This document shows, one piece after another, positions 1 to 37,621 of a stretch of 37,621 bases of DNA. Where the stretch lies: NCBI GenBank assembly GCA_947591245.1, contig CANQCY010000019.1:1-37621 (forward strand), written 5' to 3'. Below the pieces are notes generated by a model that was given only the letters and a program-made list of their open reading frames with translations, ran no database searches and was not told where the DNA came from. Source of the stretch: an uncultured Lachnospiraceae bacterium (GTDB taxonomy: Bacteria > Bacillota > Clostridia > Lachnospirales > Lachnospiraceae). Within the stretch, counting starts at the first letter, position 1, and every line of letters begins with the position of its first letter. Position numbers and translations under genes: made by a program.

Positions 1-16
1 TCAATTACAATATATC

Positions 17-47
17 ATACAAAGGTGAATCCTTGTATTTTATTTTC
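17..47 (+). terminator. Intrinsic terminator of an upstream gene outside the window
   Basis: The arms ATACAA-GG and CC-TTGTAT pair over about 8 bp with one bulged A and a 5-base loop, followed directly by TTTTATTTTC. The T-rich tract on the plus strand suggests it ends a transcript entering from the left edge. Confidence 0.55.
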
Positions 48-85
48 TATGTTACCTATCTATTGTATCCCAACAAATTTCAGAT

Positions 86-114
86 TTGACATACGTTTCA
101 TAAATAGATATACT
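86..114 (+). promoter_or_regulatory. Sigma-A-type promoter of the ECF operon
   Basis: A perfect -35 TTGACA (86-91) is followed after 17 bases by TATACT (109-114). It lies between the upstream terminator and the first gene of the ECF operon, about 48 bases ahead of the GTG start. No cobalamin riboswitch signature is visible in the short leader, so expression looks promoter-driven. Confidence 0.75.
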
Positions 115-161
115 TAGAAGAAGAAGAAAACAGAGGCTGATTTTAAGGAGGAGATGAGTCT

Positions 162-1088
162 GTGAAGGGCAGCCTAAATAAAAAAATCATACTTTTTTGC
201 GCCGTTTCGCTGGTTGCCGTCTGCATCATGCTGATAGGGCGGGGGAATGCGCCGGAAGAGAGCGGCGGGACGGATCCGGCCGCACGGAAAACGGAAGAAC
301 CGGTTTCCGCTGTTTCCGCCACGGGAGCCGCCGTGATCACGAGTGCGAGTGAAGCTGCCGTTTCGGAAGAGAGAGAGAGTCCGGCGCCGGAAACGGAGAA
401 AGGAAATGGGATCGATGAGGCGAAGGAAGATAAAGCGGCTGATAAAACGGATTCGGAGGATAAAAAAACTGCTGCGGGCGATTCAGTCCGTTCGCCGGGC
501 GCGAAGGAAACAAAAGGGAATACGCATTCATCAGAAAAGGAGCAGAAAGCGCAGGCAAACAAATCTGTCAAAGCGGTATCGGGCAAGCCGTTAGGAGAAA
601 AGCAAAAAAAATCAGAGCAGGAACGAGCCAATGATGCGGCTTCCAGTGTTCCGGCAACGGTTCCGGCGGCTGTTCCCACGGCGGCTCCCACGGCGGCTCC
701 GATGGAAGAAGCCGACAACGAATGTTTTCTGGAGATCAACTGCGCCGAGGCGCTTTCACATATGGATGAGTTGAACGAGGGAATAAAAGAGATGATCCCG
801 GCTGACGGGCTGATTTTTCAGGGGAAAATCGCATTTCAAGAAGGGGATACGGTTTTTGACGCGTTGAAGAAGGCGTGCCGGGAACAAAATATTCTGCTTG
901 ATTATTCGTTTACTCCCGGATTTGCCACCTATTATATCAAGGGGATCAACCATCTTTACGAATTTGACTGCGGGGATGAGAGCGGATGGCTGTACTCGGT
1001 AAACGGAAAAAGTCCGGGTTACGGATGCAGCCAGTACAAACTTTTGAAAGGGGATCAGGTGGTATTTTATTATGCCTGCGAGCGGTAA
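162..1088 (+). CDS. DUF4430-domain surface protein of an ECF transporter operon
   Basis: This 308-residue protein starts at GTG after a strong AAGGAGGAGA site. Residues about 8-25 form one hydrophobic segment that could be a signal or membrane anchor. A long low-complexity linker rich in E, K, S and A, then P/A/T, fills residues 30-180. The C-terminal 120 residues match the DUF4430 family (related to the transcobalamin C-terminal domain), with the typical ESGWLYSVNG and LLKGDQVVFYYAC motifs. Proteins of this family are commonly encoded beside ECF vitamin transporters, and here ecfT begins 5 bases after the stop. It probably sits outside the membrane and captures a cobalamin-like or other vitamin ligand for the transporter. 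The ligand is inference; the domain call is firm. Confidence 0.8.
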   Translation: MKGSLNKKIILFCAVSLVAVCIMLIGRGNAPEESGGTDPAARKTEEPVSAVSATGAAVITSASEAAVSEERESPAPETEKGNGIDEAKEDKAADKTDSEDKKTAAGDSVRSPGAKETKGNTHSSEKEQKAQANKSVKAVSGKPLGEKQKKSEQERANDAASSVPATVPAAVPTAAPTAAPMEEADNECFLEINCAEALSHMDELNEGIKEMIPADGLIFQGKIAFQEGDTVFDALKKACREQNILLDYSFTPGFATYYIKGINHLYEFDCGDESGWLYSVNGKSPGYGCSQYKLLKGDQVVFYYACER

Positions 1089-1093
1089 TTCCA

Positions 1094-1945
1094 ATGAATA
1101 CGTTTAATCGATACCATCCGGCCGCCATACTTTTGTATTTTACGGCGGCGGTCGCCGTAAATATATTGTTTTTTGATCCGGTTATTTTGTGCATTTCTTT
1201 TGTCAGCCAGGGCGTTTTTTATCTGTATATCAAAGGGGTGCGGACGGGAATTTTATTTGTCGGGAAATGCCTGCTATTTGCGGTTTTCTGCCTGTTTGCA
1301 AATACTCTTGTAAATCATCGGGGAGCCAGCGCGCTTATTTTTATTGGAGGTCTGCCGATCACGGCGGAATCGGCTTTTTACGGGCTGCTTACGGGGCTGC
1401 TTTTGACGGATTCTGTTTTGGCGTTCGGCTGTTATCATTCCATTATGACGTCGGAGAAACTCATGTGCCTGACCGGCAACTTTTTTCCGTCATTTTCCCT
1501 CGTATTTTCAATGGCGCTCGGACTTGTTCCGAAAATGAAACGGGATTACGGAAAATTAAAAGAATCGCAGCCGCCGGCGAAGGGTGTCAAACTGCAGTCC
1601 GGGATGCTGTCGGCGCTGGTCGGTTTTTCTCTGGAGGACTCGCTTGAGATGGGAATTTCCATGAGATACCGCGGGTATGGAAGCGGTAGGAGGACGAGTA
1701 TTTACAGCAAAAAATTCGGCTGGCGTGACGGCGTGATGGCGGGGGCGGTTGTTTTGGCGGCGGCGTCGGGAATTGCCTGTTATGTATGGTCAGGCGCGGG
1801 GGTGGACGTGTTTCCGTATATCCAATTCAGGTATAATAGAGCCGGAGCGGCGGCTTATGCGTTATTTGCCATATTGTTTAATATTCCGATGGCGGTCAAT
1901 GCGAGGGAGGAAATCAAATGGAACCGTATTGTTTCAAAAATATAA
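1094..1945 (+). CDS. ecfT: ECF transporter transmembrane component EcfT
   Basis: A 283-residue membrane protein starting at ATG 1094; a longer reading frame upstream only overlaps the previous gene. Several hydrophobic segments occur in the first 140 residues, followed by a cytoplasmic helical region with SMRYRGYGSGRR, matching the Arg-rich coupling motif (A-R-G) of EcfT proteins that contacts the ATPases. A final pair of hydrophobic segments ends the protein. EcfT couples ATP hydrolysis to the substrate-binding S component in energy-coupling-factor importers. It overlaps the ATPase gene by 28 bases, which indicates translational coupling. Confidence 0.88.
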   Translation: MNTFNRYHPAAILLYFTAAVAVNILFFDPVILCISFVSQGVFYLYIKGVRTGILFVGKCLLFAVFCLFANTLVNHRGASALIFIGGLPITAESAFYGLLTGLLLTDSVLAFGCYHSIMTSEKLMCLTGNFFPSFSLVFSMALGLVPKMKRDYGKLKESQPPAKGVKLQSGMLSALVGFSLEDSLEMGISMRYRGYGSGRRTSIYSKKFGWRDGVMAGAVVLAAASGIACYVWSGAGVDVFPYIQFRYNRAGAAAYALFAILFNIPMAVNAREEIKWNRIVSKI

Positions 1946-3423
1946 CATATACATATCCGGGGCAGGAAAAACCGGCTCTTTCAGATATTTCCTTCACGGT
2001 TGAGAGGGGGGAATTTATCATTCTGTGCGGCGCATCCGGTTCAGGGAAAACGACGCTGCTTAAACGGTTAAAGGAAAGCAATCCGGAATTTGGGTTTGTG
2101 ATGCAGAATCCGGAGACGCAGATCGTCACAGACCAGGTTTGCCATGAGCTGGCGTTTGGCATGGAGAGCATGGGCGTTCCGACGGAGAGGATGTGGCGCG
2201 CGATCGCAGAAACAGCGACTTATTTTGGAATGGAAGACTGGATGGAGCGGGATACGAGGCAGCTGTCCGGGGGAGAGATGCAGTTAGTCAATCTGGCGTC
2301 CGTCCTAGTCATGAATCCGGACGTGCTTCTGCTGGATGAACCGACTGCCCAGCTGGATCCGATGGCGGCGACGGAGTTTATTGAAGTGGTGAAACGGCTG
2401 AACGCGCAGATGGGCATCACGGTTATTATGATTGAGCAGAGGCTTGAAGAAGCGCTGGCGGCCTGCGACCGCATGCTTGTGCTCCATGATGGGCGCATGG
2501 CGGCGTATGGCAGTGTGGCGGATGTGTATGCAAAAATTTGCCGGTCAGAGCTTTCAGCGCAATATTTTTCCTACATGCCCGCTTATGTGCGCCTGTATGC
2601 GAGGATGAACAGGGACGGGGATTCGGGAACCGATTCGGACGAAAACTGTCCGCAGAGCATCAAGGAATGCCGGAAATGGTTTTATGAAAATGATGTCGCG
2701 CTTCCGGTCCGGGAAACGTCTGTGAAACAGCGTGAGGGAGAATATTCGATTGTATGCGGCAATGTTTTCTTCCGGTATGAGCGTACGGGCGAAGACGTAC
2801 TAAAAGGAGTCCATTACCGCATTTGCCCGGGGCGCATTTACGGGATCGCCGGAGGAAACGGCGGCGGAAAGTCTACTTTTTTGAAACTTCTTACCGGTGC
2901 GAAACGCCCATACCACGGAAAAATAAATGTATCGGGAAAGACGGCGTATATGCCTCAGGAACCGAGATACCTGTTTATTCAGGATACGATCGGCGATATT
3001 CTCACAGATCCAAGGGCGGTTGAGCGGTTTGGGATGGACGGTTTTTTGGATCGCCATCCGTATGATGTGAGCGGCGGTCAGATGCAGCGCCTGGCGATGG
3101 CATATCTGTATGAACAGGAGGCGGAGATCTATTTGTTCGACGAACCGACAAAGGGGCTGGATCCTGATTGGAAACGCGTATTCGGCGAGTGGCTGGAGGA
3201 GCTGGCGGCGGCGGGTAAGACGGTTCTTATTGTGACCCATGATGTGGAATTTGCGGCGAATTACTGTGAGTGGATGTCCATGTGTTTTCATGCGGGCCTG
3301 TCGGAGCCGGAGCCGACGCCTGAATTTTTCCGGGGACATTATTTTTATACGACGGCGTTTCATAAAATCGTCAGAGACCGCTATCCGTACGCCGTTTCAG
3401 AGAGGAGTCTGCATGAAGAGTAA
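1918..3423 (+). CDS. ecfA: Fused double ATPase of the ECF transporter (EcfA-EcfA')
   Basis: The 501-residue protein carries two complete ABC ATPase domains in tandem, where many operons encode two separate EcfA proteins. Domain 1 has Walker A GASGSGKTT (about residue 37), signature LSGGEMQL and Walker B VLLLDEPTAQLD. Domain 2 has Walker A GGNGGGKST (about residue 315), signature VSGGQMQRLAM and Walker B IYLFDEPTKGLD. Both have intact catalytic glutamates after Walker B. It powers substrate uptake with EcfT (upstream, overlapping) and the S component (downstream, overlapping by 11 bases). The start ATG lies in the 3' end of ecfT after a GAGGGAGG site. Confidence 0.9.
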   Translation: MEPYCFKNITYTYPGQEKPALSDISFTVERGEFIILCGASGSGKTTLLKRLKESNPEFGFVMQNPETQIVTDQVCHELAFGMESMGVPTERMWRAIAETATYFGMEDWMERDTRQLSGGEMQLVNLASVLVMNPDVLLLDEPTAQLDPMAATEFIEVVKRLNAQMGITVIMIEQRLEEALAACDRMLVLHDGRMAAYGSVADVYAKICRSELSAQYFSYMPAYVRLYARMNRDGDSGTDSDENCPQSIKECRKWFYENDVALPVRETSVKQREGEYSIVCGNVFFRYERTGEDVLKGVHYRICPGRIYGIAGGNGGGKSTFLKLLTGAKRPYHGKINVSGKTAYMPQEPRYLFIQDTIGDILTDPRAVERFGMDGFLDRHPYDVSGGQMQRLAMAYLYEQEAEIYLFDEPTKGLDPDWKRVFGEWLEELAAAGKTVLIVTHDVEFAANYCEWMSMCFHAGLSEPEPTPEFFRGHYFYTTAFHKIVRDRYPYAVSERSLHEE

Positions 3424-4099
3424 AAAGGAGCTGTATTATGCGGCGATTCTTATATTCTGCATCGCTATTTTATATTATAGTTTATTTTATTTGCGTGGAA
3501 AAGAATATTATCTGGTCAGTCTGGCAATTATTTTATCAGGGGTTATCCTGTTTTTATTAAATTTTGAAAAACGGAAACCATCGGCGTCGGAGCTTACGAT
3601 TATTTCCGTTATGTGCGCTCTTGCCGTTGTATCAAGAATTGTCTTTTTCTTTTTGCCGGAGGTAAAACCGATCGCGGCGGTGGTCATTATAACCGGAATA
3701 TCCCTCGGGGCGGAGACGGGATTCATCACGGGGGCGGTGAGCGCGTTTGTATCCAATTTCTATTTCGGACAGGGTTCGTGGACGCCGTTTCAGATGTTTG
3801 CCCTCGGACTGGTCGGTTTTTTTGCCGGGCTGATATTTCAAAGGATTCCGGTAAATAAGTACAGCCTTTCCATTTACGGCGTGCTTTCCGTAGTGGTTTT
3901 GTACGGTGGAATTGCGGATATCAACACATTGTTTTTTTATGCGGGAGAAAATACGTGGCAGGCGGTCTGCACCGTGTATGGCGCGGGATTTTTAATGAAT
4001 CTTGTTTTTGGCATTTCGACAGCCGTATTCCTTATACTGCTGCATAAACCCGTTTTGAATAAGCTCATGCGCGTCAAAATAAAATACGAATTGACGTGA
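3413..4099 (+). CDS. ECF transporter S component (substrate-specific membrane subunit)
   Basis: The start ATG 3413 overlaps the end of the double ATPase gene and follows AGAGGAG. The 228-residue product has about six hydrophobic segments and few charged residues outside a short loop (FEKRKPSASELT). This fits the size and topology of ECF S components. The motif SLGAETGFITGAVSAFVSNFYFGQGSWTPFQ resembles the conserved G-rich helix region of vitamin and cofactor S subunits. Together with ecfT, ecfA and the DUF4430 protein it makes a complete dedicated importer. The substrate cannot be read from sequence; cobalamin or a precursor is a guess based on the DUF4430 partner. Confidence 0.8.
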   Translation: MKSKKELYYAAILIFCIAILYYSLFYLRGKEYYLVSLAIILSGVILFLLNFEKRKPSASELTIISVMCALAVVSRIVFFFLPEVKPIAAVVIITGISLGAETGFITGAVSAFVSNFYFGQGSWTPFQMFALGLVGFFAGLIFQRIPVNKYSLSIYGVLSVVVLYGGIADINTLFFYAGENTWQAVCTVYGAGFLMNLVFGISTAVFLILLHKPVLNKLMRVKIKYELT

Positions 4100-4133
4100 G
4101 GCTTAGATGCGATGAAAATGGAGGAGAGAGAAG

Positions 4134-5012
4134 ATGGGCAAGGTAAAGATTATTACCGACAGCAACAGCGGAATTACACAGGAGCAGGGCAGGGAGCTGG
4201 GGATCGAAGTGATCCCGATGCCGTTTTTTATTGACGGAGAGCCGTTTTTTGAAGATATCAGCATGAGCCAGGACGATTTTTACCGGGCGCTGACAGACGA
4301 TAGGGTTAATGTGTCTACTTCGCAGCCTTCGCCGGAGACCGTGATGAATCTGTGGGAAAAGGCACTGGACGGGTATGACGAGATCGTACATATACCGATG
4401 TCCAGCGGGATCAGCAGTTCTTACGCTACGGCTGCCATGCTTGCCGATGAGGATGGGTTTGAAGGCAGGGTATTCGTCGTTGACAATCAGAGAATTTCCG
4501 TGACCCAGAGACGGTCTGTCCTTCAGGCAAAGGAACTGGCCGACAGAGGGTTTTCCGCACGGGAAATCCATGACATCCTGCTAAGGGATAAATTCCAGAG
4601 CAGCATTTATATCATGGTCGATACGCTTAAATATTTAAGAAAGGGCGGGAGGCTGACGCCGGCGGTGGCGGCAATCGGAACGGTTCTCCGTATTAAGCCC
4701 GTACTGCAGATACAGGGAGAAAAATTGGATTCTTATGCTAAGGTAAAGACGTTAAAGCAGGCGAAAACAGTTATGGCGAAAGCGGTTGCGGGAGACATGG
4801 AAAAACGGTTTTCAGAAGAAGGGTACATGCATATCGATATTGCGCACACGCAGAATCTTGAGGAAGCCGAGCAGTTTCGGAAGGAGTTGGATGAAGCGTT
4901 TCCGGGACGCGACATCTATATCGACAATTTGTCGCTGAGCGTCTCGTGCCATATCGGGCCGGGCTCGCTTGCAGTGGCGCTGTCCAACGTACCCGCAGAG
5001 CTCCGTCCATAA
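4134..5012 (+). CDS. DegV family fatty-acid-binding protein
   Basis: A 292-residue protein with the DegV hallmarks: an N-terminal KIITDSNSGI motif, the phosphate/carboxylate-binding segment with VSTSQPSPE near residue 65, and IPMSSGISSSYATA near residue 88. DegV (FakB-like) proteins bind a single fatty acid and in characterised cases present it to the kinase FakA. No FakA homologue is in the window. The gene starts at ATG after a GGAGGAGAGAAG site, 34 bases after the S-component stop, so it may be cotranscribed with the ECF operon without a functional link. Length and motifs are typical and nothing looks disrupted. Confidence 0.88.
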   Translation: MGKVKIITDSNSGITQEQGRELGIEVIPMPFFIDGEPFFEDISMSQDDFYRALTDDRVNVSTSQPSPETVMNLWEKALDGYDEIVHIPMSSGISSSYATAAMLADEDGFEGRVFVVDNQRISVTQRRSVLQAKELADRGFSAREIHDILLRDKFQSSIYIMVDTLKYLRKGGRLTPAVAAIGTVLRIKPVLQIQGEKLDSYAKVKTLKQAKTVMAKAVAGDMEKRFSEEGYMHIDIAHTQNLEEAEQFRKELDEAFPGRDIYIDNLSLSVSCHIGPGSLAVALSNVPAELRP

Positions 5013-5056
5013 ACGGAAAAACAAACAGGGCGCCGTATCTATGGATATGCGCCCTG
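5011..5056 (-). terminator. Intrinsic terminator for the minus-strand acidic-tail gene
   Basis: CAGGGCGC and GCGCCCTG form an 8-bp perfect stem with extra TATC/GATA pairing inside. Read on the minus strand the stem is followed by TTTGTTTTTCC. The plus-strand side has no T tract, so it mainly serves the convergent minus-strand gene, although it lies between two converging genes. Confidence 0.7.
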
Positions 5057-5100
5057 CCGCAAAAGAGGAAAACAAAAATAAATGTAGTATTCTTATTCAT

Positions 5101-5385
5101 TTATTTTGATGACTTAACGTAAACATCTACATCATCTTCAAGATCGTCATCATCTTCAAAATCATCATCAAACTCATCATAGTCAAAGTCGCCGTCAAAA
5201 TCATCCAGATAACGAGGGGTCAAATGACGGTATACAGCATAGGCGATCGCTGCTACACAGGCAACTGCGCCAATGATGGCGAGTATCCAGATAATAGAAT
5301 TTTTTCTTTCCTGCTCCGCCTTGTCTTTGTTGAGAAGCTGGTTGATTTTGGCGCTGTTTACGATGTCGTCGAGTCTTTTATACAT
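5101..5385 (-). CDS. Small membrane protein with acidic C-terminal tail
   Basis: A 94-residue protein that I do not recognise as a named family. Residues 1-28 are charged and probably helical, residues 29-52 form one hydrophobic segment (IIWILAIIGAVACVAAIAYAVY), and the tail from about residue 59 is extremely rich in aspartate and glutamate. It starts at ATG after AAGGAAAGGATGG, has its own terminator and lies downstream of pcrA on the same strand. The arrangement suggests a single-pass membrane protein with a polyanionic segment on one face, possibly binding cations or basic proteins; that role is speculation. It is unlikely to be spurious, because composition is organised and both the RBS and terminator are present. 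Confidence 0.7.
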   Translation of the reverse strand: MYKRLDDIVNSAKINQLLNKDKAEQERKNSIIWILAIIGAVACVAAIAYAVYRHLTPRYLDDFDGDFDYDEFDDDFEDDDDLEDDVDVYVKSSK

Positions 5386-5500
5386 ATATCGCTACCATCC
5401 TTTCCTTAATAATTTTCGTACTCTATTGCTCTTATATAGTAGTATAACATAATAAAAGAAAATATACCAGATATATTTTTCAAAATTCTCGCACAATCGC

Positions 5501-7759
5501 TTACAATTTTGTCAGCTTTGCAAACGAGGCGCGCAGCTTGCGCTGTCCGAAATCCTTGAATGCTACGACGACTTCATAATCGGCGTTTAACTGATTCATG
5601 GAGAGAACGGTTCCCGTCCCGAATTTCATGTGGTACACGGAATCCCCCTCCTTATAATCCGGTTTTTTGGTGATCCCTTTTGTGATGTATGGGTTGCCGG
5701 CAAATAGATTTTCAGGCCGTTTGCCGCGGGGCGTTTTTTTGAACGTATGCGCCGCTTTGTCCGCAAATGACGTCAGGGCGGGGCTTCGCGGCTTACTGTC
5801 CTCGTTTGAATGGGTGATCAGGTGGCGGGGAATCTCGGTTATGAAGCGGGAGGGCGCATTAAAGTTCGGCTCTCCGTTTTTCATGCGCATGCCGGCTCCC
5901 GTGAACGTCAGCTTTTTCATCGCCCGCGTAATGCCGACGTAGCAGAGCCTGCGCTCTTCCTCCATCTCGCTGTCAGACGGATCGTATACCGCCATGGCGC
6001 CGGGGAATATGTTTTCCTCCATTCCGCACATATATACGCACGGAAATTCAAGTCCTTTGGCGCTGTGCAGCGTCATGAGAAGGACCTGTTCCGTTTCGTC
6101 ATCTACAGTATCGATGTCCGCAACAAGCGCGATGTTTTCCAGCAGTCCGTTCAGGGTCGCGGGTTCGCCCGCCGGATCTTCGGCGGCGTCCGTTTCATAC
6201 TGAATGATTTTATTCATCAGGGAATCAATGTTTTCCAATCTTGCATTTGCTTCAACGGTGTCCTCCGCCTCCAGATTTTTCACATATCCGGTGCGCTCAA
6301 TGATTTCTTCCATCAGGCCCTTTAGGGTAAAATCCATATCGTCAGGGCGGGTTTTCAAAAGCTCGATGAAGCTGACAAAATTTTGAATCCGGGAGGCGGC
6401 ACGGGAGCAGCCGTCGATGTAATCTGCATTGCGGAGGGCTTCATAAAAGCTGATTCCCCGTTCAATGGCGTAATCCGTCACACGCTGGATCGTCGTGGCG
6501 CCGATTCCCCTCCTCGGTACGTTGATAATCCGTTTTACGGAAATGTCGTCATCTGAATTGTTGACTGCTTTGAGATAGCACAGCAGATCCTTGATTTCTT
6601 TTCTCGAATAAAAGCTGATGGCGCCCACGATCCGGTACGGGATATTTTCCTGAACGAGCTTTTCCTCAAATATGCGGGATTGGGCGTTTGTCCGGTAAAG
6701 GATGGCAAAATCAGAGTAGGCGGCGCCGTTTTTTTCCGCCTCTTGTTTGATATCCCCGGCGATCCCCGCCGCCTCTTCATATTCGTTCATAAAGCGGACG
6801 TAACGGAGGGGCTCTCCATCCTCTGCATCGGTCCAGAGAGTTTTTTCCTTCCGCTCCGTATTGTGGCGGATCACCTCATTTGCCGCTTCAAGAATCCTGC
6901 CTGTGGAGCGGTAGTTCTGCTCCAGCCGGATCGTCTTTGTATTCGGAAATGCTTTTTCAAAATGCAAAATGTTATAAATATTCGCCCCGCGGAATTTGTA
7001 AATGGACTGGTCATCATCACCGACGACGCATAGGTTCTGATATTTTGAGGCAAGCAGGCTGAGAAGGGCAAACTGCGCAGTATTTGTATCCTGATACTCG
7101 TCCACCATGATGAAACGGAAACGGTTTTGGTATTGATACAAAACGTCCGGTTCTGCGCGGAACAATTCTACCGTTTTCATGATCAGGTCGTCAAAATCCA
7201 GCGCGTTATTCTGCTTCAGTCGTTTCTGGTATTCGATGTAGACTTTCCCGAATATTTTTTTGCTGAATTCCTTCGACGCCTCGTCGGCGTACTGTTCCGG
7301 GGTCTTGAGTTCATTTTTCGCATTTGAAATGGCGTTTAAAAATGTCTTTTCTTTATATTTTTTTGTATCTATATTCATGTGCTTGCATATATCTTTCATC
7401 AGGCTTTTCTGATCGTCCGCGTCGTAGATCGTAAAATGGCGGTCATAGCCGATGAGATCTATAAAACGGTGCAGAATGCGCACGCAGGTCGAATGAAACG
7501 TACTTACCCATACGTTTTCGGCGCCAAAAGAAACGATTCGGTTTACCCGCTCGCGCATCTCGTTTGCCGCCTTATTTGTAAAGGTAATAGCCAGGATCTG
7601 AAACGGATTGATCTGGCGTTCCTCGATGAGATAGGCGATCCGGTGGGTCAGAACCCTCGTTTTTCCGGAACCGGCGCCCGCCAGAATCAAAAGAGGTCCC
7701 TCAAAGTGCATTACTGCCTCCCTTTGCTGGTCGTTTAAGTGTGTTAATAGTTCGCTCAT
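5501..7759 (-). CDS. pcrA: ATP-dependent DNA helicase PcrA (UvrD/Rep family)
   Basis: A 752-residue superfamily 1A helicase. ATG 7759 is chosen because it follows AGGAAAGGG and begins MSELLTHLNDQQREAV, the family's normal N-terminus with the Q motif. Visible motifs in order are LAGAGSGKT (Walker A), ITFTNKAANEM, VDEYQDTN (DExx box), GDDDQSIYKFRGA, LEQNYRS, TLHSAKGLEFP and YVGITRA. The C-terminal 45 residues form the Tudor-like module (GDSVYHMKFGTGTVL) known in PcrA to contact RNA polymerase. PcrA unwinds DNA 3' to 5' in repair and in resolving transcription-replication conflicts. It sits 48 bases downstream of the DUF1836 gene, probably in one transcript. Confidence 0.95.
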   Translation of the reverse strand: MSELLTHLNDQQREAVMHFEGPLLILAGAGSGKTRVLTHRIAYLIEERQINPFQILAITFTNKAANEMRERVNRIVSFGAENVWVSTFHSTCVRILHRFIDLIGYDRHFTIYDADDQKSLMKDICKHMNIDTKKYKEKTFLNAISNAKNELKTPEQYADEASKEFSKKIFGKVYIEYQKRLKQNNALDFDDLIMKTVELFRAEPDVLYQYQNRFRFIMVDEYQDTNTAQFALLSLLASKYQNLCVVGDDDQSIYKFRGANIYNILHFEKAFPNTKTIRLEQNYRSTGRILEAANEVIRHNTERKEKTLWTDAEDGEPLRYVRFMNEYEEAAGIAGDIKQEAEKNGAAYSDFAILYRTNAQSRIFEEKLVQENIPYRIVGAISFYSRKEIKDLLCYLKAVNNSDDDISVKRIINVPRRGIGATTIQRVTDYAIERGISFYEALRNADYIDGCSRAASRIQNFVSFIELLKTRPDDMDFTLKGLMEEIIERTGYVKNLEAEDTVEANARLENIDSLMNKIIQYETDAAEDPAGEPATLNGLLENIALVADIDTVDDETEQVLLMTLHSAKGLEFPCVYMCGMEENIFPGAMAVYDPSDSEMEEERRLCYVGITRAMKKLTFTGAGMRMKNGEPNFNAPSRFITEIPRHLITHSNEDSKPRSPALTSFADKAAHTFKKTPRGKRPENLFAGNPYITKGITKKPDYKEGDSVYHMKFGTGTVLSMNQLNADYEVVVAFKDFGQRKLRASFAKLTKL

Positions 7760-7787
7760 AGTAGTTGTCCCTTTCCTGTTATTGCTG

Positions 7788-7807
7788 CGAATGCCAAAAG
7801 GCATTCG
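7788..7807 (-). repeat. Perfect 8-bp hairpin between the DUF1836 gene and pcrA
   Basis: CGAATGCC and GGCATTCG flank a 4-base loop immediately after the DUF1836 stop codon. On the minus strand no T tract follows, so it is more likely an intercistronic RNA stem affecting stability or processing than a terminator. Confidence 0.4.
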
Positions 7808-8419
7808 TTACTTTTTCTTCGGTTCATTGTCAAGCGTTTCGTCGATAATCCGCTCGATAATCTGTTTTTTCAGATAGACGTCAAAGCTGAGCATGCAGAT
7901 ATAGGCAAACCGTGAAAGGTAGTCCGCATCTGCTTCGTCGGTGACGTCCTTAAAAATTTCCTGCGAGCTTTTGAACCGCCGTACAACGTCTTTCGTGAGA
8001 TTGTCTGTCTGCTCTTTTTCCATTCTGAAAATTTCGCAATATATTTCTTCTAAAGAGATATCCTTTGATCTTTTGTTGAAAAACTTATGTGTAAGCGGTG
8101 AAAAAATTTTCTGAATGTCGCTGATGGAAAGGACATTTTTGAAATAGTACAGGAAAATAAGAAGAAACATGTGCTCCTTAGAATATTTTTTCTTGTTCGG
8201 CGGCGGGAGAAGATTGTTTTTTGTGTAGTTATTGATCATTGTCTTGGTGAGGATTTTGTCCTGATCTGTCCGTTTGCATGCCTGTAAATGGGCGTCCATA
8301 AACGTTGTCACCTGATCCATATAAAGATCTATGTTCGGTAAATCCTCCGGATTTATGTAGTCTATCTCGCGCAATTTATTTATAATGTCCATAATGCTTT
8401 CTTCATTTCTATTTTTCAT
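7808..8419 (-). CDS. DUF1836 domain-containing protein
   Basis: The 203-residue product matches the DUF1836 family of Firmicutes. It has the typical region around residues 60-85 (LTKTMINNYTKNNLLPPP followed by a basic KKKYS segment) that resembles a MerR-like winged helix, and then a helical region. This motif suggests DNA binding, but no target is known to me. ATG 8419 is preferred over ATG 8431 because it follows GAGGATCG with good spacing. It is transcribed toward pcrA. Length is normal and the gene appears intact. Confidence 0.8.
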   Translation of the reverse strand: MKNRNEESIMDIINKLREIDYINPEDLPNIDLYMDQVTTFMDAHLQACKRTDQDKILTKTMINNYTKNNLLPPPNKKKYSKEHMFLLIFLYYFKNVLSISDIQKIFSPLTHKFFNKRSKDISLEEIYCEIFRMEKEQTDNLTKDVVRRFKSSQEIFKDVTDEADADYLSRFAYICMLSFDVYLKKQIIERIIDETLDNEPKKK

Positions 8420-8569
8420 AGCGATCCTCATTTCCGTTCGTGATGGGTTTTGTAAAAATTTGCCGCCCGTGCGGCCGGATGGCGATTCGTGGCAACCGTG
8501 CCATTAACAGATATTTTATCATATCCTCCGGCATGAAGCAATGAAATTTAACAATTTGCAAATTTTATC

Positions 8570-8598
8570 TTGATGTGCCTCACGGAATCGGGTATGAT
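8570..8598 (+). promoter_or_regulatory. Promoter of the MIF-like/MATE/rlmD genes
   Basis: TTGATG (8570-8575) is followed after 17 bases by TATGAT (8593-8598). It is placed 34 bases before the MIF-like start codon in the divergent region with the DUF1836 gene. Confidence 0.6.
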
Positions 8599-8632
8599 TA
8601 AAAAAGAATCTTAATGAAAAGGAGAATGACTT

Positions 8633-8977
8633 ATGCCATGTATTAATTCAAAAGTTACGGTTAAGATGTCAGAAGAAAAGAAGGAAGCGGTGAAGGCGAA
8701 GCTGGGACAGGCGATCACTGCGATACCCGGGAAATCGGAGAGCTGGCTGATGGTGGGATTTGAGGATGAGTATGACCTGTATTTTCAGGGCAACAAGGAT
8801 GGCGAAAGCGCGTTCGTCGAGGTGAGCGTATATGGAGGCGCGTCGGCGTCTGTGTTCGATTCTCTGACCGGCAAAATCTCCGAGATTTTTGAAAGCGAGC
8901 TGCAGATACCGAAAAACCGGATTTATGTGAAATATGAAGAGGTTGAAAACTGGGGCTGGAATGGGGCGAATTTATAG
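8633..8977 (+). CDS. MIF-like tautomerase (macrophage migration inhibitory factor homologue)
   Basis: The 114-residue product has the exact length of mammalian MIF. It begins Met-Pro, so removal of Met would expose the N-terminal proline that is the catalytic base of the tautomerase superfamily. The C-terminus RIYVKYEEVENWGWNG closely follows the MIF pattern (RVYINYYD ... VGWNNS). A start ATG follows AAAGGAGAATG with a clear promoter upstream. Expected activity is keto-enol tautomerisation of phenylpyruvate-like compounds by a trimer; the physiological substrate is unknown. There is no signal peptide, as in other MIF proteins. The MATE exporter begins 41 bases downstream, probably in the same transcript. 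Family assignment is confident, function in the host is inference. Confidence 0.88.
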   Translation: MPCINSKVTVKMSEEKKEAVKAKLGQAITAIPGKSESWLMVGFEDEYDLYFQGNKDGESAFVEVSVYGGASASVFDSLTGKISEIFESELQIPKNRIYVKYEEVENWGWNGANL

Positions 8978-9018
8978 GTAAGGAGCTGTTAAAGGTTCCT
9001 TGGAAGGCCGGGATTCAT

Positions 9019-10386
9019 GTGAAAAATGATTTTTCTAAAGGAAGCGTCTGCGGGCATATTCTGCTGCAGGCGGTTCCGCTTACGATTGCGCAGCTGATAC
9101 AGCTTTTATATAATATTGTGGATCGCATTTACATCGGGCACTTGCCGGGGACAAATGGAGCGGCGCTGACGGGGGTTGGATTGGTTTTTCCGATTATTTC
9201 GATTATTTCCGCTTTTACCAATCTGTTTGCTTCGGGCGGGGCGCCGCTATTTTCGATTGCGCGCGGAGCAGGAGAGGAACAAAAGGCTTCCCGCATTATG
9301 AACAATACGTTTTCCATGTTCTGCATCACAGCGGTTGTGCTTATGACGATTTGCTATCTCTTTGAACAGCCGATCTTGTTTTTGTTCGGCGCGAGCGACG
9401 TTACATATTCATATGCCAGCGAATATATGGGGATCTATCTGAGCGGCACGCTTTTTCTTATGATTGGAACGGGGATGAATCAGTTTATCAGCGCTCAGGG
9501 GTTTCCCGGAACCAGTATGGCTGTCGTGATGAGCGGTGCGATTTTAAACATACTGTTAGACCCGCTCTTTATTTTTGTGTTCGGACTCGGAATCCGGGGA
9601 GCGGCAATCGCTACGGTTTTATCGCAGCTTGTGTCGGCGGTTCTTGTCTTGCGCTTTTTTATGGGAAATAGGACGCTGTGCCGCCTGGATTCTGCCAGAA
9701 TGAAGCCGGAGCTTGCGTTGGTTGGGAAAATTGCGGGGCTGGGGATGTCGGGATTTATAATGGCAGTTACGAATGGCCTCGTTCAGATTGTCTGCAATGT
9801 GACGCTCAAACAGTTCGGGGGAGACTTGTATATCGGAGTGATGACGATTTTAAATTCCGTACGGGAGATTGCAAATATCGTAATCGTCGGAATTACGAAC
9901 GGCGTCCAGCCCATTCTCGGGTTTAATTATGGCGCGGGAGAGTACCGGCGCGTCAAAAAGGCGATTTTAATTGCCGCCCTTATGGGGTTTTTGTATACGA
10001 CGATGGTATGGGCTATCATTATGCTGCAACCGGACATGTTCATCCGGATGTTCAGTGACAGCGAGAGTATGGCGGCGCCGGGAAGGGAAGCCCTGAAATT
10101 GTATTTCTTCGGATTTTTCTTCATGTCCTTTCAGTTTGCCGGACAGTCTACGTTTGTAGCGCTCGGCAAATCCAAGCAGGCAATTTTCTTCTCGCTGTTT
10201 CGGAAAGTGGTGATCGTCGTCCCGATGACGGTCTTTCTGCCGCGGCTCTGGGATCTGGGCGTGAACGGCGTATATCTGGCGGAACCCATTTCCAATGCGG
10301 TCGGGGGACTCGCCTGTTTTATAACGATGATGCGCGTGGTATGGGGGGAATTGTCAAGAAAAATGGAGGCTGAGAGTGAAGAATAA
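9019..10386 (+). CDS. MATE family efflux transporter
   Basis: A 455-residue integral membrane protein with about 12 hydrophobic segments in two similar halves, as in MATE multidrug/toxin extrusion proteins. The N-terminus (PLTIAQLIQLLYNIVDRIYIGH) and the middle motif GITNGVQPILGFNYGAG are characteristic family motifs. It probably exports cationic organic compounds in exchange for Na+ or H+; the substrate is unknown. The start is GTG 9019 after GGAAGG; the nearby ATG codons are out of frame. It lies between the MIF-like gene and rlmD with short gaps on both sides, which suggests cotranscription. Confidence 0.9.
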   Translation: MKNDFSKGSVCGHILLQAVPLTIAQLIQLLYNIVDRIYIGHLPGTNGAALTGVGLVFPIISIISAFTNLFASGGAPLFSIARGAGEEQKASRIMNNTFSMFCITAVVLMTICYLFEQPILFLFGASDVTYSYASEYMGIYLSGTLFLMIGTGMNQFISAQGFPGTSMAVVMSGAILNILLDPLFIFVFGLGIRGAAIATVLSQLVSAVLVLRFFMGNRTLCRLDSARMKPELALVGKIAGLGMSGFIMAVTNGLVQIVCNVTLKQFGGDLYIGVMTILNSVREIANIVIVGITNGVQPILGFNYGAGEYRRVKKAILIAALMGFLYTTMVWAIIMLQPDMFIRMFSDSESMAAPGREALKLYFFGFFFMSFQFAGQSTFVALGKSKQAIFFSLFRKVVIVVPMTVFLPRLWDLGVNGVYLAEPISNAVGGLACFITMMRVVWGELSRKMEAESEE

Positions 10387-10416
10387 ATTTGTTCACGAAT
10401 GCGAATGGAGGAAGGA

Positions 10417-11856
10417 ATGAAGAAGAAGGAAACTTATGAGGGGGAAGTGCTCCGCCTTAAATTTCCGAATAAGGGAATTGTGAAAGCGGATGGGGAGGCT
10501 GAAACGGTTCAGGTGAAAAATACGCTTCCGGGGCAGAAAATCTCGTTTCAGCTCACGAAAAACAGACAGAATAAAAAAGAAGGGCGGCTTCTGGAGATTT
10601 TGGAGCGATCCGATCTTGAGTCGCAAACGCCGCCGTGCATCCATTTTCAGAAATGCGGCGGGTGTTCGTACCAGAGCCTCGACTATGAAGGCCAGAAGCA
10701 GTTGAAGCTGCAGCAGGTTCAGGCGTTGTTTGAAGATATTTGTCCCGGCTTTCCGCTGCAGGAATGCATGGCAAGTCCGGCAGTGTGGGAGTACCGGAAT
10801 AAAATGGAATTTTCATTCGGGGATGAGGAAAAAGGCGGTCAGCTGGCGCTGGGGCTTCATAAGCGGGATAGCTTTTATGATATTGTTCCGGTAAAGGGCT
10901 GTCGGATTGTGACGGAAGATGTGCGGAAAATACTGTCTGCAACTGCAGATTATTTCTCGGAAAAGGGCATCCCGTTTTTTCACAAAATAAGCCATGAAGG
11001 ATATTTGAGGCATCTGCTTGTGAGAAATGCGGCAAAAACAGGGGAGATTCTCGTATGCCTTGTGACGACCTCGCAGCGGGAGGCGGACTTGTCAGAGTAC
11101 AGGGATCTTCTTTTGAAAAACGATTATAATGGGAAAATTTCCGGTATTTTACATATGGTAAATGACGGGCTTTCGGATGTGGTACGGGCGGACCGGACGG
11201 AAATTCTTTATGGAAATGATTATTTTTATGAAGACATACTGGGATTGAAATTTAAAATATCGCCCTTTTCTTTTTTTCAGACGAATTCTCTCGGAGCAGA
11301 GGTTTTGTATGAAGTGGTGCGGCAATATGCGGGCGATTTGAATGGAAAAGTCGTTTTTGATTTATACAGCGGTACGGGAACGATCGCCCAGATTCTTGCC
11401 TCGAAAGGCGATGGCACGGCCTCCCGCGTGATCGGGGTGGAGATCGTGGAAGAGGCGGTAGAGGCTGCGAAAGCCAATGCGAAACTCAATCATCTGGATA
11501 ACTGCGGGTTTATCGCGGGCGATGTACTCAAGGTGCTGGACGAATTGCGGGAAAAGCCGGATATGATCGTGCTCGACCCGCCCCGCGAGGGCGTTCACCC
11601 GAAAGCGCTTGCGAAGATTTTACAGTACGGCGTAGAACAGATTGTATATATCTCCTGCAAACCGACCAGTCTGGCGCGTGAGATGCCGACATTTTTGGAG
11701 TACGGGTATGCGCCGGTGAAGGCGGCGTGCGTGGACATGTTCCCATGGACGAGGGGGATAGAGACGGTGGTTCAGTTGGTCAACATCGGCGTAAAGCCCG
11801 ATGATACGGTGCGTGCGGACGTTGATGCAGATGAAATGTACAAGACCAATAGTTAA
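10417..11856 (+). CDS. rlmD: 23S rRNA (uracil-C5) methyltransferase, RlmD/TrmA family
   Basis: A 479-residue protein. Start ATG 10417 follows GGAGGAAGGA; an upstream in-frame ATG lacks this spacing. An N-terminal TRAM-like RNA-binding segment is followed by the iron-sulfur cysteines Cys74, Cys80 and Cys83 (C-x5-C-GG-C-SYQ). The SAM-binding motif is FDLYSGTGT, followed by LDPPREG and the nucleophile motif YISCKP. It methylates a uracil in 23S rRNA or tRNA; which position is modified cannot be decided by sequence alone in Firmicutes. Many clostridial relatives continue with a long C-terminal extension after the catalytic domain. Here the extension stops after VDADEMYKTNS, right at the edge of the accessory island, so the 3' end may have been cut by the insertion. 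Confidence 0.88.
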   Translation: MKKKETYEGEVLRLKFPNKGIVKADGEAETVQVKNTLPGQKISFQLTKNRQNKKEGRLLEILERSDLESQTPPCIHFQKCGGCSYQSLDYEGQKQLKLQQVQALFEDICPGFPLQECMASPAVWEYRNKMEFSFGDEEKGGQLALGLHKRDSFYDIVPVKGCRIVTEDVRKILSATADYFSEKGIPFFHKISHEGYLRHLLVRNAAKTGEILVCLVTTSQREADLSEYRDLLLKNDYNGKISGILHMVNDGLSDVVRADRTEILYGNDYFYEDILGLKFKISPFSFFQTNSLGAEVLYEVVRQYAGDLNGKVVFDLYSGTGTIAQILASKGDGTASRVIGVEIVEEAVEAAKANAKLNHLDNCGFIAGDVLKVLDELREKPDMIVLDPPREGVHPKALAKILQYGVEQIVYISCKPTSLAREMPTFLEYGYAPVKAACVDMFPWTRGIETVVQLVNIGVKPDDTVRADVDADEMYKTNS

Positions 11857-11944
11857 TTTGGCTACAGGACAAAGCGTGGTTTGATAGCTTGATGATAAAG
11901 ATATCCTTTTTAACAGATGGACGCAAATTTATACCACAAGTATA

Positions 11945-11973
11945 ATGACAACTAAAGATTTTCATGTTATGAT
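11945..11973 (+). promoter_or_regulatory. Promoter of the tRNA-rtcB island
   Basis: ATGACA (11945-11950) and TATGAT (11968-11973) are separated by 17 bases; each matches the consensus at five of six positions. Transcription from about 11980 would give a leader of roughly 215 bases before the terminator at 12194. Confidence 0.6.
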
Positions 11974-12025
11974 ACGATATAGAAAAAAGAAACAGGGCAA
12001 TGAATATGTCCGGAAAGGAAAAATC

Positions 12026-12160
12026 ATGAGATTCATTACAACTATAAGCAAACTTCATAATGAACGCCATGAGGCGCTGCCTAAAGCAGATAAGCAGGGC
12101 TTTGATTTGATGTGCTCGTTACGGATAAGCATAGGTTGTAATCGAAATGTATTGATATAG
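12026..12160 (+). CDS. Putative 44-residue leader peptide dense in Lys, His and Glu codons
   Basis: The ORF starts at ATG 12026 after CGGAAAGGAA and ends with TAG at 12158-12160. A nine-residue ORF (12000-12029) ends on it with an ATGA overlap. No family is recognised. Residues 9-23 contain Lys (AAA, AAA, AAG), His (CAT, CAT) and Glu (GAA, GAG), seven of fifteen codons, and these are the amino acids of the four tRNA sequences in the operon. The 3' part of the ORF includes the strand of an alternative stem that competes with the terminator. This fits a regulatory leader peptide whose translation senses charged tRNA supply. It could still be a chance ORF; translation is not shown. Confidence 0.4.
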   Translation: MRFITTISKLHNERHEALPKADKQGFDLMCSLRISIGCNRNVLI

Positions 12161-12211
12161 CACGGGATTACCCGGAGCATAATGGAATTTACGAACCGCT
12201 TATCTTGTAAC
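12118..12211 (+). promoter_or_regulatory. Candidate antiterminator stem competing with the terminator
   Basis: GTTAC-G-GATAAGC (12118-12130) is complementary to GCTTATC-TT-GTAAC (12198-12211): 12 base pairs with one small internal loop. The downstream strand includes most of the 5' arm of the terminator, so the two structures exclude each other. A second GATAAGC copy at 12089-12095 could pair with the same arm over 8 bp. Confidence 0.5.
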
Positions 12212-12229
12212 AGGGATAGGCGGTTTTTT
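12194..12229 (+). terminator. Intrinsic terminator (attenuator) just before tRNA-Lys
   Basis: AACCGCTTATC and GATAGGCGGTT form an 11-bp stem with one G-T pair and a 10-base loop, followed by TTTTTTA. Only 3 bases separate the T tract from the tRNA 5' end. A transcript starting at the upstream promoter must therefore read through this element to make the tRNA and rtcB. Confidence 0.8.
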
Positions 12230-12232
12230 AAT

Positions 12233-12305
12233 GCCCCATTAGCTCAGTTGGCAGAGCAACCGGCTTTTAATCGGCAGGTCGAGAGTTCAAGTCTCTCATG
12301 GGGCA
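12233..12305 (+). tRNA. tRNA-Lys (anticodon UUU)
   Basis: The 73-base sequence folds into a cloverleaf: acceptor GCCCCAT/ATGGGGC, D arm GCTC/GAGC, anticodon loop CTTTTAA, T arm GAGAG-TTCAAGT-CTCTC. CCA is not encoded. The outermost anticodon-stem pair (27-43) is A-C and the innermost is G-U, so the anticodon stem is weaker than usual. It sits between an intrinsic terminator and the rtcB ribosome binding site, so it is probably cut from the same transcript as the ligase. Confidence 0.88.
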
Positions 12306-12334
12306 TTACCGGCAAGGAGAAGGAGGGAAGAAAA

Positions 12335-13543
12335 ATGTTTGATATAAAGGGAAAGGTAAATACGGCAATCTGTTATGCGAAGGTTGTAGAGGACGAAGCG
12401 ATAGAACAGATTCGCAGAATGTGCGACTATGAGATGACGGCAGGTTCTAAAATCAGAATTATGCCTGATGTACACGCCGGCAAGGGCTGTACCATAGGCA
12501 CAACTATGACTATCACGGATAAGGCGGTACCGAATGTTGTCGGTGTGGATATCGGATGCGGAATGTACACGGTGAATCTCGGTAAGACTGATATTGATTT
12601 TGAGAAATTGGATGAAGCTGCTCATTTTGTTCCTTCTGGGATGAATGTATGGGAAGGCAGACAGGAACGGTTTGATCTCACTGATCTTAGATGTTACAGA
12701 GAACTCAAGGATACGAAAAGACTTGAAAGGTCTCTGGGGACGCTTGGAGGTGGGAATCACTTCATAGAGATAGACGAAGCGGCAGACGGTGCGAAATATC
12801 TTGTCATCCATTCCGGGAGCCGTAATCTAGGGAAACAGGTAGCAGAATTATATCAGAAACTTGCGGTTAATCTGGATCGCGGTTACGGTGAATATTTTGA
12901 AAAGCGTGACGAGATAATCAGGACATACAAAGAGCAGGGAAGGAGAAAAGAAATACAGGACGCATTGAAGAAGCTCCACGCACAAGCGTATGAAAGCGAA
13001 CCAAGCATGCCGGAGGATTTGTGCTATCTCTCAGGCAAGTATCTTGAGGACTATCTTCACGATGTTGTTATCTGTCAGGCTTTTGCGAGAAGAAACAGAG
13101 AGAAGATGGCGGAGGTCATTCTTGAAAGATGTGGGATATCAGCTGGAGAGGCTTTTCATACTATTCACAATTATATCGACGCCGATGAAATGATACTTAG
13201 AAAAGGTGCAATAGCTGCCCATAAGGGGGAAAAAGCGCTTATTCCTATCAACATGAGGGATGGCAGTGTGCTTGCAGTAGGAAAAGGTAATCCTGAGTGG
13301 AACTATTCTGCTCCTCATGGCGCCGGAAGGATCATGTCCAGACGCAAGGCAAAGGAAAGTTTGGATATGGATGAGTACAAAAAGACAATGGAGGGTATTT
13401 ATACCACTTCCATTAACGAGAAAACATTGGATGAGGCTCCGATGGCATACAAATCACTTGATGATATTATTGATGTTATCAAGGAATCGGTAGATGTTAT
13501 CGACATCATGAAACCTATTTATAATTTTAAGGCGTCTGACTGA
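12335..13543 (+). CDS. rtcB: RNA ligase RtcB
   Basis: A 402-residue RtcB. ATG 12335 follows a strong AGGAGGGAAG site; the reading frame further upstream runs through the tRNA and is not coding. Family motifs are all present: PDVHAGKGCTIG (44-55), VGVDIGCGM with metal-binding Cys75, GGGNHF around 138-143, HSGSR at 159, AHKGE, and PHGAGRIMSRR, where His328 is the predicted GMP-accepting histidine. RtcB joins RNA ends carrying 2',3'-cyclic or 3'-phosphate to 5'-OH ends, the products of many tRNA-cleaving toxins. It is flanked by a tRNA on one side and an XRE regulator plus tRNAs on the other, which points to a tRNA repair role. Its codon use is AT-richer than in neighbouring rlmD, consistent with transfer. 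Confidence 0.95.
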   Translation: MFDIKGKVNTAICYAKVVEDEAIEQIRRMCDYEMTAGSKIRIMPDVHAGKGCTIGTTMTITDKAVPNVVGVDIGCGMYTVNLGKTDIDFEKLDEAAHFVPSGMNVWEGRQERFDLTDLRCYRELKDTKRLERSLGTLGGGNHFIEIDEAADGAKYLVIHSGSRNLGKQVAELYQKLAVNLDRGYGEYFEKRDEIIRTYKEQGRRKEIQDALKKLHAQAYESEPSMPEDLCYLSGKYLEDYLHDVVICQAFARRNREKMAEVILERCGISAGEAFHTIHNYIDADEMILRKGAIAAHKGEKALIPINMRDGSVLAVGKGNPEWNYSAPHGAGRIMSRRKAKESLDMDEYKKTMEGIYTTSINEKTLDEAPMAYKSLDDIIDVIKESVDVIDIMKPIYNFKASD

Positions 13544-13582
13544 AACGACCTGTTTCGGTCAGAGCCGGAACAGGAGGAAGAA

Positions 13583-13843
13583 ATGGTACAGAATATGCCT
13601 GCTATAGATATGGCGGGAACAGGGAAGAGAATATCAGCATTAAGGCAAGCCAAGGGTCTGTCTGTGAGAGACTTGCAGGATATTTTCGGATTTACAACAC
13701 CGCAGGCGATTTATAAGTGGCAACACGGATCAGCTATGCCGACCATAGATAATTTGGTGGTGCTTTCTGTGGTGTTTGGTGTAAAGGTGGATGATATATT
13801 GGTAGTGGATATGACAGACAATGTATCTATGAGTAGTGCATAA
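13583..13843 (+). CDS. XRE-family helix-turn-helix regulator of the tRNA-rtcB island
   Basis: An 86-residue protein consisting almost only of a helix-turn-helix domain: RISALRQAKGLSVRDLQDIFG, then the recognition-helix region TPQAIYKWQHGSAMPTIDNL. It starts at ATG after ACAGGAGGAAG, 39 bases behind rtcB. Small XRE proteins without extra domains usually act as local repressors or activators, and here the natural target would be the island promoter at 11945. No ligand domain is visible, so how it would sense damage is unknown. Confidence 0.82.
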   Translation: MVQNMPAIDMAGTGKRISALRQAKGLSVRDLQDIFGFTTPQAIYKWQHGSAMPTIDNLVVLSVVFGVKVDDILVVDMTDNVSMSSA

Positions 13844-13849
13844 AGAAAA

Positions 13850-13871
13850 GCAGATGTCTTTGGACATCTGC
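13850..13871 (+). repeat. Perfect 9-bp hairpin between the XRE gene and tRNA-Glu
   Basis: GCAGATGTC and GACATCTGC flank the loop TTTG. No T tract follows, and tRNA-Glu begins 3 bases later, so this is probably an RNA stem that separates mRNA from tRNA or protects the mRNA 3' end after tRNA processing. Confidence 0.55.
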
Positions 13872-13874
13872 CAC

Positions 13875-13947
13875 GGTCCCCTAGTCTAAAGGTCAGGACA
13901 CAGCCCTTTCAAGGCTGAGATGCACGGTTCAAGTCCGGCGGGGATCA
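13875..13947 (+). tRNA. tRNA-Glu (anticodon UUC)
   Basis: This 73-base cloverleaf has acceptor GGTCCCC/GGGGATC, D arm GTCT/GGAC, a perfect anticodon stem CAGCC/GGCTG with loop CTTTCAA, and T loop TTCAAGT. The two outer T-stem pairs (49-65 C-C and 50-64 A-G) do not pair, which is unusual and may reflect decay or divergence. CCA is not encoded. It follows a perfect hairpin in the 3' region of the rtcB-XRE transcript. Confidence 0.8.
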
Positions 13948-13951
13948 TTAT

Positions 13952-14024
13952 GGCTCCTTAGCCTAAAGGTCAGGACGCCAGCCTCTCAAGCTGGAAATGT
14001 CGGGTTCAAGTCCCGCAGGAGCTA
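13952..14024 (+). tRNA. tRNA-Glu (anticodon CUC)
   Basis: The 73-base cloverleaf has acceptor GGCTCCT/AGGAGCT, a perfect anticodon stem CCAGC/GCTGG with loop CTCTCAA, and T arm TCGGG/CCCGC with only the outer pair mismatched. CCA is not encoded. It lies 4 bases after tRNA-Glu(UUC), so both are likely cut from one precursor. It would read GAG codons. Confidence 0.82.
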
Positions 14025-14026
14025 CT

Positions 14027-14073
14027 GTGACCGTAGTATAACGGTTCGTCCGGCAGATTGTGGATCTGCAGGC
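14027..14073 (+). pseudogene. 5' part of a tRNA-His (anticodon GUG), truncated
   Basis: GTGACCGTAGTATAACGG, a perfect anticodon stem GCAGA/TCTGC and the loop TTGTGGA with anticodon GTG match the first two thirds of a tRNA-His. After the start of the variable region the T arm and 3' acceptor strand are missing, and the sequence continues as macro-domain coding sequence. The cloverleaf cannot close, so this is a broken tRNA gene. Confidence 0.7.
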
Positions 14074-14326
14074 CAATCAAATGCTTGCATCCTGTTACCG
14101 GACTTCTTTGGCAATAGCAAAGGACAGCGGAATTAGAACCATTGCTTTTCCGTCAATTTCTACTGGGGTATATGGTTACCCGGTGGAAAAGGCAGCTAAG
14201 ATTGCAGTAGGGACGGTATCGCAATTTCTTGAGCAGTATCCGGATGTTTTTGATATAGTGGAATGGATGTTGTTTGATGATAGGACGCTGAAGGCTTATG
14301 AGGATGAAGTGGATAAGCTTTATTAA
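14074..14326 (+). pseudogene. 3' end of a macro-domain gene, 5' truncated
   Basis: About 84 residues align in pattern with the C-terminal half of macro-domain proteins: LASCYRTSLAIAKDSGIRTIAFPSISTG, where FPSISTGVYGYP is the typical ADP-ribose-binding loop, then a helix and the end of the domain (about residues 20-88 of the open frame). The N-terminal half with its NAAN motif is absent; instead the frame enters a tRNA-His fragment. Only a GTG inside the tRNA anticodon would serve as start, so this is unlikely to be a working gene. Macro domains hydrolyse ADP-ribose derivatives, including ADP-ribose-1''-phosphate from tRNA repair by Tpt1, and that would fit an RNA-repair operon. The deletion junction lies near 14074. 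Confidence 0.75.
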
Positions 14327-14422
14327 GTGTCGAATAATTGAGGTATGAGATGTTAAACAGAAACCGCATGCCTCTTGAGCAACACCCAGAGCTAGAAGAA
14401 AGAATCTAAGTAAACATGTGAT

Positions 14423-14460
14423 AAAACGGTACTTTTCGGTGATGGAGAGTACCGTTTTTT
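14423..14460 (+). terminator. Intrinsic terminator at the end of the tRNA-rtcB operon
   Basis: AAAACGGTACT and AGTACCGTTTT form an 11-bp perfect stem with a 14-base loop and a run of T. It follows the macro-domain remnant by about 97 bases and probably ends the island transcript. Confidence 0.8.
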
Positions 14461-14505
14461 AATAGTTTTACTGCAATTCAAACAAAATCTCCATTATGAA
14501 GGGGA

Positions 14506-14605
14506 TTATTTGTTAAAATGTAAAAGCAATTCTACAGGAATTTCCAAAGCATCTGCAATATCCATTAAAGCATCAAGGTATTTGTAAACACTGCAACCGT
14601 TCTAA
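14506..14605 (-). pseudogene. 3' remnant of a small helix-turn-helix regulator
   Basis: On the minus strand an open stretch ends ...YLDALMDIADALEIPVELLLHFNK and then stops. This is the typical last helix pair of XRE-family regulators. An in-frame stop (TAG) lies at about 14606, and no start codon or recognition helix is visible, so only the 3' end of a gene remains. Confidence 0.4.
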
Positions 14606-14665
14606 ACAGGCAGATACCGCTGAAACAAGGGCTGATTTGGCGGCGCTTCACAACAGGGGCAGCGT

Positions 14666-14788
14666 ATGGATAATAAAAAGTTATTTGAAAAGTTTAATAG
14701 TGAAACAAATATTGCCCGTAAAATGGGTTATGGCATGGAATTAAAAAAAAGACAAATGGAAATGGAGGAAAATAGAAATAACGATTAA
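14666..14788 (+). CDS. Hypothetical 40-residue charged protein
   Basis: ATG 14666 follows AGGGGC and opens a frame for 40 residues (MDNKKLFEKFNSETN ... MEMEENRNND), rich in Lys, Glu and Asn. I do not recognise it. It may be a small gene or a leftover of a mobile-element gene, because both neighbours are decayed fragments. Confidence 0.3.
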   Translation: MDNKKLFEKFNSETNIARKMGYGMELKKRQMEMEENRNND

Positions 14789-14804
14789 TTACTGAAACAA
14801 ATAT

Positions 14805-14910
14805 TTGGTGAGGATTGCGCCTGATTGCAGTATTGGAAACCATATTCATGAAACGCAATGGGAAACGCATGAAGCGATCAAGGGAAGCGGATTTGTTTTC
14901 CGGGTTTATG
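14805..14910 (+). pseudogene. Cupin-domain fragment
   Basis: The translated stretch APDCSIGNHIHETQWET has the first cupin motif (G-x5-H-x-H-x4-E). No ATG precedes it and no second cupin motif follows, and the frame runs into a region ending in a terminator-like hairpin. It looks like a gene remnant. Confidence 0.4.
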
Positions 14911-14941
14911 CCCGCGCTATGCTGAAAAAAAAGAATAAAAT

Positions 14942-14994
14942 GACAGACCGCCGTATATGGGACGCATTTCCCATTGCGGCAGCCTGTCTTTTTT
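14942..14994 (+). terminator. Probable intrinsic terminator after the cupin remnant
   Basis: GACAG/CTGTC with inner CCGC/GCGG and GGG/CCC pairing forms an imperfect long stem, followed by TCTTTTTT. It probably belonged to the decayed upstream gene. Confidence 0.5.
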
Positions 14995-15098
14995 CATGCC
15001 CGTTTACTGATATGATGCGATTTTGTTAGGAAAAGTCGGGAGTGGAATCACGGTAAGCGTATTTTACAGTTATGGCTTTTCTTATGTAAACGGTAGGT

Positions 15099-15809
15099 TC
15101 AGAGAAGCGACGCCCAGTTGAGCATAGCGTCTTGGACGGAATTGTAGTAAGTCTTGCTGATCGGGATTTTCTCGTGGTTTTTTAGTTCGATGCCATAGCG
15201 CCAGATCGACATCACCATCGGGATGGAGACGATATAGCTCCGGTGGCATTGGACGAACTGCTGCTGCGGGAGCTTGGCCATGGCGGAATGGAGCGAGACG
15301 GAGATCTGAAGCACCTCGCCGTCCATCAAGTGGATGGAAAGCTCCTTGTCGTATATATCCAGGTAGAGGACGTCGTTTAGGTGGAAGCTGACGGAGCGGG
15401 ACGGGGAATTTAACATGACCCGCTGGTTTTGGTGGCGCCGCCATGCGCGGAGGAACGCCTCTTTCAGCGCATCGTACTGCACGGGCTTCAAAAGATAGCT
15501 GAGCGGTTCTACCGTATACCCCTCCAGCGCAAAGTCCATCGTAGACGTGATAAAAATAATGGGAAGGGAATTGTTTTGGTTCCGCAGGTCTTTCGCCAGC
15601 TCGATTCCCGTCTGCCCCTCCATAAGGATATCAAGCAGCAGAAGATCCAGCGAAGCGTCGGGGCGGTCAAGGTAAGCCGTAAGCTCCCCGGTATTTTTAA
15701 ATGGGCGGATATGGTATTCAATCTTTAATTCATCCAGTATTTTCTTCATGGTATCCATGATATTTTCCAGGAAAACCGGTTCATCATCACAAATTCCTAT
15801 ATGGTACAT
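15099..15809 (-). CDS. LytTR-family response regulator (AgrA/ComE type)
   Basis: A 236-residue regulator. The receiver domain (residues 1-120) has the acidic pair Asp8-Asp9, phospho-acceptor Asp60 in LLLLDILMEG, and Lys108 in LLKPV. The C-terminal LytTR DNA-binding domain (about 130-232) has the typical pattern FHLNDVLYLDIYDKELSIHL and FVQCHRSYIV. LytTR regulators activate peptide-pheromone, bacteriocin and virulence genes by binding paired direct repeats. It lies 53 bases downstream of the partner kinase on the same strand. The divergent peptide promoter near 17408 is the natural target. Confidence 0.92.
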   Translation of the reverse strand: MYHIGICDDEPVFLENIMDTMKKILDELKIEYHIRPFKNTGELTAYLDRPDASLDLLLLDILMEGQTGIELAKDLRNQNNSLPIIFITSTMDFALEGYTVEPLSYLLKPVQYDALKEAFLRAWRRHQNQRVMLNSPSRSVSFHLNDVLYLDIYDKELSIHLMDGEVLQISVSLHSAMAKLPQQQFVQCHRSYIVSIPMVMSIWRYGIELKNHEKIPISKTYYNSVQDAMLNWASLL

Positions 15810-15862
15810 CTTATTTTACATCCTCCGTAGTCTGTTTAGTGGTAGCCCGTCTCATTTTTGAA

Positions 15863-17236
15863 TTAGCAGAAAACGACGGAATTTTGGGGGTTACAGTTGA
15901 TTTTTTTCGGGGGGGGGGTACATATGTTCGCTGTGGCTATAAATATCCCGTCTTGGATGCGGATGCGGAAAATACCGTTGTATTTTTCGGCGATCCGCTT
16001 CATGATCGAGATGCCGTAGCCGTGCGAGTAAGCGTCCGACTTGCTCGTATCAAATCCATTTTCCGTCGGGGAGAGCCGCGCGGGGTCGTAGGGATTCTCG
16101 CAGGAAAAAAACAGGAAATTCCCGGTCTGCCGGATGGTCAGCGAAACCCGGCGCAGCTCCGGGGGGAGATGCGAATTGGCTTCTAGGGCGTTATCCAGAA
16201 GGTTGGATAAAAACTGGCACAGATCCAGGTCTTCAATCATAAGCGACGTGGATACGGAAATCGCATATTCCGACGAGGTCTGCGAGGCGGCAAACCGTTT
16301 TTCATACTCGGAGAGCATGGCGTTCAGCAGGATGTGCGGCGTATAGGTATAGGCGGTGGAGCGGGCGGTCGCCTGGGAAATCTTTTCCAGATAAGATTCG
16401 GCTCCGGCATAGTCTTGGTTGGACAAAAGGATGTGGAGGGCCGTGATGTGGTGATGGAACTCGTGCCGTGCCTCGCGGTCTTTTTCCGCGGCCGCGGCGG
16501 CAAATTTATAATTTTCGACAGCGGTTTCCAGGGAAATCCGCTCGGAGGCCAGGCGCTGAATCCGGTTTAAGATGCTCAGGATGATGTAATACAGGACGAA
16601 CATCGTAAACTCGATGGCCTTGGTAAAAAGGTTCAGGACCTGGTGGTCGGATATACCCATATTTTTCGGGATTTCATCAAAGAGCAGAAGCCCTAGGAAA
16701 AACAAAAACGGCATCAGGGCGACCCGCATCCAGATGTCCGTACTGATCTGGCTCTGAAACGCATGCCTGGCACGCCTTAGCAGGCCTTGCATAGGATAGA
16801 AAAGGAGGGCGTTGAGCAGCACATGGAACGCTAAATACGGCGTGTCGTACAGGTAGGCGCCGCCAAACATGCTGCCCAAAAAAGAGACGGATTCCGTGAG
16901 GAGGAAACCATAATTCAGGATCAGGGCGAAGATAAAAAATTTGTGCACGCCCAGTGCGTCGATGCCAAACAGGTATACGGCCAGCAGAAAAATGACTGAC
17001 AGCAAAAACAGCAGGGTGAGCGCCGTGCGGTAGCCGTTTCTCATGTCCGGCTGGTATTTCGCGGCGTAAATATAGGCGAACAGGGACGCCATGACCGCGA
17101 GGACGGCGCCCATGGCGGCGAGGACGTTCTTTTTTTTATAGCGGAACTCATTGTAAAAAGGATAAATGCAGAAAAACGTACAGGGGAGAAGCTGCAGCAG
17201 ATATCCGAAAAAACCGTGCAAAACATAAGAAAACAT
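15863..17236 (-). CDS. AgrC/ComD-like sensor histidine kinase (GHKL)
   Basis: A 457-residue kinase starting at ATG 17236 after GGAGG. The N-terminal half has about six hydrophobic segments and no large extracellular loop, as in peptide-pheromone receptors of the AgrC/ComD/BlpH type. The phospho-acceptor region is EARHEFHHH with His258. Asn residues of the N box lie in FLSNLLDNALEA, and the G box is HGYGISIM. It should phosphorylate the LytTR regulator encoded downstream. The last 17 or so residues come after a run of ten C on the coding strand (G10 on the plus strand, 15909-15918), so the exact C-terminus could vary by slippage or sequencing error. The kinase domain itself is unaffected. Confidence 0.9.
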   Translation of the reverse strand: MFSYVLHGFFGYLLQLLPCTFFCIYPFYNEFRYKKKNVLAAMGAVLAVMASLFAYIYAAKYQPDMRNGYRTALTLLFLLSVIFLLAVYLFGIDALGVHKFFIFALILNYGFLLTESVSFLGSMFGGAYLYDTPYLAFHVLLNALLFYPMQGLLRRARHAFQSQISTDIWMRVALMPFLFFLGLLLFDEIPKNMGISDHQVLNLFTKAIEFTMFVLYYIILSILNRIQRLASERISLETAVENYKFAAAAAEKDREARHEFHHHITALHILLSNQDYAGAESYLEKISQATARSTAYTYTPHILLNAMLSEYEKRFAASQTSSEYAISVSTSLMIEDLDLCQFLSNLLDNALEANSHLPPELRRVSLTIRQTGNFLFFSCENPYDPARLSPTENGFDTSKSDAYSHGYGISIMKRIAEKYNGIFRIRIQDGIFIATANICTPPPKKINCNPQNSVVFC

Positions 17237-17297
17237 AGGGCAGCCGCCTCCTTCCGACATTTTTTTGGGGTTCCGTCCTTTGCCTCAGGCCATGCCC

Positions 17298-17312
17298 CCG
17301 GACGCCGTCCGG
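17298..17312. promoter_or_regulatory. Palindrome CCGGACGCCGTCCGG upstream of the kinase gene
   Basis: A 15-base near-perfect palindrome lies 62 bases ahead of the kinase start. It could be an operator or a 5' leader hairpin; no factor can be assigned. Confidence 0.3.
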
Positions 17313-17373
17313 AAGCTTATCTTTGTCCATCATACCGCTGTGCGGGCGCCGTTGTCAACGGATAAAAATTCCA

Positions 17374-17403
17374 TTTGCGCCCTTTGGGGGTATTTCGCGC
17401 AAA
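17374..17403. promoter_or_regulatory. Inverted repeat TTTGCGC-N16-GCGCAAA upstream of the peptide gene
   Basis: The two 7-base arms (17374-17380 and 17397-17403) are perfect reverse complements. They end 4 bases before a TTGAAA -35-like sequence at 17408. A further CCGTTG-T-CAACGG palindrome lies at 17349-17361. The position fits an activator site, for example for the divergent regulator, although LytTR sites are more often direct repeats. Confidence 0.4.
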
Positions 17404-17491
17404 ACGCTTGAAAATCAAAAAATGTAGTATTATTTTTAGTTCAGAAGTCTTTATTTATATCATATTCTTGAAGCAGAAGGAGGGAAACACA

Positions 17492-17656
17492 ATGGGCAAA
17501 AAAGAAGAAAATGCAAAGAATCCGGAAGTACAGAATCCGGAGGCAGAGGAGCTGAGCATGGACGACCTGGACCAGGTGTCAGGCGGGGCAGGGCTCCGGA
17601 ATGTGAAAAAAGTCAAGACGACGGAGATTTCCAGCGACACGATCCGGAAAATCTGA
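17492..17656 (+). CDS. Gly-Gly leader peptide (pheromone or bacteriocin-like precursor)
   Basis: A 54-residue peptide starting at ATG 17492 after AGAAGGAGGGA; upstream in-frame starts lack this site. The acidic N-terminal part ends in LSMDDLDQVSGG, the classic double-glycine leader (hydrophobic and acidic spacing, Gly31-Gly32) cut by C39 peptidase exporters. The predicted mature part is 22 residues, begins AGLRNVKK and has net charge about +4. It has no cysteine, so lanthipeptide or disulfide bacteriocin chemistry is unlikely. Size and charge resemble ComC/BlpC-type inducing peptides. Matching parts are close: an AgrC/LytTR pair is divergent and a C39 exporter is encoded at 29009. It is followed after 48 bases by the giant surface protein gene, probably in one transcript. 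Confidence 0.82.
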   Translation: MGKKEENAKNPEVQNPEAEELSMDDLDQVSGGAGLRNVKKVKTTEISSDTIRKI

Positions 17657-17704
17657 TTCGCCGGGAAAATTCGCCGTTAGGGCAGAGAAGGAGGAACGTA
17701 CAGT

Positions 17705-20700
17705 ATGCAGATTAGGAAAATGCGGAAACGCGTGATGGCAGCAGTGCTGGCGGCGGCGATGCTGATGAGTGGGAACATTCAGGCAGCTGCCGAGACGGTC
17801 AGCCAGGAAAAAGCTGCAGAGCGGCAGAAAGAAGCCGCTTTACAGGAAAAGCTGAAAGAGACGATCCGCGACAGCGACGCGATGGCGGCGCAGTACCCAA
17901 ACGGGCTTTTCAATTTCCTCGGGACGCAGTATGAGACGAAAGAGGGAAAAGAATACATCGAGATCGCCGTCATCCGCCAGGGAGGCACGCAGGGCGAGGC
18001 AAGCGTCCGCTTCCGGGCAGTCGACATTACGGCCTCGTATGGGGACGACTACGAGATCTACACATCAAAGAACAAGCGAAGCGGTGAGAAAATCGCAAAA
18101 GGGGAAGACGCCGCCCCGCTGATTCAGAACGCATACGATGAGGAGACGGATTTAAGCGCAGCAGATCCGGAAAAGGTCGTCGAGCAGGCAGTAGAAAAAG
18201 AGAGCGAAAAAACAGAGCAGAAAGCAGAGCGTAAAGCTCAGAAAAATGCGAAAAATGCTCAGAAGAAAGAGGATGGCGAAGAGTCAGGGATCTCCGGCGG
18301 GCTGGCCGGGAGCACGGTGCAGACGGCGGAAGAGAGTGCCGGGACCGTCGAGCCCCAGGAAGCCATCGAAGAGGTGAGCGCAAGCGGGCTGAAAGCGGCC
18401 AAGAGCGCCGCATCCGGCGCTGAGTCCGACCGAAAGGACTGGCGCGCCGTAGCAGCCGGCAGCGAACAGGAGAAAGAGGCCAGGGAGCAGTACGACGCAT
18501 TCCTTTCCAAAGCGGGCGGAAGCGAGACAGAGCTTACGTTCGAGGATGGGGAGTACATCAAGTATCTGTACCTCTTCCCGAAAGACGACAAAGACGCAGA
18601 GGCAGAAGAGCAGCTCATTATGGCGCTCCTCCAGAAGGACGGGAATCCGGAAGTAGGCGGCTCGTACTCTGCTTACGTCAACATCAAGGACAACGACGGC
18701 AAGGAAAAGACGAAGTATGAGTTTGCCGATTCGGAAGTGACCGCCGACAAGGATAAGGTCAGCGTCACGATCCGGCGCACGTCCGGCACGGGCTACAACG
18801 ACAGCGTCTATGTGGGGACGGCGGAAGGCACGGCAAATGCGGGCGCCGACTACAAAGCCGGTTTAAAGACGCTGAATTTCTTTGCGGGGCAGACGGAGCA
18901 GAAAGTCACGATAGACATTCTGGACAATGAGTACCGCGAGAAAGACCGCGACTTCTATCTGATCCTCTCGATTGACGGGGAGAAGTATGAGGACGCCAGA
19001 TGCCATGTGACCATCAAGGGCAATGGCAAGGGGACGATGAAGGCCCAGGCGACGGCAAACGACGCCGAGAAGATTACGCCGAACGGCTCCGACAATGGAA
19101 CCGTGGGCACATGGAAAATCATGGCGTCCGACTTCGTGAGCCGGGATAACTACAGCAGGTCTGGCGATACGCTGAGCGTAGACCATACCGGCAACACGAA
19201 GGGCACCTGGGTAGGCAATAACTTTACTACATACGGCGTAAACAGCATCACTTTCCAGGTGAAAAACGAAGGAAAGGGAAAGACCACGACGTGGAAGGAG
19301 CAGAAGTCCAAAATCAACCTGAGGTGGAAATACCGCTGGAAATTCCGCGAGTACTGGACGGAGACGCATACTTCCCACGAGGATAATTTTTCCTTTACCT
19401 TTGCGAGGAGTACCTATAGCGGTCCGATCTCGAGCTGGAGCAGCAAAATAATCGGCTGGACCCCATCGAGATGGTCGGGCGGCATCAACATGGATTCGAA
19501 AGCAAACAGCGGAAACAATGCGAAGCCGAGCATAAAAAATATCGTGCTGAATCTGCAGCCGTATACGTACCGCATCATGGGACCAAGCCAGAAATTTTAC
19601 GCTACGACGTACACGCTTGCAAACGATAAGGCGGACACGCTGACAGCCGGCGACAAGAAGGACATCACGCCTTCGCTCGAGCTGGAAAGCCTCGGGTCGC
19701 GCGTAAAAAATACAAAGAGCACAAATAGGCTGTACCGTTCCGATGCGCTGACATTCAAGCTGAACAACTGGGACAGCAGCGCGCTGACCTTCAACGGCAT
19801 CGAGGCTTCTGCGGACGGGACTACTTGGACAAAAGTCAGCGGCAACCTGAACCTGGTTATGAATGCCGACTTCTTCAAGAAGCTGCACCTTGACGCAGCG
19901 AATGTGGCCGGCTATCCTTTGTACACCAATATCATATTCCGCCCGTCGTTCAGCTACAAGAACGCGAAGGTAAAATTCACGCTGGAAAATGAGAACAAGG
20001 GGACGTACACGAACCTGAGCAAGAACTTCACTACAGGCGGGAACCCGCAGCTGCACGTAGGGGACACCATTAAGAATATCCAGGGTAAATCCGCAAATGC
20101 AGCGGCTTATCAGCCGAGCTTCGCCGCAAAGCAGGGGGCCAGTGAGTCGGCCGCTTCCAAGTCGGCGTACAAGTCGGCGGGAACCGGCGCGCTGACATTG
20201 GATTCTTCAAACAGCCAGGGCGCGGTGGCAGTGCTGAAAATACCGGACCTCTATACGGAGGTGCAGCTGGCATATGCAAATCCGAGCGTAACCGTACAGG
20301 CGGACCCGAATACGTACCGCAACACAATCGCCAACGAGGTGATTTCCGTAGACGGGACGGAGTACAAATGCGACGATGCAGACCAGCTGAATAAGCTGCA
20401 TGAGGTGATGGCGAAGAAATACGCGGACGATACGGACGCGAAGATCAAGCTGACCTTTGAATATAACCACAATCCAGATTATATGAACGGCAAAGTGACG
20501 AGCGACCCGGTATTCGGGACGCCGAAGTCGGCTGTGCTGAATATTTACCAGGACAACGGAACGCCGTCAAAGACCTATACGGAGGAGCCATCCGTCACAA
20601 AGAGGGATGGGAAGGACGTTTACAGCTTCACGTATGAGGGCAATTGGAAAGAGATGGGATTCGTGGCAGGCAGTACGGCCACGGTGACAGTCAACGGGCA

Positions 20701-23700
20701 GAACGGCATGACGAGCCAGGAGACGGAGATCGATTTCCTTGACCAGTCGGCGTCATATATCATGGCGGTGGACCCGAACGGCGACGTCATGAAGGACAAA
20801 GACGGGAACCAGGCCGGTTCGGTTCGGACCAAGCTTGCATTCCTCAACATGAATCCGCTGGTGAACTACAACTACATCGCGTTTACATCCCCGAATTTTG
20901 TCGGCCAGTGGGCGGATTATTCGCTGGATGTGAACAACGACGGAAATATTTCCAATTCAAAGGATGACAACGAGGTGGCGGCTGCCCAGAAACGGCTGGA
21001 AGAGCTCGGGCAGGATGCGGGCCTTGCAAATCAGAACCAGGAAGTTTATATCGGCAATAATTTCGTATATCAGCCGAGCCTGTACGCGCAGAGCAAGATT
21101 TATTATGATCTGATCAAGCGCAATACGTCCACGGGGAACAACCGCGTCGGCCTGAGCCTGACGGAGCGCAAGGCGACGGTGCTTTCGCCCGGCGTGTACA
21201 AAGAGACGCCGCTCCTTGGCGCAGTCGTGACGATGCCCGGAGGCGATTTGGCGGAAGAAGGCGAAAATGGCAATTATTACGATATCGGCTCGTATGAGAA
21301 GGGCCGGAACTACTTGGCGGACGTAACGTACCAGGGCATCCATTTCCAGGCGAGGTGCGTCGGGACCAGGACGATCAGCCAGGAGATCAATACGTCGGAT
21401 ATCATGTACCCGATTGACTTCAACGTCAAACAGGATGGAAAGGATATCGGCGTAAAATCCAATGGAAATACGCCTTATGTAGACGTCGAGGATAAGGCGG
21501 GGTCAAACCACACCTTTACGTTCGGCTTCCGGTCCTCCGTCGGGATCAAGCCGAATAAGGCAAAAGTGACGCTCTACGATAAAGATAAGCGCGTGCTTTA
21601 TACAGAGACGCTTACGCGGAAGGATGTAAATACTCCGTTCGAGGTGAGCATCGACCTGGCTAAGGCGGGCGTGAAGTCCGGAACGAACATGACGATCCAG
21701 GGAATTTACAATGACGGAACGACGGATCAGGTATATCCGGAAGTAGATACCGGAATTATTTTTTCAAGGAAACTGACGGCGCTGAGCGTGGCGACGAGCT
21801 TCAAGAGCCCGTTCAATAAGACGCTGAAAATGTTTAACAAGATTGGAACCCAGTTCGACCTTCCTCTGGACTATGACCTTGGGTCCCTTGGAACCAAGCC
21901 GGTGACATACCGCGACGACGACGGCGCCCTTCACAAGGTGATACAGATCGCATTTGGTTACAATACGGAAGTCAAGGAAGAGCTCGAGAGAATCCAGACA
22001 GAGGAGATGGCGGAGAATAAAGGAAACGCCATGTCCGGCCGGACCGCTGTGACGAAATATATCGACAACATCATGGAAGGCGGCGTGATCGGCGACGAGG
22101 ATGACGAAGAGGAAGAAGGAGAAGAAGGGGAAGAAAGCCCAGGCAGCGGAAGCGGCCCAGGCAGCGGAAGCGGCTCAGGCAGCGGCAGCGCAGGCAAGGC
22201 AGACAACATAGACCAGGCAAAGCAGAATGCGCAGAATGCCCAGGATCCGAATGCGGCGCAGTCCGACAACATGGGAAATACGACATTTGACTTCGGATTC
22301 AGCGTGGCAGTCATCCTGACCGTTGAGACGGGGCCGGATACCGACCCGGATACGAGCGGCGCGAACTTCTTCGATTCCCTGATGCTTGTGGCAGCCGGAG
22401 AGGCGAGGGTTGAAAGCTCGTTCGTCTACACGACGCCAATCGGCATCGACATAATCGTCGAAGTGAAAGCGGGAGGAAACGCCGTAGCGGCATTTGCAGC
22501 CGGTTCATCCACGAAAAACCCGTACGGCGACGTATTCAACCTGAATAAAGACGGCGACGAAAAAGCGTTTACCCTGACAAAAGACGATTTTGACATATAT
22601 ACCAAATTCCTTCTGGCTCCGACCCTTACCCTGGGAGCGGGCGTCGGGCTCGGCGGCGGAAAGATTTTCAAAGTAGTGGTATCCGGTACGGCGGACTTTG
22701 ACTTCAAATTCACCGCGCCAATCATCGGGACAGATACGGTTTCACAGGGAAGCGGCGAGGTGACGCTTGGCGCGGATCTGGAACTGAAGATTCTGTTCAT
22801 CAAGAAAAAGTGGAACCTGTACAAATCGGAAACGATGGATCTCTTCAGCTACGGCGCACAGGGAATCGACGAGATGCTTTCCGATTTCCAGGAAAATTAC
22901 CTGTACGACGCAATCAAGGCGGAGGATCTGGAGACGGTATCCAGGGATTACCTGAAGAACCGGAGCGAGTGGCAGCCGTATGATATTTCGGCCCAGAAGG
23001 TAGAAGCGGGTGCGGAAAAGATACTGCAAGAGGGCGTTTATCCATATCCGGATGCGAAGATTCTGGATCTGTCAGACGGAAAGATACTGGCGGTATTTTT
23101 GGATGACCCGGGCACAGACAAGGGCTATGATACGGCAAATAACTCCGTAGTTATGTACAGCTACTCGTCAGACGAAGGCGCGACATGGTCGGAGCCGGCG
23201 ATCATTGACGATGACAAGACAAGGGACGAAGCGCCTTATGTATATCAGGTGACGGATGAGAAAGCCCTGGTCGTATGGTCGGACGCTTCGGAGGCGCTGA
23301 AGGAAGTAGATAGCGGCGAGGCATTGAAAGGAAACCTGGGCAAGATGGACATCACCGGCGCTTGGTTTGACTGCCAGGCTGGGAAGATGGGAGACGGCTT
23401 CCAGATCGCCCAGACGAAGACGAGTTTTGAAGACGGCTCGGAGCGCACGGATTACTACGACGCTGCGCCGATGATCAGCTATGACGAAGAGACAAAACGC
23501 CTGATGGTATATTATACGGCGAGCGATTATGAGGGCAGCGAGGTGACGGACGGCACGGGCAGCACGGAAGGAACAGGCAGCGAAAGCGATCTGGAAGATC
23601 CGGAGCAGGCAAAAGAAGCCGTGACGTACGGAGACATCATCAATGGTTATAGCGTGACGGCGTTTACCACAGCAGAGATGGATGCAGACGGGGAGTTTGG

Positions 23701-26700
23701 CTCCTTTGAGGCTCCGGAGTTTGTAGACCTGAGCATTCCGTCCATCAAGGAGGAAAGCGGTTCAGAGGGCTCCGGCATGATCGACCCGAAAGTGATCGAC
23801 GGGGATGTAATCAGTTACAACGGCCTGTCGCTCCACGCTTACACGATCGATGAAGACCAGAGCGACAAGACGCTTGGCGACCGCGAGCTGTTCATGCAGA
23901 TTTACAACTACTCAGGCAATGAAGGCAAGGGCGAGTTCCATTATCCGATCCAGATCACGAGCGACGGCGCCGAGGACGCCAATCCTCAGTTCGTCCGCTG
24001 CCGGAACATGACTTACCTGTACTGGATCAGCGGAGGCGATGTGAAGTATATCAATATCACGTCTCTGGTGAAAGAGATGCAGGCGGGCGACCTGACGCCG
24101 GATGATACGGAGCACGACGGGTTCCTGAGGCTGAAGACAGTCACGGATGAAGAGAATGAACAGTCCGGCATCTATTATGTAGAAGGCGACCCGTCTTATA
24201 CGGCTATCGCCCACAAGGTCGAGAAGGATGAAAATGGAGAGGTCACGGCGGAACAGCCGATCACCGATTATGACATCCAGTCCAATGGCAAGACGATGTA
24301 TATGCTCTGGACAGATCTTGTGACAGAGACGAAAGACCCGAATAAATCGGGTGCGGAAAATGTGATTAAGGAGACTCAGGTATTCGGCGCTTACTGCGAG
24401 CCGGCGATGGAGCTGGAGGAGACGGAAGAGCCGTACGCCTTTGAGGACAGCGATTATATCACATACCAGTTCGCAGACGGAAAAGACAAGACGACATATC
24501 CGGAATCCTATACGATTACGAAGCTTCCAGAAGATACAGAACTGACGGAAGCGGAAAAAGCGGAGCTGGAAGAGAAAGTCGGACAGAAGACAACGATTGA
24601 CTACACGGCCGAAGCGGACTTAAACGGAGAGACCGGCAAAGTAAAAGCGGGCGACCCGGCAGTCCGGAAAGTACAGAAGATCAAGACGGACGGCGGCAGC
24701 GGCTGGTCCGATCCGATTCAGATCACGAGGGAGACAGGAAACGAGTACAACTACGACGACCTGACATTCCGCGTAACAGACCAAAATGTTGTTCAGGCGA
24801 TGTTCTCCCGCGGGCCGCAGGTTCTGAACGAGGACGGCGCATTCGAGGTAGATGAAGCCAACCGCATGCTGGCTGTTCAGAATTTCACGATCACGAGCAC
24901 GCTGGAGAAGGGCGACATGACCTACCGAAGGATCAGCGGCGAGGAAGAAGGCGCTGAAGCCGGGGCAGAGGACGCAGCGGAGAAGAGCGGCGAGACATAC
25001 TGCTATCCGGGAGATACGGCAGAGTTTTCCGTCAGCCTGACAAACGATGGATTTAAGCCATTAGAGGATATCCAGTACCGCACGTACATGACGAAAGGCG
25101 GCGAGGAAGTAGAAGGGTCTGCTTCCGAGTGGCAGCCGGTAGCGCCGGATGTCTACCAGGAGGCAGTGCAGACGCTGGATGTATACACAGACGACGCAGA
25201 GGCAAATACGCCGGCGGCAGGCAATGTCGAGAAGGGCAATGAGGTTGAGGTCAACCGCCTTCTGGGAGGAAAGACCGTCACCTTGTCCGGAAGGGCAGCG
25301 CTTGGCGATGAAATCGAGGGAACCGTCTTTGTCATCGAACTGAAGACAAAGGAAGGCGGCGAGGATAAGATCGAGAAGATCGAAAAAGCCCTCGTAGTAG
25401 AGCCGAATGTTACGGTTTCCGCCGGACAGACAGAGCTGCTGGATGAGAACACGGCGAGCGTTGTCGTAAATGTGGCCAACTCAGGCAACAAAGAGTACAC
25501 AGGCGACGTCAAGCTGCTTAACGGCGATAAAGAGCTGGCAGTGAAGAAGGATGTGACAGCTGCGCCGGGCGAGAGCGTTGACTACGTATTGGAAGCAGAC
25601 ATAAGCGGATGCAAATTCGGCGACGTCACAACGAATGCAGACGGCAGCAAGCAAGACGCCCTGTCCTTGGATCTGGTTTATGGAAATGCGGACGGGAAAG
25701 TCGAGAATAAGGCGGAAGTAGTGAGAAAGACGTCCACCGAAGGCGGTTACGCAACGGATGCGATCCGCTCAATCGACATCGGCGCTTCGGATGCGGAAGA
25801 TGCAGAAGCAACGCCGGAGAAGGTCGGAAGCGAATATGAGGTTCCGGCAAACAAACCGGTATCCTTGAAGAGCCTGTTTGACATCGACGAGAACAGCGAG
25901 GCAGCGAAGAAACTGGCAGCGAGCGGATACACGGCAGACGCCCAGATGATTACCGAGTGGACGTCATCGGATCCGGATGTCGCATTTGTAAGCGGCAACG
26001 GCTTGCTGGTTCCGATGAAAGAAGGAACGGCGGAGATTCAGGCAGTCGTCTATCCGGGACAGCGCGACCAGATCAGCGACGCGGCGGAGCAGAGCTCCAA
26101 TTCGGCGGGCGGTTATGTAACGTCGAACGGACGGTACCGTGTTCCGGAAAGCCTCATCACGACGAAGAGCGTGAAAGTGAAGGTAGGGGCGCCGGAAGAA
26201 GAGGATCCGTCTCCGACAGTGACGCCGACCGACAATCCGAGCCAGACGCCGGGAAGCACAGCAGCGCCGGGAGGAGACGTGCCAGGCAGTTCGACAGCGC
26301 CGGGAAGTACAGCAGCGCCGTCAGCCGTTCCGGGCTCAGCCGCTCCGGCAAGCACGGCAGCGCCGGGCACAGAGGCGTCAAAGAAAACCGTGACCAAAGG
26401 CGGAGTCAAGTATGAGGTGAAGAAATCCGCGGGAGGCGTCGTCGTGACAGGCGCGTCAAAGAAGACGCTGAAGAAGGTTGTAATTCCTGCTACCGTAAAG
26501 ATCGGCGGCAAGAAATACAAGGTAACAGAAATCAAGGCAAATGCGTTTAAGAACCAGAAGAACCTGAAGAACGTCATCATTGGGAAAAATGTGACGAAGA
26601 TCGGCGCAAAGGCATTCTACAATGACAAGAAGCTGGCAAGTATCCGCTTCAAGGGCAAGAAGGCGCCGTCAATCGGCAAAAAGGCGTTTGCCGGAATCGC

Positions 26701-26779
26701 CAAGAAGGCGGTATTCCGAGTTCCAAAGGGAACGAAAAAGAAGTACGCAAAGAAACTAAAGAACCAGAAAATCAAATAA
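17705..26779 (+). CDS. Giant secreted protein with Calx-beta, BNR-like, Big2-like and BspA-type LRR regions
   Basis: A 3024-residue protein starting at ATG 17705 after GAAGGAGGAA. Residues 1-28 form a Sec signal peptide (basic start, MAAVLAAAMLMSG, probable cleavage near AAA). One Calx-beta-like fold appears split: its first half lies at about 82-118 and its second at about 285-345, with a charged Lys/Glu/Ala-rich insert between. A second, intact Calx-beta domain spans about 336-440. A dockerin-like calcium loop (DVNNDGNISNSKDD) is near 1075. An acidic then Gly-Ser linker is at 1460-1500. BNR/sialidase-like propeller strands (SSDEGATWSEP) occur near 1790-1945. A Big2-like segment lies near 2745, a Pro/Ser/Thr linker near 2830, and BspA-type leucine-rich repeats at 2895-3024. 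No LPXTG or SLH anchor is seen. It is probably an adhesin-like surface protein; the partner is unknown. Confidence 0.85.
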   Translation: MQIRKMRKRVMAAVLAAAMLMSGNIQAAAETVSQEKAAERQKEAALQEKLKETIRDSDAMAAQYPNGLFNFLGTQYETKEGKEYIEIAVIRQGGTQGEASVRFRAVDITASYGDDYEIYTSKNKRSGEKIAKGEDAAPLIQNAYDEETDLSAADPEKVVEQAVEKESEKTEQKAERKAQKNAKNAQKKEDGEESGISGGLAGSTVQTAEESAGTVEPQEAIEEVSASGLKAAKSAASGAESDRKDWRAVAAGSEQEKEAREQYDAFLSKAGGSETELTFEDGEYIKYLYLFPKDDKDAEAEEQLIMALLQKDGNPEVGGSYSAYVNIKDNDGKEKTKYEFADSEVTADKDKVSVTIRRTSGTGYNDSVYVGTAEGTANAGADYKAGLKTLNFFAGQTEQKVTIDILDNEYREKDRDFYLILSIDGEKYEDARCHVTIKGNGKGTMKAQATANDAEKITPNGSDNGTVGTWKIMASDFVSRDNYSRSGDTLSVDHTGNTKGTWVGNNFTTYGVNSITFQVKNEGKGKTTTWKEQKSKINLRWKYRWKFREYWTETHTSHEDNFSFTFARSTYSGPISSWSSKIIGWTPSRWSGGINMDSKANSGNNAKPSIKNIVLNLQPYTYRIMGPSQKFYATTYTLANDKADTLTAGDKKDITPSLELESLGSRVKNTKSTNRLYRSDALTFKLNNWDSSALTFNGIEASADGTTWTKVSGNLNLVMNADFFKKLHLDAANVAGYPLYTNIIFRPSFSYKNAKVKFTLENENKGTYTNLSKNFTTGGNPQLHVGDTIKNIQGKSANAAAYQPSFAAKQGASESAASKSAYKSAGTGALTLDSSNSQGAVAVLKIPDLYTEVQLAYANPSVTVQADPNTYRNTIANEVISVDGTEYKCDDADQLNKLHEVMAKKYADDTDAKIKLTFEYNHNPDYMNGKVTSDPVFGTPKSAVLNIYQDNGTPSKTYTEEPSVTKRDGKDVYSFTYEGNWKEMGFVAGSTATVTVNGQNGMTSQETEIDFLDQSASYIMAVDPNGDVMKDKDGNQAGSVRTKLAFLNMNPLVNYNYIAFTSPNFVGQWADYSLDVNNDGNISNSKDDNEVAAAQKRLEELGQDAGLANQNQEVYIGNNFVYQPSLYAQSKIYYDLIKRNTSTGNNRVGLSLTERKATVLSPGVYKETPLLGAVVTMPGGDLAEEGENGNYYDIGSYEKGRNYLADVTYQGIHFQARCVGTRTISQEINTSDIMYPIDFNVKQDGKDIGVKSNGNTPYVDVEDKAGSNHTFTFGFRSSVGIKPNKAKVTLYDKDKRVLYTETLTRKDVNTPFEVSIDLAKAGVKSGTNMTIQGIYNDGTTDQVYPEVDTGIIFSRKLTALSVATSFKSPFNKTLKMFNKIGTQFDLPLDYDLGSLGTKPVTYRDDDGALHKVIQIAFGYNTEVKEELERIQTEEMAENKGNAMSGRTAVTKYIDNIMEGGVIGDEDDEEEEGEEGEESPGSGSGPGSGSGSGSGSAGKADNIDQAKQNAQNAQDPNAAQSDNMGNTTFDFGFSVAVILTVETGPDTDPDTSGANFFDSLMLVAAGEARVESSFVYTTPIGIDIIVEVKAGGNAVAAFAAGSSTKNPYGDVFNLNKDGDEKAFTLTKDDFDIYTKFLLAPTLTLGAGVGLGGGKIFKVVVSGTADFDFKFTAPIIGTDTVSQGSGEVTLGADLELKILFIKKKWNLYKSETMDLFSYGAQGIDEMLSDFQENYLYDAIKAEDLETVSRDYLKNRSEWQPYDISAQKVEAGAEKILQEGVYPYPDAKILDLSDGKILAVFLDDPGTDKGYDTANNSVVMYSYSSDEGATWSEPAIIDDDKTRDEAPYVYQVTDEKALVVWSDASEALKEVDSGEALKGNLGKMDITGAWFDCQAGKMGDGFQIAQTKTSFEDGSERTDYYDAAPMISYDEETKRLMVYYTASDYEGSEVTDGTGSTEGTGSESDLEDPEQAKEAVTYGDIINGYSVTAFTTAEMDADGEFGSFEAPEFVDLSIPSIKEESGSEGSGMIDPKVIDGDVISYNGLSLHAYTIDEDQSDKTLGDRELFMQIYNYSGNEGKGEFHYPIQITSDGAEDANPQFVRCRNMTYLYWISGGDVKYINITSLVKEMQAGDLTPDDTEHDGFLRLKTVTDEENEQSGIYYVEGDPSYTAIAHKVEKDENGEVTAEQPITDYDIQSNGKTMYMLWTDLVTETKDPNKSGAENVIKETQVFGAYCEPAMELEETEEPYAFEDSDYITYQFADGKDKTTYPESYTITKLPEDTELTEAEKAELEEKVGQKTTIDYTAEADLNGETGKVKAGDPAVRKVQKIKTDGGSGWSDPIQITRETGNEYNYDDLTFRVTDQNVVQAMFSRGPQVLNEDGAFEVDEANRMLAVQNFTITSTLEKGDMTYRRISGEEEGAEAGAEDAAEKSGETYCYPGDTAEFSVSLTNDGFKPLEDIQYRTYMTKGGEEVEGSASEWQPVAPDVYQEAVQTLDVYTDDAEANTPAAGNVEKGNEVEVNRLLGGKTVTLSGRAALGDEIEGTVFVIELKTKEGGEDKIEKIEKALVVEPNVTVSAGQTELLDENTASVVVNVANSGNKEYTGDVKLLNGDKELAVKKDVTAAPGESVDYVLEADISGCKFGDVTTNADGSKQDALSLDLVYGNADGKVENKAEVVRKTSTEGGYATDAIRSIDIGASDAEDAEATPEKVGSEYEVPANKPVSLKSLFDIDENSEAAKKLAASGYTADAQMITEWTSSDPDVAFVSGNGLLVPMKEGTAEIQAVVYPGQRDQISDAAEQSSNSAGGYVTSNGRYRVPESLITTKSVKVKVGAPEEEDPSPTVTPTDNPSQTPGSTAAPGGDVPGSSTAPGSTAAPSAVPGSAAPASTAAPGTEASKKTVTKGGVKYEVKKSAGGVVVTGASKKTLKKVVIPATVKIGGKKYKVTEIKANAFKNQKNLKNVIIGKNVTKIGAKAFYNDKKLASIRFKGKKAPSIGKKAFAGIAKKAVFRVPKGTKKKYAKKLKNQKIK

Positions 26780-26780
26780 T

Positions 26781-26845
26781 ACCGGGACGGAATCCGTCCG
26801 GTACAGGCAGAGTACCTCCGCTTATGCCCTCGCGGGCATAAGCGG
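26781..26845 (+). repeat. Two hairpins between the giant protein gene and the exporter operon
   Basis: The first stem is ACCGG-ACGGA/TCCGTCCGGT with one bulged G (26781-26802). The second is a perfect 12-bp stem CCGCTTATGCCC/GGGCATAAGCGG with loop TCGC (26818-26845). Neither is followed by a T tract, so full termination is doubtful; they may stabilise or partly separate the two messages. Confidence 0.5.
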
Positions 26846-26892
26846 AAGACTTGCTTGAATGGATAAAAAAATCTGTATGAGGAGGACATCGG

Positions 26893-28056
26893 GTGCTGTG
26901 TAAAAAAACGACTGCCAGAGCGCTTTTCGCTCTTTATATGTCGGCAGTAATGATGCTGTCGGCCTGCGGCACGCAGCCGCCGGTTTCGGCAGATGGTGAA
27001 GTACAGGAAAAAGTGATAGCGGTTTTGGGCTGGGATGAGTATGTAGAAGGAAATCAGGATTTTATCGATGGGATGGAAATGGCGCTGAAAGAGTGGAATA
27101 CGCGCGTTCCGATCCGGGTGGAGTATTACAATGATGAGGGAAATTATGATAAGGGCCTGCTGATGGCGCAGGAATTGACGAAAAAAAGCAATGTGGCGGC
27201 TGTATTCAGCTTTCAGGATTTTGAGGTCATCGACGCCGAGGCGCCTTATTTTGAAGAAGCAGAGAAACCGCTGGTTGCCATCCAGGGCTGTTATGAAAAG
27301 ACATTGGAGAGGGGACTCAAGTTTGTCTTTTCTTCCTATGTGAGTTCAAAGGACATGGGGGCGGCCGCAGCCAAATACTGCGCAAATAAAGGGATTCAGC
27401 GCGTCGCATGCTGCCATACGGACACGACGTTTGAGGAAGACGAGATCAAGGGATTTTGTTCGGAGGCACAGGCTCAGGGGATGACGGTCACCGACCTCCA
27501 GGTCGGGCTCGATTCGTCAAACAGCCTTGAGCGGGCGTACCAGCGTTGGAAGACCCTTGGGGCGCAGGCGCTTTATCTGTGCAAATACACGGAGACGGAA
27601 AGTGAAAAGGACTGGATTTTCCGTACGATCCAATATATCAAGGAGCGGGATCCGGATTTTTTGGTTTTGGGGGACTACTCCCTGAACGGCCCGGAATACC
27701 TTGAAAAATATGGGAAAGACATGGAAGGGACGGCGTACCCGCGGCCGTATTCTGTTATGGAGGGAGAAAAGTCCAAGGAATTTCAGGACAAATACGCCGA
27801 ACTTTACCCGGATATGCTTCCGGTGGGCGACGGCGCTTACCAGGGATACGATATGACGCAGATGGTGGAGACGGCGCTCCAGAATAAGGGTGAGAAAGCA
27901 GACGGCGTGGCAATCCGCGATTTCTTCAAGGCAGAGGGCGGATACGACGGCGTAAGCGGCAGCCTTTCTTATTCGGAAGAGGGGAAGATCCGTTCTACGA
28001 TTGAATACTACTGCGTCCACGGCGGTACGTTTGTCATGGAGGAAGCCTATGAGTAA
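26893..28056 (+). CDS. Lipoprotein solute receptor (type 1 periplasmic-binding-protein fold)
   Basis: A 387-residue protein starting at GTG 26893 after GAGGAGGAC. The signal peptide ends in a lipobox LSAC with Cys25, so it is anchored outside the membrane. The rest matches ABC-type receptors of the amino-acid/branched-chain type: KVIAVLGWDEYVEGNQDFIDGMEMAL, then a two-lobed pattern (VAAVFSFQDF, RVACCHTD, FLVLGDYS). No importer permease or ATPase is encoded nearby. The HlyD-type adaptor gene overlaps its stop codon by 8 bases, so it belongs to the exporter operon. It may act as a ligand sensor or a handover factor for the exported peptide; both ideas are inference. Confidence 0.82.
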   Translation: MLCKKTTARALFALYMSAVMMLSACGTQPPVSADGEVQEKVIAVLGWDEYVEGNQDFIDGMEMALKEWNTRVPIRVEYYNDEGNYDKGLLMAQELTKKSNVAAVFSFQDFEVIDAEAPYFEEAEKPLVAIQGCYEKTLERGLKFVFSSYVSSKDMGAAAAKYCANKGIQRVACCHTDTTFEEDEIKGFCSEAQAQGMTVTDLQVGLDSSNSLERAYQRWKTLGAQALYLCKYTETESEKDWIFRTIQYIKERDPDFLVLGDYSLNGPEYLEKYGKDMEGTAYPRPYSVMEGEKSKEFQDKYAELYPDMLPVGDGAYQGYDMTQMVETALQNKGEKADGVAIRDFFKAEGGYDGVSGSLSYSEEGKIRSTIEYYCVHGGTFVMEEAYE

Positions 28057-28963
28057 ATTATTTCGGAAAGAAGCCTTAAATAATATAGCGAGCCCGGAGC
28101 AGCTGGATCAACAGGTAAAGATCGTCAAGCCGTTTCACTGGATCGGCGTGCTCGGCGCGCTCCTTTTGGCGGCGGGCGTCATCATCTGGGGCGTCTTTGG
28201 CAATATCAACAGCACGATCCAGATGCAGGGGCTGGTGTTCCCGAAGGCGGGCGTGCAGCAGATCATCTGCCAGAACCCGGGGGCGGTGCAGAACGTCCTG
28301 TACAACATCGGGGATACGGTAAAGCAGGGCGACATACTCGCCGTGGTGCCGGACGAGGAGCGCCTGGGGGAGATCGAGAGGAAACAGGACGAGATCGCCG
28401 GGGCTGCCAAGCCGGAAGAGAAAGCGGAGCTGAAAAAAGAGCTGGATGAGCTGTACAGCGATTATGAGAGCCATTCGGTCATCCGCGCCGAGATGTCCGG
28501 CACGGTTCAGAATATTGTGAGGACCGGGGAGGTGCTGGAAAAAGGGGACGAGGTGGCGAACATACTCGTAAACAGCCAGTATTCCAATAACCGGCAGATC
28601 GCCGCATACGTGCCGCTGTCGGTTGCAAAACGGCTGACGCTCGGGATGGAGATGCAGATATGCCCGTCCTACCTCAGCAGGGAGGAGTACGGCTATATGG
28701 AAGGATACGTGTCGTCGATCGGGGAGGTTCCGGTCACGGAGGAGAGCCTGCGCAGTTATTATGGCAACCTGGAATATGTCTCGGATATCCTTCCCTCGCA
28801 GAGCTGCGTGGAGATCCTGATCAGCATCCAGATGGACGAGGAATCGGCAAATCAGTTCCGCTGGTCCAATGTAAAAGGAGAAACCGTCGCAGTAGAGGTG
28901 GGAACCGTATGCGACATACAGGCTGTGGTAGAGAAAAAGAAACCGATCGACCTTTTGTTCTGA
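28049..28963 (+). CDS. NHLM-type secretion adaptor (HlyD family)
   Basis: A 304-residue protein starting at ATG 28049 inside the end of the receptor gene. One membrane helix (about residues 33-53, WIGVLGALLLAAGVIIWGVFG) is followed by a biotinyl-lipoyl-like half (PGAVQNVLYNIGDTVKQGDIL), a Lys/Glu-rich helical hairpin near 110-135, the second half (AEMSGTVQNIVRTGEVLEKGDEV), and a beta-barrel part. This is the layout of membrane-fusion adaptors. The short hairpin and the two following exporter genes fit the three-gene NHLM bacteriocin export cassette. It should form a conduit between the two ABC exporters and the outside of the cell. Confidence 0.85.
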   Translation: MSKLFRKEALNNIASPEQLDQQVKIVKPFHWIGVLGALLLAAGVIIWGVFGNINSTIQMQGLVFPKAGVQQIICQNPGAVQNVLYNIGDTVKQGDILAVVPDEERLGEIERKQDEIAGAAKPEEKAELKKELDELYSDYESHSVIRAEMSGTVQNIVRTGEVLEKGDEVANILVNSQYSNNRQIAAYVPLSVAKRLTLGMEMQICPSYLSREEYGYMEGYVSSIGEVPVTEESLRSYYGNLEYVSDILPSQSCVEILISIQMDEESANQFRWSNVKGETVAVEVGTVCDIQAVVEKKKPIDLLF

Positions 28964-29008
28964 GGTCTGCGGAAATACAGTTTATATAGTGAGAGAGGGC
29001 AAGATATC

Positions 29009-31156
29009 GTGCGGACGTACAAGAAAGTACCGGTCATTCTGCAGATGGAGGCGTTGGAGTGCGGGGCGGCGTCGCTGGCAATGGTTCTGGCGTATTATGG
29101 CAGATTCATTCCGCTGGAGCAGCTCCGTATGGACTGCGGGGTGTCGCGGGATGGCAGTAAGGCGAGCAATATTCTGGCGGCGGCCAAATTCCATGGGATG
29201 GAAGCGAAAGGATACCGTTATACGGTGGATGCGCTGAAAAAACTGACGGCGTTTCCGGTTATCATCCATTGGAACTTCAACCATTTTGTCGTGCTGGATG
29301 GATTTCGCGGGAACAAAGCGGTAATCAACGATCCGGCGGGGGGCGTGGTGGAAGTCCCCATGGAGGAGTTTGAACAGTCCTTTACCGGCGTCACGCTGGT
29401 GATGGAGCCGGGAGAGCAGTTCGAGCGCTGCGGGAAAAAGAAAAACGTATGGGATTTCCTCGGGAGGTATATCGGAAAGTACAAGAAGAGCATATTTTTT
29501 ATCCTTCTGTGCAGCCTCCTGATTACGCTGCTCGGCGTCCTGTCGCCGGTCTTTTCGAGGATTTTTATGGATTATATCCTGCTGCAGCAGGCGTCGGAGT
29601 GGATGCCGTACCTCATGGGAGGGATGCTTTCTGTGGCGGCGGTCCTTCTGCTGCTCCATATGATACAGGCGGCGGTGATCTTCCGCGCCGGCCGCGCGGT
29701 GGGGATGCAGATGAACGCCCGGTTTATGTGGCATGCGCTTCACCTTCCCGTCGAGTTTTTCGGCCAGAGGTCGCCGGGGGATATCAGCGGGAGGCAGTCG
29801 GACAATGAAGAAGTGACCGACCTTTTATTTCGGAGGATTGCGCCGACGGCAGTGAACGTCCTGATGGCGGCCCTGTATTTTGCCGTTCTGGCGCTCCTAA
29901 ACCTGCCGATGGCGATGGTTGCGCTGGCGGCCGTGGTTTTGCAGTTCGCGGTCATGCGCCGGATGTCGGAGAGGAACCAGATGGAGAGCAAAAAGATATC
30001 CCGCGACGAAGGAAAGTACGCGGGGGCGGCAGTGTCCGGCATCGCCATGATTGAGACGATTAAGGCGAGCGGCTCCGAGGAAGGGTATTTCCAGAAAATC
30101 ACAGGATATCTGGCAAAATACAACAATTCCAAGACGGCGTTCCAGATGAGGATGCTCGCGGCGGAATTTCTGCCGGAGCTTCTCTCCAACATATGCGATT
30201 CGCTGCTTCTGATTATGGGGATTTATTACATCCTGGACGGGCGGATCACCATCGGCCTTCTGCTGGCGTTCCAGGGCTTCTTTGGCCAGTTCCTCGCGCC
30301 GGTCGGCGCATTTATGGAGATGGGGAGCGAGATGCAGCAGGTGACGGCGAAGCTTGAGCGGATCGACGACGTGCTGAACTATCCGGCGGACGTTCCGGAG
30401 GAGATGGATTGGGATCAGGATGGGACGTATGAGAGGCTTGAGGGGCGGCTGGAGTTTTGCGACGTATGTTTTGCCTATGGAAGGCTCAGCCCGTTATTTA
30501 TAGATAATTTCAACCTCGTGATCGAGCCGGGCCAGACGGTCGCGCTCGTGGGCGGGAGCGGAAGCGGCAAATCGACGCTCGCCAGCCTGATTACCGGGAT
30601 TTACGTCCAGCGGAGCGGACGGATCCTGTTTGACGGACAGGAGCGGACGGAGATTAACCGCTACGTCTTTACCCAGAGCGTAGGGCTCGTAAACCAGACG
30701 ATCTCCCTTTTCAACGACACGGTGCGCAACAACCTGACGCTGTGGGACGACAGCGTGGAAGAGAAAGATATCGTGGAGGCGTGCCGCCTGGCGGAGATCT
30801 TTGACGATATTATGCAGAAACCGGAGGGGCTGGATTATATGCTGACAGAGGGCGGGAAAAATCTTTCCGGCGGGCAGAGGCAGCGGCTGGAGATCGCCAG
30901 GGCGCTCATCAAGATGCCGTCGGTGCTCATCCTCGACGAGGCGACCAGCGCGCTGGATCCGGTGACGGAGAAGAAAGTGATGGATGCATTGAAAAAAAGG
31001 CATATTACGAGTATCCTGATTGCACACAGGCTGTCTACGGTGCGGCATGCGGACCAGATTATCATGCTGGATCACGGACATATCGCAGAGACGGGCACGC
31101 ACGACAGCCTTATGGCGGAAAACGGCGCGTATGCGGCGCTGGTAAAGAGCGAGTAG
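29009..31156 (+). CDS. NHLM-type peptidase/ABC exporter with C39 domain
   Basis: A 715-residue exporter starting at GTG 29009 after AGAGAGGGC. Residues 1-125 are a C39 double-glycine peptidase with the catalytic triad visible: Cys18 in LECGAASLAMV, His92 in NHFVVLDG and Asp108 in NDPAGG. Residues about 150-430 form the transmembrane domain. The ATPase has Walker A GGSGSGKST near 515, signature LSGGQRQRLEIARAL and Walker B VLILDEATSALD. It should cleave Gly-Gly leaders inside the cell and pump out the mature peptide, and the 54-residue peptide at 17492 is the only such precursor I find in the window. All catalytic residues are present. Confidence 0.92.
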   Translation: MRTYKKVPVILQMEALECGAASLAMVLAYYGRFIPLEQLRMDCGVSRDGSKASNILAAAKFHGMEAKGYRYTVDALKKLTAFPVIIHWNFNHFVVLDGFRGNKAVINDPAGGVVEVPMEEFEQSFTGVTLVMEPGEQFERCGKKKNVWDFLGRYIGKYKKSIFFILLCSLLITLLGVLSPVFSRIFMDYILLQQASEWMPYLMGGMLSVAAVLLLLHMIQAAVIFRAGRAVGMQMNARFMWHALHLPVEFFGQRSPGDISGRQSDNEEVTDLLFRRIAPTAVNVLMAALYFAVLALLNLPMAMVALAAVVLQFAVMRRMSERNQMESKKISRDEGKYAGAAVSGIAMIETIKASGSEEGYFQKITGYLAKYNNSKTAFQMRMLAAEFLPELLSNICDSLLLIMGIYYILDGRITIGLLLAFQGFFGQFLAPVGAFMEMGSEMQQVTAKLERIDDVLNYPADVPEEMDWDQDGTYERLEGRLEFCDVCFAYGRLSPLFIDNFNLVIEPGQTVALVGGSGSGKSTLASLITGIYVQRSGRILFDGQERTEINRYVFTQSVGLVNQTISLFNDTVRNNLTLWDDSVEEKDIVEACRLAEIFDDIMQKPEGLDYMLTEGGKNLSGGQRQRLEIARALIKMPSVLILDEATSALDPVTEKKVMDALKKRHITSILIAHRLSTVRHADQIIMLDHGHIAETGTHDSLMAENGAYAALVKSE

Positions 31157-31168
31157 AGGAGGGATACC

Positions 31169-33229
31169 GTGGATATCAGCGAAAAGATAAAACAGAGAAA
31201 GCACAGCGACCGCACGCAGTATATCGCATCCTTGCGCAGTTTGTGCGATGCGGCAATCGGGATTCCCGACCAGGAGGGGATGGAGTCGCTTTTGGATTCC
31301 GCCGGCGCGATGGGGCGTCCGGTTCAGCTGACGGGGCGCTGGTGGAAAAACGACGCCATGCCGCTGTGGTGCCGGGAGAAGGATGGCGGGAAGCAGCGGG
31401 TACTGGCGCCCGGAAAGTTTGGCGGCCTGTTTTTCCGGGATGAGGAGAGCGGCCGGAGAATCCGGGTGCGGGCTGCGGCAGCGGAAAAGTTTGAGCCGGA
31501 GGCGGTATGTTTTTCGCCGACGTTTCCGGAGACGGCAATGACGCCTTTTGGGCTGGCGCGCTTCCTCATGAAAGCGCTGCCCGCAGCGGATTATGTGTTT
31601 TTGGCGGGGACGTCGCTTCTGGTGGCGCTTCTCGGCATGATTATACCGGCCGTAAACGAATATGTATTTCAGTTTGTCATTCCATCGGGAGAAAAGACCG
31701 ACATCCCGTTTGTATTTACGCTGCTGTTCGGGGTCGTCTTATCTTCCGCCCTGTTTTCCCTGCTTCGCGCCGTGTGGGCGGCGAGGGTCGGGGATAAGGT
31801 GCGGAACCTGGCGGAGATCGGCCTGTGGAACCGCATCCTGAATCTGCCGGTGAAGTTTTTTCAGGGAAAAGATTCCGGCGACTTGGCCGAGCGCGCGATG
31901 GCGCTGGGCGAGGTGTGCGACGCCGTGACGATGTCGATCGTGCCGACGTTTTTGACGCTCCTTACGTCATTTGTATACTTAGGGCAGATCGGCGGGTTTT
32001 CCGCGCGGCTGCTCATCCCGGTTGCGGGGATTCTGCTCTGCATGTTTGGGTTTTCCTTTGCGGCCGGTTTCCTCATGGTTCAGTCAAACCGCAGGCAAAA
32101 TGCGGTTTCCATGCTTTTATCGGGATTTTCCTACCAGCTGTTCCAATCGGTGGGGACGATTAAGGCAAACGGCGCGGAAGTCCGCGCCTATTCGAAGTGG
32201 GCGGGGCATTACAGCGGACGGCTCCGGATCCTTCCGCATTTTCTCGTGAAATTTGCCGACGCCATCCAGACGACGATTCTCTTTCTGGGAACCATACTGA
32301 TATATCAGGTCGTCTGGAAGAGCGATGTGAGCCCGTCTGCGTTTATCTCTTTTCAGGTGGCGTTTGCTTTCCTTACCGCCGCGGTGGAAAAGGTGTCGGG
32401 CGTCGTGTCGCTGGCGGCTTACGTAAAATCGGCGATGCATATGTTCATGCCGTTTTTTGAAGAGAAACCGGAAAAACTCACAGAACGGAAACGCGTGGAG
32501 TCGCTGAGCGGCAAGGTCGAGATCAGCCATCTGTATTTCCGCTACAATGAGGCGTCGGGGGATATCCTCCATGACTTTTCCTTTTCCGTGAAGCCGGGGG
32601 AATACGTAGCGGTGGTAGGGCCTTCCGGCTGCGGAAAGTCCACGCTGATACGCCTGCTGCTCGGATTCGAGCGCCCGGACCGAGGCGCGGTTTATTATGA
32701 TGGGATGGATCTGGAGGAGCTTGACTGCCAGTCGGTGCGCCGCCGGATCGGGACAGTGCTTCAGGACGGAAGCCTGTTTGCCGGCGATATTTATTCCAAC
32801 ATCACGCTGTGTGCGCCGCAGATGCCGGTGGAAGAGGCGTGGGAGGTCGCCGAGGAGGCAGGGTGCGCCAAAGATATCGAGGATATGCCTATGGGGATGT
32901 TCACGATGGTATCCGATGGGTCGGGCGGGATTTCCGGCGGGCAGAAACAGAGGATCCTCATCGCGAGGGCGCTGGCGATGAAGCCGGATATCTTATTGTT
33001 TGACGAGGCGACCAGCGCCTTGGACAACGTAACGCAGCGGACGGTGATGGAGACGCTGGCGAAGAAGAAGGTGACTCGGATCGTGATCGCCCACCGCCTG
33101 TCTACGATTATGGACTGCGACCGGATTATCTGCCTGGACGGCGGCCGCGTGGCGGAAGAGGGAACATACGGGGAACTGATGGAACGAAAAGGAAAATTTT
33201 ACGATCTGGCGAAATTTCAGCTGCTATAA
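31169..33229 (+). CDS. Second NHLM-type ABC exporter (no peptidase)
   Basis: A 686-residue protein starting at GTG 31169 after GAGGAGGG, 12 bases behind the C39 exporter. The first 130 residues are a soluble non-peptidase region lacking the C39 cysteine motif, as in the second ABC protein of NHLM systems. Hydrophobic segments cover about 145-420. The ATPase has Walker A GPSGCGKST, signature ISGGQKQRILIARAL and Walker B ILLFDEATSALD. It probably pairs with the C39 exporter as a heterodimer, or works beside it with the HlyD adaptor. Confidence 0.88.
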   Translation: MDISEKIKQRKHSDRTQYIASLRSLCDAAIGIPDQEGMESLLDSAGAMGRPVQLTGRWWKNDAMPLWCREKDGGKQRVLAPGKFGGLFFRDEESGRRIRVRAAAAEKFEPEAVCFSPTFPETAMTPFGLARFLMKALPAADYVFLAGTSLLVALLGMIIPAVNEYVFQFVIPSGEKTDIPFVFTLLFGVVLSSALFSLLRAVWAARVGDKVRNLAEIGLWNRILNLPVKFFQGKDSGDLAERAMALGEVCDAVTMSIVPTFLTLLTSFVYLGQIGGFSARLLIPVAGILLCMFGFSFAAGFLMVQSNRRQNAVSMLLSGFSYQLFQSVGTIKANGAEVRAYSKWAGHYSGRLRILPHFLVKFADAIQTTILFLGTILIYQVVWKSDVSPSAFISFQVAFAFLTAAVEKVSGVVSLAAYVKSAMHMFMPFFEEKPEKLTERKRVESLSGKVEISHLYFRYNEASGDILHDFSFSVKPGEYVAVVGPSGCGKSTLIRLLLGFERPDRGAVYYDGMDLEELDCQSVRRRIGTVLQDGSLFAGDIYSNITLCAPQMPVEEAWEVAEEAGCAKDIEDMPMGMFTMVSDGSGGISGGQKQRILIARALAMKPDILLFDEATSALDNVTQRTVMETLAKKKVTRIVIAHRLSTIMDCDRIICLDGGRVAEEGTYGELMERKGKFYDLAKFQLL

Positions 33230-33253
33230 TGGCGCTACGGAATGGAGGATGTT

Positions 33254-35479
33254 ATGAAGAGGGTAAGAATCGTACGAATGGTATTGATAGTCAGCGCGCT
33301 GCTGCTTATATTTTCTGCGGCGCTCAACTGCATGGCGCACCGCAGGATGCGCGCGGAGGTGTATGTGCATGCGGAGAACCTGAATACGGTCGGCATCGTG
33401 AGAAAGCTCGACTATGCGATCGGCTTCGGCAAACCGCTTGAAAAATTTTATGGGCTGGATCTCTTGTTGGATCATGCGATGGAGCTGTCGGACAATATCT
33501 TGGCGGCGGAGGTGCTGGATCGGGAGGGAAATTCCATAATTAACGCCGGAACCATGGATTCGAGTATCCGGCAGAGCAGCGAAGGGGAGGACTACCGGCT
33601 CGAAGACGACGGTATTTATTCTTTTGTTGACTTTGGGGAGGGGCAGATCGTGATCCGCTTGAACCGCGCCCAGCTGGATCATGACGTGAAGGAGTACATA
33701 AGCTGGATGGCAAAGCTGTTTGCCAGCATCCTGGCAATGATTACGGTCGTGCTTCTGATTTATTATCTGCTCGGCCGGAAAAATCCAAATCCTGCGAGCC
33801 TAAAGCAGATGCGGGTGTTGAGCCTGATCCTCCTCGTCGGGGGCCAGGTCGTGATGGGAGGGTTTGCGACGGTCTACGACGCCGTTTCGTACCAGGACTC
33901 CGTCACGCAGATCGAGGATGCGGCTTCCCAGGTTGTACAGGCGGATATCAATGAAGTTCTGGATAAGGGGATGAAGTATTCGGAGCTGAAAAAGATGGAT
34001 GAATACCTGAATAACCTGTGCGGCGAGATTCAGGAACTCTCCCATATGGAGCTCTCAGAGGCCAAGCCGGAGGAAGGGAGCCAGATGGACGTCTATCCGC
34101 TCTTTCTGCGGGACGATTCGTCGGGGGTGGTATACCTGAGTGCCGCGACGAATCAGGATATGGTAAGGAATAAAATGATTAACCATATTATCGATACGGT
34201 CATTATCATTATGGTGTCGATTTTTGTCAGCCTGGAGATTATCGTATTTATCACCAGCCATTTAAAAGAGCGCGCGCAGAGGAAAGAGGGGGAAATTTAT
34301 TTTCCGGGATTCCGCCTGTTTGTCTTTGTATCGGGAGTCGCCTTTTCACTGGACAGCGGATTTGTATCGGTGTTCAGCAGGCAGCTCTACGAGCGGATGA
34401 ACCTGCCGGATTCCATGTCGTTCCTCAGCGGCATGCCAAATACGCTGCAGTCGCTTTCGATCGTGCTGGGGCTGTTCGGATGCGGCTTTTTCATCTCGCG
34501 CCTCGGTACGAGGAAGACGCTTCTGTTCGGGATTGGGATGGGCGTCGCCGGGTACGTGCTGTGCGCCGTCTCGGTGAACCTTCCGATTTTTATCGCCGCG
34601 AGGTTTGTATTCGGGTTCTGCGACGGGCTTGTAATCAATACGATACGCCTCTACGCGTCGTCTCAAGAGGATCCGGATATGCACAATAAAATATTGGTGA
34701 CGTATTTTGCCGCGATTAATCTGGGAATCTGCTGCAGCGTCGTAATCGGGGGGCTTGTGGCGGACGTGTCGAGCTATGCCATCGTATTCTGCCTGGGTGC
34801 GCTGCTTGGCGTCGCGTGCCTGTTTTTCATCGGCTTTTCCGGGTTCAGCGACCAGAAGGGCGGAAGCCGGATGAGCTTTACCGGGGCGGTACGCCAGATG
34901 CGGTACCGGAGGGTTTTTATATTCATGCTGTTTTTGGTCGTTCCGATTTATATCGCGCCCCTGTTTGTGGAATATACGTTCCCGCTCTTTGGCGATGAGA
35001 TCGGGTTTTCCAACTCGCTCGTATCGGGCTGCCTGATGCTCAATTTCCTGATTATCGCCTACCTGACCGACCCGATTTCCGAGTGGGTCAACAAGCGGAT
35101 CCGCCCGCGGAAGGCGATTGTGGCCTATGTGCTCCTGCAGGCGGCTAGCATCGGCCAGTTCGTATTTTTCCGGACGGCGTGGTCGGCGATTCTGGCGCTG
35201 ATCCTTACGAGCCTCTGGGACTGCTTCGGCATGGTCGTGATCGATTCGGTGCTGGACGATGTGAAGGGTACGACCGGCGAGCAGAATACATTGCTTCAGA
35301 TGATATTTGGAAAGGCGGGCGTGGTGATCGGCCCGGTTCTTGTGACGGCTAACCTGTCAAAAGGCGCGGCCGGGGCGACGGGGACGATTGTCATAATCCT
35401 TTTGTCGGGCGTCGCGCTGTATCTGGTATTGGATACTTTGACGGGCATCAAGGAGAAAACGAGGAAAGTGAAGGGGTGA
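33254..35479 (+). CDS. MFS transporter fused to an N-terminal sensor-like membrane module
   Basis: A 741-residue protein starting at ATG 33254 after GGAGGATG; the upstream ATG 33242 lacks a site. Residues 8-28 are a membrane helix followed by a roughly 120-residue extracellular domain (with VLDREGNSII and DFGEGQIVIRLN, resembling a small PAS/Cache-like sensor). Two further helices, a second external segment of about 100 residues (220-315) and another helix then lead into a normal 12-helix MFS domain (350-741), which has SRLGTRKTLLFG between helices 2 and 3. A sensor-like domain ahead of an MFS transporter is unusual; it may gate transport. The substrate is unknown; the neighbouring adenylation gene suggests a small molecule or peptide product. 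Confidence 0.8.
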   Translation: MKRVRIVRMVLIVSALLLIFSAALNCMAHRRMRAEVYVHAENLNTVGIVRKLDYAIGFGKPLEKFYGLDLLLDHAMELSDNILAAEVLDREGNSIINAGTMDSSIRQSSEGEDYRLEDDGIYSFVDFGEGQIVIRLNRAQLDHDVKEYISWMAKLFASILAMITVVLLIYYLLGRKNPNPASLKQMRVLSLILLVGGQVVMGGFATVYDAVSYQDSVTQIEDAASQVVQADINEVLDKGMKYSELKKMDEYLNNLCGEIQELSHMELSEAKPEEGSQMDVYPLFLRDDSSGVVYLSAATNQDMVRNKMINHIIDTVIIIMVSIFVSLEIIVFITSHLKERAQRKEGEIYFPGFRLFVFVSGVAFSLDSGFVSVFSRQLYERMNLPDSMSFLSGMPNTLQSLSIVLGLFGCGFFISRLGTRKTLLFGIGMGVAGYVLCAVSVNLPIFIAARFVFGFCDGLVINTIRLYASSQEDPDMHNKILVTYFAAINLGICCSVVIGGLVADVSSYAIVFCLGALLGVACLFFIGFSGFSDQKGGSRMSFTGAVRQMRYRRVFIFMLFLVVPIYIAPLFVEYTFPLFGDEIGFSNSLVSGCLMLNFLIIAYLTDPISEWVNKRIRPRKAIVAYVLLQAASIGQFVFFRTAWSAILALILTSLWDCFGMVVIDSVLDDVKGTTGEQNTLLQMIFGKAGVVIGPVLVTANLSKGAAGATGTIVIILLSGVALYLVLDTLTGIKEKTRKVKG

Positions 35480-35483
35480 TAGC

Positions 35484-36644
35484 ATGAGAGAGAAAATAAA
35501 GAGAAAATGGCGGAGGGCGATCCTCCTGGCCGTGGTGGCCGGAGCGGTCTCCTGTGCGGCCGCGGCAGTAATCCATGCGGGGGAATCTGAGCCAAAGACG
35601 ATCCGGATCGGCTACGCCCAGTCGGATGAATACTCTTCTTACGCCCAGCAGCTGCTGGTCTTGGCGGAAGAGCTTGAGGAGGAGGGAAGCATCCGTGAGG
35701 GGTTTTCCAAAAAATACGAAGGGGTGGATTATGACAGCAGTTTCCAGGCGGGGGATACCGTGAAGCTGTGGAAGGATATTTGCGAGAACAATGTAGAGGG
35801 CGCGGCGTACCAATTTGTCGAAGAGGCGTTTTCGGACATGGACCTTATGCCGGAGGAGAAGTATAGCGAGATGGTAAACCGGGACGACGTGGACCTTACG
35901 CTTGTCATGGGGACGGCTCCGGGCACGTATTTCCGCGAAAATGAGAAAAAGAACCCGTATATGGTGCTGCTGGCGGCAGATCCGATCGCCTCGGAGATCG
36001 TCAAGAGCGAGACGGAGCGGTTTGACAATATTTCCTATGCGCTGGTGGATACGACGTCCTATCAGAGGCAGCTGGAGGCGGGATACCGAATGCTCGGCTT
36101 CAAAAAGCTCGGCATCGTGTACGAGGATTCCCAGGAAGCGTATGAGTATACGGCGGTGGACGCCATCCGGAGTGCCGGGGAAGAGCTCGGGTTCGAGGTG
36201 CTCGAGGAGCACGTGGATGAGCCGGATTCCGAACAGGACGAGAATCGTTATTATAAGGAGTTAAAAGAGGCGTACCGCAAGCTGGCGGACCGGGGGATGG
36301 ATACGCTTTATATCACGGTGGCGTCTATCGATTACCCGAGGAAGCTGCAGGAGCTGCTGGATGACTGCATCATCCCGAAGAAGATACCGACGCTGGCACA
36401 GGACGACGTGTCGCCTGTGGTAAATGGGGCGATGTTTGGCGTGTCGCTCGTGGATTATGGGGAGCAGGCGGATTTTCTTGTGCGGCAGCTGGACAGCTAC
36501 GCCAAGGCGGGCGTTCCGTTTGAAGAATTGGATATGGTTTGCGAGTGTACGCCGAAAATATATATCAACTATGAGACGGCGAAGAGGATTGGGTTTGAGA
36601 TATCCTTTGAAAATTTACAGCTGGTAGATACGATTTACCGGTAA
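35484..36644 (+). CDS. Solute-receptor protein, ABC_sub_bind-like (PF04392-type)
   Basis: A 386-residue exported protein starting at ATG 35484, 4 bases after the MFS stop. The N-terminus has a basic start, a hydrophobic stretch (AILLAVVAGAVSC) and either a weak lipobox or a cleavage after VIHA. The remainder follows the type 1 binding-protein pattern of the ABC_sub_bind family: IRIGYAQSDEY, VMGTAPGTYF, YMVLLAADPIAS, KLGIVYEDS, IPTLAQDD and GVSLVDYGEQADF. No permease or ATPase partner of the importer type is in the window. It is therefore a second orphan receptor in this operon, perhaps presenting a ligand to the sensor-MFS protein. Confidence 0.8.
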   Translation: MREKIKRKWRRAILLAVVAGAVSCAAAAVIHAGESEPKTIRIGYAQSDEYSSYAQQLLVLAEELEEEGSIREGFSKKYEGVDYDSSFQAGDTVKLWKDICENNVEGAAYQFVEEAFSDMDLMPEEKYSEMVNRDDVDLTLVMGTAPGTYFRENEKKNPYMVLLAADPIASEIVKSETERFDNISYALVDTTSYQRQLEAGYRMLGFKKLGIVYEDSQEAYEYTAVDAIRSAGEELGFEVLEEHVDEPDSEQDENRYYKELKEAYRKLADRGMDTLYITVASIDYPRKLQELLDDCIIPKKIPTLAQDDVSPVVNGAMFGVSLVDYGEQADFLVRQLDSYAKAGVPFEELDMVCECTPKIYINYETAKRIGFEISFENLQLVDTIYR

Positions 36645-36659
36645 GAAGGAGGAGAATGA

Positions 36660-37621
36660 TGTTAATTTTAGAGAGATTTGAGCGCCAGGCAAAACGGCAG
36701 CCAGAGCATCCCGCGCTGGTTTTCCGGGAAAGGATGCTTACCTATGGGGAGCTGGACCGGATGACGGACAATCTGGCGGCCTATTTGGCGGACAGGGGAA
36801 TCGGGCGCGGGCATGTGGTGTCGCTTCTCATTCCCCGCTGCGAATATATGGCGGTTCTTTCCATTGGCGTGCTGAAAGCCGGGGCGGCCTATCAGCCAAT
36901 CGATCCCTCTTATCCGGTAAAGCGTATTCACTATATGATAGATGATGCGGCGAGCTCCCTGGTGATCGGAGCCGGGGAATGCGCCGGCATGGTCAGGGAA
37001 ACAGGCGTAGATTGGATGGATATGGAGGAGGCGGGGCGTCTGCCGGATGCGGACGGGTATGAGGCGCCGGAAATCCGGCCGGACGACATCTTTGTCCTCC
37101 TTTATACAAGCGGGTCCACAGGGAAGCCGAAGGGCTGCATGCTGGACCACAGGAACCTCGCTTCTTTTGCAGACTGGTATGTGCCGTACTATGGGGCGGA
37201 TGAGTCTTGCCGTATGGCGGAACACGCCAGTTTTGTTTTTGACGTTTCCATGATGGAGCTGTTTATGCCGCTGACGGCGGGCGCGGCGGTCTATATCGTG
37301 CCCGAGGAGATCCGGACGGATATCGGGCTCCTGAATGAGTTTTTTGAGGAAAATGGGATTACCCACACGTCCCTGACGACGCGTCTGGGGCGGCAGTTTG
37401 TGGAGAGGGCGGATAATCATTCCCTGCGCCACCTGACCGTGGCGGGGGAGGCGCTGACGCCTGTGGAACCGCCGGAAAATTACTGCTTGCACAATGGATA
37501 CGGGCCGACGGAGGGCACGATTCTTCTGACAGCGTGCCCGGTGGACCGGTATTATGGAGAGGGCGTTCCGATTGGCTCGCCCCTGACGGATGTGGAAATT
37601 TATATACTGGGCCCGGACGGG
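36660..37621 (+). CDS. Nonribosomal-peptide-type amino acid adenylation protein (5' part, cut by window end)
   Basis: The open frame starts at ATG 36660 (or 36657) after AGAAGGAGGAG and runs past the right edge, giving 320 residues. Adenylation core motifs are in order: LTYGEL, LKAGAAYQPIDPSYP, LLYTSGSTGKPKG, FDVSMMELFMPL and NGYGPTEGTI. The Asp of FDVS is the residue that binds the amino group in alpha-amino-acid-activating domains. By hand alignment to GrsA the specificity residues read D-V-M-S-T-A-G-I, which I cannot match to a known substrate. There is no condensation domain ahead of it. It would activate an amino acid as AMP ester for loading onto a carrier protein encoded further right. 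Confidence 0.88.

Follow-up and report, generated by a model that had tools for sequence, protein, structure and literature searches.

Ribosome-mediated attenuators of the trp and his type combine a leader peptide, alternative hairpins and a terminator. The Lachnospiraceae locus described here has a candidate leader with the same elements, but whereas trp and his attenuators govern amino-acid synthesis through runs of one codon, the cargo here is mostly tRNA and RNA-repair genes and the codons are mixed. The locus bears on how tRNA damage is sensed without the activator RtcR and on what purpose extra chromosomal tRNAs beside RtcB serve. As the available portions of the article report, the Salmonella rsr-yrlBA-rtcBA operon with RtcR is an RtcB operon induced by broken tRNAs, and its tRNA-mimicking Y RNAs parallel the tRNAs found here (Hughes et al. 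2020, PMC7790460). Salmonella, as described there, relies on the CARF-domain activator RtcR and on RtcA, whereas the present locus has an XRE gene, a candidate attenuator and real tRNA genes. Excerpts of a study of Anabaena (PMC10272220) describe another resemblance, the trn tRNA operon and rtcB being co-silenced under TrcR and released under translation stress; there the repressor is of the RHH type and the loci are separate, whereas here we find an XRE gene, one operon and a putative RNA switch, and the words "leader" and "attenuation" are absent from the main text of that study. Finally, phage tRNAs are reported, in the accessible part of PMC10264068, to evade tRNA-targeting defences via anticodon-loop changes. 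They resemble the cassette tRNAs in being extra copies with altered anticodon loops; unlike them, the cassette tRNAs are carried by bacterial genomes and follow a presumed stress switch. Among the matches listed from the openly licensed PMC literature, none described, in its title or the opening of its abstract, a leader of this kind before rtcB or tRNA genes.

The window is the whole stretch of 37,621 nucleotides analysed from an uncultured Lachnospiraceae bacterium. No RtcA or RtcR match was found in its genome (85% complete, 55 contigs), and an RtcR-type rtcBA operon was rejected on that ground. The sequence-only reading had described, all in one direction, a tRNA-Lys, rtcB, an XRE gene, two tRNA-Glu genes, part of a tRNA-His and the remnant of a macro domain, which we confirm; of the four tRNAs that it counted, three are intact on the + strand, where ARAGORN and Rfam agree, and the fourth, tRNA-His, is broken. 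The features are as follows.

11929-11945, no strand assigned: inverted repeat TTATAC-N5-GTATAA, overlapping the -35 box, read from the sequence
11945-11973, + strand: predicted promoter (-35 ATGACA, 17-nt spacer, -10 TATGAT), identified by eye
12012-12019, + strand: putative ribosome-binding site of the leader ORF, GGAAAGGA, read from the sequence
12026-12229: whole leader, candidate attenuator
12026-12160, + strand: leader ORF, 44 codons
12071-12103, + strand: hairpin P1 within the leader ORF, possible pause hairpin, from folding
12117-12131, + strand: predicted antiterminator strand within the leader ORF, complementary to the 5' arm and loop of the terminator
12193-12229, + strand: predicted intrinsic terminator (hairpin and T run) immediately 5' of tRNA-Lys
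12232-12306, + strand: tRNA-Lys(UUU), ARAGORN and Rfam (66.7 bits)
12335-13543, + strand: rtcB, RNA ligase, 402 aa (PF01139, E 2.3e-56)
13583-13843, + strand: XRE-family regulator, 86 aa (PF01381, E 1.2e-08)
13875-13947, + strand: tRNA-Glu(UUC), anticodon loop CUUUCAA, ARAGORN and Rfam
13952-14025, + strand: tRNA-Glu(CUC), anticodon loop CUCUCAA, ARAGORN and Rfam
about 14027-14079, + strand: broken tRNA-His(GUG), 5' part with anticodon arm, called by neither ARAGORN nor Rfam
14081-14326, + strand: C-terminal macro-domain remnant (PF01661 positions 78-118, E 3.9e-13)
about 14424-14460, + strand: terminator-like hairpin and T run 3' of the macro remnant, read from the sequence

The MPD.H, DI.CG, G.GNHF and HGAGR..SR blocks of the rtcB product align with solved RtcB structures, and by its sequence the protein belongs to the RtcB RNA ligase family. 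The rtcB-XRE-tRNA arrangement recurs in other genomes amid differing gene contexts and is thus more than chance; loss of the rtcB-tRNA neighbourhood in relatives had been named beforehand as a refutation of the first interpretation, and the neighbourhood is kept. The macro domain, assigned to the unit by that interpretation, was matched in the 2.5 kb downstream of rtcB in 1 of 81 loci and in none of the other 80; relatives occur at distances of 6.8 and 7.3 kb in loci L089 and L103, and the remnant is incidental and outside the system.

The leader and its terminator had been noticed earlier and left uninterpreted. They resemble a conserved attenuator that would supply the sensing mechanism: an ORF about 40-55 codons long holds both a hairpin and an antiterminator strand, and a terminator follows. 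Of 130 distinct rtcB loci, 64 have the ORF by a leader HMM, with a terminator arm after each, and matches occurred in 59 of 397 Lachnospiraceae genomes. Sampling at the level of order and class gave leader hits in this family only, the outputs giving no number of sampled genomes outside it. The only same-genus genome in the sample had neither leader nor rtcB matches, and leaders of this kind were absent both from RtcB relatives at about 50% identity and from WYL-DUF2828-rtcB operons, which were left out of further analysis. The Lachnospiraceae carriers are gut and rumen bacteria, and rtcB is often, though not always, in the cargo. An Rfam scan of 11857-12334 with E up to 5 yielded no credible family besides tRNA, the sub-gathering matches being Plastid-ycf2, on the strand opposite the tRNA, and one snoRNA; a T-box or other known Rfam leader was rejected for want of a credible covariance-model match.

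Codon and structure tests used 59 of the 64 leaders (L116, L143, L163, L171 and L175 omitted). The ORF starts with ATG in 58 of these 59, and neither of the two other frames is open in any of the 59, its own frame being open by construction; pN/pS is about 0.6 over 15 disjoint pairs, a weak coding constraint. As in trp/his-type attenuators, a short ORF with a putative ribosome-binding site lies upstream of the structural genes, although the site in relatives is not an independent result, since the seed leader pattern required it. It seems to us highly improbable that the leader RNA senses a protein or a ligand, such as tRNA fragments, with the ORF incidental: strong structure within the ORF and the weak peptide constraint would fit such a sensor, but ORF start and stop are kept in divergent leaders, both other frames are closed in all 59, and 11857-12334 holds no credible non-tRNA Rfam match.

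Several tests support the RNA pairings on which an attenuator would depend. In the window, the duplex of antiterminator and terminator arm reaches -15.2 kcal/mol (RNAduplex). When leaders and terminators were swapped, matched duplexes averaged -12.1 kcal/mol and mismatched ones -10.7, with 0 of 5000 permutations as good; the best antiterminator site begins at ORF nt 82-102 in 53 of 64 leaders. Alignment A1 comprised 54 of the 59 leaders (L092, L101, L138, L182 and L189 omitted). P1 showed both-side changes in 5 of 5 counted pairs with 68.9% of cells paired (54 sequences), and the terminator in 5 of 11 pairs with 96.1% of cells paired; taken together, the two have 62 cells with both-side changes, against 22.7 in shuffles. 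The antiterminator had 78.9% of its cells paired, and sliding it lowered this to 28.5-48.6%, but its both-side changes were mixed: 4 pairs only on the alignment, no excess over shuffles, and more both-side-changed cells when slid by -1 (28 vs 16 unslid). These tests support a terminator and an antiterminator that exclude each other, the latter overlapping the ORF, and they speak for structure rather than function.

Fold simulations covered 54 of the 59 leaders, those with the best antiterminator site no more than 60 nt from the stop codon; they include L142 and L144, in which this site was wrongly placed at the end of the ORF. With no ribosome, at least 6 antiterminator pairs formed in 39% of the 54 leaders; masking the first 30-96 nt raised this to 81-96%, and masking 108 nt or more gave 2%. 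Expected antiterminator pairs numbered 5.2 with the native 5' segment vs 9.4 with a swapped and 10.1 with a shuffled one, the native value lying below the shuffled one in 42 of 54 leaders (Wilcoxon p 2e-7). In these models, the 5' leader segment tends to sequester the antiterminator strand in most relatives. The window's own leader is an exception: sequestration is absent (10.9 vs 10.2 expected pairs when shuffled), and antiterminator pairing follows an irregular course as more of the leader is masked, with 0.1 pairs at 60 nt. The full leader RNA favours the terminator at equilibrium in the fold computation, and antitermination must therefore be kinetic.

The codons that a stalled ribosome would be reading correspond in part to the cargo. 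Amino-acid enrichment in codons 7-28 correlated with cargo-tRNA frequency (r 0.74, or r 0.58 when measured against ORF N-termini), and after codon 28 the correlation was not significant (r 0.36); the codon ranges covered were 2-28, 7-28, 8-20 and 29+. GAA, AAA, CGN and AGY are favoured over their synonyms in codons 7-28, biases that vanish or reverse in later codons. Leu CTN shows no preference (0.77 vs 0.74). At the amino-acid level, codons 7-28 show no clear enrichment of Lys, Arg or His (1.07, 1.06 and 0.74), and Phe is enriched (1.43) though rare as cargo tRNA. The match of leader codons to the regulated product is significant for several codon classes and not for Leu. Because the leaders are related by descent and RNA pairing constrains codons, the statistics on codons and on folds do not amount to independent tests.

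A general translation-stress attenuator, which would respond to any ribosome stalling, for example from ribosome-targeting antibiotics or amino-acid starvation, with tRNA cleavage not the specific signal and with tRNAs and RtcB belonging to a general recovery response, we judge unlikely. The cargo-tRNA match is found in codons 7-28 and not in later codons, and the identified cargo is mostly tRNA and RNA-repair genes. Such an attenuator would nevertheless account for the leader before a GNAT acetyltransferase gene, a solid match in L261 (E 3.2e-11) with a further leader-model match in L276 (E 1.3e-4). In the portions of PMC10272220 available, loss of Anabaena TrcR derepresses the spare tRNA operon together with rtcB and GNAT genes, a repression that inhibitors of translation also lift; leader-peptide attenuators are also reported, in literature represented by excerpts, for Gram-positive antibiotic-response genes. 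A second RNA-repair gene, kptA, follows the leader once, in L255, the same locus being the 1 of the 30 best-matching kptA loci under a leader; kptA matches occur in 65 of 397 Lachnospiraceae genomes, and kptA as general cargo is not supported.

RtcB itself had been placed at the centre of the unit by the first interpretation, which is supported in part. An rtcB gene lies near at least 36 of the 64 leader matches; 19 have an XRE gene without rtcB, and one precedes kptA; 10 of these 19 XRE loci carry tRNAs, and the other 9 have neither rtcB nor tRNA within the stretch examined. Because leader, XRE gene and tRNAs occur without rtcB at those 10 loci, RtcB as the defining core was rejected. Another eight leaders, none more than 75% identical to a model sequence, have an XRE relative in 8 of 8 cases and tRNAs within 1.5 kb in 7 of 8, with rtcB upstream of the leader in two of the loci. 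ARAGORN found no nearby tRNA at 26 of 59 leader loci. An XRE relative follows rtcB in 50 of the 76 loci having at least 700 nt upstream, 48 of these 50 with a leader by HMM. The usual core, judged from gene neighbourhoods, is leader plus XRE gene, with tRNAs and rtcB as cargo. The XRE protein probably has its operator in the inverted repeat TTATAC-N5-GTATAA: with one optional base, TATAATGACA occurs in 40 of 52 loci counted with a leader and in 1 of 24 counted without, and this one, L173, does have a leader in another listing. Promoter-like blocks similar to the window's appear in the relatives displayed.

The genome carries further copies of the window's tRNA isoacceptors, so the window tRNAs are extras, and the view that they are additional to and divergent from host copies stood up. 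The tRNA-Lys(UUU) shares 67% identity with the other tRNA-Lys(UUU) of the genome. The tRNA-Glu(UUC) has A38 where both host copies have C38, and tRNA-Glu(CUC) has A38 in 11 of 11 cassette copies and C38 in the window host's copy; such anticodon-loop changes of some cassette tRNAs may confer resistance to a nuclease. An intact tRNA-His(GUG) lies 3' of a Glu tRNA in L141, L142 and L167.

Most cassette tRNA kinds are about 0.8 alike across loci vs 0.57-0.72 to the window host's copies, cassette flanks vary among loci, and a metagenome scaffold filed as phage (putative) has leader, rtcB and tRNAs. These points would suit a selfish, mobile cassette of phage-like tRNAs spreading with an XRE repressor, in which the attenuator merely limits expression cost and the tRNAs serve no host stress recovery. 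We find this quite improbable, since the leader ORF occurs in 0 of 18 distinct IMG/VR loci and matches no plasmid, no neighbour family (these being unannotated) recurs in more than four of the loci clustered, XRE and the WYL/DUF2828 group aside, and the presence of rtcB, and in one case of kptA, among the cargo is consistent with repair. A plasmid origin found no match; a phage origin of the leader region was rejected as well, since in the 15 records listed out of 134 the matches reached only the tRNA-Lys end of the query. In an empty-site comparison, the same-genus genome shares rlmD and two genes beyond, and its sequence after rlmD differs, so that the insertion boundary could not be placed.

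We favour, with modest confidence, a stress operon with two locks, XRE repression and a ribosome-controlled attenuator, that releases spare tRNAs and rtcB. To the conserved architecture, RNA pairings and codon match, which the computation supports, this model adds leader translation, repression, a stalling signal, tRNA cleavage as trigger and repair plus replacement as output, all of which we infer. The XRE protein made by the operon would repress the promoter whose -35 box overlaps the palindrome, and transcripts passing this lock would meet the attenuator. A freely translating ribosome would cover the antiterminator strand, the terminator would form and transcription would end before the cargo; a ribosome stalled within about the first 28 codons would let the antiterminator pair with the terminator 5' arm, and read-through would deliver the tRNA genes, together with rtcB at loci that have it. 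In most relatives, unlike the window's own leader, a ribosome-free leader would tend to hide the antiterminator, so the switch would sense a stalled rather than an absent ribosome. As codons 7-28 are enriched for cargo-tRNA codons, the cargo would be released when those tRNAs are lost, as through anticodon cleavage, yielding spare divergent copies and a tRNA-sealing ligase. The trigger may be toxin or phage attack. Conceivably, though we put this only tentatively, the whole amounts to closed-loop tRNA homeostasis, the leader peptide, spelled in the codons of vulnerable tRNAs, polling these through stalling and releasing replacement tRNAs and the resealing enzyme.

The leader is a concrete candidate sensor of tRNA damage in bacteria without RtcR. 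Attenuation is known from amino-acid synthesis and from the response to antibiotics; the leader suggests that the tRNA pool itself can be guarded in this way too, and its sequence signature may mark stress-inducible tRNA genes in Lachnospiraceae.

The cassette that follows the leader is laid out in the window as listed here.

12232-14025, all in one direction: three intact tRNA genes, rtcB and the XRE-family regulator gene
directly after this block: a broken tRNA-His, then a macro-domain remnant

The genome carrying it (2.07 Mb, 55 contigs, 85% complete) holds isoacceptor copies elsewhere for Lys(UUU), Glu(UUC) (two copies), Glu(CUC) and His. The window's cassette tRNAs share only 63-69% identity with host tRNAs for the same amino acid and therefore are not recent duplicates. 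Across loci, most kinds of cassette tRNA are about 0.76-0.83 alike versus 0.57-0.72 to the copies of the window's host, which alone served as the host reference; cross-locus likeness is lower for Gln(UUG) (0.69) and for Phe and Ile (0.57 each, two copies of each). Compared with the same host, A38 replaces C38 in all 11 cassette Glu(CUC) and in 18 of 26 Glu(UUC), A37 replaces G37 in 5/5 Arg(ACG), and the Lys and Tyr anticodon loops are unchanged. Elsewhere in the window, 17705-26779 encodes a protein of 3024 aa that has matches to Calx-beta and BspA-type LRR. After it come a periplasmic-binding protein, a pair of ABC transporters, one of them carrying a C39 peptidase domain, and an MFS transporter.

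An RtcB match was found in 64 of 200 genomes sampled from the window's family, and 40 of these places were compared with wider flanks; in a scan of genome contigs, the best 80 of 240 rtcB loci were mostly titled Lachnospiraceae, many from gut or rumen. The tRNAs 5' of rtcB are often Ser, Lys, Trp or Cys, and Leu, and those 3' of xre often Arg, Glu, Glu or His, Tyr and Ser. With this order recurring among loci, albeit with exceptions, the rtcB-tRNA neighbourhood described in the sequence-only reading is kept in relatives; the remaining neighbour genes are mostly different at each locus. Flanking tRNAs were present in 33 of 59 leader-bearing loci. At locus L128 (the same place as L088), a second tRNA-Glu, 3' of tRNA-Glu(ttc), is split by an insert, and the tRNA-His is broken too, at a point unlike the window's. 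Locus L204, with a weak leader match (E 0.019), has 14 tRNA genes on the upstream side of rtcB and 9 on the downstream side, over a stretch that runs from 1.3 kb 5' of rtcB to 2.6 kb past its start. At L089, 1553-3275 from the rtcB start, rtcB-xre is followed by a second rtcB (40% identical) and another gene, presumably release-factor-like. At L061 (the same place as L113), a YrlA-like Y RNA (928-995; 45.2 bits, under the Rfam gathering score of 69) lies 3' of the rtcB-xre pair and 5' of a 689-aa protein without Pfam match, in the position of the tRNAs at other loci. L093, L108, L112, L114, L115 and L123 have another type of rtcB operon that lacks the attenuator leader: two upstream genes are common to all six, one representative being a WYL match under the Pfam cut-off, and four encode a DUF2828/DUF7788 protein.

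Upstream of rtcB-xre, the relatives have in common a palindrome overlapping a putative promoter, and a short ORF preceded by a ribosome site and followed by a terminator; ribosome site and ORF length are partly built in, because seed leaders were chosen with a pattern that required the former and set limits on the latter. A peptide HMM recovered the leader ORF in 64 of 130 distinct rtcB loci and in none of 18 distinct IMG/VR loci. The terminator was located by script in 55 of these 64 leaders (in L131 at the wrong hairpin) and its arm is visible in the sequence of the other nine, interrupted by Ns in L143. Further tests used 59 of the 64, and in none of them were the other two reading frames open. 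A pN/pS of about 0.6 (15 disjoint pairs) indicates that the peptide is only loosely conserved, as expected for a leader in which codons and RNA matter more than the product.

The predicted attenuator itself is very likely. A stretch within the ORF is complementary to the 5' arm and loop of the terminator, with pairing of -12.1 kcal/mol for matched versus -10.7 kcal/mol for mismatched leader and terminator (0/5000 permutations as good), and in 53 of 64 leaders the start of this antiterminator site falls within ORF nt 82-102. In an alignment of 54 leaders made from sequence only, covariation was detected in the internal hairpin P1 and the terminator. For the antiterminator, 78.9% of cells were paired versus 28.5-48.6% in slid controls, and the covariation count was mixed: four pairs had changes on both sides, no excess over shuffles, and 16 cells were changed on both sides versus 8.7 when shuffled, yet 28 when slid by -1. 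Under ribosome-like masking, antiterminator pairing was common with 30-96 nt covered and almost absent from 108 nt onward. Unmasked leaders had 5.2 expected antiterminator pairs, against 9.4 after swapping and 10.1 after shuffling their 5' segments, probably through competition from the 5' part of the ORF. This third, ribosome-free state was not seen in the masking and segment simulations of the window's own leader, where the masking profile is irregular. A TG is conserved about 11 nt after P1, and we take the two together to resemble the pause hairpins of known attenuators.

A ribosome stalled within codons 7-28 would turn the switch on. Over these codons, amino-acid enrichment tracks cargo-tRNA frequency, with r 0.74 when ORF bodies are the reference and 0.58 when ORF N-termini are; r is 0.56 for codons 2-28, 0.57 for codons 8-20 and 0.36, not significant, from codon 29 onward. 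The synonymous codons preferred in this zone, GAA (0.71 vs 0.51), AAA (0.76 vs 0.49), CGN (0.79 vs 0.53) and AGY (0.66 vs 0.36), agree with Glu(UUC), Lys(UUU), Arg(ACG) and Ser(GCU) among the cargo tRNAs, and Leu CTN showed no preference there (0.77 vs 0.74). The apparent match between leader codons and cargo is only suggestive, since the leaders are related and constrained by RNA pairing. That tRNA shortage is the attenuator's signal is likely.

With the leader covariance model, 59 of 397 genomes from the window's family yielded 64 matches. Matches also came from 8 of 295 genomes sampled across the order and from 2 of 291 sampled across the class, the window's genome being included in each count; all order- and class-sample matches fell within the family. 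Twenty of the 64 adjoin rtcB genes already found in the 200-genome RtcB search, and 40 of the other 44 were examined, four weak ones being left out. These 40 comprise 16 with rtcB, 19 with XRE without rtcB (10 of them with tRNAs on the operon strand), one in which the leader precedes kptA, one that stops at a contig edge after tRNA-Lys, and three followed by other genes: a GNAT acetyltransferase gene in two (L261, E 3.2e-11; L276, E 1.3e-4) and, at L272 (E 4.3e-6), a gene that matches no Pfam family. These last three perhaps represent a wider attenuator class. Besides the window, the order sample holds eight matches, with leaders that share no more than 75% identity with any model sequence. 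Within 1.5 kb, all eight have an XRE relative (44% identity in L285) and seven have tRNAs; rtcB lies downstream of the leader in one and upstream in two. In the latter, L284 and L286, rtcB is directly 5' of the leader with XRE and tRNAs 3' of it, so that cargo can occupy either side. In the 76 loci whose upstream sequence was long enough, the leader is present at 48 of 50 with XRE and 4 of 26 without, L173 being counted as leaderless although a leader is present there.

The proposal of a tRNA repair-and-replacement unit thus stands in outline, without the macro domain as a member and with the addition of a switch that the sequence-only reading had left uninterpreted; a role in defence against anticodon nucleases is plausible, if tentative. 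RtcR of Salmonella senses broken tRNAs and drives rtcBA (PMC7790460); neither RtcR nor RtcA had a match in the window's genome at 85% completeness. In Anabaena, TrcR silences a spare tRNA operon together with rtcB, and translation stress releases both (PMC10272220). The system of the window appears to reach the same end as RtcR and TrcR by a different route, a predicted attenuator and an XRE gene within one operon.
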